From NCBI RefSeq assembly GCF_014062345.1, contig NZ_JACGLS010000001.1:806001-870000 (forward strand): 64,000 bases of DNA. The letters are read 5' to 3'. This document shows, piece by piece, positions 1 through 64,000 of the stretch. Origin of the DNA: Tenacibaculum pelagium. Lineage in GTDB: Bacteria; Bacteroidota; Bacteroidia; Flavobacteriales; Flavobacteriaceae. Numbering within the stretch: position 1 is the first letter of the stretch; every line of letters starts with the position of its first letter. The notes beneath the pieces were generated by a model. It made no database searches. It had not been told where the DNA came from and saw only the letters and a program-made list of their open reading frames with translations. Both the position numbers and the translations under genes were made by a program.

Positions 1-31
1 TAGAAATATGTAACAAACAATGTTTGCATAT

Positions 32-74
32 AAAAAAGAAAATCTGCACAGAATTTGTGCGGATTTTCTTTTTT
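32..74. terminator. Bidirectional rho-independent terminator
   Basis: Long A-rich/T-rich hairpin with a GCAC/GTGC core, flanked by an A run on the left and a T run on the right, so it can end transcription in either direction. It lies just past the stop of the DUF2071 gene and closes the minus-strand DUF2071 operon. Confidence 0.8.
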
Positions 75-92
75 AGCAATTTCCCCATAAAT

Positions 93-803
93 CTATTTTA
101 TACTTTTTTTATTCTCTACAGAAATTTCTGAGCCATCTAATAGCATTACTGAATTTGGTTTTCTTGAATTTAAAAAGCTAAAATCAGCACCATAATTCGA
201 CTTAAAATCTACCAAAATAGTATAATCTTTCATTGAATAATATTTCCATTTTGGGTGTTTTACTTCATATTCTGTAGTTCTACTTTTAGTTTCTTTTGCA
301 TAACCCCAATAATGTTCTGATATAAATTCTATTACTGAATTTTCTTGTATTTCATTCGTTGAATTTTCAACATCAATTTCTATTAAATTCCAGTTTTTAT
401 TCTTTTTCCATTGATACTTTACTTTTAAACCTTCTTCATTTACATTCCAAGAATGCTTCATTGGTAAGGTTTCGTAATTCTCATTATAAAAAGTATTAGC
501 TACAAATGTAATTGCAGGTTTTGGCACAATTTCTTTTATAAAGACGACACCTCTTTTATAGCCATTATCCGTCTTTCGTTTTACATAAAAACGAAGATTT
601 ACTTCTTCAAAATTTCTATGAAACGGAATTTTAAAACCTAATAATTTTGTGTTTAAAAACATAAAACCAACTAAACTTACATAGCATTTATCTTTGAAAA
701 AATCTAGTTCTGTTCCGTAAGGAACATACGGTTTTAAAATTGATGGATCTACCTCGTAATTAACCATTATTAATTTTCGCCATTCTGCTGTTAAGAAACT
801 CAT
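93..803 (-). CDS. DUF2071 (YqjF-like) family protein, distal copy
   Basis: A 236-residue soluble protein recognised as DUF2071/YqjF family (COG3361), a family related in fold to acetoacetate decarboxylase but without an assigned reaction. The N-terminus (MSFLTAEWRKLIMVNYEVDP) followed by a 'LKPYVP.GTELD' stretch near residues 22-34 and an 'NLRFYVKRK' strand near 70 are typical. No signal peptide or membrane helix is seen. It is the last gene of the operon, starting 6 nt after the four-helix membrane protein. A second, divergent DUF2071 gene lies three genes upstream. Function unknown; family call confident. Confidence 0.85.
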   Translation of the reverse strand: MSFLTAEWRKLIMVNYEVDPSILKPYVPYGTELDFFKDKCYVSLVGFMFLNTKLLGFKIPFHRNFEEVNLRFYVKRKTDNGYKRGVVFIKEIVPKPAITFVANTFYNENYETLPMKHSWNVNEEGLKVKYQWKKNKNWNLIEIDVENSTNEIQENSVIEFISEHYWGYAKETKSRTTEYEVKHPKWKYYSMKDYTILVDFKSNYGADFSFLNSRKPNSVMLLDGSEISVENKKSIK

Positions 804-809
804 ACTTGT

Positions 810-1205
810 TTATTTTAAATAAATCATGAAAAATAATGTACTCATGTATATCCAAAAAAAAGTGAACACTATATGCATCGTTGTTTCAAATTTTTTCCCT
901 TTCCATAATTTTGGAGAATACACAAAGAGTTGAAATACTAACCTTAAAATCCAAAAAACACCTAATCCCAAAGAAATTTTCTTTCCTAAACTTGTATGAA
1001 CCAATTCATTTGAAGAAGTTAAACATAGTAAACCAATTAAAAAAACAACCAATGCAATAAAAAATGTATGAACTGCCATCATTTGTTTATTTATCAAACT
1101 CAAAGATTTTAATTCTGTTTTCCAGTTAAAATATTTTGGAAAACTAATATGTATAAAAGCCAATAATGATAAAAGAGTTCCTATAATTTTAAGGTGTAGT
1201 TCCAT
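810..1205 (-). CDS. Small four-helix membrane protein, unknown function
   Basis: I do not recognise a named family. The 131 residues contain four hydrophobic segments (about 7-24, 43-63, 75-94 and 108-129), so this is an inner-membrane protein. A conserved-looking stretch, KYFNW..EL..LSLINKQ followed by VHTFF, joins helices 1 and 2, and RLVFQLFVY ends helix 3. It is tightly spaced between the methyltransferase (6 nt) and the distal DUF2071 gene (6 nt), so it is co-translated with them and probably serves the same process. Confidence 0.75.
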   Translation of the reverse strand: MELHLKIIGTLLSLLAFIHISFPKYFNWKTELKSLSLINKQMMAVHTFFIALVVFLIGLLCLTSSNELVHTSLGKKISLGLGVFWILRLVFQLFVYSPKLWKGKKFETTMHIVFTFFWIYMSTLFFMIYLK

Positions 1206-1211
1206 TAAATT

Positions 1212-1967
1212 TTAATTTTTTATTGTATTAAAAATTGACATAAAAGGTGTGAATTTTATTTCTGTAGTAGATAAAAATCCAGCTTCTTTAAAAACGTTTC
1301 TCCAAGTTTTACTTGAAAAAAAATGTGTAAATCCTACAGAAAAAGCAAGAAAATTAGGAGCATCTCTTAAATGTTCAACCATAATAATTTTACCATTTAA
1401 TTTGCAAATTCTTTTACACTCTCTTAAGAGCTCAACTTTTTCTTCATTATTTCTTATTTCGTGTACTGCCGATAATAAAAATATAATATCTACAGAATTA
1501 TCCTTTAAAGGAACTTGATTGTATTTTATCTGTTTAGTTTTAGGATATTCTACAGTTACTTTTCTTGCTCTAACAATTGCTGATTCAGTATGTTTTTCTG
1601 AATTGTAGAAATCAAAAACTTTTAAATCCGATTTCGGAAACTTGTCTTTTATAATAAAACTTGTTTCATCAAAACCTGCATTTATATTTACAAAAGTGTT
1701 TTTTATTGAATCAGAAATTTTAAATTGATTTAGCCAATTAAAATTATAATATCCTGAAAAATCATAAACATAAGCAGAAACAATTAAAGGCATTAAAAGT
1801 CCATATAAAAATGCACCAACTATCAACCAAATTAAAAAATTAGACACATTAAAAAATAAGCAAATGGTAATAATTAAAAATAAAACGACTGAACCTGCTA
1901 CATAAAAATGCCTATTAAAACTTAAAATATTTAATACTCCCTGAAACTTTTTTCTTTCTATTTCCAT
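1212..1967 (-). CDS. Membrane-anchored SAM-dependent methyltransferase
   Basis: Class I methyltransferase fold of 251 residues with two N-terminal membrane helices (about 22-39 and 42-66), so the catalytic domain is tethered to the inner membrane. The SAM-binding region near residues 92-105 (VNINAGFDETS) is a degenerate version of the usual acidic-Gly-x-Gly motif. The later motif (PLKDNSVDIIFLLSAVHEI) and the strand ending in KIIMVEHLRD are characteristic. Its start overlaps the upstream DUF2071 gene by 10 nt, indicating translational coupling. The substrate is unknown; anchoring suggests a lipid or membrane-partitioning molecule (inference). Confidence 0.8.
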   Translation of the reverse strand: MEIERKKFQGVLNILSFNRHFYVAGSVVLFLIITICLFFNVSNFLIWLIVGAFLYGLLMPLIVSAYVYDFSGYYNFNWLNQFKISDSIKNTFVNINAGFDETSFIIKDKFPKSDLKVFDFYNSEKHTESAIVRARKVTVEYPKTKQIKYNQVPLKDNSVDIIFLLSAVHEIRNNEEKVELLRECKRICKLNGKIIMVEHLRDAPNFLAFSVGFTHFFSSKTWRNVFKEAGFLSTTEIKFTPFMSIFNTIKN

Positions 1968-2695
1968 AACTCAATTTTCCCTTTTTTCCATTGATACGGA
2001 ATGTTTTCAATTATAAAACTGTTTGCTAAAACATAATTTTTCAATTGTAATTCATTTAAGAAACTAAAATGATAACCTTCAACATTTAAAGGTTTTGGCT
2101 TCCAATTTTGTCTAACACCTTCAATAATTAAAACTTCTTTTGTTTCTTTATTATAAGTAAACGTAAATGGTAAAGGACCAGCAAATCTTCTCGCCTCTTT
2201 CCAATTTATAAAAGGTGAATTTGTTGGTAACTCTATTTCTTCATCTGTTTTATTTACCTTAATACTAAAGTTAGATTTTTTAGAGAATATTTCTATTGTA
2301 CCAACTTCCTTATTTATTGATATATCTGTTGTTGTATAATTATAATGTGTGAAGATATTTCCTCTAAAATTCATTTTATTACTATCAGTTTCTGACTTTA
2401 AAATATACAATCCTCTTAATCTTTTACCTTTACTATTTGTATAGCGAACAAATACTCTATAACCAATTAAGAAGAAATCATTTCCCATAAATTTTGGAAA
2501 TCCTTTTGGTTTTAAATCTTTTGTTTGCACCATTGCAATTGCTATAAAAGCCCATTTATCTTGAAAAGTATCTAATGTTAAACATTCAGGAATTAACGAT
2601 TCTAATTGTTCTTTAGGAACTGCAAATGTGAATACAATAGAACTCTCAAAAAAAGCTTCAACTGCAAATGGATGATTTTTTATTTTATTAAACAT
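1958..2695 (-). CDS. DUF2071 (YqjF-like) family protein, proximal copy
   Basis: A 245-residue protein with the DUF2071 layout: an N-terminal segment (FAVPKEQLESLIPECLTLDT) in which 'P' and 'LDTF' match the family pattern, then 'AFIAIAMVQTKDLKPKGFP' and a long beta-rich half. It differs strongly from the distal DUF2071 copy of the same operon, so the two are old paralogues and not a recent duplication. It overlaps the DoxX-like gene by 8 nt upstream and the methyltransferase by 10 nt downstream. Soluble; reaction unknown. Confidence 0.8.
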   Translation of the reverse strand: MFNKIKNHPFAVEAFFESSIVFTFAVPKEQLESLIPECLTLDTFQDKWAFIAIAMVQTKDLKPKGFPKFMGNDFFLIGYRVFVRYTNSKGKRLRGLYILKSETDSNKMNFRGNIFTHYNYTTTDISINKEVGTIEIFSKKSNFSIKVNKTDEEIELPTNSPFINWKEARRFAGPLPFTFTYNKETKEVLIIEGVRQNWKPKPLNVEGYHFSFLNELQLKNYVLANSFIIENIPYQWKKGKIELWK

Positions 2696-3062
2696 AGCTT
2701 TTATTCTTAATTACAAATTCATTATAATATATAATTGCTACAAAAATAAAAGCGAAAATTATATTTAGTTTTCCCCACATTAATAAGTCTTTTGCCAAAA
2801 AGAATTCAATAATATTCATTGTAATTATAATTGACATCTGTGTAATGCTATTCAGTCTTGATTTAAAACCTGATAAAATCCAAATTGTCATAAACACTTC
2901 TAAAACCCCAATTATTAATGTAATTTCTCTAGAATATTCTTCATTTAAAATTCTAGAAACTATTTCTTGATGTCTTGGAACAAGGTTTAATATTTTACAA
3001 AAAAAACCGTTGATAAACCAGACTAATGAGATTATATAAATTACTATTTTATTCAGTTTCAT
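2688..3062 (-). CDS. DoxX-like membrane protein
   Basis: A 124-residue protein with four predicted membrane helices (about 6-24, 48-65, 73-90, 97-114), fitting the DoxX-like superfamily of small quinone/redox-associated membrane proteins; the 'VWFINGFFCKI' and 'GVLEVFMTIWILSG' segments correspond to helices 1 and 2 of that family. It is the first structural gene after the GbsR-type regulator, 51 nt away, and a copy of the palindromic operator lies 12-37 nt upstream of its start. Family assignment is from pattern only, so the exact subfamily is uncertain. Confidence 0.65.
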   Translation of the reverse strand: MKLNKIVIYIISLVWFINGFFCKILNLVPRHQEIVSRILNEEYSREITLIIGVLEVFMTIWILSGFKSRLNSITQMSIIITMNIIEFFLAKDLLMWGKLNIIFAFIFVAIIYYNEFVIKNKSYV

Positions 3063-3073
3063 ATATTAATTTA

Positions 3074-3099
3074 AAACTTTCAATAATTTTTGAAAGTTT
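3074..3099. promoter_or_regulatory. Palindromic operator candidate before DoxX-like gene
   Basis: Interrupted palindrome AAACTTTC-8 nt-TTGAAAGTTT. Its core TTTCAATAATTTTTGAAA differs at one position from the perfect palindrome found upstream of the regulator gene (3645-3662). Position between regulator and first structural gene suggests a second binding site for the GbsR-type protein. In RNA it would also form a hairpin. Confidence 0.65.
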
Positions 3100-3113
3100 G
3101 TGTTCAAATTTTT

Positions 3114-3617
3114 TTACTTCTTAATAACTTTTGTAAAGTTTGATAATAACCAATGTTCATCCGCTTTTATGGCTTTATCTAAAATTCCGTTTACAGTATT
3201 TGTAACAGAAGATAAATCTCCCAAAACCTTTTTAAATTGTTGTGCCTCTTCAGAATTATCATCTATTAATTGTAACTCATCCAAAACTTTAATAACTGGC
3301 TCTATCTCTCTCTTCTTACGCTCTTTAGTAATTTGTTTAAAGAGTTCCCAAATATCTTTTCCTGCAGAAAAAAATTCTTTACGCTCTCCAATTACAAACT
3401 CTTTATTAACAATTCCCCAATCAATTAAAGCTCTAACATTCATATTAACATTACCACGAGAAATTTGTAAAGTCTCCATAATATCTTCGGCAGAAAGTGG
3501 TTTTGTGGTAACTAATAACAAAGCATGTACTTGCGCCATCGTTTTATTAATGCCCCAACTTGTTGCTAAACTTCCCCAGGTTTGAATGTATTTTATCTTT
3601 GCCTCATCTAATTTCAT
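3114..3617 (-). CDS. GbsR/MarR-type transcriptional regulator
   Basis: A 167-residue winged-helix regulator of the GbsR group (COG1510) within the MarR superfamily. The DNA-binding part spans about residues 20-85, with the recognition region 'LSAEDIMETLQISRGNVNMN' followed by the wing; the C-terminal helices (about 95-160) form the dimerisation part. I chose the ATG at 3617, not the longer frame, because a TAnnTTTG promoter element ends only 4 nt before it. A perfect 18-bp palindrome overlaps the promoter's upstream element, implying autoregulation. The ligand is unknown; classical GbsR senses choline, which need not apply here. Confidence 0.85.
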   Translation of the reverse strand: MKLDEAKIKYIQTWGSLATSWGINKTMAQVHALLLVTTKPLSAEDIMETLQISRGNVNMNVRALIDWGIVNKEFVIGERKEFFSAGKDIWELFKQITKERKKREIEPVIKVLDELQLIDDNSEEAQQFKKVLGDLSSVTNTVNGILDKAIKADEHWLLSNFTKVIKK

Positions 3618-3621
3618 GCAA

Positions 3622-3629
3622 CAAATATA
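3622..3629 (-). promoter_or_regulatory. -7 promoter element of the GbsR-type gene
   Basis: TATATTTG on the minus strand matches the Bacteroidetes TAnnTTTG element. It ends 4 nt before the ATG at 3617, so the transcript would be leaderless. The palindrome at 3642-3665 covers the -33 position. Confidence 0.7.
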
Positions 3630-3641
3630 CAACATCTTTTT

Positions 3642-3665
3642 AAACTTTCAATAATTATTGAAAAT
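3642..3665. promoter_or_regulatory. Palindromic operator candidate before GbsR-type gene
   Basis: Contains the perfect 18-bp palindrome TTTCAATAATTATTGAAA, preceded by AAAC as in the copy at 3074-3099. It overlaps the expected -33 element of the regulator promoter, the classic position for autorepression, and also lies 29 nt from an ECF-type promoter candidate pointing the other way. Confidence 0.7.
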
Positions 3666-3693
3666 AAAATAATACATTTTTTTTAAATTTCCT

Positions 3694-3718
3694 TGTAATA
3701 TATTTAACTCTTCGATTA
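3694..3718 (+). promoter_or_regulatory. Possible ECF-type promoter of the sigma factor gene
   Basis: TGTAATA, then 11 nt, then TCGATTA, resembling the TGTAAC...CGTC style of ECF promoters common in flavobacteria, 20 nt before the TTG start of the sigma gene. If real it implies positive autoregulation. The match is imperfect. Confidence 0.35.
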
Positions 3719-3738
3719 CTAATCAATAAAAAACAATT

Positions 3739-4221
3739 TTGAGTAACGATTTTTACACATCATCAATACTACCGCATGCAGGTATTATTATTAAAATATG
3801 CAGAGCATATACTGATTCTCAAGAAGATTTTGAAGATTTTTATCAAGAGACTTGTTTACAAATTTGGAAAAGTAGAGATGCTTTTCAAAATAAATCAAAA
3901 TGGTCTACTTGGATTTACCGAATTACCTTAAACATTTGCTTAACGCTTTCTAAAAAGAAAAAAAGGAGAGGCAATAATTTTGATATTCTTCATGAACAAT
4001 CAGAAAAAAACACTGCTTTTAAAGATGAGAGTTTAAACTTATTATACGATGCCATTAAAAAATTATCTGAAGTCGACAGAGCGATAATTTTACTGCATTT
4101 AGAAGAAAATCCACACAAAGAAATTGCCACAATTATTGGAACTAGCGCTAACAATATTGCTGTACGCATTAACAGAATTAAAAAACAATTAAAAATATTA
4201 TTAGATGGAAAAATCAATTGA
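3739..4221 (+). CDS. ECF-type RNA polymerase sigma factor
   Basis: A 160-residue sigma-70 family protein. Region 2 covers about residues 10-75 (DFEDFYQETCLQIWKS and 'KWSTWIYRITLN'), and region 4 about 105-155 with the helix-turn-helix 'HKEIATIIGTSANNIAVRIN'. The start codon is TTG: an in-frame stop lies 12 nt upstream, and the next Met is far inside the protein, so TTG is required to complete region 2. It overlaps the next gene by 17 nt, the usual arrangement of a sigma factor with its membrane anti-sigma partner. Confidence 0.9.
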   Translation: MSNDFYTSSILPHAGIIIKICRAYTDSQEDFEDFYQETCLQIWKSRDAFQNKSKWSTWIYRITLNICLTLSKKKKRRGNNFDILHEQSEKNTAFKDESLNLLYDAIKKLSEVDRAIILLHLEENPHKEIATIIGTSANNIAVRINRIKKQLKILLDGKIN

Positions 4222-4822
4222 AAAAATATGGAATGAAGCTTTTATTAGTGAAGACACTTTAATTGCTCCGAGAATAAACGATATATACAATCAAAAATCT
4301 AAATCGGTAATTAATAAAATTAAAAGAACTTATGAGATTGATAACAAAGGTCTAATCCCTATGGCAATTTTGGTTGCTGCTGGAATGACAATATTCTCGG
4401 AAGCTATTATAGGTATTTATGGCGCTTTTTTAATTTTGTGCTTATATTTTTATAATACCAACTTATTGAATAAGTTTAAAAGCATTGATGTAAAATCAGA
4501 CAATTTAACTTATTTAAAAAAATACAAAAGCATTATAAACGTGATAATGAAAGCCACTAAAAAGCTATTTGTATTTGCAATACCGTTAGCTGTTTTGTCA
4601 ATCTTTGCACTTGCTTTTAGCATTAAAGAGAAAAGTTTTCTATCTAAATTTATCTCTTCAGACACTTCATTTATTCAGGTTATTGGAATCGGTTTTATCG
4701 TAGCTCTTGTTGTTTCTATAATTGGAGTAATCGTTTATACAATTTCAACTAAAATATTATACGGAACGCTTATTTCTAAACTTGATAGCATTATTAAAGA
4801 AATGGAAGAATTAAAAAAATAA
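4205..4822 (+). CDS. Membrane protein, probable anti-sigma factor
   Basis: A 205-residue protein with a soluble N-terminus (about 1-47) followed by four membrane helices (about 49-66, 69-85, 118-138, 150-178). It begins inside the sigma-factor gene (17-nt overlap), so translation is coupled. Soluble N-terminus facing the cytoplasm plus membrane domain and gene position fit an anti-sigma factor, as seen for many flavobacterial ECF pairs. No zinc-binding ZAS motif is present, so the role is inferred from context and not from a domain match. Confidence 0.65.
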   Translation: MEKSIEKIWNEAFISEDTLIAPRINDIYNQKSKSVINKIKRTYEIDNKGLIPMAILVAAGMTIFSEAIIGIYGAFLILCLYFYNTNLLNKFKSIDVKSDNLTYLKKYKSIINVIMKATKKLFVFAIPLAVLSIFALAFSIKEKSFLSKFISSDTSFIQVIGIGFIVALVVSIIGVIVYTISTKILYGTLISKLDSIIKEMEELKK

Positions 4823-4833
4823 ATTGTGAAATA

Positions 4834-4856
4834 GGCTCCTTTTTAAGGAGCCTTTT
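4834..4856 (+). terminator. Rho-independent terminator
   Basis: GGCTCCTT-TTT-AAGGAGCC followed by TTTT. It ends the sigma/anti-sigma transcript just before the convergent recQ stop codon, and may also serve recQ weakly. Confidence 0.8.
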
Positions 4857-4857
4857 A

Positions 4858-6966
4858 TTATCTTTTCTTCTGTAAAATAGTTAACCCAACACGAATCTGC
4901 TCATAAGGAACTTTCTCTCCTAAAAATTCGAAATAGGGTTTTAGTGCAATCTCATTTTTTAATACTTTTTTAGCGTTTGCGATCAACTTTAAAGTATCAG
5001 CTTCAATAAACTCATCTAAACTCACGTCTTTTCCCTCTATATATAATTTAGATAAATGCGAAAAAATTGTTTGTGCTTTCAAATTACGCTTATCAGCAAT
5101 TTCATCAATTGTAAAACCTTCTTTATATAATTGAAAAGTTTCTAAAGTAGTGTCTTTTCTTCCTTGTTTTTTTTCATTAATAAAGGTTTTTATTTCCTCC
5201 ATAAACTCACCTCCGTACACTTCTAACTTACGCTGTCCTACTCCACTAATTGCTAAAAACTCATTATCTGTTTGCGGACGTTCATTTTCTAACGCCTTTA
5301 ATGTTGCGTCACTAAACACTAAATATGCTGCAATATCTTCTTCTTGCGCAATACGGTAACGTAATTTACGTAAACGTTCGAATAAGGTATCTGATGTTGA
5401 TTTTTTTGAGTTCTTTTCTTTCAGTATTGTTTTGAGTTCTTTTTTAACCTCAACTGGAGTTGTTAACTGAACCTTTTCTCCTTCAAACAATACTTTTTTA
5501 GAGAAATCAGTTAATTGCAACACATTATTTAAGTGAAACGCTATTTGGCAATATCCTTGGTTTATTAATTGAATAATATAATGCTGCCAATGTTGCCATG
5601 AAGTGTCACTACCTACTCCGTATGTTTTTAAAGTCTGATAATTCTTATCGTAAACCGCAGCATTTTTTGCCCCTCTTATCACATCAATAACAGTACCCAT
5701 TGCTTCTTTTTGTTGTAAACGATAAATAGCTGATAATGCTTTTTGAGCTATTACAGTTCCTTCAAAAAACTTTGGTGGATTTTTGCAAACATCGCAGTTA
5801 CCACAATTTTCTTCAATCAACTCACCAAAATAACTTAACAATATTTTTCGCCTGCAAACAGTAGCTTCAGAAAATTGTTTCATTCTATCTAACTTCGCCT
5901 CTTGCACTTCTCTATTACCGGTATTGGCAATAAACTGACGCAATTGAATTACATCTGCATAACTATGAAACAATAAGGCTTGCGATGGCAATCCGTCACG
6001 ACCAGCACGCCCTATTTCTTGATAATAACCTTCAATATTTTTAGGCATATTATAATGAATCACCCAACGGACATTCGATTTATCGATTCCCATACCAAAA
6101 GCGATGGTTGCACAAATTATTTGAGTATCATCCTTAATAAAATCTTCTTGCGTTTTCGCTCTTTCTTCAAAATTTAAACCTGCATGATATGCTTTTGCAT
6201 CTATTCCGTTTTGCTTTAATTTACTAGCTAATTGCTCGGTTGCTTTTCTACTTAAACAGTATATAATTCCAGAATCTCCTGATCGTTCGTTAATAAATTT
6301 TATAATTTGCTTTACTCTATCATTCGCAGGACGAACCTCTAAAGCAATATTTTCTCTATTAAAAGAGCTTACAAATCTTGTTGCATTGAGTATTGCTAGT
6401 TGTTCTAATATATCTTCTTGTGTTGCTTTATCGGCTGTAGCAGTTAAAGCAACTATAGGTGTTTCTGGCAACGTCTTTTTTAAGAAAGCTAATTGCTTAT
6501 ATGATGGGCGAAAATCATGACCCCAAGAAGAAATACAATGTGCTTCATCAATCGCAACACAACTTATATAATTCTGGTTTAAAACATTTTGAAGCAATGG
6601 TAAACTCTCAGGCGCAACATATAATAATTTGATTGACTTATTAGCAATCGCATCAAACACTTGTTGCTGTTCTTCGGATGATTGACTACTGTTATAATAA
6701 GTTGACGGTATTCCGTTTGCTTTTAAACTATCAACCTGATCTTTCATTAAAGCTATTAACGGTGAAATAACCAAAGTGATTCCTTCAAAAAATAATGATG
6801 GTAATTGAAAACAAATAGATTTACCGCCACCAGTTGGCATAATAACCAAGGTATCTTTTTTAGCTAAAATATTTTCGATAATTGATTTTTGTTCTAGTCG
6901 AAAACTATCATATCCGAAGTTAATTTTTAGTTTTTCTAGTAAGTCTTTTTCAGTAATCTGCATCAT
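4858..6966 (-). CDS. recQ: ATP-dependent DNA helicase RecQ
   Basis: Superfamily 2 3'-5' DNA helicase acting in recombination and replication-fork repair. The 702 residues show Walker A at 43-50 (MPTGGGKS), the DEAH box at 140-143, the RecQ aromatic-rich loop just after it (CISSWGHDFRPSY), and the motif VI arginine finger region near 317-325 (EIGRAGRDG). Zinc-binding cysteines are at 371, 388, 391 and 394. A winged-helix RQC domain follows, then an HRDC domain (about 520-600) and a C-terminal helix-turn-helix extension common in Bacteroidetes RecQ. A TAnnTTTG element ends 4 nt before the ATG. Single-gene unit. Confidence 0.97.
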   Translation of the reverse strand: MMQITEKDLLEKLKINFGYDSFRLEQKSIIENILAKKDTLVIMPTGGGKSICFQLPSLFFEGITLVISPLIALMKDQVDSLKANGIPSTYYNSSQSSEEQQQVFDAIANKSIKLLYVAPESLPLLQNVLNQNYISCVAIDEAHCISSWGHDFRPSYKQLAFLKKTLPETPIVALTATADKATQEDILEQLAILNATRFVSSFNRENIALEVRPANDRVKQIIKFINERSGDSGIIYCLSRKATEQLASKLKQNGIDAKAYHAGLNFEERAKTQEDFIKDDTQIICATIAFGMGIDKSNVRWVIHYNMPKNIEGYYQEIGRAGRDGLPSQALLFHSYADVIQLRQFIANTGNREVQEAKLDRMKQFSEATVCRRKILLSYFGELIEENCGNCDVCKNPPKFFEGTVIAQKALSAIYRLQQKEAMGTVIDVIRGAKNAAVYDKNYQTLKTYGVGSDTSWQHWQHYIIQLINQGYCQIAFHLNNVLQLTDFSKKVLFEGEKVQLTTPVEVKKELKTILKEKNSKKSTSDTLFERLRKLRYRIAQEEDIAAYLVFSDATLKALENERPQTDNEFLAISGVGQRKLEVYGGEFMEEIKTFINEKKQGRKDTTLETFQLYKEGFTIDEIADKRNLKAQTIFSHLSKLYIEGKDVSLDEFIEADTLKLIANAKKVLKNEIALKPYFEFLGEKVPYEQIRVGLTILQKKR

Positions 6967-6970
6967 GTGG

Positions 6971-6978
6971 CAAAAGTA
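6971..6978 (-). promoter_or_regulatory. -7 promoter element of recQ
   Basis: TACTTTTG on the minus strand, 4 nt before the recQ ATG, predicting a leaderless mRNA. Its -33 region runs into the terminator hairpin of the gene upstream. Confidence 0.65.
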
Positions 6979-6984
6979 GAAATA

Positions 6985-7018
6985 AAAAAAGCGAAGATTT
7001 TAAAATCTTCGCTTTTTA
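6985..7018. terminator. Bidirectional terminator after tricorn-like gene
   Basis: Perfect stem GCGAAGATTTT / AAAATCTTCGC (6991-7012) with A run on the left and T run on the right. It ends the minus-strand tricorn-like gene just upstream of recQ. Confidence 0.85.
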
Positions 7019-7036
7019 ATTACATAAACCAAACTA

Positions 7037-10000
7037 TTATTTGATGTCTTGTAATAATACCTCAACTGCTTTTTTTAATTGAGTATCTTCTCCTCTATCT
7101 TTCCAACCCGGGGCATTTTTCACTAAATAATCTGGTACCGCTGGAGCATCATTTTCCATATTTTTTCCTGATTTCTTAACAAACCAGGCTCTAAATGGCA
7201 TGCGAATATATCCGTTTTGCAAACCTTTTCCTCCTGTAGAAATTACCGCTCCAAAAGTAGGCTGACCAACTAATTTACCTAATCCTAAGTTTTTAAATGC
7301 GTGTGAGAAAATTTCAGCATTCGAATAACTATTTTCATTACACAAAGCAACTACTGGCTTTGTATTTACCGATAAAATAGCACGCTCATTAAACGGATAA
7401 TTCTTACTGTATTTTTTATGACTTTTTAAAGTTTTAGCAGCTCCTCTAGGAACTGTATATGCATGTTGATCTACATTTAAAACAGCCATTAAACGATCGG
7501 TTGTCCAACCACCACCATTATAACGAACATCAATAACAATTCCTTTTTTACCATATCCACTTGCTTTTAACTCTCTTTCAAAACGTTCAAAACTTGGTTG
7601 ATTCATTCCTTGAATATGAATATAACCCAATTGTCCGTTTGAATATTCATCTACTAGTTTCTTACGAGAATCTATCCAAGCTTCATATTGCTGACTTCTA
7701 ATTGATCTTTGTGGGCGAATAACCACATCTTTTCCGTTCTTTAAACTCAACAACACTTCGTTACCTTGAGTTTGCTTTAACAGCTTATAGAAGTTAGTGT
7801 TTTTATCAATCTTATTTCCATTAACAGCAACAATAACATCCCCTACTTTTAATTTACTTTTCGATTTATCTGCAACTGTATTTGGTAAAACATAATTTAC
7901 TTTTACTCCTCCGTTTACATTCGTTACATCTAAACCTAACAATCCGATCTTTTCATTCACATTTCTTGGAGCTCTACCTCGATACCCCATATGACTTGCA
8001 TTTAACTGCCCTAACAATAAGTTATACATATATGAATAATCCTGATGCGTAGTTGCAGAAAGTACCCAAGGCTTATATTTTTTCACTAAAGCATCCCAAT
8101 CATACCCATGGAATTCAGGATCGTAAAAACCAGCTGTTAATGCCCTAATTCCTTCGTTAAAAATTTGCTCGCATTCTTTTTTACTATTCTTAGTATAAGT
8201 CGCCGAATGTGGCAACTTGGTAACTTTGTCAGACTTTGTATCTAATTGACTTAAACTACCTCTTGAAGTAAAATAAACTTTCCCTTTATTTTCTGTAATA
8301 CCCCTTGCACCACTAACTCCCTTAATAGCTTTAGGTTTACTTCCATCCCACTTCACCTTATAAGTACTTCTTTTTTTACTAGCAGGATTTGTTGCTGAGA
8401 AATAAATAAACTTACTATCTGCACTAAACACAGGGCTATACTCATTATCTTGTAAAGAAGTAACTTGAACTAAACGGTCGTAAATTCTATCTTGATCTAT
8501 TTTAACAACAACTTTTTTCTTCTTCTTTTTCTTCTTATCCTTTTTATCTAATTTTTTCTCATCTTTCTTTTCTGGATAATAAGCGCCTTCTTCGTGATCT
8601 CTTTTAGATTTTTCCCAATCAGGCTTTTCTAACCAAACCATCCAAACATCATAATTAATTCCACTTCTGTTTGATAAAAAAGCTAACTTTTTACCATCTG
8701 CACTCCAAACAGGGTTACGATCGCTTCGTGGATGCATTGATACATTCATTTTTATTGAAGGATCTTTGATTGATTGAATAAAAATCTCACTATCAAAATT
8801 TAAATCTTCTTGAGAGTAGGCTAAGTATTTACTATCTGGACTCCAAGATACATCTTCGGCAGCTGCCCAAGAGTTAGAATACTCTTTAGGGTTTACTATT
8901 TTTCCATCTTTTAAATCAGCAACCATTAAAATTCCTCTACCTATTTGGTACGCAATTTTCTTTCCGTTTGGTGACACTAATGAACCTTCAACATCTTCTT
9001 TACTCTTCGTTAGTTTCGTAACTTTTGTTTTTAAGCTACGATGTAAACCAACTAATGTATCTGTAGATACAGCACTGTATAATTGATAAACCCCATCTCT
9101 ATCTGAAGAAAAAACAACAGTTTTGTTATCAATCCATTGTGGATTACGATCTCTAAACGAATGCTTACTTACATTATTAGAGCGCTTTTTCTCTTTATTA
9201 TTTTGCTTAACAAATATTTCTCCATTAATTTCTAAAGCGATACTTTTTCCATCAGGTGAAACTGCATAACTACTAATTCCGTTAGAAACTGTTTTTGTTT
9301 CTTCTTCTTCGAAACGATTATCAGAAGAAATATTTAGATTGATTTTTTGCTTTGATCCATTTTCAACTTTAAATAAGTTTACTCCAGTTAAATAAATAAT
9401 AGTTCCGTTATTGCTTACTGAATAAGAACGCACTCCATCTTTTTTCTCTGATGTTAATTGAGTAGCAGCTCCATTAGCAGTTCCATTTGAAGAAACTGAC
9501 TGTTTATATACATTATACCTTCCGCTTTTAGCTCCTACATAATATAAATTACCTGAAGCATCCCACATTGGCGAATGATCGTTTTTAATACTCGTTGTAA
9601 TTTGATGATACTGCTTTGTTTGAGTATTATAAACCCAAATATCTCGCTGTGCAGAACCTGAATAATCTTCACGCGCAATACGACAAGCTCCTTTTGTAAA
9701 AGCAATTAGTTTACCGTTTGGTGAAACCGAAGCCATCTCTCCATAAGCAGTTAATAATCGTTGAGGTGTACCTCCGTTATCATTAACACTATACATTTGT
9801 GCATCCCATTCAGGACCGCGATATACTCTTCTAGTTGTAAAAATTATCTCTCCATCCTTTGTCCAATCTGTTGGAGTATTTGCAGTAGGATAATACGTCA
9901 ACTGTTTAGGAACTCCTCCGTTTAGAGAAGTCGTAAACACATTATCATTACCCTTTCGATTAGATGAAAACGCTAAAGCTGTTCCGTTTGCATTCCATAC

Positions 10001-10204
10001 TGGATTACTCTCGTATCCTTTATGAATTGTTAATCGACTTGTTTGTTGTGTAGTAAAATTATAGGTCCAAATATCTCCATGATAACTAAATGCCATTTGA
10101 GTAGCATCTGGACTAATAGCTGGTTTACGAATTAAATTATTTTGAGCCAGCAGAAAATTACTTGTAATTATTGCAATTACAATAAGTATTTTTTTTGAAG
10201 TCAT
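7037..10204 (-). CDS. Tricorn-like S41 family protease, secreted
   Basis: A 1055-residue protein with a signal peptide (about 1-20, ending in FLLAQ). The first 640 residues form two beta-propellers of PD40/TolB-like repeats ('SPDG/SADGKKLAF' motifs recur). A helical C1 domain follows (about 690-770; 'NASHMGY' carries the Ser-His pair), then a PDZ domain (about 775-870) and the S41 catalytic core with the nucleophile in SYSNAEIF (Ser about 961). It probably degrades peptides in the periplasm. A lysine-rich insert near residues 543-565 separates the propellers from the protease half. It is transcribed alone: terminator downstream, and an 18-bp palindrome just before its start. Confidence 0.9.
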   Translation of the reverse strand: MTSKKILIVIAIITSNFLLAQNNLIRKPAISPDATQMAFSYHGDIWTYNFTTQQTSRLTIHKGYESNPVWNANGTALAFSSNRKGNDNVFTTSLNGGVPKQLTYYPTANTPTDWTKDGEIIFTTRRVYRGPEWDAQMYSVNDNGGTPQRLLTAYGEMASVSPNGKLIAFTKGACRIAREDYSGSAQRDIWVYNTQTKQYHQITTSIKNDHSPMWDASGNLYYVGAKSGRYNVYKQSVSSNGTANGAATQLTSEKKDGVRSYSVSNNGTIIYLTGVNLFKVENGSKQKINLNISSDNRFEEEETKTVSNGISSYAVSPDGKSIALEINGEIFVKQNNKEKKRSNNVSKHSFRDRNPQWIDNKTVVFSSDRDGVYQLYSAVSTDTLVGLHRSLKTKVTKLTKSKEDVEGSLVSPNGKKIAYQIGRGILMVADLKDGKIVNPKEYSNSWAAAEDVSWSPDSKYLAYSQEDLNFDSEIFIQSIKDPSIKMNVSMHPRSDRNPVWSADGKKLAFLSNRSGINYDVWMVWLEKPDWEKSKRDHEEGAYYPEKKDEKKLDKKDKKKKKKKKVVVKIDQDRIYDRLVQVTSLQDNEYSPVFSADSKFIYFSATNPASKKRSTYKVKWDGSKPKAIKGVSGARGITENKGKVYFTSRGSLSQLDTKSDKVTKLPHSATYTKNSKKECEQIFNEGIRALTAGFYDPEFHGYDWDALVKKYKPWVLSATTHQDYSYMYNLLLGQLNASHMGYRGRAPRNVNEKIGLLGLDVTNVNGGVKVNYVLPNTVADKSKSKLKVGDVIVAVNGNKIDKNTNFYKLLKQTQGNEVLLSLKNGKDVVIRPQRSIRSQQYEAWIDSRKKLVDEYSNGQLGYIHIQGMNQPSFERFERELKASGYGKKGIVIDVRYNGGGWTTDRLMAVLNVDQHAYTVPRGAAKTLKSHKKYSKNYPFNERAILSVNTKPVVALCNENSYSNAEIFSHAFKNLGLGKLVGQPTFGAVISTGGKGLQNGYIRMPFRAWFVKKSGKNMENDAPAVPDYLVKNAPGWKDRGEDTQLKKAVEVLLQDIK

Positions 10205-10210
10205 TATAAA

Positions 10211-10228
10211 TAGTAGTTTAAACTACTA
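10211..10228. promoter_or_regulatory. Perfect 18-bp palindrome upstream of tricorn-like gene
   Basis: TAGTAGTTTAAACTACTA, ending 6 nt before the ATG at 10204. It overlaps a TATTTTAG sequence that may be the -7 element. It could be an operator or a leader hairpin; it lacks a T run, so it is not an obvious terminator for trpA. Confidence 0.5.
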
Positions 10229-10271
10229 AAATACTTTTTTCAAACTTCATTTAAGAAAAATTAGGAATACC

Positions 10272-11042
10272 TTAACAGTTCTTTATACTTTTAATAAAAC
10301 TATCAATTTTATTAACTCCATTTTCGTCTAACTCTTTTATAAAAGCTGAACCAATAATAGCTCCATTCATATACTTACAAGCTGTTGTGAATGTTTTATT
10401 GTCTGAAATACCAAAACCAACAATTAAATTACTTTGTAAATTCATTTCGTTTATTCTATTGAAATAAGCTATCTGTTGCTCCGATATTTCTCCCTTTGCT
10501 CCTGTAATTGATGCTGATGCTACTACATAAATAAATGCTTCTGTTAACGAATCTATTTTACGAATACGTTCTTCAGATGTATGAGGAGTAATTAAAAACA
10601 CATTTACAATTCCATAACTCTTAAATAATTCTTGGTAATGATTTTCGAATTCAATCATTGGTAAATCTGGAATAATAACTGTGTCAATTCCACACTCTTT
10701 TACTTTTTGACAGAACTCATGCTCTCCATATTTGATTATTTGATTTAAATACCCCATTAAAACTAAAGGAGTCTTATTGTTTTCTTTTATTGAAAACAAT
10801 TGTTCAAAAACAACTTCTAAATTCATTCCATTATCAAGAGCTACTGAACTACTATGTTGTATTGTTGGTCCGTCTGCCAAAGGATCAGAATATGGCAATC
10901 CTACTTCAATAAAATCAACCCCATTTGAACTTAAGTTATTAATTATAGCCGTAGTGTCGTTTAATTTAGGAAAACCAGCTGTAAAAAATATAGACAATAA
11001 ATTTTGACTCTTTTCTTTAAATATTTTTTTAATCGAATTCAT
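10272..11042 (-). CDS. trpA: Tryptophan synthase alpha subunit
   Basis: Cleaves indole-3-glycerol phosphate to indole and glyceraldehyde 3-phosphate, passing indole to TrpB. The 256-residue TIM barrel has the catalytic Glu46 and Asp57 in 'DFIEVGLPYSDPLADGPT', and the phosphate-binding loops 'ASITGAKG' and 'GFGIS' near the C-terminus. It is the last gene of the trp operon, 2 nt after trpB. No clear hairpin terminator follows it before the tricorn-like gene. Confidence 0.97.
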   Translation of the reverse strand: MNSIKKIFKEKSQNLLSIFFTAGFPKLNDTTAIINNLSSNGVDFIEVGLPYSDPLADGPTIQHSSSVALDNGMNLEVVFEQLFSIKENNKTPLVLMGYLNQIIKYGEHEFCQKVKECGIDTVIIPDLPMIEFENHYQELFKSYGIVNVFLITPHTSEERIRKIDSLTEAFIYVVASASITGAKGEISEQQIAYFNRINEMNLQSNLIVGFGISDNKTFTTACKYMNGAIIGSAFIKELDENGVNKIDSFIKSIKNC

Positions 11043-11044
11043 TT

Positions 11045-12223
11045 TTATTCTTCTAAATGATTGATGTACGTTTCTAAATCTTTATCTCCTCTACCTGATA
11101 AATTAATCACCACAACTTGGTCTTTTTTCAAATCCATTTTTGGTAAAACTGCTAATGCATGCGCACTTTCTAATGCTGGAATAATTCCTTCTATCTTCGT
11201 TAATTCATAAGCAGCATTTAACGCTTCTTTATCAGTAGCATTCATAAACTTCGCACGTTTTGTTTCATGTAAATACGCATGTAAAGGACCAACCCCGGGA
11301 TAATCTAATCCTGCTGAAATAGAGTATGGTTCCACAATTTGTCCATATTCGTCTTGCATTAAAATAGTTTTACTTCCATGAATTACACCAACTTCACCTA
11401 ATTGAGAAGTTGCTGCACTTTCACCGGAATTCACTCCTAAACCAGCAGCTTCAACCGCTATTAACTCAACATCTTTATCCTCTAAGTAATGATAAAAAGC
11501 ACCTGCAGCATTCGATCCCCCACCAACACAAGCAACAATCGTATCTGGATTTTCTTTACCAGTTTGCGTTTTTAATTGCGTCTTCATCTCTTCAGAAATC
11601 ACCGCTTGCAAACGTGCAACCATGTCAGGATATGGATGCGGCCCAACAACAGAACCAATTAAATAATACGTTTCAGGGTTTTGAATCCAATAGCGAATTG
11701 CTTCGTTAGTTGCATCTTTTAAAGTTTTGCTTCCGCTTGTGGCAGGAACCACTTTTGCTCCTAACATTTTCATACGAGCAACATTTGGTGCTTGTCGTTT
11801 AATATCTGTTTCTCCCATAAAAACAACACACTCCAAATCCATCAAAGCACAAACCGTAGCAGTAGCCACTCCATGCTGTCCCGCTCCTGTTTCAGCAATA
11901 ATTTTAGTTTTACCTAAGTGTTTTGCTACTAAAATTTGACCAATTGTATTGTTTACTTTATGTGCTCCTGTATGGTTTAAATCTTCACGTTTTAAATAAA
12001 TAGTTGCTCCATATTTTTCAGACAATCTTTTTGCTAAATACAACGGACTTGGGCGACCAACATAATGTTGTAACAAATCTTTGTATTCTTTTTGAAACGC
12101 TTCTGATGCAAGAATATTTAAATAATTATCTTCTAATTCTTTTACATTTGGATATAATAACTCTGGAATAAATGCGCCTCCGAATTGCCCATAATACCCT
12201 TCTTTAGTTGGTTGAAATTTCAT
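11045..12223 (-). CDS. trpB: Tryptophan synthase beta subunit
   Basis: PLP enzyme condensing indole with serine to give tryptophan. The 392 residues are normal length for TrpB1. PLP-binding Lys89 lies in [13 protein letters not shown], the 'ETGAGQHG' loop binds the substrate carboxylate, and the glycine-rich phosphate loop is '[10 protein letters not shown]'. It starts 8 nt after the 70-residue ORF and ends 2 nt before trpA, so the synthase subunits are co-translated. Confidence 0.98.
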
Positions 12224-12231
12224 TTTTTATT

Positions 12232-12444
12232 TTATTCAAAGTACCAGTTATTTCTACCTGTACTATTTAACCAATTTCTTAGTTCTTTTTTTATTTTATC
12301 TTTTTTGTTTTTATCTACCCCTCTTATCCAAATACCAAAATAACCATGAGGATTTTCACATGATATTTTAAATTCATACTTTTCATTGTCTATTAAACAT
12401 TTGACACACCCTCCTCTTCCTTCATGAACTACTTCAAAATTCAT
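12232..12444 (-). CDS. Small 70-residue protein inside the trp operon, unknown
   Basis: I do not recognise this protein. It is 70 residues, soluble, charged, with two cysteines close together (GGCVKCLID, about residues 13 and 16) and three tryptophans, two of them in the C-terminal 15 residues (ending NNWYFE). Its ATG overlaps the trpF stop by 4 nt (ATGA), and trpB follows after 8 nt. The coupling makes it a real, co-translated gene and not chance. The CxxC-like pair could bind metal, but nothing else supports that. It is an unusual insertion in the otherwise standard order trpF-trpB. Confidence 0.75.
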   Translation of the reverse strand: MNFEVVHEGRGGCVKCLIDNEKYEFKISCENPHGYFGIWIRGVDKNKKDKIKKELRNWLNSTGRNNWYFE

Positions 12445-13097
12445 CCCAATAGACTTTTAAATTTCTTTATTTTTTTTATTGATTTTAAACCAGCCTCTGT
12501 TTCAAACTTACTATTTACATCTAAAGCGTAAATAGGTAAGCTAGTTTTTTGTAATTCTTTTATCGTTGCTATCTCATTTAACCCTATTCCTCCACTTAAA
12601 AAAAATGGTTTAGTAGAATTATAATTCTCTAAGAGCTTCCAATTAAAAGTTATACCGTTTCCTCCTCTTTCTTTTCCTTTCGTATCAAATAAAAAGTAAT
12701 CTACTAGCTCTTCGTATGGCTTTATTTTTTCAAAATTAAAATCATCTTTAACTCCAAAAACCTTAACAATTTCTGGTATTTTATATTTTGATCTTTGATG
12801 CTTTTCTGCAATACTTTCAGTAAATATTGTTTTTAATTTAGCTACATATTCTGGAGATTCATCTCCATGTAATTGCACCATTTTTAACCCATATTCCTCA
12901 ACTAACGAAACTACAATTTCTGGAATCTCATTTACAAAAACACCAGCTTTTTTTATTTCTTTTGGTAGTTCAGGAATGATTCCTTCAAAATTTCTTGGGG
13001 ATCTATCATAGAAAATAAATCCCAAATAATCAGGATTCAACTCAGCTACTTGCTGAATATTTTCTATATACTTCATTCCACAAACTTTCAGTTTCAT
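12441..13097 (-). CDS. trpF: Phosphoribosylanthranilate isomerase
   Basis: Amadori isomerase converting phosphoribosylanthranilate to CdRP. The 218-residue TIM barrel starts MKLKVCGMKYIENI, with the catalytic Cys6 in the family motif KxCG, and has the catalytic Asp in 'YFLFDTKGKERGGNG' and the phosphate loop 'FFLSGGIGLNEI'. It lies 2 nt after trpC and overlaps the 70-residue ORF by 4 nt. Confidence 0.96.
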   Translation of the reverse strand: MKLKVCGMKYIENIQQVAELNPDYLGFIFYDRSPRNFEGIIPELPKEIKKAGVFVNEIPEIVVSLVEEYGLKMVQLHGDESPEYVAKLKTIFTESIAEKHQRSKYKIPEIVKVFGVKDDFNFEKIKPYEELVDYFLFDTKGKERGGNGITFNWKLLENYNSTKPFFLSGGIGLNEIATIKELQKTSLPIYALDVNSKFETEAGLKSIKKIKKFKSLLG

Positions 13098-13099
13098 CT

Positions 13100-13888
13100 T
13101 TATCTAATTTGGTCTATAAATTCTTTACAAGCTTGTCCTGGATTATCAGTTTTCATAAAAGTTTCACCTATTAAAAACCCTTGAAAACCATGCTCTTTTA
13201 ATCCTGTAATAATTCTTGGATCTGAAATTCCACTTTCAGAAACTTTAAGTGCCGAATCTGGAATTTGACTTGCTAATTTCATCGAATGCTCTAAATCAAC
13301 CTCAAATGTTTTAAGATTGCGGTTATTAATTCCGATTATCTTATTATCTAAATCATTAACCTTATCTAAATCTTCTTGGGTGTGCACTTCATATAAAACC
13401 TCTAAACCTAAATCGTTCGCTAATTGTCCGTAATTTTTCAACTCTTGTGCCGTTAAACAAGCAGCGATTAACAAAACTACATCAGCTCCAATAGCCTTAG
13501 CTTCTACAATTTGAAAACCATCAACAATAAAGTCTTTTCTTAAAATTGGTTTTAGTTGATTTACAGTTCTAGCTTCTAATAAATCAGCCATTGTACCTCC
13601 AAAAAACGAAGTATCTGTTAATATAGATTGTCCTGCTACATTGGCATCTAAATAACCTTCTGTAACCTCAATAATGGTAGACTTATCGTTAATAACCCCT
13701 TTTGATGGAGATTGACGTTTAAATTCAGCTATAATACCTGTTGAACCAACTTGTAACAACGATTTCTTTAATGAAAAAGGAGCATTTTTAAAATTAGGAC
13801 TTTCTACTAATTTCTTAACAGGAACTTCAGCTTTTATCTTTGCTATTTCTGTTTTTTTAAACGCGATTATTTTATCTAAAATGGTCAT
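13100..13888 (-). CDS. trpC: Indole-3-glycerol-phosphate synthase
   Basis: Ring-closing decarboxylase converting CdRP to indole-3-glycerol phosphate. The 262-residue barrel has the signature IIAEFKRQSPSKG (about 52-64) with the catalytic Lys, the 'LRKDFIVDGFQI' strand with a second catalytic Lys, 'IGINNRNLKTFEVDL' and 'SESGI'. It stands alone and is not fused to trpF as in enterobacteria. It is separated from trpD by 1 nt and from trpF by 2 nt. Confidence 0.97.
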   Translation of the reverse strand: MTILDKIIAFKKTEIAKIKAEVPVKKLVESPNFKNAPFSLKKSLLQVGSTGIIAEFKRQSPSKGVINDKSTIIEVTEGYLDANVAGQSILTDTSFFGGTMADLLEARTVNQLKPILRKDFIVDGFQIVEAKAIGADVVLLIAACLTAQELKNYGQLANDLGLEVLYEVHTQEDLDKVNDLDNKIIGINNRNLKTFEVDLEHSMKLASQIPDSALKVSESGISDPRIITGLKEHGFQGFLIGETFMKTDNPGQACKEFIDQIR

Positions 13889-13889
13889 T

Positions 13890-14876
13890 TTAACTTACTA
13901 ATTTTTCTAATGATTTTTTTGCTTTTAATCCAAAAAGAGAATCTTTTGCTTCTTCAAAAGCAGTTTCAAAACTCTTATTTTCATCAAACGTTTTTAATGC
14001 AAATGCAGTATTTGTCAAAACTACATTATTCTGCTGTTCTGTGCCTTTTCCATTGATAATATTTACAAAAATTTTAGCAGCTTCTGCAACAGTATCACCT
14101 CCAAAAATATCTGATTGTAAAATTTGTTTTTGATTTAAATCGGATGGTGAGATTTGTTGTTCTGATTCTTTTGTAAATAGTTTAAAATCTCCTGTTAACG
14201 AAATTTCATCATAGCCATCTAACGCGTGTACCACTCCATAATTCACTTTCGACTGTTGTAATATATAGTTGTAAACTCTGGCTACTTCTAAATTAAAAAC
14301 ACCTACTAATTGGTTTTGAGGTGAACTTGGGTTTACCAAAGGCCCTAACATATTAAAAAATGTTTTTACACCTAATTCTCTTCTAATAGGGGCAACAACT
14401 TTCATTGCTGGATGAAATAATGGCGCATGTAAAAAACAAATATTCGCTTCTTCTAACTGATGCTTTAAAACACTTTCGTCATTGGTAAATTTATAACCTA
14501 AAAACTCCAACATATTTGAAGATCCTGAAGCTGATGACACTCCGTAATTACCATGCTTAGCAACTTTATTTCCAGTTCCTGCAACAATAAATGACGTTAG
14601 TGTTGAAATATTAAAGGTGTTTTTTCCATCTCCTCCTGTTCCACATAAATCAATCGTATTAAAGTCTGACAAATCTACTTTTACAGCTAATTCCAATAAT
14701 GCTTCTCTAAATCCAGATAACTCATCAACCGAAACCGGACGCATTAAAAACACCGTTATAAAAGCTGCTATTTGAGAAGCGTTATATTTTTCTTGCGCTA
14801 TATTTATTAAGACTTCTTTCGATTGGTCTTTAGTTAATCTTTTCTGTTCGAAAAGTGTATTTAATATTTTTTTCAT
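13890..14876 (-). CDS. trpD: Anthranilate phosphoribosyltransferase
   Basis: Transfers phosphoribosyl from PRPP to anthranilate. The 328 residues contain the PRPP loop CGTGGDGKNTFNIST starting at Cys78, 'KHGNYGVSSASGSSN' and 'FFNMLGPLVNP', all standard. It is a stand-alone enzyme with no TrpG fusion. The start overlaps the last base of the trpG stop (TAATG), and trpC follows after 1 nt. Confidence 0.97.
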   Translation of the reverse strand: MKKILNTLFEQKRLTKDQSKEVLINIAQEKYNASQIAAFITVFLMRPVSVDELSGFREALLELAVKVDLSDFNTIDLCGTGGDGKNTFNISTLTSFIVAGTGNKVAKHGNYGVSSASGSSNMLEFLGYKFTNDESVLKHQLEEANICFLHAPLFHPAMKVVAPIRRELGVKTFFNMLGPLVNPSSPQNQLVGVFNLEVARVYNYILQQSKVNYGVVHALDGYDEISLTGDFKLFTKESEQQISPSDLNQKQILQSDIFGGDTVAEAAKIFVNIINGKGTEQQNNVVLTNTAFALKTFDENKSFETAFEEAKDSLFGLKAKKSLEKLVS

Positions 14877-15448
14877 TAGATACTTTCTATAAAATTCTGA
14901 ATCATCTTTTTTCCATCTGGAGTTAAGATACTTTCTGGATGAAATTGTACTGCCTCGATATGATATTCTTTATGACGTAATGCCATTACACTTCCAGCAT
15001 CATCAATTGCAGTAACTTCTAATTCTGACGGAAAATTATTGTGAGAAGCAATCCAAGAATGATAACGAGCTGCCTCAAATGTTTCTGGAATATTTTTAAA
15101 AGTAATTGTGTCATTCTTAAGCACTTTCATCTCAGTGGCAACTCCATGAAATACATCATTTAAATTTTCAAGTTCTCCACCAAAAACTTCAGTGATTGCC
15201 TGTAAACCTAAACACACTCCGAAAATTGGAATTTTACCTGCATACGCCTTAATCACTTCTTTTAAAATTCCTGCTTCGTCTGGAATCCCTGGTCCTGGTG
15301 ATAAAATAATTGCATCGTAGTTTTTAATTTCATCAACTAAAATTTCATCATTACGATATACATCTGGCAATTTCCCTGTAATATCTTCTACATAATGTAC
15401 CAAATTATAGGTAAACGAATCGTAATTATCTAATAGTAATATCTTCAT
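14876..15448 (-). CDS. trpG: Anthranilate synthase glutamine amidotransferase subunit
   Basis: Class I amidotransferase feeding ammonia to TrpE. The 190 residues carry the nucleophile Cys79 in FGVCLGLQ, the oxyanion loop 'SPGPGIPDEAG' and the His/Glu of 'VQFHPESILTPDG' near the C-terminus. In bacteria without a separate pabA this subunit may also serve folate synthesis; no pab gene is visible in the window. One nt separates it from trpE. Confidence 0.96.
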   Translation of the reverse strand: MKILLLDNYDSFTYNLVHYVEDITGKLPDVYRNDEILVDEIKNYDAIILSPGPGIPDEAGILKEVIKAYAGKIPIFGVCLGLQAITEVFGGELENLNDVFHGVATEMKVLKNDTITFKNIPETFEAARYHSWIASHNNFPSELEVTAIDDAGSVMALRHKEYHIEAVQFHPESILTPDGKKMIQNFIESI

Positions 15449-15449
15449 C

Positions 15450-16841
15450 TTATATCTCTTCTGCTAACACTAAAGCTTTCTTTAATGCTGCTAATTTATT
15501 ATTAACTTCTTGTAATTCGTTTTCCTCTTTCGAATTAATAACAATCCCTGCTCCTGCTTGATAGTACAATGTATTATTTTTACTTACAAACGAACGTATT
15601 GCAATTGCTTGATTTACGTTTCCGTTTAACCCAATAAAGCCTACACATCCACCGTAGAATCCTCGTGTTTGATTTTCGTATTTATCAATTAATTCCATCG
15701 CTTTATATTTTGGAGCTCCACTTAAAGTTCCAGCAGGAAAAGTATCTCCAACAATTTCAATTGGATTCCCTGTAATTTTACCCGTAACTGTAGATACCAA
15801 ATGAATTACATGACTAAAATATTGTACTTCTTTATAGGTTTCTACGGTTACATTAGTAGCATGTTTACTTAAATCATTACGTGCTAAATCTACCAACATT
15901 ACATGCTCTGCATTTTCCTTCGGATCATTAGCCAATTCTTTTGCTAATTCTCTATCTTTCTCATCATCTCCAGTTCTTCTAAAAGTACCCGCAATAGGGT
16001 TTATAATTGCCTCTTTAGCATCAATTTTTATCTGTGCTTCGGGTGAAGATCCCATTAATTTAAAACTTCCGTAATCGAAATAAAATAAATATGGTGATGG
16101 ATTTATAGAACGTAATGCTCTGTACACATTAAATTCATCTCCTTTAAATTTTTGTTGAAATTGACGAGATAACACTAATTGAAAAACATCTCCTCTTTTA
16201 CAGTGTTCTTTTGCTTTAGTAACGCTTTGTTTAAACTCCTCATCTGTAATATTAGAAGTTTCACTTCCTTCAAAATTAAATTGATATTTAGCAAATGATT
16301 GTGAGTTTACTAGATTAGATATTTCTGACAATCGAGACTCTTCACCTTCAGGAATATTTTCAATTAAAATTAATTCATTCTTAAAATGATTGATTGCAAC
16401 TATAAACCTAAAAAAACTGTATTGCAACATTGGAATTGCCGATGGTGATTTCTTTGAATCAAATTGTATTGTTTCAAAATACTGAACTGCATCAAAAGTA
16501 GTGTATCCATACAACCCATTGAATGATTTAATTTCATCTGAACAATCAACATCTATTAAATTACTGTAGCTATCAAACAGTTTATAAAAATTACGGTCTA
16601 TCGTTTTTCTACCTAACACTTCCTTTTTATATGAAAACGAAATGTCATTTTCATCAGCTTTGATAGTTATTAAAGGCTCAATACATAAAAAAGAATAACT
16701 ATTTTCTTTACTATGATAATCTGAACTTTCTAACAATAAGCTATTCGCATATTTATCTCGCGTACGTAAGTATAAACTCACCGGAGTAACAGTATCAGCT
16801 AATTGCTGTTTAGCTATTGTTGTAAACTTTATTTTATTCAT
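15450..16841 (-). CDS. trpE: Anthranilate synthase component I
   Basis: Makes anthranilate from chorismate and ammonia, the committed step. The 463-residue chorismate-binding protein has 'RGDVFQLVLSRQF', 'NPSPYLFYFDYG', 'PIAGTFRRTGDDEKD', 'FPAGTLSGAPK' and 'GAGIVINSKEENE', the ordered motifs of the family. The N-terminal region contains 'LLESSDYHSKENSYSF', resembling the LLES tryptophan feedback site. First structural gene of the operon, 80 nt after the leader peptide, with the attenuator hairpin between. Confidence 0.97.
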   Translation of the reverse strand: MNKIKFTTIAKQQLADTVTPVSLYLRTRDKYANSLLLESSDYHSKENSYSFLCIEPLITIKADENDISFSYKKEVLGRKTIDRNFYKLFDSYSNLIDVDCSDEIKSFNGLYGYTTFDAVQYFETIQFDSKKSPSAIPMLQYSFFRFIVAINHFKNELILIENIPEGEESRLSEISNLVNSQSFAKYQFNFEGSETSNITDEEFKQSVTKAKEHCKRGDVFQLVLSRQFQQKFKGDEFNVYRALRSINPSPYLFYFDYGSFKLMGSSPEAQIKIDAKEAIINPIAGTFRRTGDDEKDRELAKELANDPKENAEHVMLVDLARNDLSKHATNVTVETYKEVQYFSHVIHLVSTVTGKITGNPIEIVGDTFPAGTLSGAPKYKAMELIDKYENQTRGFYGGCVGFIGLNGNVNQAIAIRSFVSKNNTLYYQAGAGIVINSKEENELQEVNNKLAALKKALVLAEEI

Positions 16842-16861
16842 TCTTAAATTTATTGTAACAA

Positions 16862-16889
16862 AAAAGGCTTATCATGAGATAAGCCTTTT
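16862..16889 (-). terminator. trp attenuator hairpin
   Basis: Perfect 12-bp stem AAAAGGCTTATC / GATAAGCCTTTT with a 4-nt loop; on the minus strand it is followed by more T residues. It lies between the Trp-rich leader peptide and trpE, the position expected for an attenuator terminator. Bacteroidetes trp leaders are a described RNA class (Rfam name as I recall it, Bacteroid-trp). Confidence 0.85.
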
Positions 16890-16921
16890 CGTTGTATTAT
16901 AGATATAACAAGATGGTCTCA

Positions 16922-16975
16922 CTAACGTAAGTTACGAGATTTCCACCACCAGTTATTTAATAATTGTTTCACCAT
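16922..16975 (-). CDS. trpL: trp operon leader peptide
   Basis: Short ORF of 17 residues, MVKQLLNNWWWKSRNLR, with three consecutive Trp codons at positions 9-11. It lies between a perfect TTTG-N19-TACATTTG promoter and the attenuator hairpin. The ribosome would stall at the Trp run when charged tRNA-Trp is scarce, allowing an alternative fold that prevents the terminator from forming. The ATG is 7 nt after the -7 element, so the transcript begins essentially at the peptide. Confidence 0.9.
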   Translation of the reverse strand: MVKQLLNNWWWKSRNLR

Positions 16976-16982
16976 TATGGTA

Positions 16983-17013
16983 CAAATGTAAAATAGATTT
17001 TCTGGAATCCAAA
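16983..17013 (-). promoter_or_regulatory. trp operon promoter
   Basis: Minus strand: TTTG at 17013-17010, exactly 19 nt of spacer, then TACATTTG at 16990-16983. This is a full match to the Bacteroidetes -33/-7 consensus and the best promoter in the window. It drives trpL and the attenuated trp operon. Confidence 0.85.
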
Positions 17014-17224
17014 TTTTTACTTCAATTATTTCTTTAAAAATAAAAAACAATAAGCTTTATAAGCGGTTTGTAGCAAAACAACTTTCACATCAACACAAAT
17101 AACATGTTATTAGTTAAAATATATAACCATAATTTAATATTTAGTTTTCAAATACAAACATCATTCAGTTATTTGTACCAGAATAGTAAACAAAAAATTA
17201 CTCTAAGTATAAAAATATAAAGTT

Positions 17225-18907
17225 ATGTGTGGAATTGTATGTGCGTTTGATTTAAAACAATCTTCTGAGAGTTTAAGACCTCAAGTATTAGAGATGGCTA
17301 AAAAAATTAGACATCGTGGTCCAGACTGGAGCGGAATTTATAGCGACGATAAAGTAATTATGGCTCATGAACGTTTAGCCATTGTTGATCCTGCTTCTGG
17401 GCAACAACCTTTATTTAGCGCTGATAAAAAATTAGTTCTAGCTGCCAATGGAGAAATCTACAACCATAGAGAATTGAAGAAAGAGTTTGGTTTTGACTAT
17501 GAATTTCAAACTGCTTCGGATTGTGAAGTAATCTTAGCTTTATATAAAGAAAAAGGAGTTGATTTTGTTGATGATTTAAACGGAATCTTTGGTTTTGCTC
17601 TGTACGATACAGAAAAAGACGAATACTTCATCGCTCGCGATCATATGGGAATTATCCCATTATATATTGGTTGGGATCAAAATGGAACTTTTTATGTAGC
17701 TTCAGAATTAAAAGCTTTAGAGGGAGTTTGTGCTAAAATAGAGTTATTTCCTCCTGGACATTATATGTCTAGTAAAGACGGAGAGTTTGTAGAATGGTAT
17801 AAAAGAGACTGGTCTGACTATGAAGCAGTAAAAGAAAATGAAACAAGCATACAAGAAGTGAAAGAAGCTTTAGAAGCTGCTGTTCATAGACAATTAATGT
17901 CTGATGTTCCTTACGGAGTGTTACTTTCTGGTGGATTAGACTCTTCAGTAACCTCAGCTATTGCTAAAAAATATTCTCAAATGAGAATTGAATCTGATGA
18001 TAAAAAAGAAGCTTGGTATCCACAGTTACATTCTTTTTCAGTTGGTCTAGAGGGATCACCTGATTTAGCAGCAGCACAAAAAGTTGCAGATTATATTGGT
18101 ACGATTCATCATGAAATTAAATTTACAATTCAAGAAGGTTTAGACGCTATTAAAGATGTTATTTACAATATCGAAACTTACGACATTACTACAATCCGCT
18201 CTTCTACACCAATGTATTTAATGGCTCGTGTAATTAAATCTATGGGAATTAAAATGGTGCTATCTGGTGAAGGAGCTGATGAAATTTTTGGAGGATATTT
18301 ATACTTTCATAAAGCACCTAACGCACAAGAATTTCACGAAGAAACTGTTCGTAAATTAGATAAACTGCATATGTACGATTGCTTAAGAGCAAACAAAAGC
18401 TTAATGGCTTGGGGAATTGAAGGTCGTGTTCCGTTTTTAGATAAAGAATTTATGGATGTTGCTATGCGCATCAATCCAAAAGACAAAATGATTAATGGAG
18501 AGCGTATGGAAAAATGGGTAATCAGAAAAGCTTTTGAAGATATGTTACCAGAAAGTGTAGCATGGAGACAAAAAGAACAATTTAGCGATGGTGTTGGTTA
18601 TAGTTGGATTGATACCTTAAAAGAAATTGTTGAAAAAGAAGTTACTGATGAACAATTAGCAAACGCTAAATTTAGGTTCCCTATAAATACACCTTTAAAT
18701 AAAGAAGAGTTTTATTATCGCTCTATTTTCGAAGAACATTTTCCTAGTGATACAGCTGCTTTAAGCGTACCACAAGAAGCTAGTGTTGCTTGTAGTACTG
18801 CAACCGCTTTAGAGTGGGATGAAGCTTTTAAAAATATGAACGAACCATCGGGAAGAGCTATCGCTAATGTGCATGATGATGCTTATAAAAAAGAAGTAAC
18901 ATCCTAA
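17225..18907 (+). CDS. asnB: Asparagine synthase B, glutamine-hydrolysing
   Basis: Makes asparagine from aspartate, ATP and glutamine. The 560 residues start MCGIVCAFD, with Cys2 as the N-terminal nucleophile of the glutaminase domain (about 1-200; 'RHRGPDWSG', 'LAANGEIYNHREL'). The synthetase domain has the PP-loop SGGLDSS near residue 235 and 'LSGEGADEIFGGY' near 350. Length and motifs match the E. coli AsnB type. It is divergent from the trp operon with its own terminator. No consensus TAnnTTTG promoter was found. Confidence 0.97.
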   Translation: MCGIVCAFDLKQSSESLRPQVLEMAKKIRHRGPDWSGIYSDDKVIMAHERLAIVDPASGQQPLFSADKKLVLAANGEIYNHRELKKEFGFDYEFQTASDCEVILALYKEKGVDFVDDLNGIFGFALYDTEKDEYFIARDHMGIIPLYIGWDQNGTFYVASELKALEGVCAKIELFPPGHYMSSKDGEFVEWYKRDWSDYEAVKENETSIQEVKEALEAAVHRQLMSDVPYGVLLSGGLDSSVTSAIAKKYSQMRIESDDKKEAWYPQLHSFSVGLEGSPDLAAAQKVADYIGTIHHEIKFTIQEGLDAIKDVIYNIETYDITTIRSSTPMYLMARVIKSMGIKMVLSGEGADEIFGGYLYFHKAPNAQEFHEETVRKLDKLHMYDCLRANKSLMAWGIEGRVPFLDKEFMDVAMRINPKDKMINGERMEKWVIRKAFEDMLPESVAWRQKEQFSDGVGYSWIDTLKEIVEKEVTDEQLANAKFRFPINTPLNKEEFYYRSIFEEHFPSDTAALSVPQEASVACSTATALEWDEAFKNMNEPSGRAIANVHDDAYKKEVTS

Positions 18908-18922
18908 AAAATAAAATGACTT

Positions 18923-18949
18923 AAAAATCCTGCATTTGCAGGGTTTTTT
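18923..18949 (+). terminator. Terminator after asnB
   Basis: CCTGC-ATTT-GCAGG stem preceded by A residues and followed by GTTTTTT. Confidence 0.85.
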
Positions 18950-19062
18950 GTTTTGACTAACTTTAAGTTAATTAAATCTTAAACCTACCCCAAAAAGAGT
19001 TAAATGGATTATTATTAATAAAATTAAGACCATTTTTTCAAGTCTTAAACTGTTTAACTTTC

Positions 19063-19070
19063 TAATTTTG
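19063..19070 (+). promoter_or_regulatory. -7 promoter element of the small secreted protein gene
   Basis: TAATTTTG, 59 nt before the ATG at 19130. Its position shows that a TTG start at 19079 would lie almost on the transcription start, which supports the ATG at 19130. Confidence 0.55.
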
Positions 19071-19129
19071 AAATGTAGTTGATATTACTAACCTCTCATA
19101 ATTATTTTTTAACCATAAAACTTAATATA

Positions 19130-19660
19130 ATGAAAAAATTAGTAATCGGTTTTCTTTTTTTAGGTCTAACCAGCCTTACGCATTCTCAAGTCGAGAATGG
19201 AACTCCTAACATTACTCTTGAAGCTGTAACGATTAAACCTCTAAATCTTAGTTACCTCAAAAATGTGCAAGACAAAAACACTCCTGAGGTAGCTGTGGCA
19301 TTAGAAAATGAAGCTGCAAGATATGATATTACTGAAGACCCAATCTTCGATAGAGAATTCGAAGCTTATGAAGTTGTATTCAAAGCAAAAACAGAAGGTG
19401 GCAGTACAGGTTTAATTACCGCAACTTATGATTCTGAAGGAAAAATATTAAAATCTGTAGAAAAATACAAAAACATTTTATTACCTAAAACAGTAAGAGA
19501 AGCTATTTGGGAGAAGTACCCAAATTGGGTAATACATAAGGATGTATATTTAGTAAGCTATAAAAACAATAAAGATGCAAGAAAATTGTTTAGGGTACAA
19601 ATAAGAAAAGACGGAAATAAAAAAAACCTAAAACTTGGTTACAACGGAAATATATACTAA
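19130..19660 (+). CDS. Secreted protein of unknown function
   Basis: I do not recognise a named family. The ATG at 19130 starts a clean signal peptide (MKKLVIGFLFLGLTSLTHSQ), giving 176 residues; the upstream TTG extension is rejected. The mature part begins with a short acidic linker, then a beta-rich domain with 'LITATYDSEGKILKSVEKYKN' and 'VREAIWEKYPNWVIHKDVYLVSY', resembling the small periplasmic fold in which a beta-hairpin is followed by 'AI...YP.W.I', as in PepSY/BLIP-like or DUF2874-type domains. This match is by eye. Single gene between terminators. Confidence 0.8.
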   Translation: MKKLVIGFLFLGLTSLTHSQVENGTPNITLEAVTIKPLNLSYLKNVQDKNTPEVAVALENEAARYDITEDPIFDREFEAYEVVFKAKTEGGSTGLITATYDSEGKILKSVEKYKNILLPKTVREAIWEKYPNWVIHKDVYLVSYKNNKDARKLFRVQIRKDGNKKNLKLGYNGNIY

Positions 19661-19688
19661 TCATAAAACTATCATTTCATATAACTAG

Positions 19689-19725
19689 ACTAGAGCTAAT
19701 ATTAAATTATGCTCTAGTTTTTTTT
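19689..19725 (+). terminator. Terminator after secreted protein gene
   Basis: ACTAGAGC ... GCTCTAGT stem with a 14-nt loop followed by eight T residues. Confidence 0.8.
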
Positions 19726-19760
19726 GTAAAAACACCCTTTTAAGTTCTAAAATCCCCCTT

Positions 19761-19799
19761 TAACAACTAGTTAACAAAATATTAAATGACTAGTTGTTA
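19761..19799. repeat. Inverted repeat upstream of AraC-type fusion gene
   Basis: Perfect 11-bp arms TAACAACTAGT (19761-19771) and ACTAGTTGTTA (19789-19799) with 17 nt between them, ending 9 nt before the ATG at 19809. It could be an operator for the AraC-type protein itself or a leader hairpin. No T run follows. Confidence 0.6.
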
Positions 19800-19808
19800 T
19801 TTTTACAT

Positions 19809-20882
19809 ATGCCCATTTATATGGTACAACATATAACAAATGATAAAACTGCCATAAATTTAGCAGTAACTTACTATTTAAACCAAAAAAGTAAATTTCA
19901 TAGAAAGTGCATAGAATATTGGGTAGATAATAAAAAGAATAGCGTCTTTTATCTTATAAGAGCTATTAACAAAAAAGCAATAATCCAATTATATTTTAAT
20001 TTTTTTAAATTATATCCTTATAAAATAAGTAGCGTAAATAATGATTTAGTTAATGCATTTTTAAATAGTCAACAAAAAATAAAATCTGTTCAAACTGAAT
20101 CTTTAGAAGTTAAAACCTATCCGGTTTTTTTAATAGTAAAAACATTAAATAAAAGCTTACTTGAATATAAAATTGGGCTAGAAAAATCCTCAAAACTACT
20201 ATTAGACAAAAAAAAGGATTTAAATAATTATATAAACAGTTATAATGGAATTAAAATAGATTCATCTGAGGAAAATAACAACATCGCTGAATTTACATCA
20301 TGCCAAAAAGCTATTCGTTGTGCTTATTTGATTCAAAAAAAACTATTAAGAAAATATAGTAACATCAATTTTCGCATTGCTTTGTTTAGTGAACCTAATA
20401 ACTATAAAGAGCAAATTTTATCTCAAAAAATACCTAAATTATTAAATTTCTTGTTTTTTCTATGCAATCAGAATGAACTTTTAATTTCTTCTAACATTAA
20501 CCATTCATATTCCAACAATGGTCTAAAAACTAGAAAACTGAACATTCAGCAAGAAAACTTTTTATTTTCTTTAGCAGCTACGCTAGATAAAAACTATCAT
20601 AATTCTAAGTTTAACATCCCCGATTTTTGCAAAAGCATAATGATGAGTAAAACGAAATTATACAGAAACTGTAAATCACTCACCGGAATGTCTATTAACG
20701 CACTTCTAAAAGAATATAGACTTAAAAGCTCACTTAACTCATTAAATAAAAATCATAGTTCTATTTCTCAAATATCAATTAACTCAGGTTTTAGTAGTAG
20801 CTCATACTTTTCAAACTGCTTTAAAAAGAAGTTTGGGATCTCTCCTAGAGAATTAGCTTTAAGCTCTAATCTAGCTTTTTAA
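19809..20882 (+). CDS. DUF4242 / cyclase-like / AraC-type fusion regulator
   Basis: A 357-residue protein with three parts. Residues 1-80 (MPIYMVQH..., then 'CIEYWVDNKKNSVFYLIRA' and 'NKKAIIQLYFNF') match the DUF4242 (SCO4226-like, nickel-binding) pattern. Residues about 95-240 resemble a degenerate class III nucleotide cyclase domain ('FTSCQKAIRCAYLIQKKL', 'NINFRIALFSEP'), without visible metal-binding aspartates. Residues about 250-350 are an AraC-type DNA-binding domain ('SMSKTKLYRNCKSLTGMS' type helix and 'ISQISINSGFSSSSYFSNCF'). I start at 19809 because DUF4242 proteins begin MPI. Probable ligand-responsive transcription factor. Codon use is very AT-rich. Confidence 0.75.
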   Translation: MPIYMVQHITNDKTAINLAVTYYLNQKSKFHRKCIEYWVDNKKNSVFYLIRAINKKAIIQLYFNFFKLYPYKISSVNNDLVNAFLNSQQKIKSVQTESLEVKTYPVFLIVKTLNKSLLEYKIGLEKSSKLLLDKKKDLNNYINSYNGIKIDSSEENNNIAEFTSCQKAIRCAYLIQKKLLRKYSNINFRIALFSEPNNYKEQILSQKIPKLLNFLFFLCNQNELLISSNINHSYSNNGLKTRKLNIQQENFLFSLAATLDKNYHNSKFNIPDFCKSIMMSKTKLYRNCKSLTGMSINALLKEYRLKSSLNSLNKNHSSISQISINSGFSSSSYFSNCFKKKFGISPRELALSSNLAF

Positions 20883-21097
20883 ATAAAAAATGATCAACAA
20901 TTAAACTTTCCTACATTAGCAAAATCTCTTCCCTAAGCAACTTTCTGTTATTCACAATAAACAAAAGCATTAATTGATTCACCATTTTCGGCATAAAGGC
21001 ATTTTAAGCTCATTTAAGACACTTTTATCTTTTTAACAAATGTTGATAATTTCACTATCTAACCGCTTAAAAACTTTATATTCCTTTTATTTTTTTG

Positions 21098-23110
<2,013 letters not shown>

Positions 23111-23134
23111 AACTCTTATAGAATACTAAAAAAT

Positions 23135-23166
23135 AAAAGCTCAATCGATTATGATTGAGCTTTTTT
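23135..23166 (+). terminator. Terminator after gyrB
   Basis: AAAAGCTCAATC / GATTGAGCTTTTTT perfect stem with a 6-nt loop. Confidence 0.85.
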
Positions 23167-23191
23167 AATTAGGATAATTATCAGTTTTTCA

Positions 23192-23199
23192 TACATTTG
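23192..23199 (+). promoter_or_regulatory. -7 promoter element of outer-membrane protein gene
   Basis: TACATTTG, 23 nt before the ATG at 23223, right after the gyrB terminator. Confidence 0.6.
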
Positions 23200-23222
23200 C
23201 CTCAAATAACAAACTCAGTAAA

Positions 23223-24227
23223 ATGAAAAAAATTACTTTATCCCTTTTAACCATTTTTGCTTTAACTTTTAATTCAAAAGCACAAGAATTAGAAACAATA
23301 CTTTTAGCTGGTAATGACACTAACAAGCTTATGACAGCTTATATGAATCCTGTTATGAAAGGATTAGTCTTTAGTATGAACAATGGATGGTACCATACAG
23401 CTAAAGTTCATAAAAAATTAGGGTTTGATATTACTATTGGAGCTAGTGGATCTTTTGTTCCTTCTAAAGATGAAATTTTCAATCTTACTAAACTAGGGTT
23501 AGAAAACTTCAACCTTAACGGAAATACAACTTCTCCAACAATTGCAGCTGATGACAATATCAATGGAGCTAACTTAACTTTCTCAGGAGAAGTAGAAGGT
23601 ATTAATCAACCTGTTTCTGTAACTTTTGATATGCCAGGTGGAGAAGGTTTAAACATAACTCCAGCTCCAGCAGTTCAAATTGGATTAGGATTACCTTTTA
23701 AATTAGAAGCAATGTTACGTTTTGTTCCTAAAGTAGGTTCTGATGATGTAAAAGCTGGTTTATTTGGATTAGGTCTTAAAAAAGAAATCACTGATTGGTT
23801 CGGGCCAATGGACAAAACTCCTTTGCATATTTCTTTATTAGCTGCATATACCAACATGAATGTAGATTATGAAATAGGTAATATAACTGGTAATGTATCT
23901 TCACCAAATGCAGAAGCAGAGTTTAAATTGAACTCTTATACTATACAAGCTATTGCCTCACTAAATTTGCCTGTAATAAATTTTTATGGAGGTGTAGGGT
24001 ATAACGGAGGAAATACTAAATTAAACATATTAGGAAACTATCAATTAAATTATGATGGAGGGCAAACAACTAACGTTCCAAATCCTTTATCTTTAAAATC
24101 GGATGCTGGTAGTTTTAACGCAACTGTTGGTGCTCGTTTAAGCTTAGGATTCTTTAAAATATTTGGAAGTTATACCATGCAAGACTATAGCAATGTAAAT
24201 GCAGGTATTGCATTTAGCTTTAGATAG
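23223..24227 (+). CDS. DUF6588 family outer-membrane protein
   Basis: A 334-residue protein with a signal peptide (MKKITLSLLTIFALTFNSKAQ) and then alternating amphipathic strands rich in Gly and aromatic residues, as in an outer-membrane beta-barrel. The N-terminus 'GNDTNKLMTAYMNPVMKGL' and the 'KLGFDITIGAS' strand match the DUF6588 family of Bacteroidetes. The last residues (AFSFR) are close to a barrel-assembly signal but end in Arg. Function unknown; single gene between terminators. Confidence 0.8.
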   Translation: MKKITLSLLTIFALTFNSKAQELETILLAGNDTNKLMTAYMNPVMKGLVFSMNNGWYHTAKVHKKLGFDITIGASGSFVPSKDEIFNLTKLGLENFNLNGNTTSPTIAADDNINGANLTFSGEVEGINQPVSVTFDMPGGEGLNITPAPAVQIGLGLPFKLEAMLRFVPKVGSDDVKAGLFGLGLKKEITDWFGPMDKTPLHISLLAAYTNMNVDYEIGNITGNVSSPNAEAEFKLNSYTIQAIASLNLPVINFYGGVGYNGGNTKLNILGNYQLNYDGGQTTNVPNPLSLKSDAGSFNATVGARLSLGFFKIFGSYTMQDYSNVNAGIAFSFR

Positions 24228-24250
24228 TCTAACTTGTTAAAAACAATTAT

Positions 24251-24286
24251 AAAAAGAACCTTACTTATTCAGTAAGGTTCTTTTTT
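24251..24286 (+). terminator. Terminator after DUF6588 gene
   Basis: AAAAAGAACCTTACT / AGTAAGGTTCTTTTTT stem with a 5-nt loop; symmetric enough to act in both directions. Confidence 0.85.
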
Positions 24287-24340
24287 ATTTTATATTTTCG
24301 GACTTTATTTATTAAAATCAACCTCTCACGTTAAAAAATT

Positions 24341-26200
24341 ATGAAAACAAAAATTTTTATTTTACTATTTACACTAATAGTATTCGCTAATTATTCTCAA
24401 GAAAAAAAATGGGAAAAAGACCTTAAATCTGAACTATATCAAGTTGGATGGATAAAACAATCAAATGACGGAAATATCATTGCCTCTGGAGCTAAGGGTT
24501 TGTTAGCAATGAATAACAAAACTGGCGAAACTATTTGGCACAATAAAGAATTAAAAGCTATTGATAAAAATACTTTTTTAAATATTGACGGACTACCATA
24601 TTTCTATATAGAATACACTCCAGTTGTAGGTAAAACAAGAGGACTAATCCTTAATTCTAGTAATGGTGCTATAATTTTTGACACAAAAGACAAAGGTTAT
24701 AGAATAAAAGACTATACAATACTACATGATAAAGGTGTAATTCTTTTTGAACTTCTAGAAAATAAGGATAGAAAATTAATGAGTTTTAGTTTAGCTAAAA
24801 ACAAAGTTAACTGGATTACTGATTTAGGAAAAAGCAGTGGTCTTTTTAAAAGGTTATTAGGAAATTCATTTATTGATCATGGGCCTATTTTTACTCAAAA
24901 AAACAATTTAATATTAGGTATCAAAAACGAAATTTATGCAATTAACTTTGATGACGGAAAAATTACTTGGAAGAACGAATCAAAAAAGAAAGTTAAGGCT
25001 TTAGTGTATTCTGATAAAAACAACAGTTTATATGTTGGTATTAAAAAATCTAATAAATTAAAGATTTTCAACCCTGACAGCGGAGAAGATATCACACCTG
25101 GAAAGTTAAAATTAAGAGGTACATTAATAAATGTAATGCCAGATGAATCAGGAAATCTAATACTAGTAGAAACCGAAGGGTTTAATATTATCGATCCGGA
25201 GACAAACTTATTTAAATGGAAAAAAAGCTTTAAAATTGACAACTTAAATGAAGTTATTCCTCATAAAAAAGGAATGATTGCCGTTGGTAAAGATGAAAAA
25301 AAGAGCTCTATTGCATTAGTTTCAAACGAAGGTAAGAAAATATGGGACACTAATGTAGATGGATATGCTTATTACGCAACTCCTACCGATAAGGGCGTAT
25401 TATATATTTCAACCGAAAGATCTAATATTCTTGATTATAATAAAGGAAAAGATGTGTGGAGAAGAGATGTTAAATTCAAATCAATTCCTGCAGTTACTTT
25501 TGATGAAGAAGAAAATAAGGTTGTACTTTTTGAAAATAAAAAAGGGTACAAGTTCGATTTAAATACTGGAGAAATTAATTTATTTGCAGAAGATGTAAAA
25601 CTAGAAAATGTAAAAAGAAAGACCCCACTAGTAGCTGAGTACATAAAGGGTGAAGGATATTTATTAAACACACCTCAACATATGTCTTTATTAAAGCCTA
25701 ATGGAGAAGTAAAGTATTCTTCATATTACAAACCAGCTTCTACTGTTGATGGTTTAATTGGTGTAGCCCAAATTGGATTAGCTATTGCTGGTGTAGATTT
25801 CGACATAAAAGGATCTATGGATAACATAGAAATGTTAAGCAGTTTATCTAACGGAGCTTATAGAACTTCTAAAGACCAAACTGATGGAACCTCAAAAAGT
25901 TCAGAAATTGTAGGTTTATATGTTGGCCCAGACGAAGATAATATGCAAGAGGTATTTAGCGTAAGTTCGAGGAGGTTTTTTAACTCAAAAAGTCTTAAAG
26001 ATAGTCAGTTTATAGTAACAAAAGTTAAAAGAGAAAATTTACCTAACATTCATAAAATATTAAAAATCAACAAGAAAACTGGGGTGATTGAAAATCAAAT
26101 TGACTTGTTAGATAAAACACCTAATTATGTGATTGATAAAGTAGACAACAATGTGTTTGTTAACGAAAATAATCATTTAATCTCTGCTTATAAGTTTTAA
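24341..26200 (+). CDS. Secreted PQQ-like beta-propeller protein
   Basis: A 619-residue protein with a signal peptide (about 1-20, ending ANYSQ). It contains repeated PQQ-like blades: 'GAKGLLAMNNKTGETIWHN', 'YAINFDDGKITWKNES' and 'FNIIDPETNLFKWKK' follow the pattern 'ALD..TG...W'. One internal hydrophobic stretch (about 470-490, GLIGVAQIGLAIAGVDF) interrupts the propeller. Probably a periplasmic or surface scaffold; no enzyme activity can be assigned. Monocistronic. Confidence 0.8.
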   Translation: MKTKIFILLFTLIVFANYSQEKKWEKDLKSELYQVGWIKQSNDGNIIASGAKGLLAMNNKTGETIWHNKELKAIDKNTFLNIDGLPYFYIEYTPVVGKTRGLILNSSNGAIIFDTKDKGYRIKDYTILHDKGVILFELLENKDRKLMSFSLAKNKVNWITDLGKSSGLFKRLLGNSFIDHGPIFTQKNNLILGIKNEIYAINFDDGKITWKNESKKKVKALVYSDKNNSLYVGIKKSNKLKIFNPDSGEDITPGKLKLRGTLINVMPDESGNLILVETEGFNIIDPETNLFKWKKSFKIDNLNEVIPHKKGMIAVGKDEKKSSIALVSNEGKKIWDTNVDGYAYYATPTDKGVLYISTERSNILDYNKGKDVWRRDVKFKSIPAVTFDEEENKVVLFENKKGYKFDLNTGEINLFAEDVKLENVKRKTPLVAEYIKGEGYLLNTPQHMSLLKPNGEVKYSSYYKPASTVDGLIGVAQIGLAIAGVDFDIKGSMDNIEMLSSLSNGAYRTSKDQTDGTSKSSEIVGLYVGPDEDNMQEVFSVSSRRFFNSKSLKDSQFIVTKVKRENLPNIHKILKINKKTGVIENQIDLLDKTPNYVIDKVDNNVFVNENNHLISAYKF

Positions 26201-26226
26201 CAATTATAGATAATTTAATTATTACT

Positions 26227-26256
26227 AAAACCCCATTGAAATTTCAATGGGGTTTT
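26227..26256. terminator. Terminator after beta-propeller gene
   Basis: Perfect stem AAAACCCCATTGAAA / TTTCAATGGGGTTTT. Bidirectional in form. Confidence 0.85.
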
Positions 26257-26281
26257 ACTTTTATATCGATAGTCAAATCGC

Positions 26282-26289
26282 TATTTTTG
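26282..26289 (+). promoter_or_regulatory. -7 promoter element of mdh
   Basis: TATTTTTG, 39 nt before the mdh ATG; the upstream element would lie just after the preceding terminator. Confidence 0.55.
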
Positions 26290-26328
26290 TGCATCTTAAA
26301 TTAATCATCACAATTAAAAAAATATAAA

Positions 26329-27255
26329 ATGAAAGTAACAGTTGTAGGAGCAGGTGCTGTAGGTGCAAGTTGCGCAGAGTACATTGCTATTAAAAATTTC
26401 GCATCAGAAGTTGTATTAGTAGATATTAAAGAAGGTTTTGCTGAAGGTAAAGCTATGGATTTAATGCAAACTGCTTCTTTAAATGGTTTCGATACTAAAA
26501 TTACTGGAACTACTGGAGATTATAGCAAAACTGCTGGATCTGATGTTTGTGTTATTACTTCAGGTATTGCACGTAAACCAGGTATGTCTCGTGACGAGTT
26601 ATTAGGTATTAATGCAGGTATTGTAAAAATGGTTTCTGCTAGTTTAATCGAACATTCTCCAAACACTATCATCATCGTAGTATCTAACCCTATGGATACA
26701 ATGACCTATTTAGTACACAAAACAACTGGATTACCTAAAAATAGAATTATCGGTATGGGTGGAGCTTTAGATTCTGCTCGTTTCAAATACCGTTTAGCGG
26801 AAGCATTAGAAGCACCAATTTCTGATGTTGACGGAATGGTTATCGGTGGTCACTCTGATAAAGGAATGGTTCCTTTAACTCGTTTAGCTACTCGTAACTC
26901 TGTACCAGTTTCTGAATTTTTATCAGAAGAAAGATTAGAGCAAGTAAAGCAAGATACTAAAGTTGGTGGAGCTACATTAACTGGGTTATTAGGAACTTCT
27001 GCTTGGTATGCTCCAGGTGCTGCTGTTTCTGGAATGGTTCAAGCAATTGCTTGTGATACTAAAAAAATATTCCCTTGTTCTGCTTTATTAGATGGTGAAT
27101 ATGGGTTATCTGATTTATGTATCGGAGTACCAGTAGTATTAGGTAAAAACGGAATAGAAAAAATCGTTAATATTAATTTATCTGATGCTGAAAAAGAACA
27201 CTTAGCTGCTTCTGCTGAAGCTGTTAAAAACAATAACTCTTCTTTAGAGTTATAG
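26329..27255 (+). CDS. mdh: Malate dehydrogenase
   Basis: NAD-dependent oxidation of malate to oxaloacetate in the TCA cycle. The 308 residues have the Rossmann loop VGAGAVGASCAEY at the N-terminus, the NAD-preferring acidic residue at the end of strand 2 (VLVDIKEG), the substrate-loop arginines 'ARKPGMSRDEL', the catalytic Asp-His pair with His near 174 (IGGHSDKGMV) and 'SNPMDTMTYL'. It belongs to the LDH-like MDH group (malate and not lactate, given the Arg in the active loop). Monocistronic. Confidence 0.96.
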   Translation: MKVTVVGAGAVGASCAEYIAIKNFASEVVLVDIKEGFAEGKAMDLMQTASLNGFDTKITGTTGDYSKTAGSDVCVITSGIARKPGMSRDELLGINAGIVKMVSASLIEHSPNTIIIVVSNPMDTMTYLVHKTTGLPKNRIIGMGGALDSARFKYRLAEALEAPISDVDGMVIGGHSDKGMVPLTRLATRNSVPVSEFLSEERLEQVKQDTKVGGATLTGLLGTSAWYAPGAAVSGMVQAIACDTKKIFPCSALLDGEYGLSDLCIGVPVVLGKNGIEKIVNINLSDAEKEHLAASAEAVKNNNSSLEL

Positions 27256-27260
27256 AATAT

Positions 27261-27316
27261 ATCTTAAAATAAAAAAGTCCCAATAAAAATTTATTGGGAC
27301 TTTTTTATTTTAAGAT
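27261..27316. terminator. Very long bidirectional terminator between convergent genes
   Basis: Arms 27261-27287 and 27290-27316 are perfectly complementary over 27 bp, with the terminator core AAAAAAGTCCCAATAAA in the middle. It ends mdh from the left and the secreted 512-residue protein gene from the right. Confidence 0.9.
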
Positions 27317-27321
27317 AATAC

Positions 27322-28860
27322 TTATTTAATATTAAGTTTTTCTATATGTAAAGTTGTTGTTTTCTTTTTTCTATCATATTCTAAAATTAAAACATGCCCT
27401 AATTTACCAGGCAAAACTCTAAAGTATTTTCTCTTTGTAGGTAAAACAACTTTATCCTCAGAAAGTTCTCCGTCACTATGAATTATTGTTTTAAAAACTA
27501 ATTGGCTTTTAGAGTTTTTATCACCTCTTTCATAATCTATAAAATTAGCATAAAACCTATCCCTTCTCTTGTCTAATTGAGAGTTTACATAATCAAAACC
27601 TCCAATAGCTTTTATCATAAAAGCACTGAACTGAGGGCTACCGTAATCATATAAATTTTGCACTCTTGAAATACCTTTTTCAAACGTCTTTACATCTTCT
27701 AAGTTAAAATCTTTATCAAACTTAAATATGTAAACATCTTTTATTGTTAATTGAGTAACGCTGTTTCCCCCTCCCAAAAGAGCTCCGGCTACACCTATAG
27801 CGCTTACAGTTTTTTTATACTGTTCACCAATAGCATAATAATCTCCATTTTCTGTTTTAATAATGTCATGAAAATAAATAAATCCAATTCCTTTTAACTT
27901 ATTGTTATCCTTAACTGGTAAAAATTTACCTACGTCTTCTTTCCAAGATATTTTTTTATTAAAAACAATATTTCCTTTCGTATCTAGAACATCAACAAAT
28001 AATCCTAAACTCTGAGCCTTACCTAATTTTGCTTTTGGTTTATAATATTGCCCTAAAACTGTAACGTTCTCTTCTTTTGAAATGAATGAGTTACTTATTA
28101 ACTTAGGATCCGCTTTGTCATAAGGTTTTTCAAATAATTTATTTCCATTATTACTATTTAAAACCACAGTTTTATATTCTCTTTTAGAAGAGAATAATTT
28201 AGACTTTATCTCATTTAAAACTATAAAATTTTTATTTAATGCCACTGGAATCACTCCATAGTTCCCTTTATTCTCTTTACTTGGCGTGAATTTATATTCC
28301 CATTCACTTAAATTAGAGTCCGTTGGTAAAAACTTAAGAGTATATCCCATACCTTTCCCATCGTGATTAGTTAAAACTATTAAAAAACCTTTGTTTTTTA
28401 TAGGTATTAATACATTTTGAAACATTCCTGTTTTATAAAAAGTATTAACTGTTTTTGCCTGTTTATTTGTTAAAGTAATTACAACATCTTCTCTCGCATT
28501 GGCTTTTTTATCAAAACTCTTTAAAGTAAAAGTTTTCTCTTTAGCATCTAAAAACACAAACATAGACACCTCATTATTAAAACCACTTGCAATTAACTGA
28601 ACTCTCTTAGAAGCTATCATTTTTTTAGTTGCAATATCATTTAAGTTTTGATCTAAGAAATTAATAGCATATTCTCTCTTCCCTTTCTTTAATTTATCTA
28701 CTTGGTAAAAAAAGTAATACCCATCTGCACTATTATTTTCATCTAAAAATGCCCCTGAGTTTTTCACCTTAAATTTTGTAATATTCTCTATAGTTTTTAA
28801 TTGCCCGTTAACAACTTTAACACATAGTAATAGTAAAACTAAGTATAGTTTTTTTTTCAT
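27322..28860 (-). CDS. Secreted protein of unknown function
   Basis: I do not recognise a family. It has 512 residues with a signal peptide (about 1-19, ending VVNGQ), and is beta-rich throughout, with repeated 'FIxLNExKSKLFSSKREYKTVVLN'-like strand pairs suggesting a propeller or stacked beta-sheet. One hydrophobic glycine-rich segment near 343-358 (SAIGVAGALLGGGNSV) is similar in character to the segment in the 24.3-kb beta-propeller protein, so the two may be distantly related. It starts 2 nt after the M48 protease gene and is therefore its operon partner. Confidence 0.75.
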   Translation of the reverse strand: MKKKLYLVLLLLCVKVVNGQLKTIENITKFKVKNSGAFLDENNSADGYYFFYQVDKLKKGKREYAINFLDQNLNDIATKKMIASKRVQLIASGFNNEVSMFVFLDAKEKTFTLKSFDKKANAREDVVITLTNKQAKTVNTFYKTGMFQNVLIPIKNKGFLIVLTNHDGKGMGYTLKFLPTDSNLSEWEYKFTPSKENKGNYGVIPVALNKNFIVLNEIKSKLFSSKREYKTVVLNSNNGNKLFEKPYDKADPKLISNSFISKEENVTVLGQYYKPKAKLGKAQSLGLFVDVLDTKGNIVFNKKISWKEDVGKFLPVKDNNKLKGIGFIYFHDIIKTENGDYYAIGEQYKKTVSAIGVAGALLGGGNSVTQLTIKDVYIFKFDKDFNLEDVKTFEKGISRVQNLYDYGSPQFSAFMIKAIGGFDYVNSQLDKRRDRFYANFIDYERGDKNSKSQLVFKTIIHSDGELSEDKVVLPTKRKYFRVLPGKLGHVLILEYDRKKKTTTLHIEKLNIK

Positions 28861-28862
28861 AA

Positions 28863-30209
28863 TTATTTATTTAGTTCTTTAAAATATTCTCTTATTAATT
28901 TAAATTCCTTATTCTCTTTCAATCTTGTTTCTTTATATTTTTCGCAAAAATTATAACCAATTTTCCTCACTTCCTTTATTTCTAAGTTATGTAAAAATTG
29001 ACGCAAAATGTTCAAATTTCTTTCCTTTGTAAAAGGACTTGTTTGAGGTATTTTTCTCCCTAATTCATGCCCTATTTTCAATTCATAAACTTTTTTAAAT
29101 GTTTCAGCTATCTTTATAATTATAAAATCATTAATACTCTTTTTCGTTTGTAAGTCTTTTAACAATAAGTATAATGATATATCTACTGACCCTATATCTA
29201 ATAAAGATTCTATTTGTTGTTCTTTTGCAAATACTTGTATATCTTTAAAAGGAGTTGTTTTATTGTTTTTAGATAAATTATATTTTTTAATTACCTCTAT
29301 CCTTTCATCTATATCTGGATGTGTTTTTAAAGAGTCTTCATCCCATTCATAATCATCAACTCTTTCTTTAATGTCAAATAATGTTTCATCTTCATCTAAC
29401 CAATATTCTTTAAATGAATAATTTTTAAAATCTAATAAACTATCAAGTTTAATATCCTCTTTAAACACGCCTTTATTATCAACTCTCTTTAGTCTTTTTA
29501 AAGCCAATGCAGATGCTTCTATATTATAACTAGTATTCTTAAATAGTAAAACTCCTAAAGAGTCAGCTTCTATTTCTTCTTTTCTGGAATTTTTGAACAT
29601 ACCATAACTTATTTCTTTTAATAAATTTAACCCAGCTGATGTTCTTCCATATGTTTTAGCTCTCGCATTTTTTATTTTCTCTTTAATCTCTTTTGAGTTA
29701 AACGTTTGAATTCGCTTTTTTATCCCTGAATTAACATGATTTAGTTCATGATGAGCTATTTCATGACATATAATAAAAGCAAGCTCATCTTCACTCTTTA
29801 AAAAATTAAAGAGCCCTAAGTTTAACATAAAAACGCCATTTCCGAAACATGCTGCGTTTGGAGTAGCATCTCTGCTAAAGAAAAATCTATGTTTTTTTAA
29901 ATTTAAGGTTGGATTGCCTTTTTCAATTCTTTCTAAAACAGAATCTAAAAAAGTGTAATATTTTTTATCAAAAAGAAAAAGACTATCTGTTAAAATCTCT
30001 TTTATATATTTTTTTCTTTTTTTATACTCCTTTTTTATTTTAGACCTATAATTACTACTTATTTTACTAAGCTCATGATCATACCTACCTTCAATTTCTT
30101 CTAAAATTAATTCTTTATCTTCTGGTATATAAGTTTGCCCAAAACAAGTGTTATTTAATGAAAATAAGAATAAAAAAACAAAAAGTAAAATCTTAACAAT
30201 CTTTTTCAT
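28863..30209 (-). CDS. M48-family metalloprotease, secreted
   Basis: Zinc endopeptidase related to HtpX/BepA, probably a periplasmic quality-control protease. Starting at the ATG at 30209 it has 448 residues and a signal peptide (about 1-25). The zinc motif CHEIAHHELNH has His149, Glu150 and His153; the third ligand is the Glu of 'NSRKEEIEADSLG' about 65 residues later. The C-terminal half is helical. The longer TTG start at 30218 is rejected because it lies inside the TACTTTTG promoter element. It is followed after 2 nt by a secreted protein gene. Confidence 0.88.
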   Translation of the reverse strand: MKKIVKILLFVFLFLFSLNNTCFGQTYIPEDKELILEEIEGRYDHELSKISSNYRSKIKKEYKKRKKYIKEILTDSLFLFDKKYYTFLDSVLERIEKGNPTLNLKKHRFFFSRDATPNAACFGNGVFMLNLGLFNFLKSEDELAFIICHEIAHHELNHVNSGIKKRIQTFNSKEIKEKIKNARAKTYGRTSAGLNLLKEISYGMFKNSRKEEIEADSLGVLLFKNTSYNIEASALALKRLKRVDNKGVFKEDIKLDSLLDFKNYSFKEYWLDEDETLFDIKERVDDYEWDEDSLKTHPDIDERIEVIKKYNLSKNNKTTPFKDIQVFAKEQQIESLLDIGSVDISLYLLLKDLQTKKSINDFIIIKIAETFKKVYELKIGHELGRKIPQTSPFTKERNLNILRQFLHNLEIKEVRKIGYNFCEKYKETRLKENKEFKLIREYFKELNK

Positions 30210-30215
30210 AAGGTG

Positions 30216-30223
30216 CAAAAGTA
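30216..30223 (-). promoter_or_regulatory. -7 promoter element of the M48 gene
   Basis: TACTTTTG on the minus strand, 6 nt before the ATG at 30209, predicting an almost leaderless mRNA. Confidence 0.65.
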
Positions 30224-30289
30224 CACTTTTTATAAAAATATGTTAAAGTTATTTTTTAATGTAAGATTTTCTTTAAAAAAGCGTCTTTA

Positions 30290-30375
30290 ATACAGAGGGA
30301 CATCAGCAGTGTTCCTCTTTCATAGTTTTTCATAGCAATTTTCCCACTTCATTTATTTGGAGTGGGTTTTTTTTT
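30290..30375 (+). ncRNA. Candidate small RNA with terminator
   Basis: Two hairpins on the plus strand: AGAGGGACA / TGTTCCTCT with a 7-nt loop (30294-30318), then CCCACT / AGTGGG (30343-30366) followed by nine T residues, a strong terminator. No plus-strand coding region precedes it, and the genes on both sides are on the minus strand, so the terminator must end a short RNA. The tail runs into the ftsE stop codon. A TTTCATAG sequence occurs twice between the hairpins. No promoter consensus was found. Confidence 0.45.
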
Positions 30376-31057
30376 AAACTGCTTGTTGTACTACTTCGAA
30401 CAACTCCCCTCCTTCACACTTAATAGTTTTTTGCTTAAACTTTACTATTAATTGATAATCGTGAGTTGCCATTAAAATTGTTTTACCGCTTTTATGAATC
30501 TCATTTAACAACTCCATAACTTCAAGCGAAGTTTTAGGGTCTAAATTCCCAGTTGGCTCATCTGCTAAAATTAGTTCAGGATCGTTTAATAATGCTCTTG
30601 CTATCGCTACACGCTGTTGTTCTCCTCCAGAAAGTTCGAATGTTTTTTTGTAGTATTTTTCTTTCATTCCTACCTTATCTAAAACTTCATGAATTTTATT
30701 TTTCATATCAGTTTTATTCTTCCATCCAGTAGCTTTTAAAACAAACTCTAAATTGTCAAAAACATTTCTATCATTCAATAATTTAAAATCCTGAAAAACG
30801 ATTCCTAATTTTCTTCTTAAAAAAGGAATGTCTTTTTCTTTCATTTTTTTTAAATCAAAATCGACGATAGTACCTAAACCACGTTGTAATCTTAAATCTC
30901 CATACAAGGTTTTAAGTAAACTACTTTTTCCGCTTCCTGTTTTTCCAATCAAATAATAAAAATCTCCTTTATTTAAAGTGAAATTTACTTTTGATAACAC
31001 TAAACTATCTTGCTGATAAATATCTGCATTCTCAAGATGTAAAACAGGGTTTGCCAT
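30374..31057 (-). CDS. ftsE: Cell-division ABC transporter ATPase FtsE
   Basis: ATPase of the FtsEX complex, which activates periplasmic cell-wall hydrolysis at the septum. The 227 residues contain Walker A GKTGSGKS (38-45), the signature [16 protein letters not shown], Walker B '[13 protein letters not shown]' and the H-loop 'MATHDYQLI'. The Q-loop region '[14 protein letters not shown]' is the FtsE type. ftsX is not adjacent. A TAGATTTG element lies 17 nt upstream. Separation from other FtsE-like ABC ATPases (LolD type) is by overall pattern. Confidence 0.88.
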
Positions 31058-31074
31058 AGGTATATTCGTTTTTA

Positions 31075-31082
31075 CAAATCTA
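31075..31082 (-). promoter_or_regulatory. -7 promoter element of ftsE
   Basis: TAGATTTG on the minus strand, ending 17 nt before the ATG at 31057. Confidence 0.55.
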
Positions 31083-31182
31083 AAATTTTATTATGTAATT
31101 CTATAACATTTCTTACTTTTGATATAAAGTCTCCCAACAAAAATAAAAAACGAACGTTATAGTTTCTAGATAACTAAAATAT

Positions 31183-34100
31183 ATGAGATTTATTTGTTAT
31201 AAAAAAAGCTGCTATTTATTATTTTTATTAGCCTTTTCAGCATCAATAATAGCGCAAAAAACTGCTATTAATTCTGATCTTAGTTCAGATTTTCATAAAG
31301 CCACGCGATTATACAACAACAATGCTTATGCAGCTGCACAGCAATTGTTTATAAAGGTTTCTAATGAATCTGAAAATCACCAAAACTTAAAAGCTGATGC
31401 TGATTATTACGACGCTATGGCTGCTGTTAAATTAATTCAAGACGATGCAGATGAAAAAGTAATTGAGTTTGTTAAAAATCATCCTTACAACAACAAAACT
31501 GAGAAAGCTTTTTTAAACGTTGGAAACTATTATTTTGCGAACAGAAAAGCTGCACATGCCTTAAAATGGTATCAAAAAGTAAATGAAAAGCTATTAACTC
31601 AAAAAGAAAAAAATGAGTTGAATTATAAAATGGGATATGCATTGTTAGTGTCAAACTATTTAAAAGATGCTAAGTCTCGTTTTCAAACCTTATTAGGAAA
31701 TCCTATTTATGGTAACGATGCTCGTTATTATTACGGTTTTATAGCTTACAAACAAGAAAATTTTGGGGAGGCTGAAGATAATTTAAGTCAACTAGCAAAC
31801 GATGCTACTTACCAAGCAAAAGCAAATTATTATATTCTAGATATTAGTTTTAAAGCAGGACGTTTTGATAAATCTGTTCAAATTGGAGAGAAACTTCTAA
31901 AAGAAACAAAAGACAAAAAAGAGATTTCTCAAATTTCAAAGATTATTGGAGAAAGTTATTTTAATCTTCATAAATACGAAGAGGCAATTCCTTATTTAAA
32001 AGCCTATAAAGGTAAAAGAGGTAAATGGACTAATACCGATTATTATTATTTAGGATACGCTTATTACCAGCAAAAAGATTATGAAAGTGCAATTAGCAAT
32101 TTCAATAAAATTATAGGCGGAAATAATAAAGTTGCTCAAAATGCTTACTATCATTTAGGAGAATGTTATTTAGAATTACAGAAAAAACCAGAAGCTCTAA
32201 ATGCATTTAAAAATGCTAGTGAAATGGAGTTTGACTCTAAAATTACTGAAGGTGCTTCGTTAAACTACGCAAAATTAAGTTATGAACAAGGTAATCCTTA
32301 CGAAAGTGTTCCTGATGTTTTAAAAGGTTTTTTATCAAAATACCCTACCTCACCTAGTACAGCCGAAATAAGTAATTTATTAATTACTTCTTATTTACAT
32401 CAACAGGATTATCAAGGAGCTTTAGATTTTTTAAACACGACTGATTCTCCTGAAAACAAAAAGTTAGCAAATGAAGTTTCATTATATAGAGGAATTCAGC
32501 TTTTTAATGAAGATAAACTAAAAGAAGCAAAACCATATTTTTACAATGCCACTTTAGCAGAAAATGCTTCGGTAAGTAATAAAGGTACTTTTTGGCTAGC
32601 AGAAACAGATTACTTACTTGGAAATTACGAAGACGCTTTAGCTAGTTTTCTATTAATAACAAAAGACGATATTGAAGAGATAAAAAAATTAGATTACAAT
32701 ATTGCTTACACTTATTTTAAGTTAAAAAGATATAATGATGCAGCAAAGCATTTTCAACAATTTTTAGACAAAAAAATAGATGACAATGATTTAAACGATG
32801 ATGCTTCTAACCGTTTGGGCGACTCTTTTTATGCTACTAAAAATTACACAAAAGCTATTGAAGCTTACAATAAAGTAGTACAAGAAGGTGGCGTTGGCGC
32901 AGATTATGCACAATACCAAATAGCTATGAGCAAAGGTTATATGGGTAATAATGAATCAAAAATCGAAAGTTTAAAAACACTAATTAATGATTATGTTTAT
33001 TCACAGTTACAAGACGACGCTTTATTTCAACTAGCGACGACATATACAACTACGAACAATATTACTAAGGCCCAAGAAACTTATAATAACTTATTATCAA
33101 AGCATTCAAAAAGTAATTACGTACCTAATGTTCTTTTACGCCAAGGATTGTTATACTACAATAATAATAACAATCAAAAAGCTTTAGAAAAATACAAAGA
33201 AATTGTTGCTAAACACCCAAATTCAAACGAAGCAAAACAAGCTGTTTCTAATGTTAAAAATGTATATATAGATATTGGTAAGGTTGATGAATATGCTGCA
33301 TGGGTTAAAAATGTAAAATTTGTAAATGTTACAGATGCCGAACTTGATAATGCAACTTATCAATCTGCTGAAAACAAGTTTTTAGAAAATAACACAGCTA
33401 GAGCTATAGAAGGATTTAATAAATATCTACAAGCCTTCCCTTCAGGAATCAATGCTTTAAAGGCTCATTTTTATTTAGCACAATCCTATAATAATACTAA
33501 TAAATTTAATAGTGCTATTCCACATTACACCTATGTTATTAGTCAAGATAAAAGTGAGTTCTCTGAAGAATCTTTAGCCAAACTAGCTAAAATTTATTTA
33601 GAGAAAGAAGATTGGAATAAAGGAATGCAAGTTCTTGAACAATTAGAAAAAGAGGCAAACTACCCTCAAAACATCATTTTTGCACAAAGTAATTTAATGA
33701 AAGGATATTACAATAATGACGATTATGCAAATGCAATTTCATATGCAGAAAAAGTATTAAGCAATGATAAAGTTGACACTAAGGTTATCGAGGATGCTAA
33801 AGTTATCATAGCTCGTTCTTCGTTTAAAAGTGATGATTTTATAACCGCTGAAGAGTTTTTTAATGAAGTAAGTAAAAAAGCTACTGGCGAATTAAAAGCT
33901 GAAAGTTTATACTACAATGCTTTCTTTTTAAATGAACACAAAGATTACGAAACTTCAAACAAAGCGATTCAAGATTTAATTGCAAACTACTCATCTTATA
34001 AATATTGGGGAGTTAAGAGTTATATAATTATGGCTAAAAATTATTATGCTTTAAAAGATGCATACCAAGCAACGTACATTTTAGAGAATATTATTAAAAA

Positions 34101-34203
34101 CTTTACGCAATATAAAGACGTGTTAGAAGAAGCTAAAAACGAGCTTCGAAACATTAAAAACAAAGAAGCGAAAACAAACGAATCAGTAACTAACCAAAAC
34201 TAA
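31183..34203 (+). CDS. Large secreted TPR-repeat protein
   Basis: A 1006-residue protein with a signal peptide (about 1-24, ending SASIIAQ) and tetratricopeptide repeats over nearly its whole length; 'AYYHLGECYLELQKKPEALNAF' is a clear example, and repeats 'A...F..A.....Y' recur about every 34 residues. A protein-interaction scaffold in the periplasm, of the kind used with outer-membrane machinery. It is followed after 27 nt by a beta-barrel protein, which may be its membrane partner. Specific role unknown. Confidence 0.85.
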   Translation: MRFICYKKSCYLLFLLAFSASIIAQKTAINSDLSSDFHKATRLYNNNAYAAAQQLFIKVSNESENHQNLKADADYYDAMAAVKLIQDDADEKVIEFVKNHPYNNKTEKAFLNVGNYYFANRKAAHALKWYQKVNEKLLTQKEKNELNYKMGYALLVSNYLKDAKSRFQTLLGNPIYGNDARYYYGFIAYKQENFGEAEDNLSQLANDATYQAKANYYILDISFKAGRFDKSVQIGEKLLKETKDKKEISQISKIIGESYFNLHKYEEAIPYLKAYKGKRGKWTNTDYYYLGYAYYQQKDYESAISNFNKIIGGNNKVAQNAYYHLGECYLELQKKPEALNAFKNASEMEFDSKITEGASLNYAKLSYEQGNPYESVPDVLKGFLSKYPTSPSTAEISNLLITSYLHQQDYQGALDFLNTTDSPENKKLANEVSLYRGIQLFNEDKLKEAKPYFYNATLAENASVSNKGTFWLAETDYLLGNYEDALASFLLITKDDIEEIKKLDYNIAYTYFKLKRYNDAAKHFQQFLDKKIDDNDLNDDASNRLGDSFYATKNYTKAIEAYNKVVQEGGVGADYAQYQIAMSKGYMGNNESKIESLKTLINDYVYSQLQDDALFQLATTYTTTNNITKAQETYNNLLSKHSKSNYVPNVLLRQGLLYYNNNNNQKALEKYKEIVAKHPNSNEAKQAVSNVKNVYIDIGKVDEYAAWVKNVKFVNVTDAELDNATYQSAENKFLENNTARAIEGFNKYLQAFPSGINALKAHFYLAQSYNNTNKFNSAIPHYTYVISQDKSEFSEESLAKLAKIYLEKEDWNKGMQVLEQLEKEANYPQNIIFAQSNLMKGYYNNDDYANAISYAEKVLSNDKVDTKVIEDAKVIIARSSFKSDDFITAEEFFNEVSKKATGELKAESLYYNAFFLNEHKDYETSNKAIQDLIANYSSYKYWGVKSYIIMAKNYYALKDAYQATYILENIIKNFTQYKDVLEEAKNELRNIKNKEAKTNESVTNQN

Positions 34204-34230
34204 AATTTGTTTAAAACAAAAGAAAGCTCA

Positions 34231-36027
34231 ATGATTAAATCGATGAAAAAGCACCTAGTTTTACTTGCTGTATTAGTAACATTAATTGCGAATTCGCAAG
34301 AAAAGAAAGCTCCAGAGAAAGCAAAAGATACTATAATAAAAACTGAAGTTGTAAATGTAGTAACTTCATATGTTCCTAAAATTACAGATGCCTTTAAAAT
34401 AAAGCAAAAACCAATAATTCAACACACCAAAGAAACTCAGAAAAAGGAGTTAGAATATCACATTTTCTCCGTTCCTGTTGCTTCTACTTTTATTCCAAAA
34501 AGTGGTACTATGAAAAAGGTTGATTTAGGCAAACGAGAAAGACTTTACCCTAATTATCTTTCTTTAGGACTTGGTAATAAAATCACTCCTTTTTTAGAAG
34601 CCTACATAAGACGTAATGAGAGTTATAATAGTGAGTTGGGCGCACATTTAAAATTTCTATTATCGATAGATCCAGTTGAAAACACAAAACTTAGCAGTAC
34701 CTTCTATAATGCTAATTTGAATTTATTTTATGCACAACAAGAGCGCTATTTTGATTGGAAAGCTGGTTTAAATGCAGAACGCAATAAAAACAATTGGTAT
34801 GGTTTACCTACAAATATTTCTTTTACCGATGCTACCATAAGTGCTATTGAAGAAGAGCAAGCTTATAATTCGTTTAAAATATTTGGTAACATTAATTTTG
34901 ATGATTCATATTTAGAAGAAGCAAATGGTTCGTTAAACTATTTTTCTGATGTATTAAGTAGTAGTGAGTTTTTAATTGATGCCGATGCTACCTTTAAATT
35001 TCCATTAGACAACTTTCACCGTCAATTAAATGATTTATATATCAATACAACTTTAAGCTATTTAGGAGGTAAATTCGAAAATTCTTACGAAGCTCGAAAT
35101 CAATTAAAACATAGTTTTTTTACAGTTGGATTGCACCCAACATATAAATTCGTTGTACAAGATTTAGCGATTCAACTTGGAGCTAAAGCATACTTCTCTT
35201 TAGATTTAGAAAATAAAGACAATAACTTCTTTATATATCCCGATGTAGAAATCTCATATCCAATCGTAAAAGATTTTGCAAATGTATTTATAGGAGCTTC
35301 TGGAGATTTAGAAACAAATTCTTATCAATCACTTGCTGATAAAAATCCATACATTTCGCCAACTCAACAAATATTACAAACCAATAAAAAATACAATGCT
35401 TTTGCTGGTATAAGAGGAAAATTAGATGCACAGTTTAGTTATAACTTCAAAGCAAGTTATGCTGAGATAGAAAACAATCCGTTTTTTAGTTTGAATCAAT
35501 CAAAATCTAACGGAAATAATATCGCTGGAACAGATGCTTTTACCTTCTTTGGTTATGAATTCGGAAATTCATTTAAAACAGAATATGACGACATTAAGTT
35601 AATATCTTTCTTTGGTGAAGCTGCCTTTAATGGAATTAAAAACTTAACGGTAGGTATGAATGCGCAATTCAACAAATTCACGTTAGCAAACCTACAAGAA
35701 CCTTGGAATGCTCCAAAAATAAAAGGTGAACTTTTTGGAACCTATAAAACTTACAAATGGTTTGCTGGTGCCAACTTCTTTTTTGTTGGAGAACGAAAAG
35801 GAAAAGAATATGAAGCATTGCCATCAGTTACTCCGCCAAATACAATCAGTCTAAAAAGTTATTTCGATGTTAATTTTAATGGTGGCTATCATTTTAACGA
35901 CTCATTCTCTGTCTTTTTAAACTTAAATAATGTATTAAATAACGATTATCAAAGGTTTACCAATTTTAACGTACAAGGGTTTCAAGCTCTTGGTGGGTTA
36001 ACTTGGAAATTTGATTCTCTTTTCTAA
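34231..36027 (+). CDS. TonB-dependent-receptor-like outer-membrane barrel
   Basis: With the start at ATG 34231 the protein is 598 residues and has a signal peptide ending IANSQ. There is no recognisable plug domain or TonB box; the rest is amphipathic beta-strands ending 'GLTWKFDSLF' with a C-terminal Phe, the barrel-assembly signal. It resembles the barrel half of TonB-dependent receptors. The TTG at 34207 is rejected because it gives no signal peptide at the N-terminus. It probably works with the TPR protein just upstream. Confidence 0.78.
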   Translation: MIKSMKKHLVLLAVLVTLIANSQEKKAPEKAKDTIIKTEVVNVVTSYVPKITDAFKIKQKPIIQHTKETQKKELEYHIFSVPVASTFIPKSGTMKKVDLGKRERLYPNYLSLGLGNKITPFLEAYIRRNESYNSELGAHLKFLLSIDPVENTKLSSTFYNANLNLFYAQQERYFDWKAGLNAERNKNNWYGLPTNISFTDATISAIEEEQAYNSFKIFGNINFDDSYLEEANGSLNYFSDVLSSSEFLIDADATFKFPLDNFHRQLNDLYINTTLSYLGGKFENSYEARNQLKHSFFTVGLHPTYKFVVQDLAIQLGAKAYFSLDLENKDNNFFIYPDVEISYPIVKDFANVFIGASGDLETNSYQSLADKNPYISPTQQILQTNKKYNAFAGIRGKLDAQFSYNFKASYAEIENNPFFSLNQSKSNGNNIAGTDAFTFFGYEFGNSFKTEYDDIKLISFFGEAAFNGIKNLTVGMNAQFNKFTLANLQEPWNAPKIKGELFGTYKTYKWFAGANFFFVGERKGKEYEALPSVTPPNTISLKSYFDVNFNGGYHFNDSFSVFLNLNNVLNNDYQRFTNFNVQGFQALGGLTWKFDSLF

Positions 36028-36040
36028 ATTATAAAACTTA

Positions 36041-36072
36041 CATTTATGGTTCTGTAAAACGAACCATAAATG
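36041..36072 (+). promoter_or_regulatory. 12-bp hairpin containing the M28 start codon
   Basis: Perfect arms CATTTATGGTTC (36041-36052) and GAACCATAAATG (36061-36072) with an 8-nt loop. The last three bases of the right arm are the ATG of the peptidase gene, so in RNA the start codon is paired. Lack of a T run argues against a simple terminator. Confidence 0.6.
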
Positions 36073-37506
36073 AAAAGAACATCCCTCCTATTAATTACAG
36101 GGTTATTTTTAATATCCTGCCAGGTAGAAAAGAAAAAAACAAGCACAACACTTACTGGACTTTCTAACGAAGAGAAAGTAGATTCTACTCAAATAAAACA
36201 AATTTTTAATGCAGCTTTAACCGAAGGAAAATCCTATGAATGGCTTCGAGATTTAACTCAAAATATCGGAAGTCGATTATCAGGTTCAGAAGGAGCTACA
36301 AAATCTGTTATTTGGGGAGAGCAACTAATGAAAGAGGTCGGATTAGATTCTGTTTGGCTACAACCTGTAATGGTTCCGCATTGGGTACGTGGAGAAAAGG
36401 AAGTTGCAAACTATGAATTCAATGGAGAAAAAATCAATGTTCCTATTTGCGCTTTAGGAGGTTCTATTGCGACTCCTAAAGAAGGTATTACAGCAGAACT
36501 TATTGAAGTAAAAAGCTTAGAGGAAGCCAAAAAATTAGGAGACAAAGCCAAAGGAATGATTGTGTTTTTCAATGGAGCTTTCGATAATACTTTAATCAAT
36601 ACATTTAAAGCTTATGGAGGTTGTGTAGGACAACGTTACGGTGGCGCAGCTACTGTAGGTAAATTTGGGGCAAAAGCAGTAATTGTTCGTTCTATGACTA
36701 ATGGAATTGACGATTATCCTCATACCGGGTCTATGGGTTATGGAGAAATTCCGGAATCAGAATATATCCCAACAGCAGCTATTAGTTCAAGAGCAGCAGA
36801 AAACTTAAGCAAGCATTTAAAAAAGAATCCAAACTTAAAATTCTACTTTAAACAAAGTTGTGAAACATTACCTGATGCTCCATCTCATAATGTGGTTGGA
36901 GAAATTAAAGGAAGTGAATTTCCTGATAAAATTATGGTAATTGGAGGTCATTTAGATTCTTGGGATTTAGGTGATGGTGCACATGACGATGGTACAGGAA
37001 TCGTACAATCTTTAGAAGTTGCTTACTTATTAAAAAAGAACAACATTAAACCTAAAAACACTATTCGTATTGTATTTTTTATGAACGAAGAAAATGGTTT
37101 ACGCGGTGCTACTGAGTATGCTCGTTTAGCAAAAGAAAATGATGAATTACATATTGGTGCTTTAGAATCTGATGCTGGAGGGCACACTCCAAGAGGTTTT
37201 TCAATTGACGCTAATGATAAAAATAGAGCCTTATTACAAAGCTGGAAAAAACTCCTAGCTCCTTATGGATTACATGATATTACTGCTGGAGGTGGTGGTG
37301 CTGATATTGGTCCTTTAAAAGATGACCACGTTACTTTAGTAGGATATCGTCCAGATTCGCAGCGATATTTCGATTACCATCATGCAGCAACCGATACTTT
37401 TGACAAAGTAAATAAGCGAGAGCTAGAACTAGGTAGTGCTTCTATGGCTAGTATCGTTTACTTAATGGATAAATATTTATATAACAACGAAACTTTAAAA
37501 CCGTAA
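36070..37506 (+). CDS. M28-family peptidase lipoprotein
   Basis: Zinc aminopeptidase/carboxypeptidase of 478 residues, anchored as a lipoprotein (lipobox LLISC near residues 14-17 within 'LLITGLFLISCQVEKKK'). Metal ligands are visible in the usual M28 order: 'GGHLDSWDLGDGAHDDGTG' (His, Asp), 'NEENGLRG' (catalytic Glu and ligand Glu), 'ESDAGGHTP' (Asp) and 'YHHAATDTFDKV' (His). A PA insert lies between about 120 and 260. Overall it resembles plasma glutamate carboxypeptidase (CPQ). Likely digests peptides in the periplasm. The next gene follows after 22 nt. Confidence 0.9.
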   Translation: MKRTSLLLITGLFLISCQVEKKKTSTTLTGLSNEEKVDSTQIKQIFNAALTEGKSYEWLRDLTQNIGSRLSGSEGATKSVIWGEQLMKEVGLDSVWLQPVMVPHWVRGEKEVANYEFNGEKINVPICALGGSIATPKEGITAELIEVKSLEEAKKLGDKAKGMIVFFNGAFDNTLINTFKAYGGCVGQRYGGAATVGKFGAKAVIVRSMTNGIDDYPHTGSMGYGEIPESEYIPTAAISSRAAENLSKHLKKNPNLKFYFKQSCETLPDAPSHNVVGEIKGSEFPDKIMVIGGHLDSWDLGDGAHDDGTGIVQSLEVAYLLKKNNIKPKNTIRIVFFMNEENGLRGATEYARLAKENDELHIGALESDAGGHTPRGFSIDANDKNRALLQSWKKLLAPYGLHDITAGGGGADIGPLKDDHVTLVGYRPDSQRYFDYHHAATDTFDKVNKRELELGSASMASIVYLMDKYLYNNETLKP

Positions 37507-37528
37507 AATAAAAACGAATCAAACTAAA

Positions 37529-39142
37529 ATGAAAAAAACATTCATTACTCTTCTATCAATTGGAATTTTATTTTCATGTAAAAAGCAAGAAAAAGCAGAT
37601 GTAATTGTTATAAATGCAAATGCTTATACGGTAAACTCAAATTTCGACAAAGCTGAAAGTTTTGCCATTAAAGATGGGAAATTTATTGCCGTAGGTAGCA
37701 ATAAAGAAATTCAAAATAAATATGCTACTCTAAAAACTATCGACGCAAAAAACAAAGCAGTATATCCTGGTTTTATAGATGCGCATTGTCATTTTTACGG
37801 ATTAGGTTTACAACAACAAAAAGTAGATTTAACGGGCACTAAAAGTTATGATGAAGTATTAAATAAATTAGTTGCTTTTCAAAAAGAAAAAAACACTTCT
37901 TTTATTACTGGACGTGGTTGGGATCAAAACGATTGGGAGGTAAAAGAATTTCCAACAAAAGAAAAGTTAGACAAACTTTTCCCTAAAATCCCCGTTGCTG
38001 TTCGTAGAATTGACGGTCATGCAATGTTAGTAAATCAAGCCGCAATTGATTTAGCAGGAATTACCTTAGAATCAAAAGTTGATGGCGGAGAGTTCATAAA
38101 AAAAGACGAAAAACTTACTGGTGTTTTAATTGATAATGCCATGAACTTTATTAAAGTTCCTAAACCAAGTAAAAGAGAACAAATACAAGCATTAAAAGAT
38201 GCTCAAAAAATCTGTTTTGACCTTGGTTTAACAACTGTTGACGATGCTGGTTTAGACAAACAAGTTATTGAGCTAGTAGACAGCTTGCAACAAACGGGAG
38301 ATTTAAAAATGCGTATGTACGCTATGATTTCTAACAACAAAGAAAATCTAGATTATTACCTCAACAAAGGCGTTATTAAAACTGACCGCTTAAATGTACG
38401 CTCGGTAAAAGTTTATTCAGATGGAGCTTTAGGCTCACGTGGCGCAACTTTAAAAGATGAATATTCTGATAAAAAAGGACACTTTGGAGCTTTAGTAAAC
38501 TCATATGATGATCTTCAAAGTTTAGCTAAGAGAATAGCAGATTCAGAATATCAAATGAACACCCATGCTATTGGAGATTCTGCTAATTATGTAATGTTAA
38601 AAACATATGATGAAGTTTTAAAAAACAAAAAAGATAGACGTTGGCGTATAGAACATGCGCAAATAGTTGACTTAAACGACTTTCATCATTTTAAAAATGT
38701 ATTACCATCTATTCAACCAACGCATGCAACTTCAGATATGTATTGGGCTGAAGATCGTGTTGGTCATGAAAGAATTAAAGGTGCTTACGCCTATAATAAT
38801 TTATTAAAACAATACGGTAAAGTAGCATTAGGAACAGATTTCCCTATTGAAAATGTGAGCCCGTTATATACCTATTATGCAGCAACTATTAGAAAAGACT
38901 TAAAAGGTTATCCTGAAAAAGGATTTCAAATGCAAAATGCCTTATCTAGAAAAGATGCTTTAAAAGGAATGACCATTTGGAATGCCTATGCTAATTTCGA
39001 AGAAGATGAAAAAGGAAGTATCGAAGTAGGAAAACTTGCTGATTTTATTATTCTAGAAAATGATATTATGACGGTTGAGGGTAGTAAAATACCAAACACC
39101 AAAGTGGTTGCTACTTATGTTAATGGTGAAAAAGTAAACTAA
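37529..39142 (+). CDS. Amidohydrolase lipoprotein, YtcJ-like
   Basis: Metal-dependent amidohydrolase of 537 residues with a lipobox (SIGILFSC, Cys near residue 17). The N-terminal 'VIVINANAYTVNSNFDKAES' and 'VYPGFIDAHCHFYG' (HxH metal ligands) and the C-terminal 'GTDFPIENVSPLYTYYAA' and 'NAYANFEEDEKGSIEVGKLADF' match the YtcJ-like amidohydrolase 3 group. Substrate unknown. It probably forms an operon with the M28 peptidase, suggesting scavenging of N-acyl or peptide compounds. Confidence 0.88.
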   Translation: MKKTFITLLSIGILFSCKKQEKADVIVINANAYTVNSNFDKAESFAIKDGKFIAVGSNKEIQNKYATLKTIDAKNKAVYPGFIDAHCHFYGLGLQQQKVDLTGTKSYDEVLNKLVAFQKEKNTSFITGRGWDQNDWEVKEFPTKEKLDKLFPKIPVAVRRIDGHAMLVNQAAIDLAGITLESKVDGGEFIKKDEKLTGVLIDNAMNFIKVPKPSKREQIQALKDAQKICFDLGLTTVDDAGLDKQVIELVDSLQQTGDLKMRMYAMISNNKENLDYYLNKGVIKTDRLNVRSVKVYSDGALGSRGATLKDEYSDKKGHFGALVNSYDDLQSLAKRIADSEYQMNTHAIGDSANYVMLKTYDEVLKNKKDRRWRIEHAQIVDLNDFHHFKNVLPSIQPTHATSDMYWAEDRVGHERIKGAYAYNNLLKQYGKVALGTDFPIENVSPLYTYYAATIRKDLKGYPEKGFQMQNALSRKDALKGMTIWNAYANFEEDEKGSIEVGKLADFIILENDIMTVEGSKIPNTKVVATYVNGEKVN

Positions 39143-39143
39143 C

Positions 39144-39173
39144 TGCATCCTTTTACATAAAAACTAGTCTATT
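39144..39173 (+). promoter_or_regulatory. SigZ-type promoter candidate, copy 1 (DUF3703)
   Basis: TGCATCCTTTTACA, 8 nt, AGTCTATT. It is nearly identical to the sequence at 39529-39558, with the same 8-nt spacing; the spacers differ, as expected for -35 and -10 boxes read by one sigma factor. AGTCTATT ends 12 nt before the DUF3703 ATG, so the leader would be very short. Confidence 0.7.
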
Positions 39174-39185
39174 TTATAAAAAATC

Positions 39186-39527
39186 ATGACTAAACTACAA
39201 CGCAGACAAGAATTTTACAATCAAATAAAATTAGGTAAAATGGCATTGAGAAACCAACGTTTCGAAATGTCATTTTTTTATTTAGAAAACGCTCACATTC
39301 TAGGGCAAAAACACTTGTATAGACATACGCTATCGCATTACTGGATGTTAATTCACGGAATAAAAACAAGAAATTTTAAAGAAATAGTTGGTCAATTCAC
39401 CCGAATCTTAGCTTCCATTCTATTCACAAATATCTGGGTACCCAAAGGAAACACTGGGGGTTCTAATATTTCTCCAATTAAAAAAACTCCTATTAGAAAA
39501 GAACTGCGAAAATATTTTTCAAAATAA
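39186..39527 (+). CDS. DUF3703 family protein
   Basis: A 113-residue protein, family DUF3703, recognised from 'YFLENAHILGQKHLYRHTLSHYWML' and 'IWVPKGNTGGSNISP'. The histidine-rich centre (H31, H37, H41, H46, H52 by rough count) could bind metal, an inference. In other bacteria, members sit near metal-resistance genes, to my recollection. It is the first gene of the putative SigZ regulon, with promoter copy 1 right upstream and promoter copy 2 starting 1 nt after its stop. Confidence 0.85.
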   Translation: MTKLQRRQEFYNQIKLGKMALRNQRFEMSFFYLENAHILGQKHLYRHTLSHYWMLIHGIKTRNFKEIVGQFTRILASILFTNIWVPKGNTGGSNISPIKKTPIRKELRKYFSK

Positions 39528-39528
39528 A

Positions 39529-39558
39529 TGCATCTTTTTACACTTTTAAAAGTCTATT
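39529..39558 (+). promoter_or_regulatory. SigZ-type promoter candidate, copy 2 (Cys-rich peptide)
   Basis: TGCATCTTTTTACA, 8 nt, AGTCTATT: 13 of 14 bases of the first block and all 8 of the second match copy 1, at identical spacing. It lies 24 nt before the ATG of the cysteine-rich peptide. Confidence 0.7.
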
Positions 39559-39582
39559 ATATGAACTTAAAGATTAAATAAG

Positions 39583-39687
39583 ATGAAAAATAAAAATCAA
39601 TGCACTTGTAATTGTGACGGTTGTAAAACTGGAAGTTGTGCAAACTGTACTTGCGAAAATTGTTCTTGCAATAACTGCAACTGCTAA
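39583..39687 (+). CDS. Metallothionein-like cysteine-rich peptide
   Basis: A 34-residue ORF starting MKNKNQCTCNCDGCK and ending CNNCNC, with 11 cysteines (7, 9, 11, 14, 19, 22, 24, 27, 29, 32, 34) in CxC and CxxC spacing. This composition is that of a metallothionein, a cytoplasmic metal chelator; no signal peptide. It carries its own SigZ-type promoter copy and is followed by a hairpin terminator, then by the sigma factor gene. Chance is very unlikely with this cysteine pattern and neat placement. Too short for automatic ORF calls, and I know no name for it. Confidence 0.8.
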   Translation: MKNKNQCTCNCDGCKTGSCANCTCENCSCNNCNC

Positions 39688-39707
39688 TCACATATTTGTT
39701 AACTATA

Positions 39708-39749
39708 ACAGAAATTATTCTTAAATTTATAAAGAGTAATTTCTGTTTT
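39708..39749 (+). terminator. Hairpin after the Cys-rich peptide gene
   Basis: Perfect 10-bp arms ACAGAAATTA (39708-39717) and TAATTTCTGT (39737-39746), extendable inwards by TCTT/AAGA past one mismatch, followed by TTT. It is a moderate terminator just before the sigma factor gene, or a leader hairpin of that gene. Confidence 0.55.
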
Positions 39750-39762
39750 ATTCTGTATTAAA

Positions 39763-40302
39763 ATGACTACAAATCAAGTTTGGACAAAATACGCTACCGA
39801 TATTCAGTTTTTTATTTTAAGTAAAGTAAAAGACAAAACTATTACGGATGATATTTTACAAGATACTTTTATAAAAATCCATACAAAGCTTCATACGTTA
39901 AAAGATATTAAAAAGTTAAAACCTTGGATTTTTACTATTGCTCGTAATTCAATAATGGATTATTTTAAAAGTACTAATCAAACATTTGAATTAGCTAATT
40001 TTGAAACAGAAACTAAAATAGAAGAGCACAAACATACCGAAAAAGATTGTTTGCGTGGTATTCTAGAAAGCTTACCAAAAAAATATAGAGAGCCTTTATT
40101 TTTATCAGACATTAAAGGATTGAAACAACAGGAAGTAGCAGACACATTAAAGCAAAGTTTACCTACAACTAAATCTCAAATTCAACGTGCACGTAAACTA
40201 ATTGCCAAAGGATTTATAGATTGTTGTGGATTTGTTTTAAATGAAGATGGAAAACTCGTTGGCGAAATTCAAGATAAAGACGACTGTAAAATCTGTGACT
40301 AA
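39763..40302 (+). CDS. sigZ: SigZ-type RNA polymerase sigma factor
   Basis: A 179-residue ECF-like factor. Region 2 is about 8-70 ('DDILQDTFIKIHTKLHTLKD', 'LKPWIFTIARN'), region 4 about 95-145 ('KYREPLFLSDIKGLKQQEVA', helix-turn-helix 'KQSLPTTKSQIQRARK'). The C-terminal extension with Cys154, Cys155, Cys175 and Cys178 (CCGF ... DCKICD) is typical of SigZ and could bind metal. No anti-sigma gene is adjacent: downstream is a DUF4231-type gene with its own housekeeping promoter. Gene neighbours suggest a metal-stress response. Confidence 0.85.
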   Translation: MTTNQVWTKYATDIQFFILSKVKDKTITDDILQDTFIKIHTKLHTLKDIKKLKPWIFTIARNSIMDYFKSTNQTFELANFETETKIEEHKHTEKDCLRGILESLPKKYREPLFLSDIKGLKQQEVADTLKQSLPTTKSQIQRARKLIAKGFIDCCGFVLNEDGKLVGEIQDKDDCKICD

Positions 40303-40318
40303 TTTACCTTATTTTCAT

Positions 40319-40349
40319 TTTGCTGTTTTTCTTTTTTTAAATATGTTTG
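40319..40349 (+). promoter_or_regulatory. Promoter of the DUF4231-type gene
   Basis: TTTG at 40319-40322, exactly 19 nt spacer, TATGTTTG at 40342-40349: full Bacteroidetes consensus, 18 nt before the ATG at 40368. So this gene is not dependent on SigZ. Confidence 0.75.
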
Positions 40350-40367
40350 AAAAAGAATTAACTAGCT

Positions 40368-40820
40368 ATGAACAATACCCCTTCACGATTTGAAATTTTA
40401 CAAATAGAAATTGAAAAAATGATTCAATTTGCCTCTTGTCGCGCCAAACAAAACAAGAAAAAATCGTTTCGAATTTACATTAGTATTGCCATTTCTTCTG
40501 CATTAATTACTTTTTTAGTTGCAGTAGGTGATGATTTTAAAGAATATAGAACTATCATTAAAATACTAACACTGTTTTTTAGTGCTGCAAGTACAATATT
40601 TGCGGCGTGGGACGGATTTTACAACCACAAAGAGTTATGGGTTATTTATGGTGAAACCCGAGGTCGTTTAAAAGAATTGGAATTAAAAACCAAATTAGCC
40701 ACAGAAGAAGATAAAAACAACGCTGATTTCATTGATCAAATTCATAAAGAATTTCAATCTGTTGTTAATCATGGAAGCTTCAAGTGGAAAGAACTTCGAT
40801 TAGAAGAAAATGGTAATTAA
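40368..40820 (+). CDS. DUF4231/SLATT-like two-helix membrane protein
   Basis: A 150-residue protein with two membrane helices (about 38-56 and 65-82, the second GFF-like 'SAASTIFAAWDGFYN') and a C-terminal amphipathic helix region ('KELWVIYGETRGRLKELELKT'). This layout matches DUF4231, a family linked to the SLATT group of pore-forming effectors in nucleotide-signalling defence systems. No partner nucleotidyltransferase or SLOG gene is adjacent, so a defence role is only a possibility. Single gene. Confidence 0.65.
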   Translation: MNNTPSRFEILQIEIEKMIQFASCRAKQNKKKSFRIYISIAISSALITFLVAVGDDFKEYRTIIKILTLFFSAASTIFAAWDGFYNHKELWVIYGETRGRLKELELKTKLATEEDKNNADFIDQIHKEFQSVVNHGSFKWKELRLEENGN

Positions 40821-40821
40821 C

Positions 40822-41580
40822 TTATATTAATTTATTATTAGTTACATACCTAATAGCCTCACTTATATTGGCTACATCCAATTTTTCAAAAAGTTTTTTT
40901 CTATGAAATTTAACAGTATCTGGTGATACAAATATTTTTTCTGCAATTTCTTTAATTGAATATCCTCTTATTGAATATTGTATTATTTCTTTCTCTCTAT
41001 CAGTAAGTTTTATTTCTTCTAAATTTTTCCAATAATCGCCTTCTAAATCATATTTATACACAATACCTCTACCCTTTTTATATACAGTAATATTTCCTGA
41101 TTTTAATCTAGTAGATAATGAAACAACACAAAGAGCTTTCCACACCTTTCCTTCTTCATTCAAAAATATAGGAGTTAATTTTTGATTAATTAAGATAGAC
41201 TTCCCTTCTTTTGTTTTTAAAAGAAAGTCATACGATATCGTATAGTCTTTACGCTCTTCTAAAGGCTTTGTTTCATAAAGATCAAAACCAATAGTATTTA
41301 TTTTCAATAATAACTCTAAATCTTCTTGAGGCACATATTTAAAATAAAATTCATACCCCATTTCTTTTACTTCTTCAGGAGTATGACCACATAAAAACAA
41401 AGGGTTATCTGACACATAATCAAATCCTTTTTTTTCATAATCAATAACATAAAGACTACTGTAAGTAGTTCTTGAAAAGGCTTTTATAACCTCAATATAA
41501 TTACTTGTTTGATCTATTACATTTTTTGTTAACTCGTTAACAGTATTCTTAGAGTTAAAAAAAGAATTAACGTCAGTCAT
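40822..41580 (-). CDS. PAS-LuxR type transcriptional regulator
   Basis: A 252-residue regulator with a PAS-like sensor (about 40-160; 'GHTPEEVKEMGYEFYFKYVP', 'KTKEGKSILINQKLTPIFL') and a C-terminal LuxR helix-turn-helix (about 190-250; 'LTDREKEIIQYSIRGYSIKE', 'IFVSPDTVKFHRKKLFEKL'). No receiver domain, so it is not a response regulator. Ligand unknown. It converges on the DUF4231-type gene (2 nt apart) and diverges from the ABA4-like gene. Confidence 0.88.
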   Translation of the reverse strand: MTDVNSFFNSKNTVNELTKNVIDQTSNYIEVIKAFSRTTYSSLYVIDYEKKGFDYVSDNPLFLCGHTPEEVKEMGYEFYFKYVPQEDLELLLKINTIGFDLYETKPLEERKDYTISYDFLLKTKEGKSILINQKLTPIFLNEEGKVWKALCVVSLSTRLKSGNITVYKKGRGIVYKYDLEGDYWKNLEEIKLTDREKEIIQYSIRGYSIKEIAEKIFVSPDTVKFHRKKLFEKLDVANISEAIRYVTNNKLI

Positions 41581-41624
41581 ATAGTTTCTAAATCTTCATT
41601 TCAAGGTAAATATACCATTAAAAA

Positions 41625-41698
41625 ACTACCCGAAAGAGTAGTGTTAAAAATAAAAATTATAACTAAGTAAACCCTATTTGTTTATAAAAACTACTCTT
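41625..41698. repeat. Repeated ACTACTCTT motif in the LuxR/ABA4 intergenic region
   Basis: ACTACTCTT at 41690-41698 on plus and its exact reverse complement at 41634-41642, with a related ACTACC at 41625. The two perfect copies form a 9-bp inverted repeat with a 47-nt gap, between the divergent LuxR-type and ABA4-like genes. Possible binding sites for the LuxR-type protein. Confidence 0.4.
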
Positions 41699-41728
41699 AA
41701 GTGTAATATTTAAAGGCTTATCACTCAT

Positions 41729-41736
41729 TAGTTTTG
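41729..41736 (+). promoter_or_regulatory. -7 promoter element before ABA4-like gene
   Basis: TAGTTTTG, 130 nt before the ATG at 41867, downstream of the ACTACTCTT repeats, giving a long leader. Confidence 0.4.
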
Positions 41737-41866
41737 AGGTTATAAAACATAAATAATAATTCTAATGATAAAAATAATACTGAAACTAATTATAAACTTA
41801 ATTCAATTTTTGATAATGTATTTATCTTAAAACAAGTCAATTATCTAAGATTATAATTCTAAAAAA

Positions 41867-42298
41867 ATGACACCTACTCAAGTTTTTTCTATAGCTGGCA
41901 TGATTACAACACCAATGTGGATTTTAATGATATTTTTTCCAAAATGGAAAGTAACCAATTACTTAATAAGTTTTAAAATAGTTCCCATAATACTATCTTT
42001 TATTTACACCATTTATATTATTAATACTATTAGCATTAATGGTATGCCCGATTATGGGAATCTAGATTCTGTTATGAAATTATTTACAGAAGAAAATGCG
42101 GTTTTAGCTGGTTGGGTACACTATCTCGTTTTCGATCTTATTATTGGTATGTGGATACTTAATGCATCCAAAAAACTTAATATCCATCAGTTAATAATAG
42201 CTCCTTGTTTATTCGCAACTTTTATGTTTGGTCCTGTTGGGTTTCTTCTTTTTTTCATCATTAAAATTATTAAACAAAATAAATTACAATGTTCTTAA
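41867..42298 (+). CDS. ABA4-like (DUF4281) membrane protein
   Basis: A 143-residue protein with four membrane helices. The segment 'VLAGWVHYLVFDLIIGMWIL' is the diagnostic core of the ABA4-like/DUF4281 family, named after a plant protein needed for neoxanthin formation; bacterial members are uncharacterised. It overlaps the next gene by 10 nt, so the two are co-translated. Confidence 0.8.
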   Translation: MTPTQVFSIAGMITTPMWILMIFFPKWKVTNYLISFKIVPIILSFIYTIYIINTISINGMPDYGNLDSVMKLFTEENAVLAGWVHYLVFDLIIGMWILNASKKLNIHQLIIAPCLFATFMFGPVGFLLFFIIKIIKQNKLQCS

Positions 42299-43086
42299 AA
42301 CAAATACTTAACACAGTAAAAAAACAGAGTCCGATACTTTTCGGAATTGTCTTAATTCATTTCGTTTTTATTCTAATATCTTTAATAGGTCTTTTTATTG
42401 ATGATAGATCTTTAATGGGTGTTAACGTATGGACAAAGCCTTTAAAATTCTCGGTATCAGGAGGTATATATATATTAACTATTGGATATTTCATAACCTT
42501 ATATCCCTTTTCCAAAAGAAAGAAAGACATACTTAACAATATCGTTTCATGGACTATGCTTATTGAATTTGGTATTATTATTTATCAAGCTTCAAGAGGA
42601 GTTCAATCACATTATAATAAAGACACAAATTTTGATGCTCTCTTATTTGCTGGAATGGGGCTAATGGTTTTAATCAATTTTTTTATTATGCTTTTCTTCA
42701 TTTTTGAAACAATTAGATTAAAACTAAGAACCACAAGATCAATTCAATTCGCAATATTATTAGGATGGATAATTATAGTTGTTGGTAGCTGGATAGGTCA
42801 GCAAATGATAAACCAAATGTCACATAACGTTGGGATAGCAGATGGAGGCGCAGGATTACCTTTAGTTAACTGGAGTACTATTGCTGGTGATTTAAGGGTA
42901 GCTCACTTTTTTGGATTACATGGTTTACAAATAATTCCGCTTTTTGCTTTATGGTTATCTAATAAATGGAAAGCTGCTAACAAATATCAAATTATTACTG
43001 TATTTGCTTTTGGATTAATTTATTCTTCATGGATTGGATATACTTTTTACCAAGCTAAACAAGCCATCCCTCTTATCAATTTATAA
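42289..43086 (+). CDS. Seven-helix membrane protein, unknown function
   Basis: I do not recognise a named family. The 265 residues contain seven predicted membrane helices. Conserved-looking polar motifs are 'VNVWTKPLKFSVSGG' between helices 1 and 2, 'QASRGVQSHYN' after helix 3 and 'AHFFGLHGLQIIPL' in helix 6, where His residues inside the membrane suggest a cofactor or redox role (inference). Translationally coupled with the ABA4-like protein. Confidence 0.75.
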   Translation: MFLKQILNTVKKQSPILFGIVLIHFVFILISLIGLFIDDRSLMGVNVWTKPLKFSVSGGIYILTIGYFITLYPFSKRKKDILNNIVSWTMLIEFGIIIYQASRGVQSHYNKDTNFDALLFAGMGLMVLINFFIMLFFIFETIRLKLRTTRSIQFAILLGWIIIVVGSWIGQQMINQMSHNVGIADGGAGLPLVNWSTIAGDLRVAHFFGLHGLQIIPLFALWLSNKWKAANKYQIITVFAFGLIYSSWIGYTFYQAKQAIPLINL

Positions 43087-43142
43087 AATCACTGATTTAA
43101 CTAAATAAACATCATAAATAATAAAATCAGCTACATACTATC

Positions 43143-44783
43143 ATGAAAAAACTACTATTAATACTCAACTTACTATTTTTCTTTCAATTATCTGCCCAAG
43201 AAAAATTAACTACTAAACAATGGCAAGACGATCTTCGTTTTTTACAAAATACAGTACATAAAGATTATTCACATCTTTTTGTAAAAACAACCAAAAATGT
43301 TTTTGATACTGAGGTAGAATTATTTTATAAGAGCATTCCAAATATAACACAACACGAAATAGTTGTTGGTTTTTCTCGATTAGTGTCCTTATTTAAATAT
43401 GGGCATACCTATGTAAGTTTCCTTCAAAAACCTTATACGTTTTCTCAATTACCTTTTAACTTATATAAATTTAACGATGGTGTTTATATACAAGGAACAC
43501 ATAAAAAATACATTAAAGCAATTGGAGCTAAAGTTATAGCAATAGAAAAAACACCAATTTTAGAAGCTCTAAAAACAATTGAACCAACTGTAGAATCAGA
43601 AAATTCACAATATTTTAAAGCTTATGGAATTAACAATTTAAGGTATCCTGAAGTATTACATGCCCAAAAAATAACAAAAACTCTTCAAAATGAAATCGTT
43701 CTTACTTTAGAAAAAGATGGTAAAATATTCTCACAATCTTTTGAGGTAATGAAAAAAGGAGAGAATATGCCTAAGCATCGTGGTTATGTTAAACAAAATG
43801 AAAATTGGCTCGATGCAAGAGAGCAATCAATAACTCCATTATATTTAAAAAATCTTAACAAGGTTTACTTTTTCGAATATTTACAAAAAGAAAAAACTGT
43901 ATATGTTAGGCATAGTAGAATTGCAAACGATTCTGAAGAAAATACCGAAACTTTTTACAAACGAGTTTTTGATTTTGTTGAAAATAATGACGTTGAGAAA
44001 TTAATTATTGATGTTCGTTTAAACGGAGGAGGAAATAGTTATTTAAACAAACCTATTATTACTGGAATTATCGAAACTAAAAAAATAAATCAAATTGGGA
44101 GCTTATATGTAATTATTGGTAAACGTACTTATTCTGCGGCTCAAAATTTAGTTAATGAATTACACAATTATACAAATGCTATTTTTGTAGGTGAGCCAAC
44201 TGCTGAAAATGTAAATTTTTGGGGAGATGCACGTCCGGTAACTTTACCAAACAGCAATCTTACTATTCAGTTATCATATGCTTGGTGGCAAGGGAAACCT
44301 ATATGGGAATACGCTGAATGGTTAGCTCCTCAAATCCCAATAGAAATGAGTTTTTCAGAATATGCATCTAATCAAGATCCTGTATTAAATGCTGCATTAT
44401 CTTTTTCTGGAAAAGATTTTAAAATAAACCCATTAGAATATATAAGAGAATTATATATGGCTGGTAATCCCCAGAAATTGGCTACAGAAGTTATGAAGAT
44501 GGTAAAAGATCCTCGATATTCTTTTATTGATTTTGAAGCCGAATTAAGTAAATCTGCTCTTCGTATGTTAAGTGTTAAACAAGAGCAAGCTGCTATTCAA
44601 ATATTCTCATTTATTATTCAATTATTTCCTAACTCTGCTAATGCTTATTTAAATTTAGGAAAAGCTTATTTAAAAGTTGGTAATAAAGAGAAGGCTAAAA
44701 ATTTATTTAATAAAACGATATCTTTAGATTCTGATGGAAAAGTGGGAGAATTTGCTATGAAAACGCTAAATACTATTAAATAA
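43143..44783 (+). CDS. Secreted S41-family peptidase with C-terminal TPR
   Basis: A 546-residue protein with a signal peptide (about 1-19, ending QLSAQ). The S41 core has 'DVRLNGGGN' before the nucleophile region KRTYSAAQNLVNE (Ser near 330), and 'FVGEPTAENVNFWGD'. The C-terminus has a TPR ('SANAYLNLGKAYLKVGNKEK'). No PDZ domain is obvious. Likely a periplasmic C-terminal processing-type peptidase. It is followed by a long hairpin at 44817-44858. Confidence 0.88.
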   Translation: MKKLLLILNLLFFFQLSAQEKLTTKQWQDDLRFLQNTVHKDYSHLFVKTTKNVFDTEVELFYKSIPNITQHEIVVGFSRLVSLFKYGHTYVSFLQKPYTFSQLPFNLYKFNDGVYIQGTHKKYIKAIGAKVIAIEKTPILEALKTIEPTVESENSQYFKAYGINNLRYPEVLHAQKITKTLQNEIVLTLEKDGKIFSQSFEVMKKGENMPKHRGYVKQNENWLDAREQSITPLYLKNLNKVYFFEYLQKEKTVYVRHSRIANDSEENTETFYKRVFDFVENNDVEKLIIDVRLNGGGNSYLNKPIITGIIETKKINQIGSLYVIIGKRTYSAAQNLVNELHNYTNAIFVGEPTAENVNFWGDARPVTLPNSNLTIQLSYAWWQGKPIWEYAEWLAPQIPIEMSFSEYASNQDPVLNAALSFSGKDFKINPLEYIRELYMAGNPQKLATEVMKMVKDPRYSFIDFEAELSKSALRMLSVKQEQAAIQIFSFIIQLFPNSANAYLNLGKAYLKVGNKEKAKNLFNKTISLDSDGKVGEFAMKTLNTIK

Positions 44784-44816
44784 AAGTCTTAACTGAATTT
44801 AATAATGTTATTGATA

Positions 44817-44858
44817 AACGATGACTATGCGTTGTTAAAAAGACGCTTAGTCATCGTT
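44817..44858. repeat. 16-bp imperfect inverted repeat
   Basis: AACGATGACTATGCGT (44817-44832) and ACGCTTAGTCATCGTT (44843-44858) pair over 16 positions with one mismatch and a 10-nt loop. No T run follows on either strand, so it is not a standard terminator. It lies between the S41 peptidase and the LytTR regulator. Confidence 0.6.
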
Positions 44859-44915
44859 ATATATAAATTAAAGCTCTTACCTTAGATAACAAACTAAAAA
44901 TTATCAATAAAAACA

Positions 44916-45734
44916 ATGCCTCTTTTTTTAAAACAAAAAATCAACTTTGAAAATTACTGGATTAAAAACGGCTTCTTTATTATAGTATTTTCTATCGTTA
45001 TTAATCACTTTACTGCACCAGAAAACTTTCCATTTAATAGAAACTACCAATTTCCTTTAATTCCAATTATTGCTTCTATTATTGGTGGTAGTGTTGCTAT
45101 TATTATTGCATATTTCAATTTTAAATACTTTAAAAGCAAATACTTTTCTGAAAAAATTAATTCAAAAACATTATTGCTTTTCTTATTTTCAACTTTAGGA
45201 TATGTTACTATATTTTATATTCCTTTTTATTATGTTTCAAACTTTTTGGTCAATGGGAAAGTAGACTATAACTTTTACTATCTATTAAATGGGCTTTTAG
45301 TTTCTTTATTAATAGACACTGTACTAATTTCTCTTTTATTTTCATCTGATATATACAAACTGCATAAACTTAACTCAATTCAAGGGATACTTAAAGTGCA
45401 ACAAAGTGGTAAAATAACATTGGTTAAACATTCTGAAATTGCTTTTATGTATAGTGAAAACAAAATTGTATACATTGTAAAAACAGATGGAACTTTAATT
45501 ATGACTGATTTTACTTTAAACGAAATTGAAAATAAAGTAAATGAACAAAGCTTTTTTAGAACTAATAGACAAACTATAATCCACCCTCGTTCTATAGAAC
45601 AAATACAATCTATAGAAAACGGAAAATTATCTGTATTACTAAAACCTGCAATTTCTAATGAAGAATCTTTACAAATAAATATTAGTAGATATAAAAAACA
45701 AGCATTTATGAATTGGTTTCAAAATAAAACTTAA
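44916..45734 (+). CDS. Membrane-bound LytTR DNA-binding regulator
   Basis: A 272-residue protein with four membrane helices in the first 150 residues and a LytTR DNA-binding domain at about 170-270 ('ITLVKHSEIAFMYSENKIVY', 'FFRTNRQTIIHPRSIEQI'). The membrane part probably senses an envelope signal. Genes of this type often regulate an adjacent gene; the neighbour is a CPBP protease 115 nt downstream. Confidence 0.85.
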   Translation: MPLFLKQKINFENYWIKNGFFIIVFSIVINHFTAPENFPFNRNYQFPLIPIIASIIGGSVAIIIAYFNFKYFKSKYFSEKINSKTLLLFLFSTLGYVTIFYIPFYYVSNFLVNGKVDYNFYYLLNGLLVSLLIDTVLISLLFSSDIYKLHKLNSIQGILKVQQSGKITLVKHSEIAFMYSENKIVYIVKTDGTLIMTDFTLNEIENKVNEQSFFRTNRQTIIHPRSIEQIQSIENGKLSVLLKPAISNEESLQINISRYKKQAFMNWFQNKT

Positions 45735-45849
45735 AATACATAGACTATTCAGTAATTATTTTGATACCATTCGGTAAAAACAAGCTAAATATCAGTGTTT
45801 TTCTTGCTTTATCGTTTTTACTTTGTTTAAAATTTAAAACGAATAAACA

Positions 45850-46500
45850 ATGAAAAAAGCCTTTTTAACTTCAAATTTAATACCAATAATTACTATTGTT
45901 ATTTGCTGTATTCTATACTTATCAGGAAATTTTCAAATGATTACAGGAGGTATTATAGTTTTAATAGCAAGTGCTATAGAATACAAAAAAGACCTCTTTA
46001 AATCTTTAGGTTTTCAACGAGATAAATTCAATATAAAAAATTTATTAATCATAGCTCCATTAGTTGGTGCTGCAATTTTTTTGTTTTATGGCTATGTAAT
46101 GTTACCTAGTATTACTTACCTTACTGAACAACCTATTGATCTTTCTGTATTTGACCCTTACAAAGGAAACTTAACCGCATGTATAAGCCTACTTGCTTAT
46201 ATTTGGGCATCGGCTGCGTTTGGTGAAGAAATAGTATTTAGAGGTTATTTAATGAGACAGTTTACTAAATTTTTTGGTTCAAGTACCGTGAGTCTTGTTT
46301 TTAACATTCTTCTTTTAGGTATTCTTTTTGGTTACGTTCATGCATACCAAGGAATAAGCGGACAGCTTTTATCAGGTATTACTGGAATGTTTTTAGCTAT
46401 TCTTTTTCATTTCAAGAAGAATGATTTATGGTTTAACGTAGCTGTTCATGGGTTTATTGATACCGTTTTTGTATTATTTCTTTACTATGGATGGATATAG
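45850..46500 (+). CDS. CPBP-family intramembrane glutamic endopeptidase
   Basis: A 216-residue membrane protein with six or seven hydrophobic segments. Motif 1 is GEEIVFRGYLMRQ (Glu-Glu at 126-127 with Arg three residues on), motif 2 has 'FGYVHAYQG' (Phe-x3-His), motif 3 is 'VAVHGFIDT' (His-x3-Asp), the usual signature of the CPBP (Abi/Rce1-like) family. Likely cleaves or processes membrane peptides; may be controlled by the LytTR protein upstream. Confidence 0.88.
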   Translation: MKKAFLTSNLIPIITIVICCILYLSGNFQMITGGIIVLIASAIEYKKDLFKSLGFQRDKFNIKNLLIIAPLVGAAIFLFYGYVMLPSITYLTEQPIDLSVFDPYKGNLTACISLLAYIWASAAFGEEIVFRGYLMRQFTKFFGSSTVSLVFNILLLGILFGYVHAYQGISGQLLSGITGMFLAILFHFKKNDLWFNVAVHGFIDTVFVLFLYYGWI

Positions 46501-46520
46501 TACATAAATAATTCAAACAT

Positions 46521-46566
46521 AAAAAAGTCTTGGCTTTAGTTCTTTTTTACTAAAACAAGACTTTTT
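46521..46566. terminator. Bidirectional terminator
   Basis: AAAAAGTCTTG / CAAGACTTTTT outer stem with an inner TTTAGT/ACTAAA stem, between the convergent CPBP and TPR genes. Confidence 0.8.
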
Positions 46567-46588
46567 ATTTAGTTTGTTTACAGAACTA

Positions 46589-47536
46589 TTACAGTTCTTT
46601 AATTTCTTTTTCAATCACTTCAAGTTCTCTAAGGTAAAAGGAATATTGATTTAATTCTTTTTCATCTACGTTTCTACCGAAAGAAGTTAAGTTTTTACGA
46701 ACATTAAATAGTTTCTTTGAAAAAGCAGCAAGTAATTCTTTTGAATCCCTATCTTTTAAGTCAGACGCTAAAGTTATTTTTTTTATTTTGTTTTTTTGAA
46801 AAATAAAAACACTTAATCCAAGTAATAATATAAAAAAACTCAATACCCCAAGTTTAAAAGTTGTATTTTCTTGGTGATGAATTTTGTTTTGAAGATTCAA
46901 TTTATCCTTTTTTAAAAGAGAAATTTCTTTATCTTTTTCTGTACTTAAATAACTGTATCTATCTGCTTTCTTATTAATCTCAGTATTTTTTTCAATTAAT
47001 TCGTTTTTTAAATCAACATACTTTTTAAAATAACTGTTATTTTTTTTATTTAAGTTTAAATTCAAAACTGTCTCCAGAGTTCTTAATTTAAGATCACTAT
47101 TTTCTAATTCAAACGCATAATCAAAAGCTTCTATTGCGTGTTTTTTAGCTAAATTATAATTAGCTGTTTTTTGATAATAATTACTAATATTTAGATGTAT
47201 TGAACTTAACTTTGTAATGTTATTAAGTTTCTCTCTAATACGTAAAGCTTCTTTATATTTTTTTATAAGCCCCTTTGGTTTCCTCAAAGCTAAACTACTT
47301 ACAGCATACCCTTCTAGTAAGTCAGCATAATCTTCAGTGTGTTTAAATTCAACATCAGCTATTTTTAAAATAAGTTTAAAATCTCTAATAGCTCTTTCGT
47401 GCTTATTTTCTTTTTGAGCTGAAAGACCTTGCTTTATCATCTCTTTTAAACCCCAAAATTCAGTATTAGCTTCCTTTTTCTCCTGACTAAAAACAGCATT
47501 AGAGATCAACAAAAAATAAAATAATATATGTCGCAT
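46589..47536 (-). CDS. TPR protein with single membrane helix
   Basis: A 315-residue protein with a signal peptide (about 1-17), TPR-like helices from about 25 to 165, a coiled segment, one membrane helix near 225-245 (LGVLSFFILLLGLSVFIFQK) and a cytoplasmic tail of about 70 residues. This is the layout of flavobacterial TPR sensor proteins, but no histidine kinase or DNA-binding domain follows the helix, so it may be an accessory or shortened sensor. No partner gene adjacent. Confidence 0.8.
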   Translation of the reverse strand: MRHILFYFLLISNAVFSQEKKEANTEFWGLKEMIKQGLSAQKENKHERAIRDFKLILKIADVEFKHTEDYADLLEGYAVSSLALRKPKGLIKKYKEALRIREKLNNITKLSSIHLNISNYYQKTANYNLAKKHAIEAFDYAFELENSDLKLRTLETVLNLNLNKKNNSYFKKYVDLKNELIEKNTEINKKADRYSYLSTEKDKEISLLKKDKLNLQNKIHHQENTTFKLGVLSFFILLLGLSVFIFQKNKIKKITLASDLKDRDSKELLAAFSKKLFNVRKNLTSFGRNVDEKELNQYSFYLRELEVIEKEIKEL

Positions 47537-47604
47537 TTTATCATAACAAATTAACTTTAAAAATAGTTATTTAAAGCTTATCATTAAAAAAATGAATGAT
47601 TTAA

Positions 47605-49569
47605 TTACCTCCTTCTTTTCTTAAATCCTTTTCCTTTCGATTTATTTCTAGAACCTTTAGATTTCGGGTTAAAAGCAGTTACCGTATCATCAAAAGTATT
47701 TTTAGCTTTACCAGCTTTATTTTTCTTCCATGAATTATCTTCAGGTAATAACTTTTTTAGCAAGTCATTACGTCCAACTTTAGTAAGCGTATCTTTAATC
47801 CATTTTCTATTTTCCTTTTTATACCAAAAGAAAAAACGATGTTGTTCTTCTTTTTCTTTAGCTGTTTTAGGAGTTTTAGTTGGTTTTAAAGTATATGGAT
47901 GATATCCACTATAATAAATCACCGTAGCAACAGTCATAGGTGTTGGCGTAAACCCTTGCACCTGCTCTAACTGAAACCCCATATCTTTAGTTTCAGCAGC
48001 TAAATTTGCCATATCTTCTTTTTCACAAGCTGGGTGACTCGATATAAAATATGGTATTAATTGTAGCTTTAATTTCTTCTTTATATTAATACGATCAAAC
48101 CTATCTTTAAACATATGGAAATATTTAAAAGAAGGCTTACGCATTAATTTTAAAACAGGATCAGAAGTATGTTCTGGAGCTACTTTTAAACGTCCAGAAA
48201 CATGATTTGTCATTACCTCTTCCGTATATGCATCTAATTCCTTTGGATCCGCGTTTTTATTAAACTCTGGTACTAACATATCATGTCGAATTCCACTTCC
48301 TATAAATGATTTTTTCACTTTTGGATGCGCATCTACAGCTTGATATAATTTTGTTAAAGGCTTATGGGAGGTATCTAAATTACTACATATTACTGGCGAT
48401 ATACAAGATGGTGCTACACATTTATCACAGATAGACTGTATTTTACCTTTCATCTTATACATATTCGCAGAAGGTCCACCAATATCAGATAAATAGCCCT
48501 TAAAATCGTCCATTTGCGCAACAGCATCCACCTCTTTCAATACAGATTCTTGACTACGACTTGCTATAAACTTTCCTTGGTGCGCAGAAATGGTACAAAA
48601 ACTACATCCTCCAAAACATCCACGGTGAATGTTTATAGAAAACTTAATCATTTCAAACGCTGGAATTGGTCCTCGTTTATTGTATTTTGGATGAGGTAAA
48701 CGTGTAAATGGCAAATCGAAAGAAGCATCTATTTCTTCTTCCGTCATCGTAGGAAATGGCGGATTGATCATCAATTTCTTATCTCCAACTTGCTGAAAAA
48801 TACGACGTGCAAATAATTTGTTAGACTCCTGCTCTATTACCTTAAAGTTAGAGGCAAACGTCTTTTTATCCTTTAAACAAGCTTCATGAGAATTAATCTC
48901 AACATCTTGCCAATTTTTATTCTTCGGAATCTTCTCTCCATCCTGAACAAAAACAGCAGTTTGTTTAATTGTTTTTAAACTCGAAAACGGAACTCCTTTT
49001 TGTAACAACTCAACAATCTCTCGTAAAGGTTGCTCACCCATTCCATAAACCAACATATCTGCTTTGGAAGTTTCTAAAATTGTTGGCAATAATTTATCCG
49101 ACCAATAATCGTAATGTGTAACACGACGCAACGAAGCTTCAATACCTCCAATTAAAACAGGTACATCTGGAAATTTTTCTTTTAATATTTTCGAATATAC
49201 AGAAGTTGCATAATCAGGTCTAAACCCTTTATCTCCATTTGGTGTATATGCATCTTTGTCTCTACGACGTTTACTTGCGGTATAATTACTCACCATCGGA
49301 TCCATACAACCACCTGTAACAGCAAAAAACAAACGAGGTCTCCCTAATTTCTCAAAATCCTGTAAATTATCGTTTACACTAGGTTGCGGTACAATTGCTA
49401 CTTTTAATCCGTAACTCTCTAATATACGTCCAATTACTGCAGGACCAAATGATGGATGATCTACATATGCATCTCCACTAAAAAGAATTACATCTAATTC
49501 TTCCCATCCTCTTAACTTAACCTCCTTATTTGTAGTAGGTAACCAATCTGAAACTCGTCTTATTCTCAT
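47605..49569 (-). CDS. YgiQ-family radical SAM protein
   Basis: A 654-residue protein starting MRIRRVSDWLPTT. The radical SAM cluster motif CFGGCSFC (CxxxCxxC) lies near residue 317, preceded by 'HRGC'; the N-terminal domain 'LRGWEELDVILFSGDAYVDH' is the UPF0313 signature, and the C-terminus is basic (ends KGKGFKKRRR). Exact reaction unknown. The start at 49569 is chosen over 49587 because TACCTTTG ends 7 nt before it. Transcript nearly leaderless; single gene. Confidence 0.9.
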   Translation of the reverse strand: MRIRRVSDWLPTTNKEVKLRGWEELDVILFSGDAYVDHPSFGPAVIGRILESYGLKVAIVPQPSVNDNLQDFEKLGRPRLFFAVTGGCMDPMVSNYTASKRRRDKDAYTPNGDKGFRPDYATSVYSKILKEKFPDVPVLIGGIEASLRRVTHYDYWSDKLLPTILETSKADMLVYGMGEQPLREIVELLQKGVPFSSLKTIKQTAVFVQDGEKIPKNKNWQDVEINSHEACLKDKKTFASNFKVIEQESNKLFARRIFQQVGDKKLMINPPFPTMTEEEIDASFDLPFTRLPHPKYNKRGPIPAFEMIKFSINIHRGCFGGCSFCTISAHQGKFIASRSQESVLKEVDAVAQMDDFKGYLSDIGGPSANMYKMKGKIQSICDKCVAPSCISPVICSNLDTSHKPLTKLYQAVDAHPKVKKSFIGSGIRHDMLVPEFNKNADPKELDAYTEEVMTNHVSGRLKVAPEHTSDPVLKLMRKPSFKYFHMFKDRFDRINIKKKLKLQLIPYFISSHPACEKEDMANLAAETKDMGFQLEQVQGFTPTPMTVATVIYYSGYHPYTLKPTKTPKTAKEKEEQHRFFFWYKKENRKWIKDTLTKVGRNDLLKKLLPEDNSWKKNKAGKAKNTFDDTVTAFNPKSKGSRNKSKGKGFKKRRR

Positions 49570-49576
49570 GCCGCTG

Positions 49577-49584
49577 CAAAGGTA
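49577..49584 (-). promoter_or_regulatory. -7 promoter element of the YgiQ gene
   Basis: TACCTTTG on the minus strand, ending 7 nt before the ATG at 49569. Confidence 0.65.
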
Positions 49585-49628
49585 CAACGTTTTAACGTAG
49601 GTTGTATCTCTTAAAAAGATGTTAAATA

Positions 49629-49655
49629 TGTTACATAGTTTGTAACAAATCGTCT
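49629..49655 (+). promoter_or_regulatory. ECF-type promoter candidate of the M61 gene
   Basis: TGTTACA, 14 nt, TCGTCT. This resembles flavobacterial ECF promoters (TGTAAC ... CGTC). It ends 38 nt before the ATG at 49694. The sigma factor that would read it is not known. Confidence 0.4.
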
Positions 49656-49693
49656 TTAATCAGTACAAATACTAGAAACTAATAAATCACATC

Positions 49694-51553
49694 ATGAAAA
49701 AAATAATTGTAGCTATTGCTGCTATTGCTGTTTTAGGAAGTTGTTCCTCTTCTAAAAACTTAACAAAAGAAACTCCTTTAATCGAAACAACTATCGACAT
49801 TAATAATGTTATAGATGATAAGGTAACTGTAGAAGTTAATCCTAATAAAATTAAAGAAGCTGCTATCGTTTATAACATTCCTGCAATTGTTCCAGGAACG
49901 TATGCAATGAGTAATTACGGACAATTTGTGTCTAACTTTAAAGCTTTTGATTATGATGGAAATGAATTAACTGTTGAAAAACTAGATCAAAATTCTTGGA
50001 AAATTAACAACGCCACAAAAATGGATAAGTTATCATACCAAGTAGATGACACTTTTGATTCTGAAGTAAAACACGGAATTTATGTAATGGCAGGCACAAA
50101 CATAGAAAAAGATAAAAACTTCTTTTTAAATCTTCCTGGTTTTGTAGGATACTTTACTGGAAAGAAAGAAACGCCTTATAAAATTAATGTTTTACATCCT
50201 GAAAACCTATACGAAACTACTTCTTTAATTAATAAAAACACAACTAAAGAAGACAATACTAAAGATGTATTTGTAGCTTCTAGATACGATGAAATTTCTG
50301 ACAACCCAATTATGTACGCTCCATTAAACAACGTAAGTTTTAATGTAGATGGAATTGATGTTACCTTAGCGGTATACTCTCCTAACGGAGTGCACTCTGC
50401 AAAAGATATGGAGGCTGACTTAAAGAAAATGGTGCAAGCACAAAGTAACTTTTTAAAAGGTTTTAAAACTACCAAAGAGTATAATATTTTATTATATCTA
50501 TTTGATCCAGCAGTATACAAATGGCAAAGTTTTGGTGCTTTAGAACACTTATCTTCAACTACTGTTGTATATCCTGAATCATATTCTAAAAAGCAATTAG
50601 CTGATGGAATGATTAACGGAACTGTATCTCATGAATTTTTCCATATTGTATCTCCTTTATCAGTACATTCTGAAGAGATTCACAATTTTAATTTTAACGA
50701 GCCTGATATGTCTAAACACTTATGGATGTATGAAGGAATTACAGAATACTTTGCTAATTTATTTCAAGTAAATCAAGATTTAATTACTCCAGAGCAGTTT
50801 ATCACTAAAATGCAAGGAAAAATTGCTACTTCTAAACGTTTTAAAGACGATATGTCTTTTACCGAAATGAGTAAAAATATTTTAGATAAAGAATATGCTT
50901 CTAACTATTCTAATGTATACATGAAAGGGGCATTAATAGGAATGTGTTTAGATATTATTTTACGAGAAGAAACTAAAGGAACTTATGGCTTAGTTGATTT
51001 AATGAGAGATTTATCAAACAAATATGGAGCGCATAAACCTTTTAAAGACGATGAAATCATTGCAGAAATTGTAAAAATGACAAACCCTAAAGTTGGAGCA
51101 TTTTTCGCAAACCACGTAGAAGGAAGCACACCAATTGATTATTCTGTTTATTTTGATAAAGTTGGAATTAAAAAAGAAACAAATACAACTAATTCAGCAT
51201 ATTTTATTGATGCTAAAGGACAACCTTTTATTTCTGTAAATAGTGATAAAAAAATCTTCTTTACTCCAAGAACAAATACCGCTTTAACTGCTTTAGGTAT
51301 TAAATCTGGAGATGTTTTAGAATCTGTAAATGGAGAAAAAGTATCTTTAGCAAATGCTCGTCCAATTATAGGAAAAACGATGCAATGGAAAGCTGGAGAT
51401 AAAATTGCTATGGAAGTTACCAGAGATGGGAACTTAGTAAAATTAGAAGGTGATTTTACACAACCTAATTATGAAAGCTCTGCTTTAGTAATTGAAGAAT
51501 TACCTGCAACTGATGCTAAAGTAATTTTAAGAAATGCTTGGTTAAAGAACTAA
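49694..51553 (+). CDS. M61-family peptidase lipoprotein with PDZ
   Basis: Zinc aminopeptidase of the glycyl aminopeptidase type, 619 residues. Lipobox at the N-terminus (AVLGSC, Cys near 17). The zinc motif HEFFH starts at His313, and the third ligand is Glu in 'WMYEGITEYFANLF' about 35 residues later. A PDZ domain lies at about 535-600 ('ALGIKSGDVLESVNGEKV'). Located in the periplasm, probably on the outer membrane. Possibly under ECF control. Confidence 0.9.
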   Translation: MKKIIVAIAAIAVLGSCSSSKNLTKETPLIETTIDINNVIDDKVTVEVNPNKIKEAAIVYNIPAIVPGTYAMSNYGQFVSNFKAFDYDGNELTVEKLDQNSWKINNATKMDKLSYQVDDTFDSEVKHGIYVMAGTNIEKDKNFFLNLPGFVGYFTGKKETPYKINVLHPENLYETTSLINKNTTKEDNTKDVFVASRYDEISDNPIMYAPLNNVSFNVDGIDVTLAVYSPNGVHSAKDMEADLKKMVQAQSNFLKGFKTTKEYNILLYLFDPAVYKWQSFGALEHLSSTTVVYPESYSKKQLADGMINGTVSHEFFHIVSPLSVHSEEIHNFNFNEPDMSKHLWMYEGITEYFANLFQVNQDLITPEQFITKMQGKIATSKRFKDDMSFTEMSKNILDKEYASNYSNVYMKGALIGMCLDIILREETKGTYGLVDLMRDLSNKYGAHKPFKDDEIIAEIVKMTNPKVGAFFANHVEGSTPIDYSVYFDKVGIKKETNTTNSAYFIDAKGQPFISVNSDKKIFFTPRTNTALTALGIKSGDVLESVNGEKVSLANARPIIGKTMQWKAGDKIAMEVTRDGNLVKLEGDFTQPNYESSALVIEELPATDAKVILRNAWLKN

Positions 51554-51573
51554 ACCAGTTTAGTATAAAAACG

Positions 51574-51602
51574 AAAAAGGCAACCAAATGGTTGCCTTTT
51601 TT
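51574..51602. terminator. Bidirectional terminator
   Basis: AAAAAGGCAACC-AAAT-GGTTGCCTTTTTT stem between the convergent M61 and DJ-1-like genes. Confidence 0.85.
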
Positions 51603-51603
51603 A

Positions 51604-52341
51604 TTAGTCGTTTAAAATAATATTCGGAACTTTTTCTACATCCCAATCAATTACCAAACCTCCCGCGAGAGATTTTGCTATTTCTGGTCCGTATAAATAC
51701 TCACATAAATATAATGCAGCTTCAAAAGATTTTGCGCCACCAGCAGAGGTAATATACTTACCATCATGAACAAACAATACATCTTTACGAATATCTAAAT
51801 CAGGAAACATTGTTCTCATTTTATCAATATCACTTGGAAATGTTGTAGAAACATTTCCGTTTAAAACTCCTGCTTTTGCTAGTACAAAAGCACCATCGCA
51901 ATGCGAAGTTACAAACTGTGCTTCTTTATCAACCTTTTGTACAAATTCTATTAATTGTTTGTTTTCTAAATCCGAATCTAAATGATGTTCTGCACTTGGC
52001 ACTACCAAAATATCAATCTTAGGTAAACTATCTTTTAGATAATTAAAATCAGGAAGAATTCGCATTCCTTCAAAAGTAGTAATTGGTTTGTCGGTATCTG
52101 CCACTGTAAACACATTCATCGACTTGATTCCTTTTCTAAAAATAGTATGCTGAAAAATATCAAACGGAGCTGTTAATTCTGTATTAAACGTTCCATCCAT
52201 TATTAAAAAAGCAACATTATATCTATTTGGTTTCAATTTTGGAAAAACCTTTTGAACTACTTCTTTTTCTACTTCTTTATTTACTTTTTTGCCGCAACTC
52301 ACTAAAAGTAAAACAGCTATAAATAATACTAACCTTTTCAT
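51604..52341 (-). CDS. DJ-1/PfpI-like lipoprotein
   Basis: A 245-residue member of the DJ-1/PfpI (GATase1-like) superfamily with a lipobox (LLLVSC, Cys near 16). The nucleophile-elbow Cys is near residue 148 in VTSHCDGAFVLAKAG, and 'FVHDGKYITSAGGAKSFEAA' follows, as in the AraC-associated transcription factor domains (GlxA-like sensor half). No DNA-binding part, and lipidation puts it in the periplasm. Role unknown. Confidence 0.85.
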   Translation of the reverse strand: MKRLVLFIAVLLLVSCGKKVNKEVEKEVVQKVFPKLKPNRYNVAFLIMDGTFNTELTAPFDIFQHTIFRKGIKSMNVFTVADTDKPITTFEGMRILPDFNYLKDSLPKIDILVVPSAEHHLDSDLENKQLIEFVQKVDKEAQFVTSHCDGAFVLAKAGVLNGNVSTTFPSDIDKMRTMFPDLDIRKDVLFVHDGKYITSAGGAKSFEAALYLCEYLYGPEIAKSLAGGLVIDWDVEKVPNIILND

Positions 52342-52431
52342 AAAATATAATTTGAACAGCTAAAATATCAAATATTCGTAGCAATACCGTATCAGTTTTT
52401 TATATTTACTCTTCAAACAACCAAACAAACC

Positions 52432-54348
52432 ATGAAACGTTACTTAATCCTATTTTTCATTGCTGCATTCACTTTATTAAGCTGTTCAAAAAAAGAGACT
52501 GTAGAAACATCAAAAGAAGACACCTACGTACAAGATAATTTCAATAAGGAGGAAGTGCAAATTACCATGAGAGATGGAACGAAATTGCACACTACTATCT
52601 ACTCTCCAAAAGATACTAGTAAAGTATACCCTATTTTATTACAACGTACTCCGTATAGTTGTAGACCTTATGGTGAAGACCAATTCAGAAAGAAAATTGG
52701 ACCAAATCCTATTTTAATGAAAGAAGGAAATATTATTGTGTATCAAGATGTTCGTGGTCGTTGGATGAGTGAAGGCGTATATGATAATATGCGTGCTTAC
52801 ATTCCGAATAAAACTGAAAAACAATCGGATGAAACAACGGATACTTACGACACTATTGATTGGTTGGTTAAAAATGTAAAACACAACAATGGAAAAGTAG
52901 GTACTTGGGGAATTTCGTACCCTGGACATTACGCTACAGTTTCAACTATCGACGCGCATCCTGCTTTAAAAGCAGCATCACCTCAAGCGTCTATTGGAGA
53001 TTTCTTTTTTGATGACTTTCACCATAACGGAGCATTTTTATTGAGTTATTTTAAAGCCATTTCTTTATTTGGAACATACAAGGATCAACCTACAGATTCT
53101 GCTTGGTATTCTTTTCCTGAAATGAAAACACAAGATCAATATCAGTTTTTCTTAGATAACGGTCCTTTAAAGAATTTGAACACCTATTTTCAGTATGAAA
53201 AGTTAGACACAAAGACCGCAAACAATAGTAATCGTATAGATGATTTCTTCTGGAAAGAAATTACTGAGCATCCAAATTACGACTCGGTATGGAAAAGTAA
53301 AGGTATTATTCAACACTTAAATAAAGTTCCTTCTACAGTTGCGACGATGGTTGTTGGTGGATGGTTTGATGCTGAAGATTTATATGGTCCTTTAGAAACT
53401 TATAAAAACATTGAAAAACACCAACCGAATAATTATAACACGCTGGTTTTTGGTCCTTGGGATCATGGAGGATGGTCGAGAAACAAAGTTCCTAATAAAG
53501 TGGGTAATTATTATTTTGGGGATTCTATCTCGTTAAAATTTCAAAAAAATATAGAAACTAAATTCTTTAATCATTTCTTAAAAGGTGATGGTTCTAAAAA
53601 TAGTGATTTACCAGAAGCTCATGTTTTTGATACTGGTAAAAAAGAATGGAAAGGCTATCCTGTTTGGCCTCCAAAAAATATTAAAAAAGAAACTTTTTTC
53701 TTATCAGAAAATCAAGAGTTGACTACTACAAAAAAATCAGATTCTAAAATTAATTTTGTGAGCGACGTAAAACGTCCTGTACCATATTCTGAAGATATTA
53801 AAACAGTGTTTACTCCTCGTAAATACATGACCGATGATCAACGATTTGCTGCTCGTAGACCTGATGTATTAGTTTTTGAAACGGATGTTTTAACTGAAGA
53901 TTTAACGCTTGCCGGAGATATATTAGCTAAATTAAATGTAGCTACTACTGGTACTGCTGCAGATTGGATTGTTAAAGTTATTGATGTACATCCGCATGAT
54001 TTAAAGAATGACAATAAAGAAATGCAAACGCATCAAAAATTAAGTAATTATCATATGATGATTCGTAGTGAGGTAATGCGTGGACGTTTTAGAAATGATT
54101 TTTCTAAACCAGAACCTTTTACACCAAATAAGAAAACTGCTGTAAACATTAAATTACAAGACGTTTTTCACACTATTAAAAAAGGACACAAACTACAAAT
54201 ACAAGTACAAAGTACCTGGTTTCCTTTAATTGATTTGAATCCGCAAACTTATGTAGATAATATCTATAAAGCTGATGAAAAAGACTTTAAAACACAAACT
54301 CATTCTGTATTTACTGATTCGAGTATTGAATTTAATGTATTGAAATAA
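52432..54348 (+). CDS. CocE/NonD-family hydrolase lipoprotein
   Basis: Alpha/beta hydrolase of the cocaine esterase / X-Pro dipeptidyl-peptidase family, 638 residues, with a lipobox (LLSC, Cys near 18). The catalytic triad is visible: Ser in GISYPGHYA near 161, Asp in 'GGWFDAEDLYGP', His in 'FGPWDHGGW'. A C-terminal jelly-roll domain covers about 400-630 ('LAKLNVATTGTAADWIVKVI'). Likely an exo-acting peptidase or ester hydrolase in the periplasm. Confidence 0.9.
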   Translation: MKRYLILFFIAAFTLLSCSKKETVETSKEDTYVQDNFNKEEVQITMRDGTKLHTTIYSPKDTSKVYPILLQRTPYSCRPYGEDQFRKKIGPNPILMKEGNIIVYQDVRGRWMSEGVYDNMRAYIPNKTEKQSDETTDTYDTIDWLVKNVKHNNGKVGTWGISYPGHYATVSTIDAHPALKAASPQASIGDFFFDDFHHNGAFLLSYFKAISLFGTYKDQPTDSAWYSFPEMKTQDQYQFFLDNGPLKNLNTYFQYEKLDTKTANNSNRIDDFFWKEITEHPNYDSVWKSKGIIQHLNKVPSTVATMVVGGWFDAEDLYGPLETYKNIEKHQPNNYNTLVFGPWDHGGWSRNKVPNKVGNYYFGDSISLKFQKNIETKFFNHFLKGDGSKNSDLPEAHVFDTGKKEWKGYPVWPPKNIKKETFFLSENQELTTTKKSDSKINFVSDVKRPVPYSEDIKTVFTPRKYMTDDQRFAARRPDVLVFETDVLTEDLTLAGDILAKLNVATTGTAADWIVKVIDVHPHDLKNDNKEMQTHQKLSNYHMMIRSEVMRGRFRNDFSKPEPFTPNKKTAVNIKLQDVFHTIKKGHKLQIQVQSTWFPLIDLNPQTYVDNIYKADEKDFKTQTHSVFTDSSIEFNVLK

Positions 54349-54382
54349 TAGTATTATAAAGTGCCCATATTAATAACAATAA

Positions 54383-55069
54383 ATGAAAGTAAGCATTAAA
54401 ATAATTTTTCTGTTAATACTAATTAGCTTTCTTAACTGTACACAAAATACAAATGAAGAGCAATATATAGTTTATAATGATATTTTTATAGAGTTATATG
54501 GTACAGACAACCTCCATGTCCCTTTTACTCATCTTTTTAAACTCGACTCTATAACTCAAGATAGTATCCATGATAAATTTATTTTCCCAAAAAATAGACC
54601 TATTGATAATAGAAGGCTAATTGTTGGGATGCACGATTATCTAACAATGACTCAAAATTTATTCATGCTTCCTAATTATAATTTATCAACAAATAAGATA
54701 AATTATAAAATGAATAATAGAGGTGAAAAATTTAAAGATTTTGAAACAAATCTTATTAAAAAATTATATCAATTAAATAAATATCCAGAGCCTATAAGTC
54801 TTGAAAAAATAAATAACACAGGGCGTTTCGAGCTATTAAAATCCTCCGAAATAGGAAAACTAAGAGATAATAACTTTTTCAAAGAAAATATAGACAAAGT
54901 ATGTTACCAAGCTAGTATAACATTATCTAAAATTGCTTTTGATGAGACTATGAAGAATGGGTGTTTCTTATATCATAAAATTGATAACGGAGGACACGGT
55001 CATCCTATTTTAATATTTTTTGTAAAAAAAATTGAGGGTAGATGGAAAATCACACATTTTATTGAATAA
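54383..55069 (+). CDS. Lipoprotein of unknown function
   Basis: I do not recognise a family. The 228 residues start with a lipoprotein signal (ISFLNC, Cys near 19). The C-terminal part ('CYQASITLSKIAFDETMKNG', 'FVKKIEGRWKITHFIE') has the shape seen in many small Bacteroidetes lipoproteins, where a helix is followed by two or three strands ending in 'G.W.I'. It lies 34 nt after the CocE-like gene and ends 7 nt before the convergent aat stop. Confidence 0.75.
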   Translation: MKVSIKIIFLLILISFLNCTQNTNEEQYIVYNDIFIELYGTDNLHVPFTHLFKLDSITQDSIHDKFIFPKNRPIDNRRLIVGMHDYLTMTQNLFMLPNYNLSTNKINYKMNNRGEKFKDFETNLIKKLYQLNKYPEPISLEKINNTGRFELLKSSEIGKLRDNNFFKENIDKVCYQASITLSKIAFDETMKNGCFLYHKIDNGGHGHPILIFFVKKIEGRWKITHFIE

Positions 55070-55076
55070 ATCTTCC

Positions 55077-55700
55077 TTACAACCACTTTAAAAACTCACT
55101 CCTATCAATCTCACGAGCACCTAAACTAGCTAGGTGCTCGTTGTATACTTGACAATCGATTAATTTATAATTACATTTTTTAGCTAAATGGATAAAAGCA
55201 ACCTTGCTCATATTACTTGCTTTACTAAACATACTTTCCCCACAAAATACTCCATTACCTAAATCAATTCCGTACAAACCTCCAACTAACCTATCTTCTT
55301 TCCACACTTCTATAGACTTTGCAAATCCTTGTTTGTGTAAATTAATATAGGCTTGTTGCATATCATCAGTAATCCAAGTTCCGAATTGATCATTTCTATC
55401 AATAGTTTTGCAATTAAATATCATTTCTTCAAAAGCTCTATTCTCTGTAATAGTAAAATCAGCTTTTCTTAAAACCTGTTTCATTGACTTCGATACTTTC
55501 AACTCCTCAGGAAATAACACCATTCTTTGCCAAGGCGAATACCAAACAATTGGTTCCCCTTCATTAAACCATGGAAAAATCCCGTTTTGATAAGCATATA
55601 CCAGACGTTCTGATGATAAATCACCTCCTAAAGCTAGAACCCCATCTTTATTTGCTAACTCATACGGTGGAAACCATATTTCTTCTCCTAACCAAATCAT
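55077..55700 (-). CDS. aat: Leucyl/phenylalanyl-tRNA-protein transferase
   Basis: N-end-rule enzyme adding Leu or Phe to proteins that start with Lys or Arg, marking them for ClpS/ClpAP. The 207 residues include 'FPPYELANKDGVLALGGDLS', 'YQNGIFPWFNEGEPIVWYSP', and 'GGLYGIDLGNGVFCGESMFS', all hallmarks of the family. Only 1 nt separates it from atoE upstream, so it is translated from the atoE transcript. Confidence 0.95.
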   Translation of the reverse strand: MIWLGEEIWFPPYELANKDGVLALGGDLSSERLVYAYQNGIFPWFNEGEPIVWYSPWQRMVLFPEELKVSKSMKQVLRKADFTITENRAFEEMIFNCKTIDRNDQFGTWITDDMQQAYINLHKQGFAKSIEVWKEDRLVGGLYGIDLGNGVFCGESMFSKASNMSKVAFIHLAKKCNYKLIDCQVYNEHLASLGAREIDRSEFLKWL

Positions 55701-55701
55701 A

Positions 55702-57081
55702 TCAAAAAAGTAGTAAACCTAAAAGATAAACAGCACTACCAACAACCATTGCTATTAAAGTATAAGGCAATATTTCTTTAGCTTTTAGCTTCGTAATCCC
55801 TAACAGTGGTAAAGCCCAAAATGGTTGTAGCATATTAGTTACTTGATCTCCGTAAGCCAACGCCATAATTGCTTTAGGTAATGGCACTCCTAATTGCAAA
55901 GCACTTTCTACTACAATTGGCCCTTGCACTACCCATTGCCCTCCTCCACTCGGAACAAAAATATTTACCAATCCTGCACTAAAAAAAGTAAAAATAGGTA
56001 AAGTTGTTGCAGTTGATACGGATACGAAAAAATCAGAAATTAAGGTAACCATACCTGTACTTTTCATAATTCCCATTATTCCGAAATACAACGGAAACTG
56101 AATTAAAATTCCGGAAACATCACTTATCGATTCTCCCACCGCATTGGTAAACTTTTTAAAACTACCATGAAGTATAATTCCTAATCCTAACATAAAGAAG
56201 TTTATTAAATTAGGTGTCATTTTTAATTGCTGAATATCTCCCCAATATCTGTAACTAAAAGCCACCAAAATTAATGCTCCAAAAATAAATGCTAATATTT
56301 TAGAACTATCTAATTTTTCAGCTTGAGTATTAACTTCCTCTTTGTTATTCAATCTATATTCTGGTAAATTTATTGTAGTCGGTATCGCTTTCTTTCCTAA
56401 TAAATAAAACGTAGTAGTTATCGCTATAACTACTACAACAAAAATTAATAAATTCCACCAACTTAAAACTGTTTGAGAATAATCAATCACATTAGGAATT
56501 TTAGATAAAATCCCTTCTGAAGAAACGGATTGCATAATACTTTTAACATGTCCGCTTTCATTAATTTTTATCGGTGCAGAACCTGAAATCCCTCCATGCC
56601 ACACCATTAAACCTACATATCCAGCAGCTCCAATAATAGGGTAATTCAATTTTATATTATTCTTTTGTGCGTGCTCAGCTACTTTACGAGCTAATAAAGC
56701 TCCGAAGATTAAACCTAGTCCCCAATTAAAAAAAGCAACAAGCATCGTAGTACAACTTACTATAGCTGCACTATTCGCCGTATTGGTGCAATACTTCGTT
56801 ACTCTTAAAATTAAATTACTCACAGGTTTACTTAACACTAATACATGCCCTAAAACCAATATTAACATCATTTGATAGGCGAATACCAACAACCCATTAG
56901 ACCAAATTCCGTTTTCCCAAAACTTTAAAACATCTAAAGAATAAGCTCCGATTGAAACATCAATAGGTTTCGTAAAAATTAAAGCTAAAATTAATGTGGT
57001 TAAAGTAAGTAGAATCGCGATTGTAAAAGGTGATGGTAAGTATTTTTTAAATACGTTTTCAATAACCTGAGTAATCTTCAT
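55702..57081 (-). CDS. atoE: Short-chain fatty acid transporter, AtoE-like
   Basis: A 459-residue inner-membrane carrier of the AtoE family with about ten to twelve membrane helices. Recognised from 'FKKYLPSPFTIAILLTLTTL', 'FNWGLGLIFGALLARKVAEH', 'WHGGISGSAPIKI' and 'FVPSGGGQWVVQGPIVVE'. It probably imports short-chain fatty acids such as acetoacetate or butyrate. It is the first gene of a two-gene unit with aat and diverges from the FAD oxidoreductase. Confidence 0.88.
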   Translation of the reverse strand: MKITQVIENVFKKYLPSPFTIAILLTLTTLILALIFTKPIDVSIGAYSLDVLKFWENGIWSNGLLVFAYQMMLILVLGHVLVLSKPVSNLILRVTKYCTNTANSAAIVSCTTMLVAFFNWGLGLIFGALLARKVAEHAQKNNIKLNYPIIGAAGYVGLMVWHGGISGSAPIKINESGHVKSIMQSVSSEGILSKIPNVIDYSQTVLSWWNLLIFVVVVIAITTTFYLLGKKAIPTTINLPEYRLNNKEEVNTQAEKLDSSKILAFIFGALILVAFSYRYWGDIQQLKMTPNLINFFMLGLGIILHGSFKKFTNAVGESISDVSGILIQFPLYFGIMGIMKSTGMVTLISDFFVSVSTATTLPIFTFFSAGLVNIFVPSGGGQWVVQGPIVVESALQLGVPLPKAIMALAYGDQVTNMLQPFWALPLLGITKLKAKEILPYTLIAMVVGSAVYLLGLLLF

Positions 57082-57168
57082 AAAACAAAGTTTGTTTCGC
57101 TAAAATAAACAAATCATACTAACCTCTTACTATTTAAAATCTCTCATAACGAATACATCAAAATTACC

Positions 57169-57176
57169 TAGCTTTG
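57169..57176 (+). promoter_or_regulatory. -7 promoter element of the FAD oxidoreductase gene
   Basis: TAGCTTTG, 4 nt before the ATG at 57181, so the transcript should be leaderless. Confidence 0.65.
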
Positions 57177-57180
57177 CAGC

Positions 57181-58737
57181 ATGGTAAAAGAACTTCAACT
57201 ACGTGTAAATTTAATAGAAGAAAAGAAAGAAGATATCTTAAAAAAGAAAGCTTCTAAAAAGTTAGGAATATCATTTGCTGATATTACTGCTATTAAAGTA
57301 CTTCGTAAATCTATTGATGCTCGTAAAAAAGACGTTGTTTTTAACTACAAGGTTGCTGTTTATATAAACGAACCAATTCCTGACACACCAGATTATATAT
57401 TTGAATACAAAGATGTATCTAATGCCAAAGAGATTCATATCGTTGGTTTTGGTCCTGCTGGTATGTACGCAGCCCTTCGTTGTATCGAATTAGGTTACAA
57501 ACCTATTGTTTTAGAACGTGGTAAAAATGTGCAAGATCGTCGTAGAGATTTACGTGCAATCAACCAATTTCACGATGTTAATGAAGATTCTAATTATTGT
57601 TTTGGTGAAGGTGGTGCAGGAACCTATTCAGACGGAAAATTATATACACGTAGTTTAAAACGTGGTGATGTTCGTAGAATATTTGAAAACCTAGTGTATC
57701 ATGGAGCTACCGAACAAATTTTAATTGATGCGCATCCACATATTGGGACGAATAAATTGCCGAAAATTATTCAAAACATTCGCGAGAACATTTTAAAATA
57801 CGGAGGTGAAATTCATTTTGATACTCGTGTTACTGATTTTGTAATTAAAAACAATAAACTACAAGCAATACAATTACAAAACGGAACCGAAATGACCGTG
57901 AATTCCGTGATTTTAGCTACTGGGCATTCAGCTAGAGATATCTATGAACTATTACATAGAAAAGATATTTTACTAAAAGCAAAATCATTTGCTATGGGAG
58001 TTCGTGTAGAGCACCCTCAACAAATTATAGATCAAATTCAATATAGTTGTTCAGGAGAAAGAGATGAATTGTTACCAGCTGCAGCTTATAGCTTGGTGCA
58101 CCAAGTTGGCAATCGCGGAGTCTATTCTTTTTGTATGTGCCCAGGTGGATTTATAGTTCCTGCTGCAACTGCAAACGGAGAAGTTGTTGTAAATGGAATG
58201 TCTCCTTCTCGTCGTAATAACAAATTTGCTAATTCTGGAATTGTTGTTGAAATTAATGTAGATAAAGACATTCCTAAATATGAAAAACATGGAGTATTAA
58301 AAGGACTCCAATATCAAAAGGATTTAGAAAAATTAGCTTTTAATGCTGGAGGTAGAAGCCAAGTAGCTCCTGCCCAACGTTTAACTGATTTTGTAGAAGG
58401 ACGATTATCTTTATCTTTAAATGAAACCTCTTATCAACCAGGGCTAAACTCTTCTCCAATGCACTCATTACTTCCAAAATTAATTGGTAGTAGATTACGT
58501 AAAGGATTTGCTGCATTTGGTAAAAAAATGCACGGATATTATACTGCTGAAGCTAATATTATAGGTGTTGAATCTCGTACCTCATCACCTGTAAATATTC
58601 CTAGAAAAGAAAACTTAGAGCATCCACAAATTGAAGGATTATTTCCTTGTGGCGAAGGTGGTGGTTATGCTGGTGGAATTATTTCTGCTGCTATGGATGG
58701 AGAGCGATGTGCAGAAGCTGCCATTGCTAAATTATAA
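57181..58737 (+). CDS. FAD-dependent oxidoreductase (COG2509-like)
   Basis: A 518-residue flavoprotein. An N-terminal domain of about 80 residues (ferredoxin-like; 'KASKKLGISFADITAIKVLR') precedes the Rossmann FAD motif HIVGFGPAGMYAALRCIELG at about 90-109. Further 'CFGEGGAGTYSDGKLYTR' and C-terminal 'LFPCGEGGGYAGGIISAAMD' match COG2509-type uncharacterised dehydrogenases. Substrate unknown. Single gene or first of a loose unit. Confidence 0.88.
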   Translation: MVKELQLRVNLIEEKKEDILKKKASKKLGISFADITAIKVLRKSIDARKKDVVFNYKVAVYINEPIPDTPDYIFEYKDVSNAKEIHIVGFGPAGMYAALRCIELGYKPIVLERGKNVQDRRRDLRAINQFHDVNEDSNYCFGEGGAGTYSDGKLYTRSLKRGDVRRIFENLVYHGATEQILIDAHPHIGTNKLPKIIQNIRENILKYGGEIHFDTRVTDFVIKNNKLQAIQLQNGTEMTVNSVILATGHSARDIYELLHRKDILLKAKSFAMGVRVEHPQQIIDQIQYSCSGERDELLPAAAYSLVHQVGNRGVYSFCMCPGGFIVPAATANGEVVVNGMSPSRRNNKFANSGIVVEINVDKDIPKYEKHGVLKGLQYQKDLEKLAFNAGGRSQVAPAQRLTDFVEGRLSLSLNETSYQPGLNSSPMHSLLPKLIGSRLRKGFAAFGKKMHGYYTAEANIIGVESRTSSPVNIPRKENLEHPQIEGLFPCGEGGGYAGGIISAAMDGERCAEAAIAKL

Positions 58738-58775
58738 TTCACACTTTATTATTAGTGTATTTTCTATTTACCTTG

Positions 58776-58783
58776 TATTTTTG
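58776..58783 (+). promoter_or_regulatory. -7 promoter element of the VTT gene
   Basis: TATTTTTG, 29 nt before the ATG at 58813. Confidence 0.5.
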
Positions 58784-58812
58784 CAGTTCCAAAAAACGGA
58801 AGTTTTTTAGCA

Positions 58813-59445
58813 ATGAGTAAAAAAATTAAGAAAAATAAAAAGAGAATAGACAAACCTCATCATAAACGTTTGCATAATTATTACAAACGCACAGGGTTTT
58901 ATATGTTCATTTGGGAAAGTCTTAAAAAAGCTTTTTGGCCAATAGTAGCCGTAGTTGTAGGGTTAATTTTGTTTAACAAATATGTTTACAATATTAATGA
59001 TGGTTTAACGGCTATGACTGAAACTTTTTCGAGAGTAGGAGTTTTAATCACTTTCTTTATCTCTGAAACTATTTTAGGGTTAATTCCGCCAGAGATTTTT
59101 ATTGCTTGGTCTAAAAAGACAGCTGATCCTATTTTAAATCTTGCAATTTTGGCAACTTTATCATACTTAGGCGGATTAACAGCTTATTTTATTGGTAGAG
59201 CTTCTTTAAAGATTAACTCTGTAAAGAACTACCTAGAAGTAAAAATGGCTAAGAATTTAAAAAACACCAGTAAATGGGGTGGTTTTTTAATTCTAGTAGG
59301 AGCTTTATTACCATTACCTTTTGCTATTAGTTGCTTAACAGCTGGTATGATTAAGTATCCGTTTAAAAATGTGGTTCTAGTAGGGCTATTTCGTTTTGTG
59401 CGTTTTGCTATTTATGCCTGGGCAATATTTTCAGTAGTTAACTAA
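58813..59445 (+). CDS. VTT-domain (DedA/YqaA-like) membrane protein
   Basis: A 210-residue inner-membrane protein with a very basic N-terminus (MSKKIKKNKKRIDKPHHKR) and five membrane helices. 'SETILGLIPPEIFIAW' and 'GGFLILVGALLPLPFAISC' are the two conserved VTT/DedA-like segments (Glu then Pro-rich re-entrant loops). Family members are thought to move or flip phospholipids. It precedes the DUF1456 gene by 19 nt, likely co-transcribed. Confidence 0.85.
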   Translation: MSKKIKKNKKRIDKPHHKRLHNYYKRTGFYMFIWESLKKAFWPIVAVVVGLILFNKYVYNINDGLTAMTETFSRVGVLITFFISETILGLIPPEIFIAWSKKTADPILNLAILATLSYLGGLTAYFIGRASLKINSVKNYLEVKMAKNLKNTSKWGGFLILVGALLPLPFAISCLTAGMIKYPFKNVVLVGLFRFVRFAIYAWAIFSVVN

Positions 59446-59464
59446 ATCAATTATATTTACGAAT

Positions 59465-59704
59465 ATGGGATTAACAAACAACGATGTTTTTAAAAAATTA
59501 AGAGTAGCACATAAATTACGTGATACGGATATTATTGATATTTGTAAATTGGTAGACTTTAAAGTTACTAAAAGTGAACTAGGTGCTATCTTTAGAAAAG
59601 AAGATCATCCGAAATATATGGAATGTGGCGATCAGTTTTTAAGAAACTTTTTAAATGGACTGATAATTCAACTTCGTGGACCAATGCCTAAAAAGGAAAA
59701 ATAA
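59465..59704 (+). CDS. DUF1456 protein, half-length
   Basis: A 79-residue protein with a single DUF1456 repeat ('TNNDVFKKLRVAHKLRDTDI', 'SELGAIFRKEDHPKYMECGD'). E. coli YehS and relatives carry two such repeats in about 155 residues, so this one is half-length. The stop codon is followed by normal terminator sequence, and no second half is seen in other frames, so it looks naturally short. Function unknown. Confidence 0.85.
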   Translation: MGLTNNDVFKKLRVAHKLRDTDIIDICKLVDFKVTKSELGAIFRKEDHPKYMECGDQFLRNFLNGLIIQLRGPMPKKEK

Positions 59705-59727
59705 AAAGATATTATACTTACTATAAA

Positions 59728-59806
59728 TAAAAAACCTTCTGATAAAAATCAGAAGGTTTTATTTTTCCCCTTAAATTCCTCTTCCAGCGACTAAACTGGT
59801 CGATGA
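59728..59806 (-). ncRNA. Candidate small RNA, minus strand
   Basis: A TAGATTTG promoter element on the minus strand (59812-59819) points leftwards into a noncoding stretch that ends at a strong terminator (59731-59765, stem ACCTTCTGAT / ATCAGAAGGT with T runs on both sides). The transcript would be about 80 nt and contains nested pairs CCAG/CTGG and CGAC/GTCG. No ORF is seen in it. DUF3127's own terminator lies upstream, so it is an independent unit. Confidence 0.4.
59731..59765. terminator. Bidirectional terminator after DUF1456
   Basis: AAAACCTTCTGAT / ATCAGAAGGTTTT perfect stem with a 4-nt loop and T runs on both strands. Confidence 0.85.
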
Positions 59807-59811
59807 TACTA

Positions 59812-59819
59812 CAAATCTA
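59812..59819 (-). promoter_or_regulatory. -7 promoter element of the candidate small RNA
   Basis: TAGATTTG on the minus strand, facing the terminator at 59731-59765; a T-rich stretch lies about 19 bp upstream. Confidence 0.4.
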
Positions 59820-59881
59820 CATTGAACAAATAGATCTAAAAAGGGGATATCCGCAGAAAAAAGTGTGTATTTCCGCAAAAT

Positions 59882-59911
59882 AAAAAAAGAGAGCAAATTG
59901 CTCTCTTTTTT
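59882..59911. terminator. Terminator after DUF3127
   Basis: GAGAGC-AAATT-GCTCTC stem flanked by A and T runs; it ends the minus-strand flavin reductase/DUF3127 unit. Confidence 0.85.
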
Positions 59912-59932
59912 GTTTTATAAATTTCCCTTTTA

Positions 59933-60298
59933 CTAGAAAGGTAAATCGTCTGGCTCGTTAGCAGATAAATCTGGAGCTGGTTGAAATTGATCAACTGGTG
60001 GCATGTTTTGAGGAGCCGCTTGAGATAAGTTCTCAATTCTCCATCCTTGTACAGAGTTAAAGTACTTTGCAACACCTTCTGGGTTAATCCATTCTCTACC
60101 TCTTAAATTGATCGAAACCTTTACGTCTTGTCCAACAGCATAATTATTTAAAATATCACATTTATCCTGTACAAACTCAATCATAATCATTTGTGGATAT
60201 TGCTCATCAGTAGTAACTACCATTTCGCGTTTTCTAAATCCACTAGCACCAAACGTTTGTGTTTCGTTAATTAATTTAATCTTCCCAATAACTTCCAT
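59933..60298 (-). CDS. DUF3127 family protein
   Basis: A 121-residue cytoplasmic protein of the DUF3127 family, common in Bacteroidetes. The OB-like beta domain covers residues 1-90 (GKIKLINETQTFGASGFRKR and 'MIEFVQDKCDILNNYAVGQD'), followed by a Pro/Gln-rich tail ending in SANEPDDLPF. The acidic tail ending DDLPF resembles the C-terminal tip of single-stranded DNA-binding protein, suggesting an SSB-like role (inference). It starts 8 nt after the flavin reductase gene. Confidence 0.88.
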   Translation of the reverse strand: MEVIGKIKLINETQTFGASGFRKREMVVTTDEQYPQMIMIEFVQDKCDILNNYAVGQDVKVSINLRGREWINPEGVAKYFNSVQGWRIENLSQAAPQNMPPVDQFQPAPDLSANEPDDLPF

Positions 60299-60306
60299 AT
60301 TCTTAA

Positions 60307-61167
60307 CTATTTAATTAAAAGTACTTTCCAAGCACTTTCTACATCATTATTCTTTAAATACTCTTGTGCAAATGTATGTTTTTTTTCAGTTGAAAGCGAA
60401 ACATATTCTGGATGTTCTTTCGCAAAGTTATCAACAACTTCTTGACCTGGAAGCTCTTCAACATTTCCTAACATTCCTAAATTATTCCCTGTTAAAACAG
60501 TACTATTTTTAATTTCATGTGGAATACTGTCTACTCCCATTCCTAACGTCGAGATTGGCTTTGGTATTTCGAAAAACCCATTGCGTGCTCTCGAATAAAA
60601 ACTACCTCCTGCTCTCGCCACTAAATCAATTTTATATTGATCTATGCTTCCATCTTCAGCAATAATAGCTTCGTTAATATGTAACTTAACAACTTCGCAA
60701 ACAATTAAATTCCCAGCTCCTCCTTCAGTTCCTGTATAAATAATATCGGTTACTTTACACTCAAATTGCACTGGTGATTCTGCTACTCTAAAAGGTTTTA
60801 CTTTATCTGAAGGTAACATTGTTAATCCTGCTTTTTCAAACTCATTAACTCCTTTTGGATACATAGTGCTACTTAACGACATTTGCTGTACAATATCGTA
60901 ATTCACTACATTAATTACCACCTCTCTTGTATCCTCTGCATTATCTAATGTATGCTTCGTTTTATTTCCTCGTACACTTCGTGCTGGAGAAAAAATCATC
61001 ATTGGTGGATTCGCTCCAAATACGTTAAAGAAACTAAATGGAGACAAGTTTGGGTTCCCATCTGAATCTATCGTACTAGCAAAAGCAATTGGTCTTGGAG
61101 CAATAGCTCCTAATAAATAACCATGTAATTTTCCAACAGGTAAATCTTTTGGATCAAGTGATAACAT
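60307..61167 (-). CDS. Flavin reductase-like protein
   Basis: A 286-residue protein of the flavin reductase-like (FMN-binding split barrel) family: 'GYLLGAIAPRPIAFASTIDS' binds FMN, and 'NLSPFSFFNVFGANPPMMIF' and 'FECKVTDIIY' are typical. The C-terminal 90 residues are an extra helical part of Bacteroidetes members. Reduces FMN or acts with a flavin monooxygenase; partner unknown. It forms an operon with DUF3127 and diverges from the histidine kinase. Confidence 0.9.
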   Translation of the reverse strand: MLSLDPKDLPVGKLHGYLLGAIAPRPIAFASTIDSDGNPNLSPFSFFNVFGANPPMMIFSPARSVRGNKTKHTLDNAEDTREVVINVVNYDIVQQMSLSSTMYPKGVNEFEKAGLTMLPSDKVKPFRVAESPVQFECKVTDIIYTGTEGGAGNLIVCEVVKLHINEAIIAEDGSIDQYKIDLVARAGGSFYSRARNGFFEIPKPISTLGMGVDSIPHEIKNSTVLTGNNLGMLGNVEELPGQEVVDNFAKEHPEYVSLSTEKKHTFAQEYLKNNDVESAWKVLLIK

Positions 61168-61230
61168 ACTCTATTATTTTAATGTAAATATACTACGGTT
61201 TTACAAAATAAGTTATTGTACAGAATAGTT

Positions 61231-61238
61231 TATATTTG
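61231..61238 (+). promoter_or_regulatory. -7 promoter element of the histidine kinase gene
   Basis: TATATTTG, 4 nt before the ATG at 61243, predicting a leaderless mRNA. Confidence 0.65.
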
Positions 61239-61242
61239 ACTA

Positions 61243-62391
61243 ATGACATTTTTTAAGAATACTTATTGGATAAAACGGATTGCTATTATTATATCCTTAT
61301 TAATTGTTTCATTCATTTTATGGAACACCTATATATTCTTTCAAAAATTTAAACAAGAAGAAAGGGGTAAAATAGAAATTTTCGCTGCTGCTTTTAAAGA
61401 ACTAGCTTCAAATTCTGACTTAAACGAGAACACCAACTTAATCAACAAGGTTTATCAAACGATTGAAGATACTCCAACTATTTTAGTAAACAAAAATGGC
61501 ACTATTGATTTACATAGGAATATAGATTCTCTTAAAGCTACAAATCCTAAATACCTTCAGGAGCAATTAAATATAATGAAAGCTCAAAATGAACCTATCG
61601 AAATTGAATACTTTGGAGTTACTCAATATCTTTATTATCGAAACTCAGATTTACTATATAAACTCAAGTATTATCCTTTAGCCTTATTATTAATTTTAGC
61701 CTTGTTTTTAACCATTGCTTATATGATGTACAAATCAAGTAAAGTTGCGGAACAAAATAAGTTATGGACAGGAATGGCTAAAGAAACAGCTCATCAAATA
61801 GGAACTCCACTATCTTCTTTATTAGGTTGGATTGCTATTTTAAGATCTGAGAATGTAAATGAAGAATATATTGTAGAAATCGAAAAGGATGTTGATCGAT
61901 TAAGTACCATAGCCAACCGATTTTCTAAAATAGGTTCAGTTCCAAAACTAGAACAACAAAACATTGTTGATATAACCAAAAGTGCTTTTAATTATTTACA
62001 ATCAAGAAGTTCTAAAAGAGTTACGTTTTCATTTACCACTTCTAAAAGTGAATTAAACAGCAATATAAACACCGAATTGTATGGTTGGGTTATTGAAAAT
62101 TTGGTAAAAAATGCAATCGATGCTATGCAGGGAAAAGGAAGTATTTCTTTACAAATTCAAGAAACACCAAAACATATAAAAATTAATGTTTCTGATACTG
62201 GAAAAGGGATTGCAAAATCTCAGTTTAAACAAATCTTCACTCCTGGATTCACCACTAAAAAACGTGGCTGGGGTTTAGGTTTATCGCTTTCTAAAAGAAT
62301 TATTGAAGATTACCATAAAGGTAAAATATTTGTAAAAAAATCTGAATTAGGCAAAGGAACTACTTTCGAAATTCAGTTAGAGAAGGTTTAA
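61243..62391 (+). CDS. Sensor histidine kinase
   Basis: A 382-residue two-component sensor with membrane helices at about 11-31 and 138-160 and a periplasmic loop between. The H-box has phospho-accepting His184 in AHQIGTPLSSLLGW; the catalytic domain shows the N-box 'WVIENLVKNAIDAM', G1 'VSDTGKGIA', 'IFTPGFTTKKRG' and G2 'GWGLGLSLSKRI'. No response regulator is adjacent, so its partner is elsewhere. The end overlaps the convergent 144-residue ORF by 4 nt. Confidence 0.92.
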   Translation: MTFFKNTYWIKRIAIIISLLIVSFILWNTYIFFQKFKQEERGKIEIFAAAFKELASNSDLNENTNLINKVYQTIEDTPTILVNKNGTIDLHRNIDSLKATNPKYLQEQLNIMKAQNEPIEIEYFGVTQYLYYRNSDLLYKLKYYPLALLLILALFLTIAYMMYKSSKVAEQNKLWTGMAKETAHQIGTPLSSLLGWIAILRSENVNEEYIVEIEKDVDRLSTIANRFSKIGSVPKLEQQNIVDITKSAFNYLQSRSSKRVTFSFTTSKSELNSNINTELYGWVIENLVKNAIDAMQGKGSISLQIQETPKHIKINVSDTGKGIAKSQFKQIFTPGFTTKKRGWGLGLSLSKRIIEDYHKGKIFVKKSELGKGTTFEIQLEKV

Positions 62392-62822
62392 TCATAAGTT
62401 ATATTCTGTTCTATTAAAAACCAATTATCATTCAATTTAATTGGTCTTTTACAATAGTCCAAAAACTGAGGGTATTCTAATAAAATTGCTTCTTCGTCTA
62501 AAATTTTTATTAAATAGAACTTATCATCACTATCTATAAAATTATCTTTACTATTATTATTACACTGAAACTTATATACAATTCCTAGTTTTGGAAAATA
62601 ATTAATTGAACATAACTTTGAACCTTTCACAGCTTTCTTAAAAATAGCAAAATGATTCTTCTTTACTATTCTAAAAACATTACCTTCTTTTAATGATTTA
62701 CTAATTATGAATTCATTAATTTTCTCAAAACTTGCTGTATATTCTTTTATTCTATATATATCAGATGAACATGAATAGAAGTTCATAATCATTAATAAGA
62801 AAACTAATTTACTAAACTTCAT
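62388..62822 (-). CDS. Small lipoprotein of unknown function
   Basis: I do not recognise it. The 144 residues begin with a lipoprotein signal (MNFYSC, Cys near 18) and a short mature part with 'VFRIVKKNHFAIFKKAVKGS', a beta-rich pattern. It lies 12 nt after the HIT gene and is likely co-transcribed with it; its stop overlaps the end of the histidine kinase gene on the other strand. Confidence 0.7.
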   Translation of the reverse strand: MKFSKLVFLLMIMNFYSCSSDIYRIKEYTASFEKINEFIISKSLKEGNVFRIVKKNHFAIFKKAVKGSKLCSINYFPKLGIVYKFQCNNNSKDNFIDSDDKFYLIKILDEEAILLEYPQFLDYCKRPIKLNDNWFLIEQNITYD

Positions 62823-62834
62823 TATAAAAAAACT

Positions 62835-63227
62835 CTACTTAAAATTACTAGCTATACCATTAGCCAAAGCAACAAACTCCTCATTAGTTAACTTAACCTT
62901 TTTTATAAATTGCATATCAGCCATAGTATTTATAGGAATTAAATGCACATGTACATGCGGTACTTCTAAACCTACTACACTCATACCAACACGCTCGCAA
63001 GTAATTGTTTTCTCTATTGCTTTAGCTACTCGATATGAAAAAGACATTAACCCGCTATACTCTTCTTCAGATAAATCAAATAATTTATTTTCTTCTCTTT
63101 TTGGTATCACCAACGTATGTCCTTTCGCATTCGGATTGATATCTAAAAACGCATAATAATTTTCATCTTCTGCTATTTTATAAGATGGAATTTCACCATT
63201 TACAATCTTCGTAAAAATACTTGCCAT
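62835..63227 (-). CDS. HIT-family nucleotide hydrolase
   Basis: Histidine-triad protein of 130 residues, HinT/YcfF-like, hydrolysing purine nucleoside phosphoramidates or dinucleoside polyphosphates. Starts MASIFTKIVNGEIPSYKIAE; 'FLDINPNAKGHTLVIPKRE' is standard and the triad HVHVHLIP lies at about 93-100. Usual length. The greA terminator lies upstream, so it has its own start. Confidence 0.95.
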   Translation of the reverse strand: MASIFTKIVNGEIPSYKIAEDENYYAFLDINPNAKGHTLVIPKREENKLFDLSEEEYSGLMSFSYRVAKAIEKTITCERVGMSVVGLEVPHVHVHLIPINTMADMQFIKKVKLTNEEFVALANGIASNFK

Positions 63228-63255
63228 GTCTTTTCTTTTAGTCTTCAGTAAAAAT

Positions 63256-63283
63256 AAAAAAAGCGTTGCTTCTGCAACGCTTT
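63256..63283 (-). terminator. Terminator after greA
   Basis: On the minus strand: AAAGCGTTGC-AGAA-GCAACGCTTTTTTT, a standard strong terminator. Confidence 0.85.
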
Positions 63284-63306
63284 AATCAATAAATATTTTA
63301 ATCGTA

Positions 63307-63780
63307 TTAACGAGAAATATTAACAATCTCAAATTTCATAATTCCACTTGGAACTTGAATTTCAGCAATCTCTCCTACTTTTTTACCAAGTAAACCTTTA
63401 CCTATTGGTGAATTTACTGATAGCTTACCGTTTCTAATATCTGTTTCAGAATCAGCAACTAAAGTATAAGTAAACTCCATACCATTAGCTGTATTTTTTA
63501 TTTTTACGATAGAATGAATTAGTATTTTAGAAGTATCTAACTGACTCTCATCAATAATACGTGCGTTCGCAACTACATTTTTAAGTTTTGCAATCTTCGT
63601 TTCTAACAACGATTGTTCTTCTTTTGCAGCATGATATTCTGCATTTTCACTTAAATCTCCTTTATCTATCGCTTCACCAATTTCTTGAGATACTCTTGGT
63701 CTTTCAACATGCTCTAAATGCGATAACTCTTCTTTTAGTTTCTTTAGTCCTTCTGCTGTATAATATGATACTTTACTCAT
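63307..63780 (-). CDS. greA: Transcription elongation factor GreA
   Basis: Rescues backtracked RNA polymerase by stimulating transcript cleavage. The 157 residues have the N-terminal coiled coil with the acidic tip 'GDLSENAEYHAAKEEQ' (Asp and Glu that hold the catalytic metal), and the C-terminal FKBP-like domain ('SVNSPIGKGLLGKKVGEIAEI'). Normal length. It has its own promoter with a hairpin in the leader. Confidence 0.97.
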   Translation of the reverse strand: MSKVSYYTAEGLKKLKEELSHLEHVERPRVSQEIGEAIDKGDLSENAEYHAAKEEQSLLETKIAKLKNVVANARIIDESQLDTSKILIHSIVKIKNTANGMEFTYTLVADSETDIRNGKLSVNSPIGKGLLGKKVGEIAEIQVPSGIMKFEIVNISR

Positions 63781-63799
63781 AACTTCTTAAATTTAAAAA

Positions 63800-63821
63800 T
63801 CTCACGCCGTTAGGTATGAGA
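63800..63821 (-). promoter_or_regulatory. Leader hairpin of greA
   Basis: On the minus strand TCTCAT-a-CC, loop TAAC, GG-c-GTGAGA: a short hairpin with one internal mismatch, between the TACATTTG promoter element and the greA start. It could be a regulatory leader; no protein or ligand is known. Confidence 0.4.
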
Positions 63822-63829
63822 TTGTCTTA

Positions 63830-63837
63830 CAAATGTA
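63830..63837 (-). promoter_or_regulatory. -7 promoter element of greA
   Basis: TACATTTG on the minus strand, 49 nt before the greA ATG. Confidence 0.55.
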
Positions 63838-63891
63838 CAAAATATTTGTAAATTCGTTGCGTTTATCATTATAACTCAATTTAGCATCAAT

Positions 63892-64000
63892 ATGAAAAAG
63901 GTCTTTTTATTAATCATTATTTTAATATCGTTTAGCTGTAGTGATAACACTCTTGTAAATAATTGTTTTTCTAATCTTAGTTTTGATGAGCTTGTAGATT
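63892..64000 (+). CDS. Start of a lipoprotein gene, cut by the window end
   Basis: The ORF begins MKKVFLLIIILISFSCSDN, a lipoprotein signal with lipobox ISFSC (Cys16), and runs open to base 64000. About 36 residues are visible, too few to name a family. It diverges from greA. Confidence 0.7.
   Translation, partial: MKKVFLLIIILISFSCSDNTLVNNCFSNLSFDELVD

Follow-up and report, generated by a model that had tools for sequence, protein, structure and literature searches.

The trp leader of the window (the whole stretch of 64,000 nucleotides of Tenacibaculum pelagium DNA that was analysed) is very probably a ribosome-mediated transcription attenuator of the trpEGDCFBA operon, a Tenacibaculum/Polaribacter homologue of Bacteroid-trp carried on an almost leaderless transcript. 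Identification as a trp attenuator is well supported by a conserved WWW peptide, a conserved terminator, a mutually exclusive antiterminator and similarity to an Rfam family, the parts, their geometry and their conservation having been established by sequence analysis and folding. The switch probably stops the production of the tryptophan enzymes when tryptophan is plentiful. A short ORF with tandem Trp codons lies before a trp gene, an intrinsic terminator is located between this ORF and the first gene, and the leader directly precedes trpE in a seven-gene operon, with asnB divergent at 17225. The operon and its leader comprise the following features.

10272..11042, minus strand: trpA (NCBIfam TIGR00262, above cut-off)
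11045..12223, minus strand: trpB (NCBIfam TIGR00263, above cut-off)
12441..13097, minus strand: trpF (NCBIfam phosphoribosylanthranilate isomerase models, best E 3.5e-39, below cut-off)
13100..13888, minus strand: trpC (NCBIfam NF001377, above cut-off)
13890..14876, minus strand: trpD (NCBIfam TIGR01245, above cut-off)
14876..15448, minus strand: trpG (NCBIfam TIGR00566, trpG/pabA subfamily, above cut-off)
15450..16841, minus strand: trpE (NCBIfam TIGR00564, E 4.5e-125, below the model cut-off)
16865-16860, minus strand: T run of the terminator
16860..16889, minus strand: intrinsic terminator (3:4), 12-bp stem, 4-nt loop and U-tract
16889-16878 and 16873-16862, minus strand: terminator arms AAAAGGCTTATC and GATAAGCCTTTT
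16874..16879, minus strand: segment 3 core, UCUCAU, forming the 3' side of the antiterminator and located in the 5' arm and loop of the terminator (folds)
16917..16922, minus strand: segment 2, GUGAGA, 5' side of the antiterminator, pairing with 16879-16874 (constrained folds)
16917..16939, minus strand: 1:2 (protector/pause) hairpin, UCUCGUAAC...GUUAGUGAGA (minimum-energy fold)
16924-16922, minus strand: leader stop codon TAG
16951-16943, minus strand: three tandem TGG codons, the ribosome stall site, invariant in a 38-row alignment whose rows were chosen by TGGTGGTGG
16975-16973, minus strand: leader ATG
16975-16922, minus strand: leader peptide ORF, MVKQLLNNWWWKSRNLR, 17 residues
16978 or 1 nt downstream, minus strand: predicted transcription start (+1), from the box position in two Flavobacterium species
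16990-16983, minus strand: -7 promoter element TACATTTG, a perfect TAHHTTTG
17013-17010, minus strand: -33 promoter element TTTG

Both the peptide with its three consecutive Trp codons and the 12-bp terminator hairpin before trpE (16889-16862, with its 4-nt loop and T run) had been proposed in a preliminary description and were confirmed, as were the full-consensus promoter, in which TTTG and TACATTTG are separated by the 19-nt spacer of the Bacteroidota consensus on the minus strand, and the start of the peptide exactly 7 nt after the -7 element (gap at 16982-16976, minus strand). A terminator scan of 16700-17230 returned 1 site against 0.1 expected, the near-palindromic stem being entered on the plus strand, and the hairpin with its T run ends 20 nt ahead of the trpE ATG (16841). 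The leader RNA folded at -35.4 kcal/mol compared with -19.4 (sd 3.2) for shuffled sequences, corresponding to a z of -5.0 with 0/200 shuffles as low.

Conservation of the leader was assessed over 28 full TrpE loci (L001-L028) from 39 genomes of relatives and the best 80 from named genomes (L032-L111), some genomes occurring in both sets and L049 and L023 having identical leaders. A short WW-containing ORF was present within 700 nt before trpE in 103 of the 108 loci; among the five WW-less loci, L069 has 5 nt of upstream sequence, L103 has 162 nt, and L067, L072 and L097 have 700. Ahead of WWW the peptide is variable (MVKQLLNN, MKSITKNT and MKNQKNI). Two Ichthyobacteriaceae-like loci (L024, L051) carry tandem trp leaders with two WWW peptides, and in six Prolixibacteraceae loci (L056, L060, L062, L063, L077, L091) a peptide of the IWLPWWGL type, which reads IWLWWWGLL in L056, precedes the WWW peptide.

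No Rfam family passed at the gathering threshold in the window. A relaxed search gave nine matches, of which only Bacteroid-trp was convincing, the other eight having E values of 0.016 or worse. The match of the leader to RF01692 ("Bacteroidete tryptophan peptide leader RNA") was full-length (model positions 1-131; 45.6 bits, E 3e-4) and was the only RF01692 match at E <= 0.001 in the organism's own genome; across 148 genomes of the order, searched with stricter filters, 24 had a match at this level and 20 were above the cut-off. For the reciprocal comparison, a covariance model, R1, was built from 38 leaders of the window's clade with the terminator as its only helix and run over 69 chosen loci. 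It recovered 17 of the 20 Rfam-passing loci (L112-L131) at E < 5e-5 and at the same place, the remaining three matching weakly (E 0.014, 0.2 and 0.2). Weaker R1 matches included ilvD loci (best E 0.003) and opposite-strand terminators (best E 8e-4), so that R1 matches above about 1e-3 were regarded as unspecific. In the organism's own genome the trp leader scored E 8e-14 and the next match 0.011; one of the weaker own-genome matches (C1:89320) sits before ilvD. The comparison with Bacteroid-trp to which the preliminary description had pointed thus came out favourably in the full-length match and the reciprocal R1 matches, and fell short at the curated cut-off (45.6 against 49 bits). Because of these two lines of evidence, the sequence data support the window leader as a Bacteroid-trp homologue that fails Rfam's formal cut-off.

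Bacteroid-trp is listed as a likely cis-regulatory RNA of Bacteroidetes in its original description (Weinberg et al. 2010, PMC2864571). It shares with the present leader the phylum, the site before trpE, an AUG at the same model position, a WW(W) peptide, a paired stretch after the Trp codons and the terminator 5' arm. It differs in spacing, the first in-frame ATG following a perfect box by 16-22 nt in 13 of the 20 Rfam-passing loci; this distance is 5 nt in three others (L115, L117, L131) and 1 nt in L113, where a further ATG follows 18 nt on, and the last three have no perfect box before the first in-frame ATG.

The promoter element TACATTTG was the sole perfect TAHHTTTG and the sole promoter-like match on the coding strand from 700 to 74 nt before trpE. 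An E. coli-type sigma-70 scan, which gave 3 sites against 3.7 expected, yielded none of use. A literature search turned up no start-site map for Tenacibaculum, and distances were taken from two Flavobacterium species: the box of F. psychrophilum lies at -12 to -5 (PMC9723704), and the transcription start of F. johnsoniae follows the box by 4-5 nt in 241 of 434 candidate promoters (PMC6847099). Taken together with the 7-nt spacing, these distances predict a 5' UTR of 2-3 nt, so the leader mRNA would be almost leaderless, a reading supported by inference from promoter spacing.

The spacing is conserved within the genus. From 24 genomes, including that of the window, 23 loci were obtained, G004 yielding no full TrpE. 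The leader start was taken as the most 5' in-frame ATG lying no more than 45 nt from the Trp codons. On this basis, a perfect TAHHTTTG was found in all 23 loci, a TTG lying 19-20 nt upstream of that box in 21, and a box-to-ATG distance of 7 nt in 20, 8 nt in two and 6 nt in one, while the letters between box and ATG vary. This range of 6-8 nt corresponds to a predicted 5' UTR of about 1-4 nt. In several leaders another ATG follows 3-6 nt later; the window's leader has none. Over the 42-locus Tenacibaculum/Polaribacter clade, the spacing was 5-10 nt in 40 of 41 callable loci, the exception being L048 with 16 nt; L050 was not callable, and in L039 an internal ATG 6 nt after the perfect box was picked by hand. 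Outside the clade, 30 perfect-box loci showed spacings of 4-9 nt (10 loci), 11 nt (one) and 15-37 nt (19), among them named Flavobacterium (18, 18 and 24 nt), Aquimarina (16, 17 and 17 nt) and Gillisia (5 nt) loci. All 71 perfect-box loci together gave a two-peaked distribution with none at 12-14 nt; the remaining 37 loci, having no perfect box or no leader, were uninformative on spacing.

A TrpE tree was computed by a quick method, with weak deep branches and long-branch warnings, and carried a spacing state in 69 rows after the two with 36 and 37 nt were excluded. A spacing of 10 nt or less, the state of 50 rows, required 8 changes compared with 16.7 in shuffles (0/500 as low), starred branches forcing 5 changes. 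Short spacing has therefore been inherited within the clade, with more than one gain or loss. The window TrpE groups with that of Tenacibaculum aiptasiae (93% in TrpE, and by the tree). On the same tree, TrpE of the Tenacibaculum/Polaribacter clade stands apart from that of Flavobacterium, Aquimarina and Aequorivita, deep branches being weak; this separate grouping may reflect a transfer of the operon.

The preliminary description had emphasised that the leader peptide would be translated from an almost leaderless mRNA, on which the ribosome must load without an upstream binding site. The first part stands by inference, from the 6-8 nt spacing in 23/23 genus loci and the 4-5 nt starts of F. 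johnsoniae. The surprise attached to the second part was overstated, since Bacteroidota mRNAs are naturally without Shine-Dalgarno sequences (PMC6847099), and further so since leaderless mRNAs are a known minority in flavobacteria and leaderless trp attenuators are already in print. Leaders exceed 10 nt in 87% of predicted F. johnsoniae transcripts (PMC6847099), leaderless mRNAs make up 5.5% in F. psychrophilum (PMC9723704), and about 3.7% of UTRs are under 10 nt in B. thetaiotaomicron (PMC7366714). The F. psychrophilum paper also reports "strong clues" for attenuation by leader peptides upstream of amino-acid operons, and counts pheA and hisG among the 5' elements that other genera share (PMC9723704). 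TrpL1 of Streptomyces lividans (MFAHSTRNWWWTAHPAAH) shows leaderless transcription before trpE and resembles the present leader in being leaderless (0-3 nt leader), in its three consecutive Trp codons, and in the hairpins and U-rich stretch before trpE; it differs in phylum and promoter, and its start sites are mapped whereas those here are predicted (PMC8079986). In Sinorhizobium meliloti, the trp attenuator RNA rnTrpL likewise has its 5' end at the leader ATG, starting with the ATG of trpL; unlike here, the 5' end is exactly at the ATG and both RNA and peptide act in trans (PMC7298713). By title and start of abstract, the matches listed in a literature search, which covered the subscription literature thinly, included no description of leaderless attenuators in Bacteroidota. 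The mechanism is known; the new part would be its near-leaderless form in Bacteroidota, apparently common to thr and ilv leaders.

The two alternative structures were examined by covariation in an alignment, A2, of 38 leaders of the window's clade. Terminator pairs were formed in 99.1% of A2 cells, with 5 double-changed cells and 0/500 shuffles having as many; terminator covariation is thus real. Pairing is possible between GUGAGA at the stop codon and UCUCAC/U, which lies in the 5' arm and loop of the terminator; these antiterminator pairs were formed in 92.1% of cells compared with 18.0-63.6% when slid by 1-3 columns. Antiterminator covariation was weak in the clade: its score was reached by 56/500 shuffles, its double-changed cells by 36/500 and its double-changed pairs by 194/500, and sliding by +2 columns gave a score of 0.139 compared with 0.141 unslid. 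It does not stand out because the sequence hardly varies within the clade, and covariation was for this reason discarded as proof of the antiterminator.

Constrained folds were computed for transcripts cut before the terminator 3' arm, using 39 leaders out of the 42-locus clade. Those left out were L012, which has the same aligned stretch as L009, and L048 and L050, which have other terminator sequences; L049, a likely copy of L023, was kept. With the ribosomal A site on Trp codon 1, 2 or 3, the antiterminator was in the minimum-energy fold of 34, 38 and 38 of the 39 leaders, respectively, falling to 0/39 with the ribosome at the stop codon and 4/39 without a ribosome; in the window's own leader it forms when codon 2 or 3, but not codon 1, occupies the A site. 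The combined pattern (formed at codon 2, absent without a ribosome, absent at the stop codon), counted slightly differently from the folds above, was found in 32/39 real leaders against 91/1170 shuffles of the stretch from the Trp codons to the terminator. Pairing at codon 2 was by itself common in shuffles (639/1170), absence in the other two states being the rare part. Folding thus identified a mutually exclusive antiterminator that would be freed by a ribosome on the Trp codons.

In 39/39 leaders, segment 2 follows the last Trp codon by 18-21 nt and the first base of the stop codon by 2-9 nt; in the window it begins at the last base of the leader stop codon. The order of the leader parts is that of a classical attenuator. 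The E. coli trp attenuator shares the 1:2, 2:3 and 3:4 logic, a stop codon near segment 2 and tandem Trp codons, and differs in having a longer leader with a Shine-Dalgarno site, as well as TrpR. In a test of duplex energy, the value of the window's own leader was reached by 19/200 shuffles. Values reached by 10/200 shuffles or fewer were obtained for 17/43 clade rows and 37/114 rows overall (counting false or doubled rows, namely the upstream ORF of L007, L081 at -581 and L083 twice), an excess of low values but with many unremarkable rows, the window's among them. Some distant leaders (e.g. L028, L062, L087, L107) have a strong antiterminator of different sequence, and the L008 leader pairs with a different part of segment 3.

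In the proposed mechanism, RNA polymerase would start about 2-3 nt before the ATG and the first ribosome would begin a few nucleotides from the 5' end. With ample charged tRNA-Trp, translation of the peptide is predicted to carry the ribosome to the stop codon, which overlaps segment 2; segment 2 would be masked, the 3:4 hairpin would form and transcription would end about 20 nt upstream of trpE. With uncharged tRNA-Trp, the ribosome would halt on the Trp codons and cover segment 1, leaving segment 2 (GUGAGA) free to pair with UCUCAU of segment 3, which lies in the 5' arm and loop of the terminator, so that the terminator could not form in time and the operon would be transcribed. As the terminator is more stable than the antiterminator, antitermination must be kinetic. 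Where no ribosome loads, the 1:2 hairpin would form and the terminator would win. Transcription start, peptide translation and tryptophan response are all predicted steps of this scheme.

Several other explanations were weighed against this one. The same attenuator could have an ordinary 5' UTR if the start in use lay upstream, at another promoter or at a distance other than 4-5 nt from the box. The clade's starts are predicted from box spacing rather than mapped, and in named Flavobacterium, Aquimarina and Psychroserpens loci the ATG of the same leader lies 15-24 nt from the box, which indicates that leadered initiation is possible. Against an upstream start, the stretch scanned before trpE contains no other perfect box, box and spacing are kept over the genus together with the -33 TTG (21/23), and the box-to-ATG spacing over 71 loci is two-peaked with a gap at 12-14 nt, making this explanation improbable. 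About as improbable, and argued by analogy, is a role of the attenuated RNA or peptide also in trans, the switch being part of the function as with Sinorhizobium rnTrpL/peTrpL; the terminated RNA of about 119 nt with an ORF at its 5' end has the rnTrpL architecture (PMC7298713), but the peptide part before WWW varies.

A chance short ORF before a constitutive leader terminator, lacking ribosome regulation, would be consistent with the shortness of the ORF and with the unremarkable antiterminator statistic of the window (19/200 shuffles); WW codons in 103/108 trpE leaders and the fixed distance of segment 2 from the last Trp codon (18-21 nt in 39/39) make it very improbable. The least probable of all is another trp mechanism (T-box, TRAP or riboswitch), for which no supporting point was found: no Rfam family is above cut-off in the window, and the best sub-threshold match is Bacteroid-trp itself, followed by one at E 0.016. 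The near-leaderless, ribosome-mediated attenuator is accordingly retained as the best explanation.

Other amino-acid leaders of these genomes were surveyed for the same arrangement. Before thrA, an in-frame ATG or GTG follows a perfect box by exactly 4-5 nt in 11/13 loci, L203 and L204 having no perfect box at the expected place; the start codon would therefore coincide with the predicted transcription start, and the thrA leader is possibly a fully leaderless attenuator. The thrA leader peptides (L205, L202, L206-L214) end with Thr-Leu at ACCCTTTAGGGG where the motif matched exactly, and no G+C-rich terminator was seen downstream by eye. For ilvD, a first leader peptide (MKKQILNIISIIVIVIISQG and the like) lies 4-10 nt after an imperfect box in 11/14 genus loci, the box being loosely defined (TTTG or TTTA) and never a perfect TAHHTTTG in the 11; three loci gave no motif-bearing first leader, and four of the 11 have a second box candidate further up. 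Five ilvD loci (L168, at 40-360, L154, L155, L156 and L159) contain a series of two leader peptides of the branched-chain type. Each seems to have a terminator of its own, and the second peptide is rich in Ile/Val, ending in SPPS in 4/5. Before hisG, an HHH leader lies 16-19 nt after an imperfect box in 14/15 genus loci, one locus giving none; the -7 box of the genus his leaders (L144 and others) is mostly without the first T, reading [AG]ATATTTG or AAAATTTG. Eighteen pheA loci were scanned, 14 of them of the genus, and credible Phe-rich leaders were found in 3/14 (L227-L229), with no box by script and, by eye, a TTTG 18-26 nt before the ATG. Near-leaderless starts thus appear common to thr, trp and, with weaker promoters, ilv leaders, and not to his. 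As a generalisation, it is a tentative and rather doubtful proposal that the Tenacibaculum/Polaribacter thr, trp and ilv attenuators form a leaderless or near-leaderless class, with the start codon at the predicted 5' end or up to about 6 nt from it, and with his and phe (three loci, by eye) leadered.

Among 56 window ORFs of >= 100 aa, a perfect box lies no more than 60 nt from the first ATG in 10, and in 4 of these 10 the spacing is 8 nt or less, a count made rough by the choice of the first ATG. This suggests that near-leaderless starts are not rare in general, and the placement is not clearly special to leader peptides; the near-leaderless claim therefore rests on conservation of the spacing and not on its rarity. 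The larger ORFs at 61243 (plus strand), 49569, 6966 and 30209 (all minus strand) have their first ATG 4-7 nt after a perfect -7 box and are possibly leaderless.

Attenuation needs quick loading of a ribosome on a short RNA, and an ATG at the 5' end in a phylum without Shine-Dalgarno sequences would make recruitment of the first ribosome directly testable, with the leadered his attenuators of the same genomes and the leadered trp attenuators of Flavobacterium as natural controls. If the thr, trp and ilv class is real and leaderless initiation proceeds on 70S ribosomes, then, besides sensing the amino acid, the operons would respond to the state of the initiation machinery, or the first ribosome could catch RNA polymerase early in the leader of only about 120 nt.
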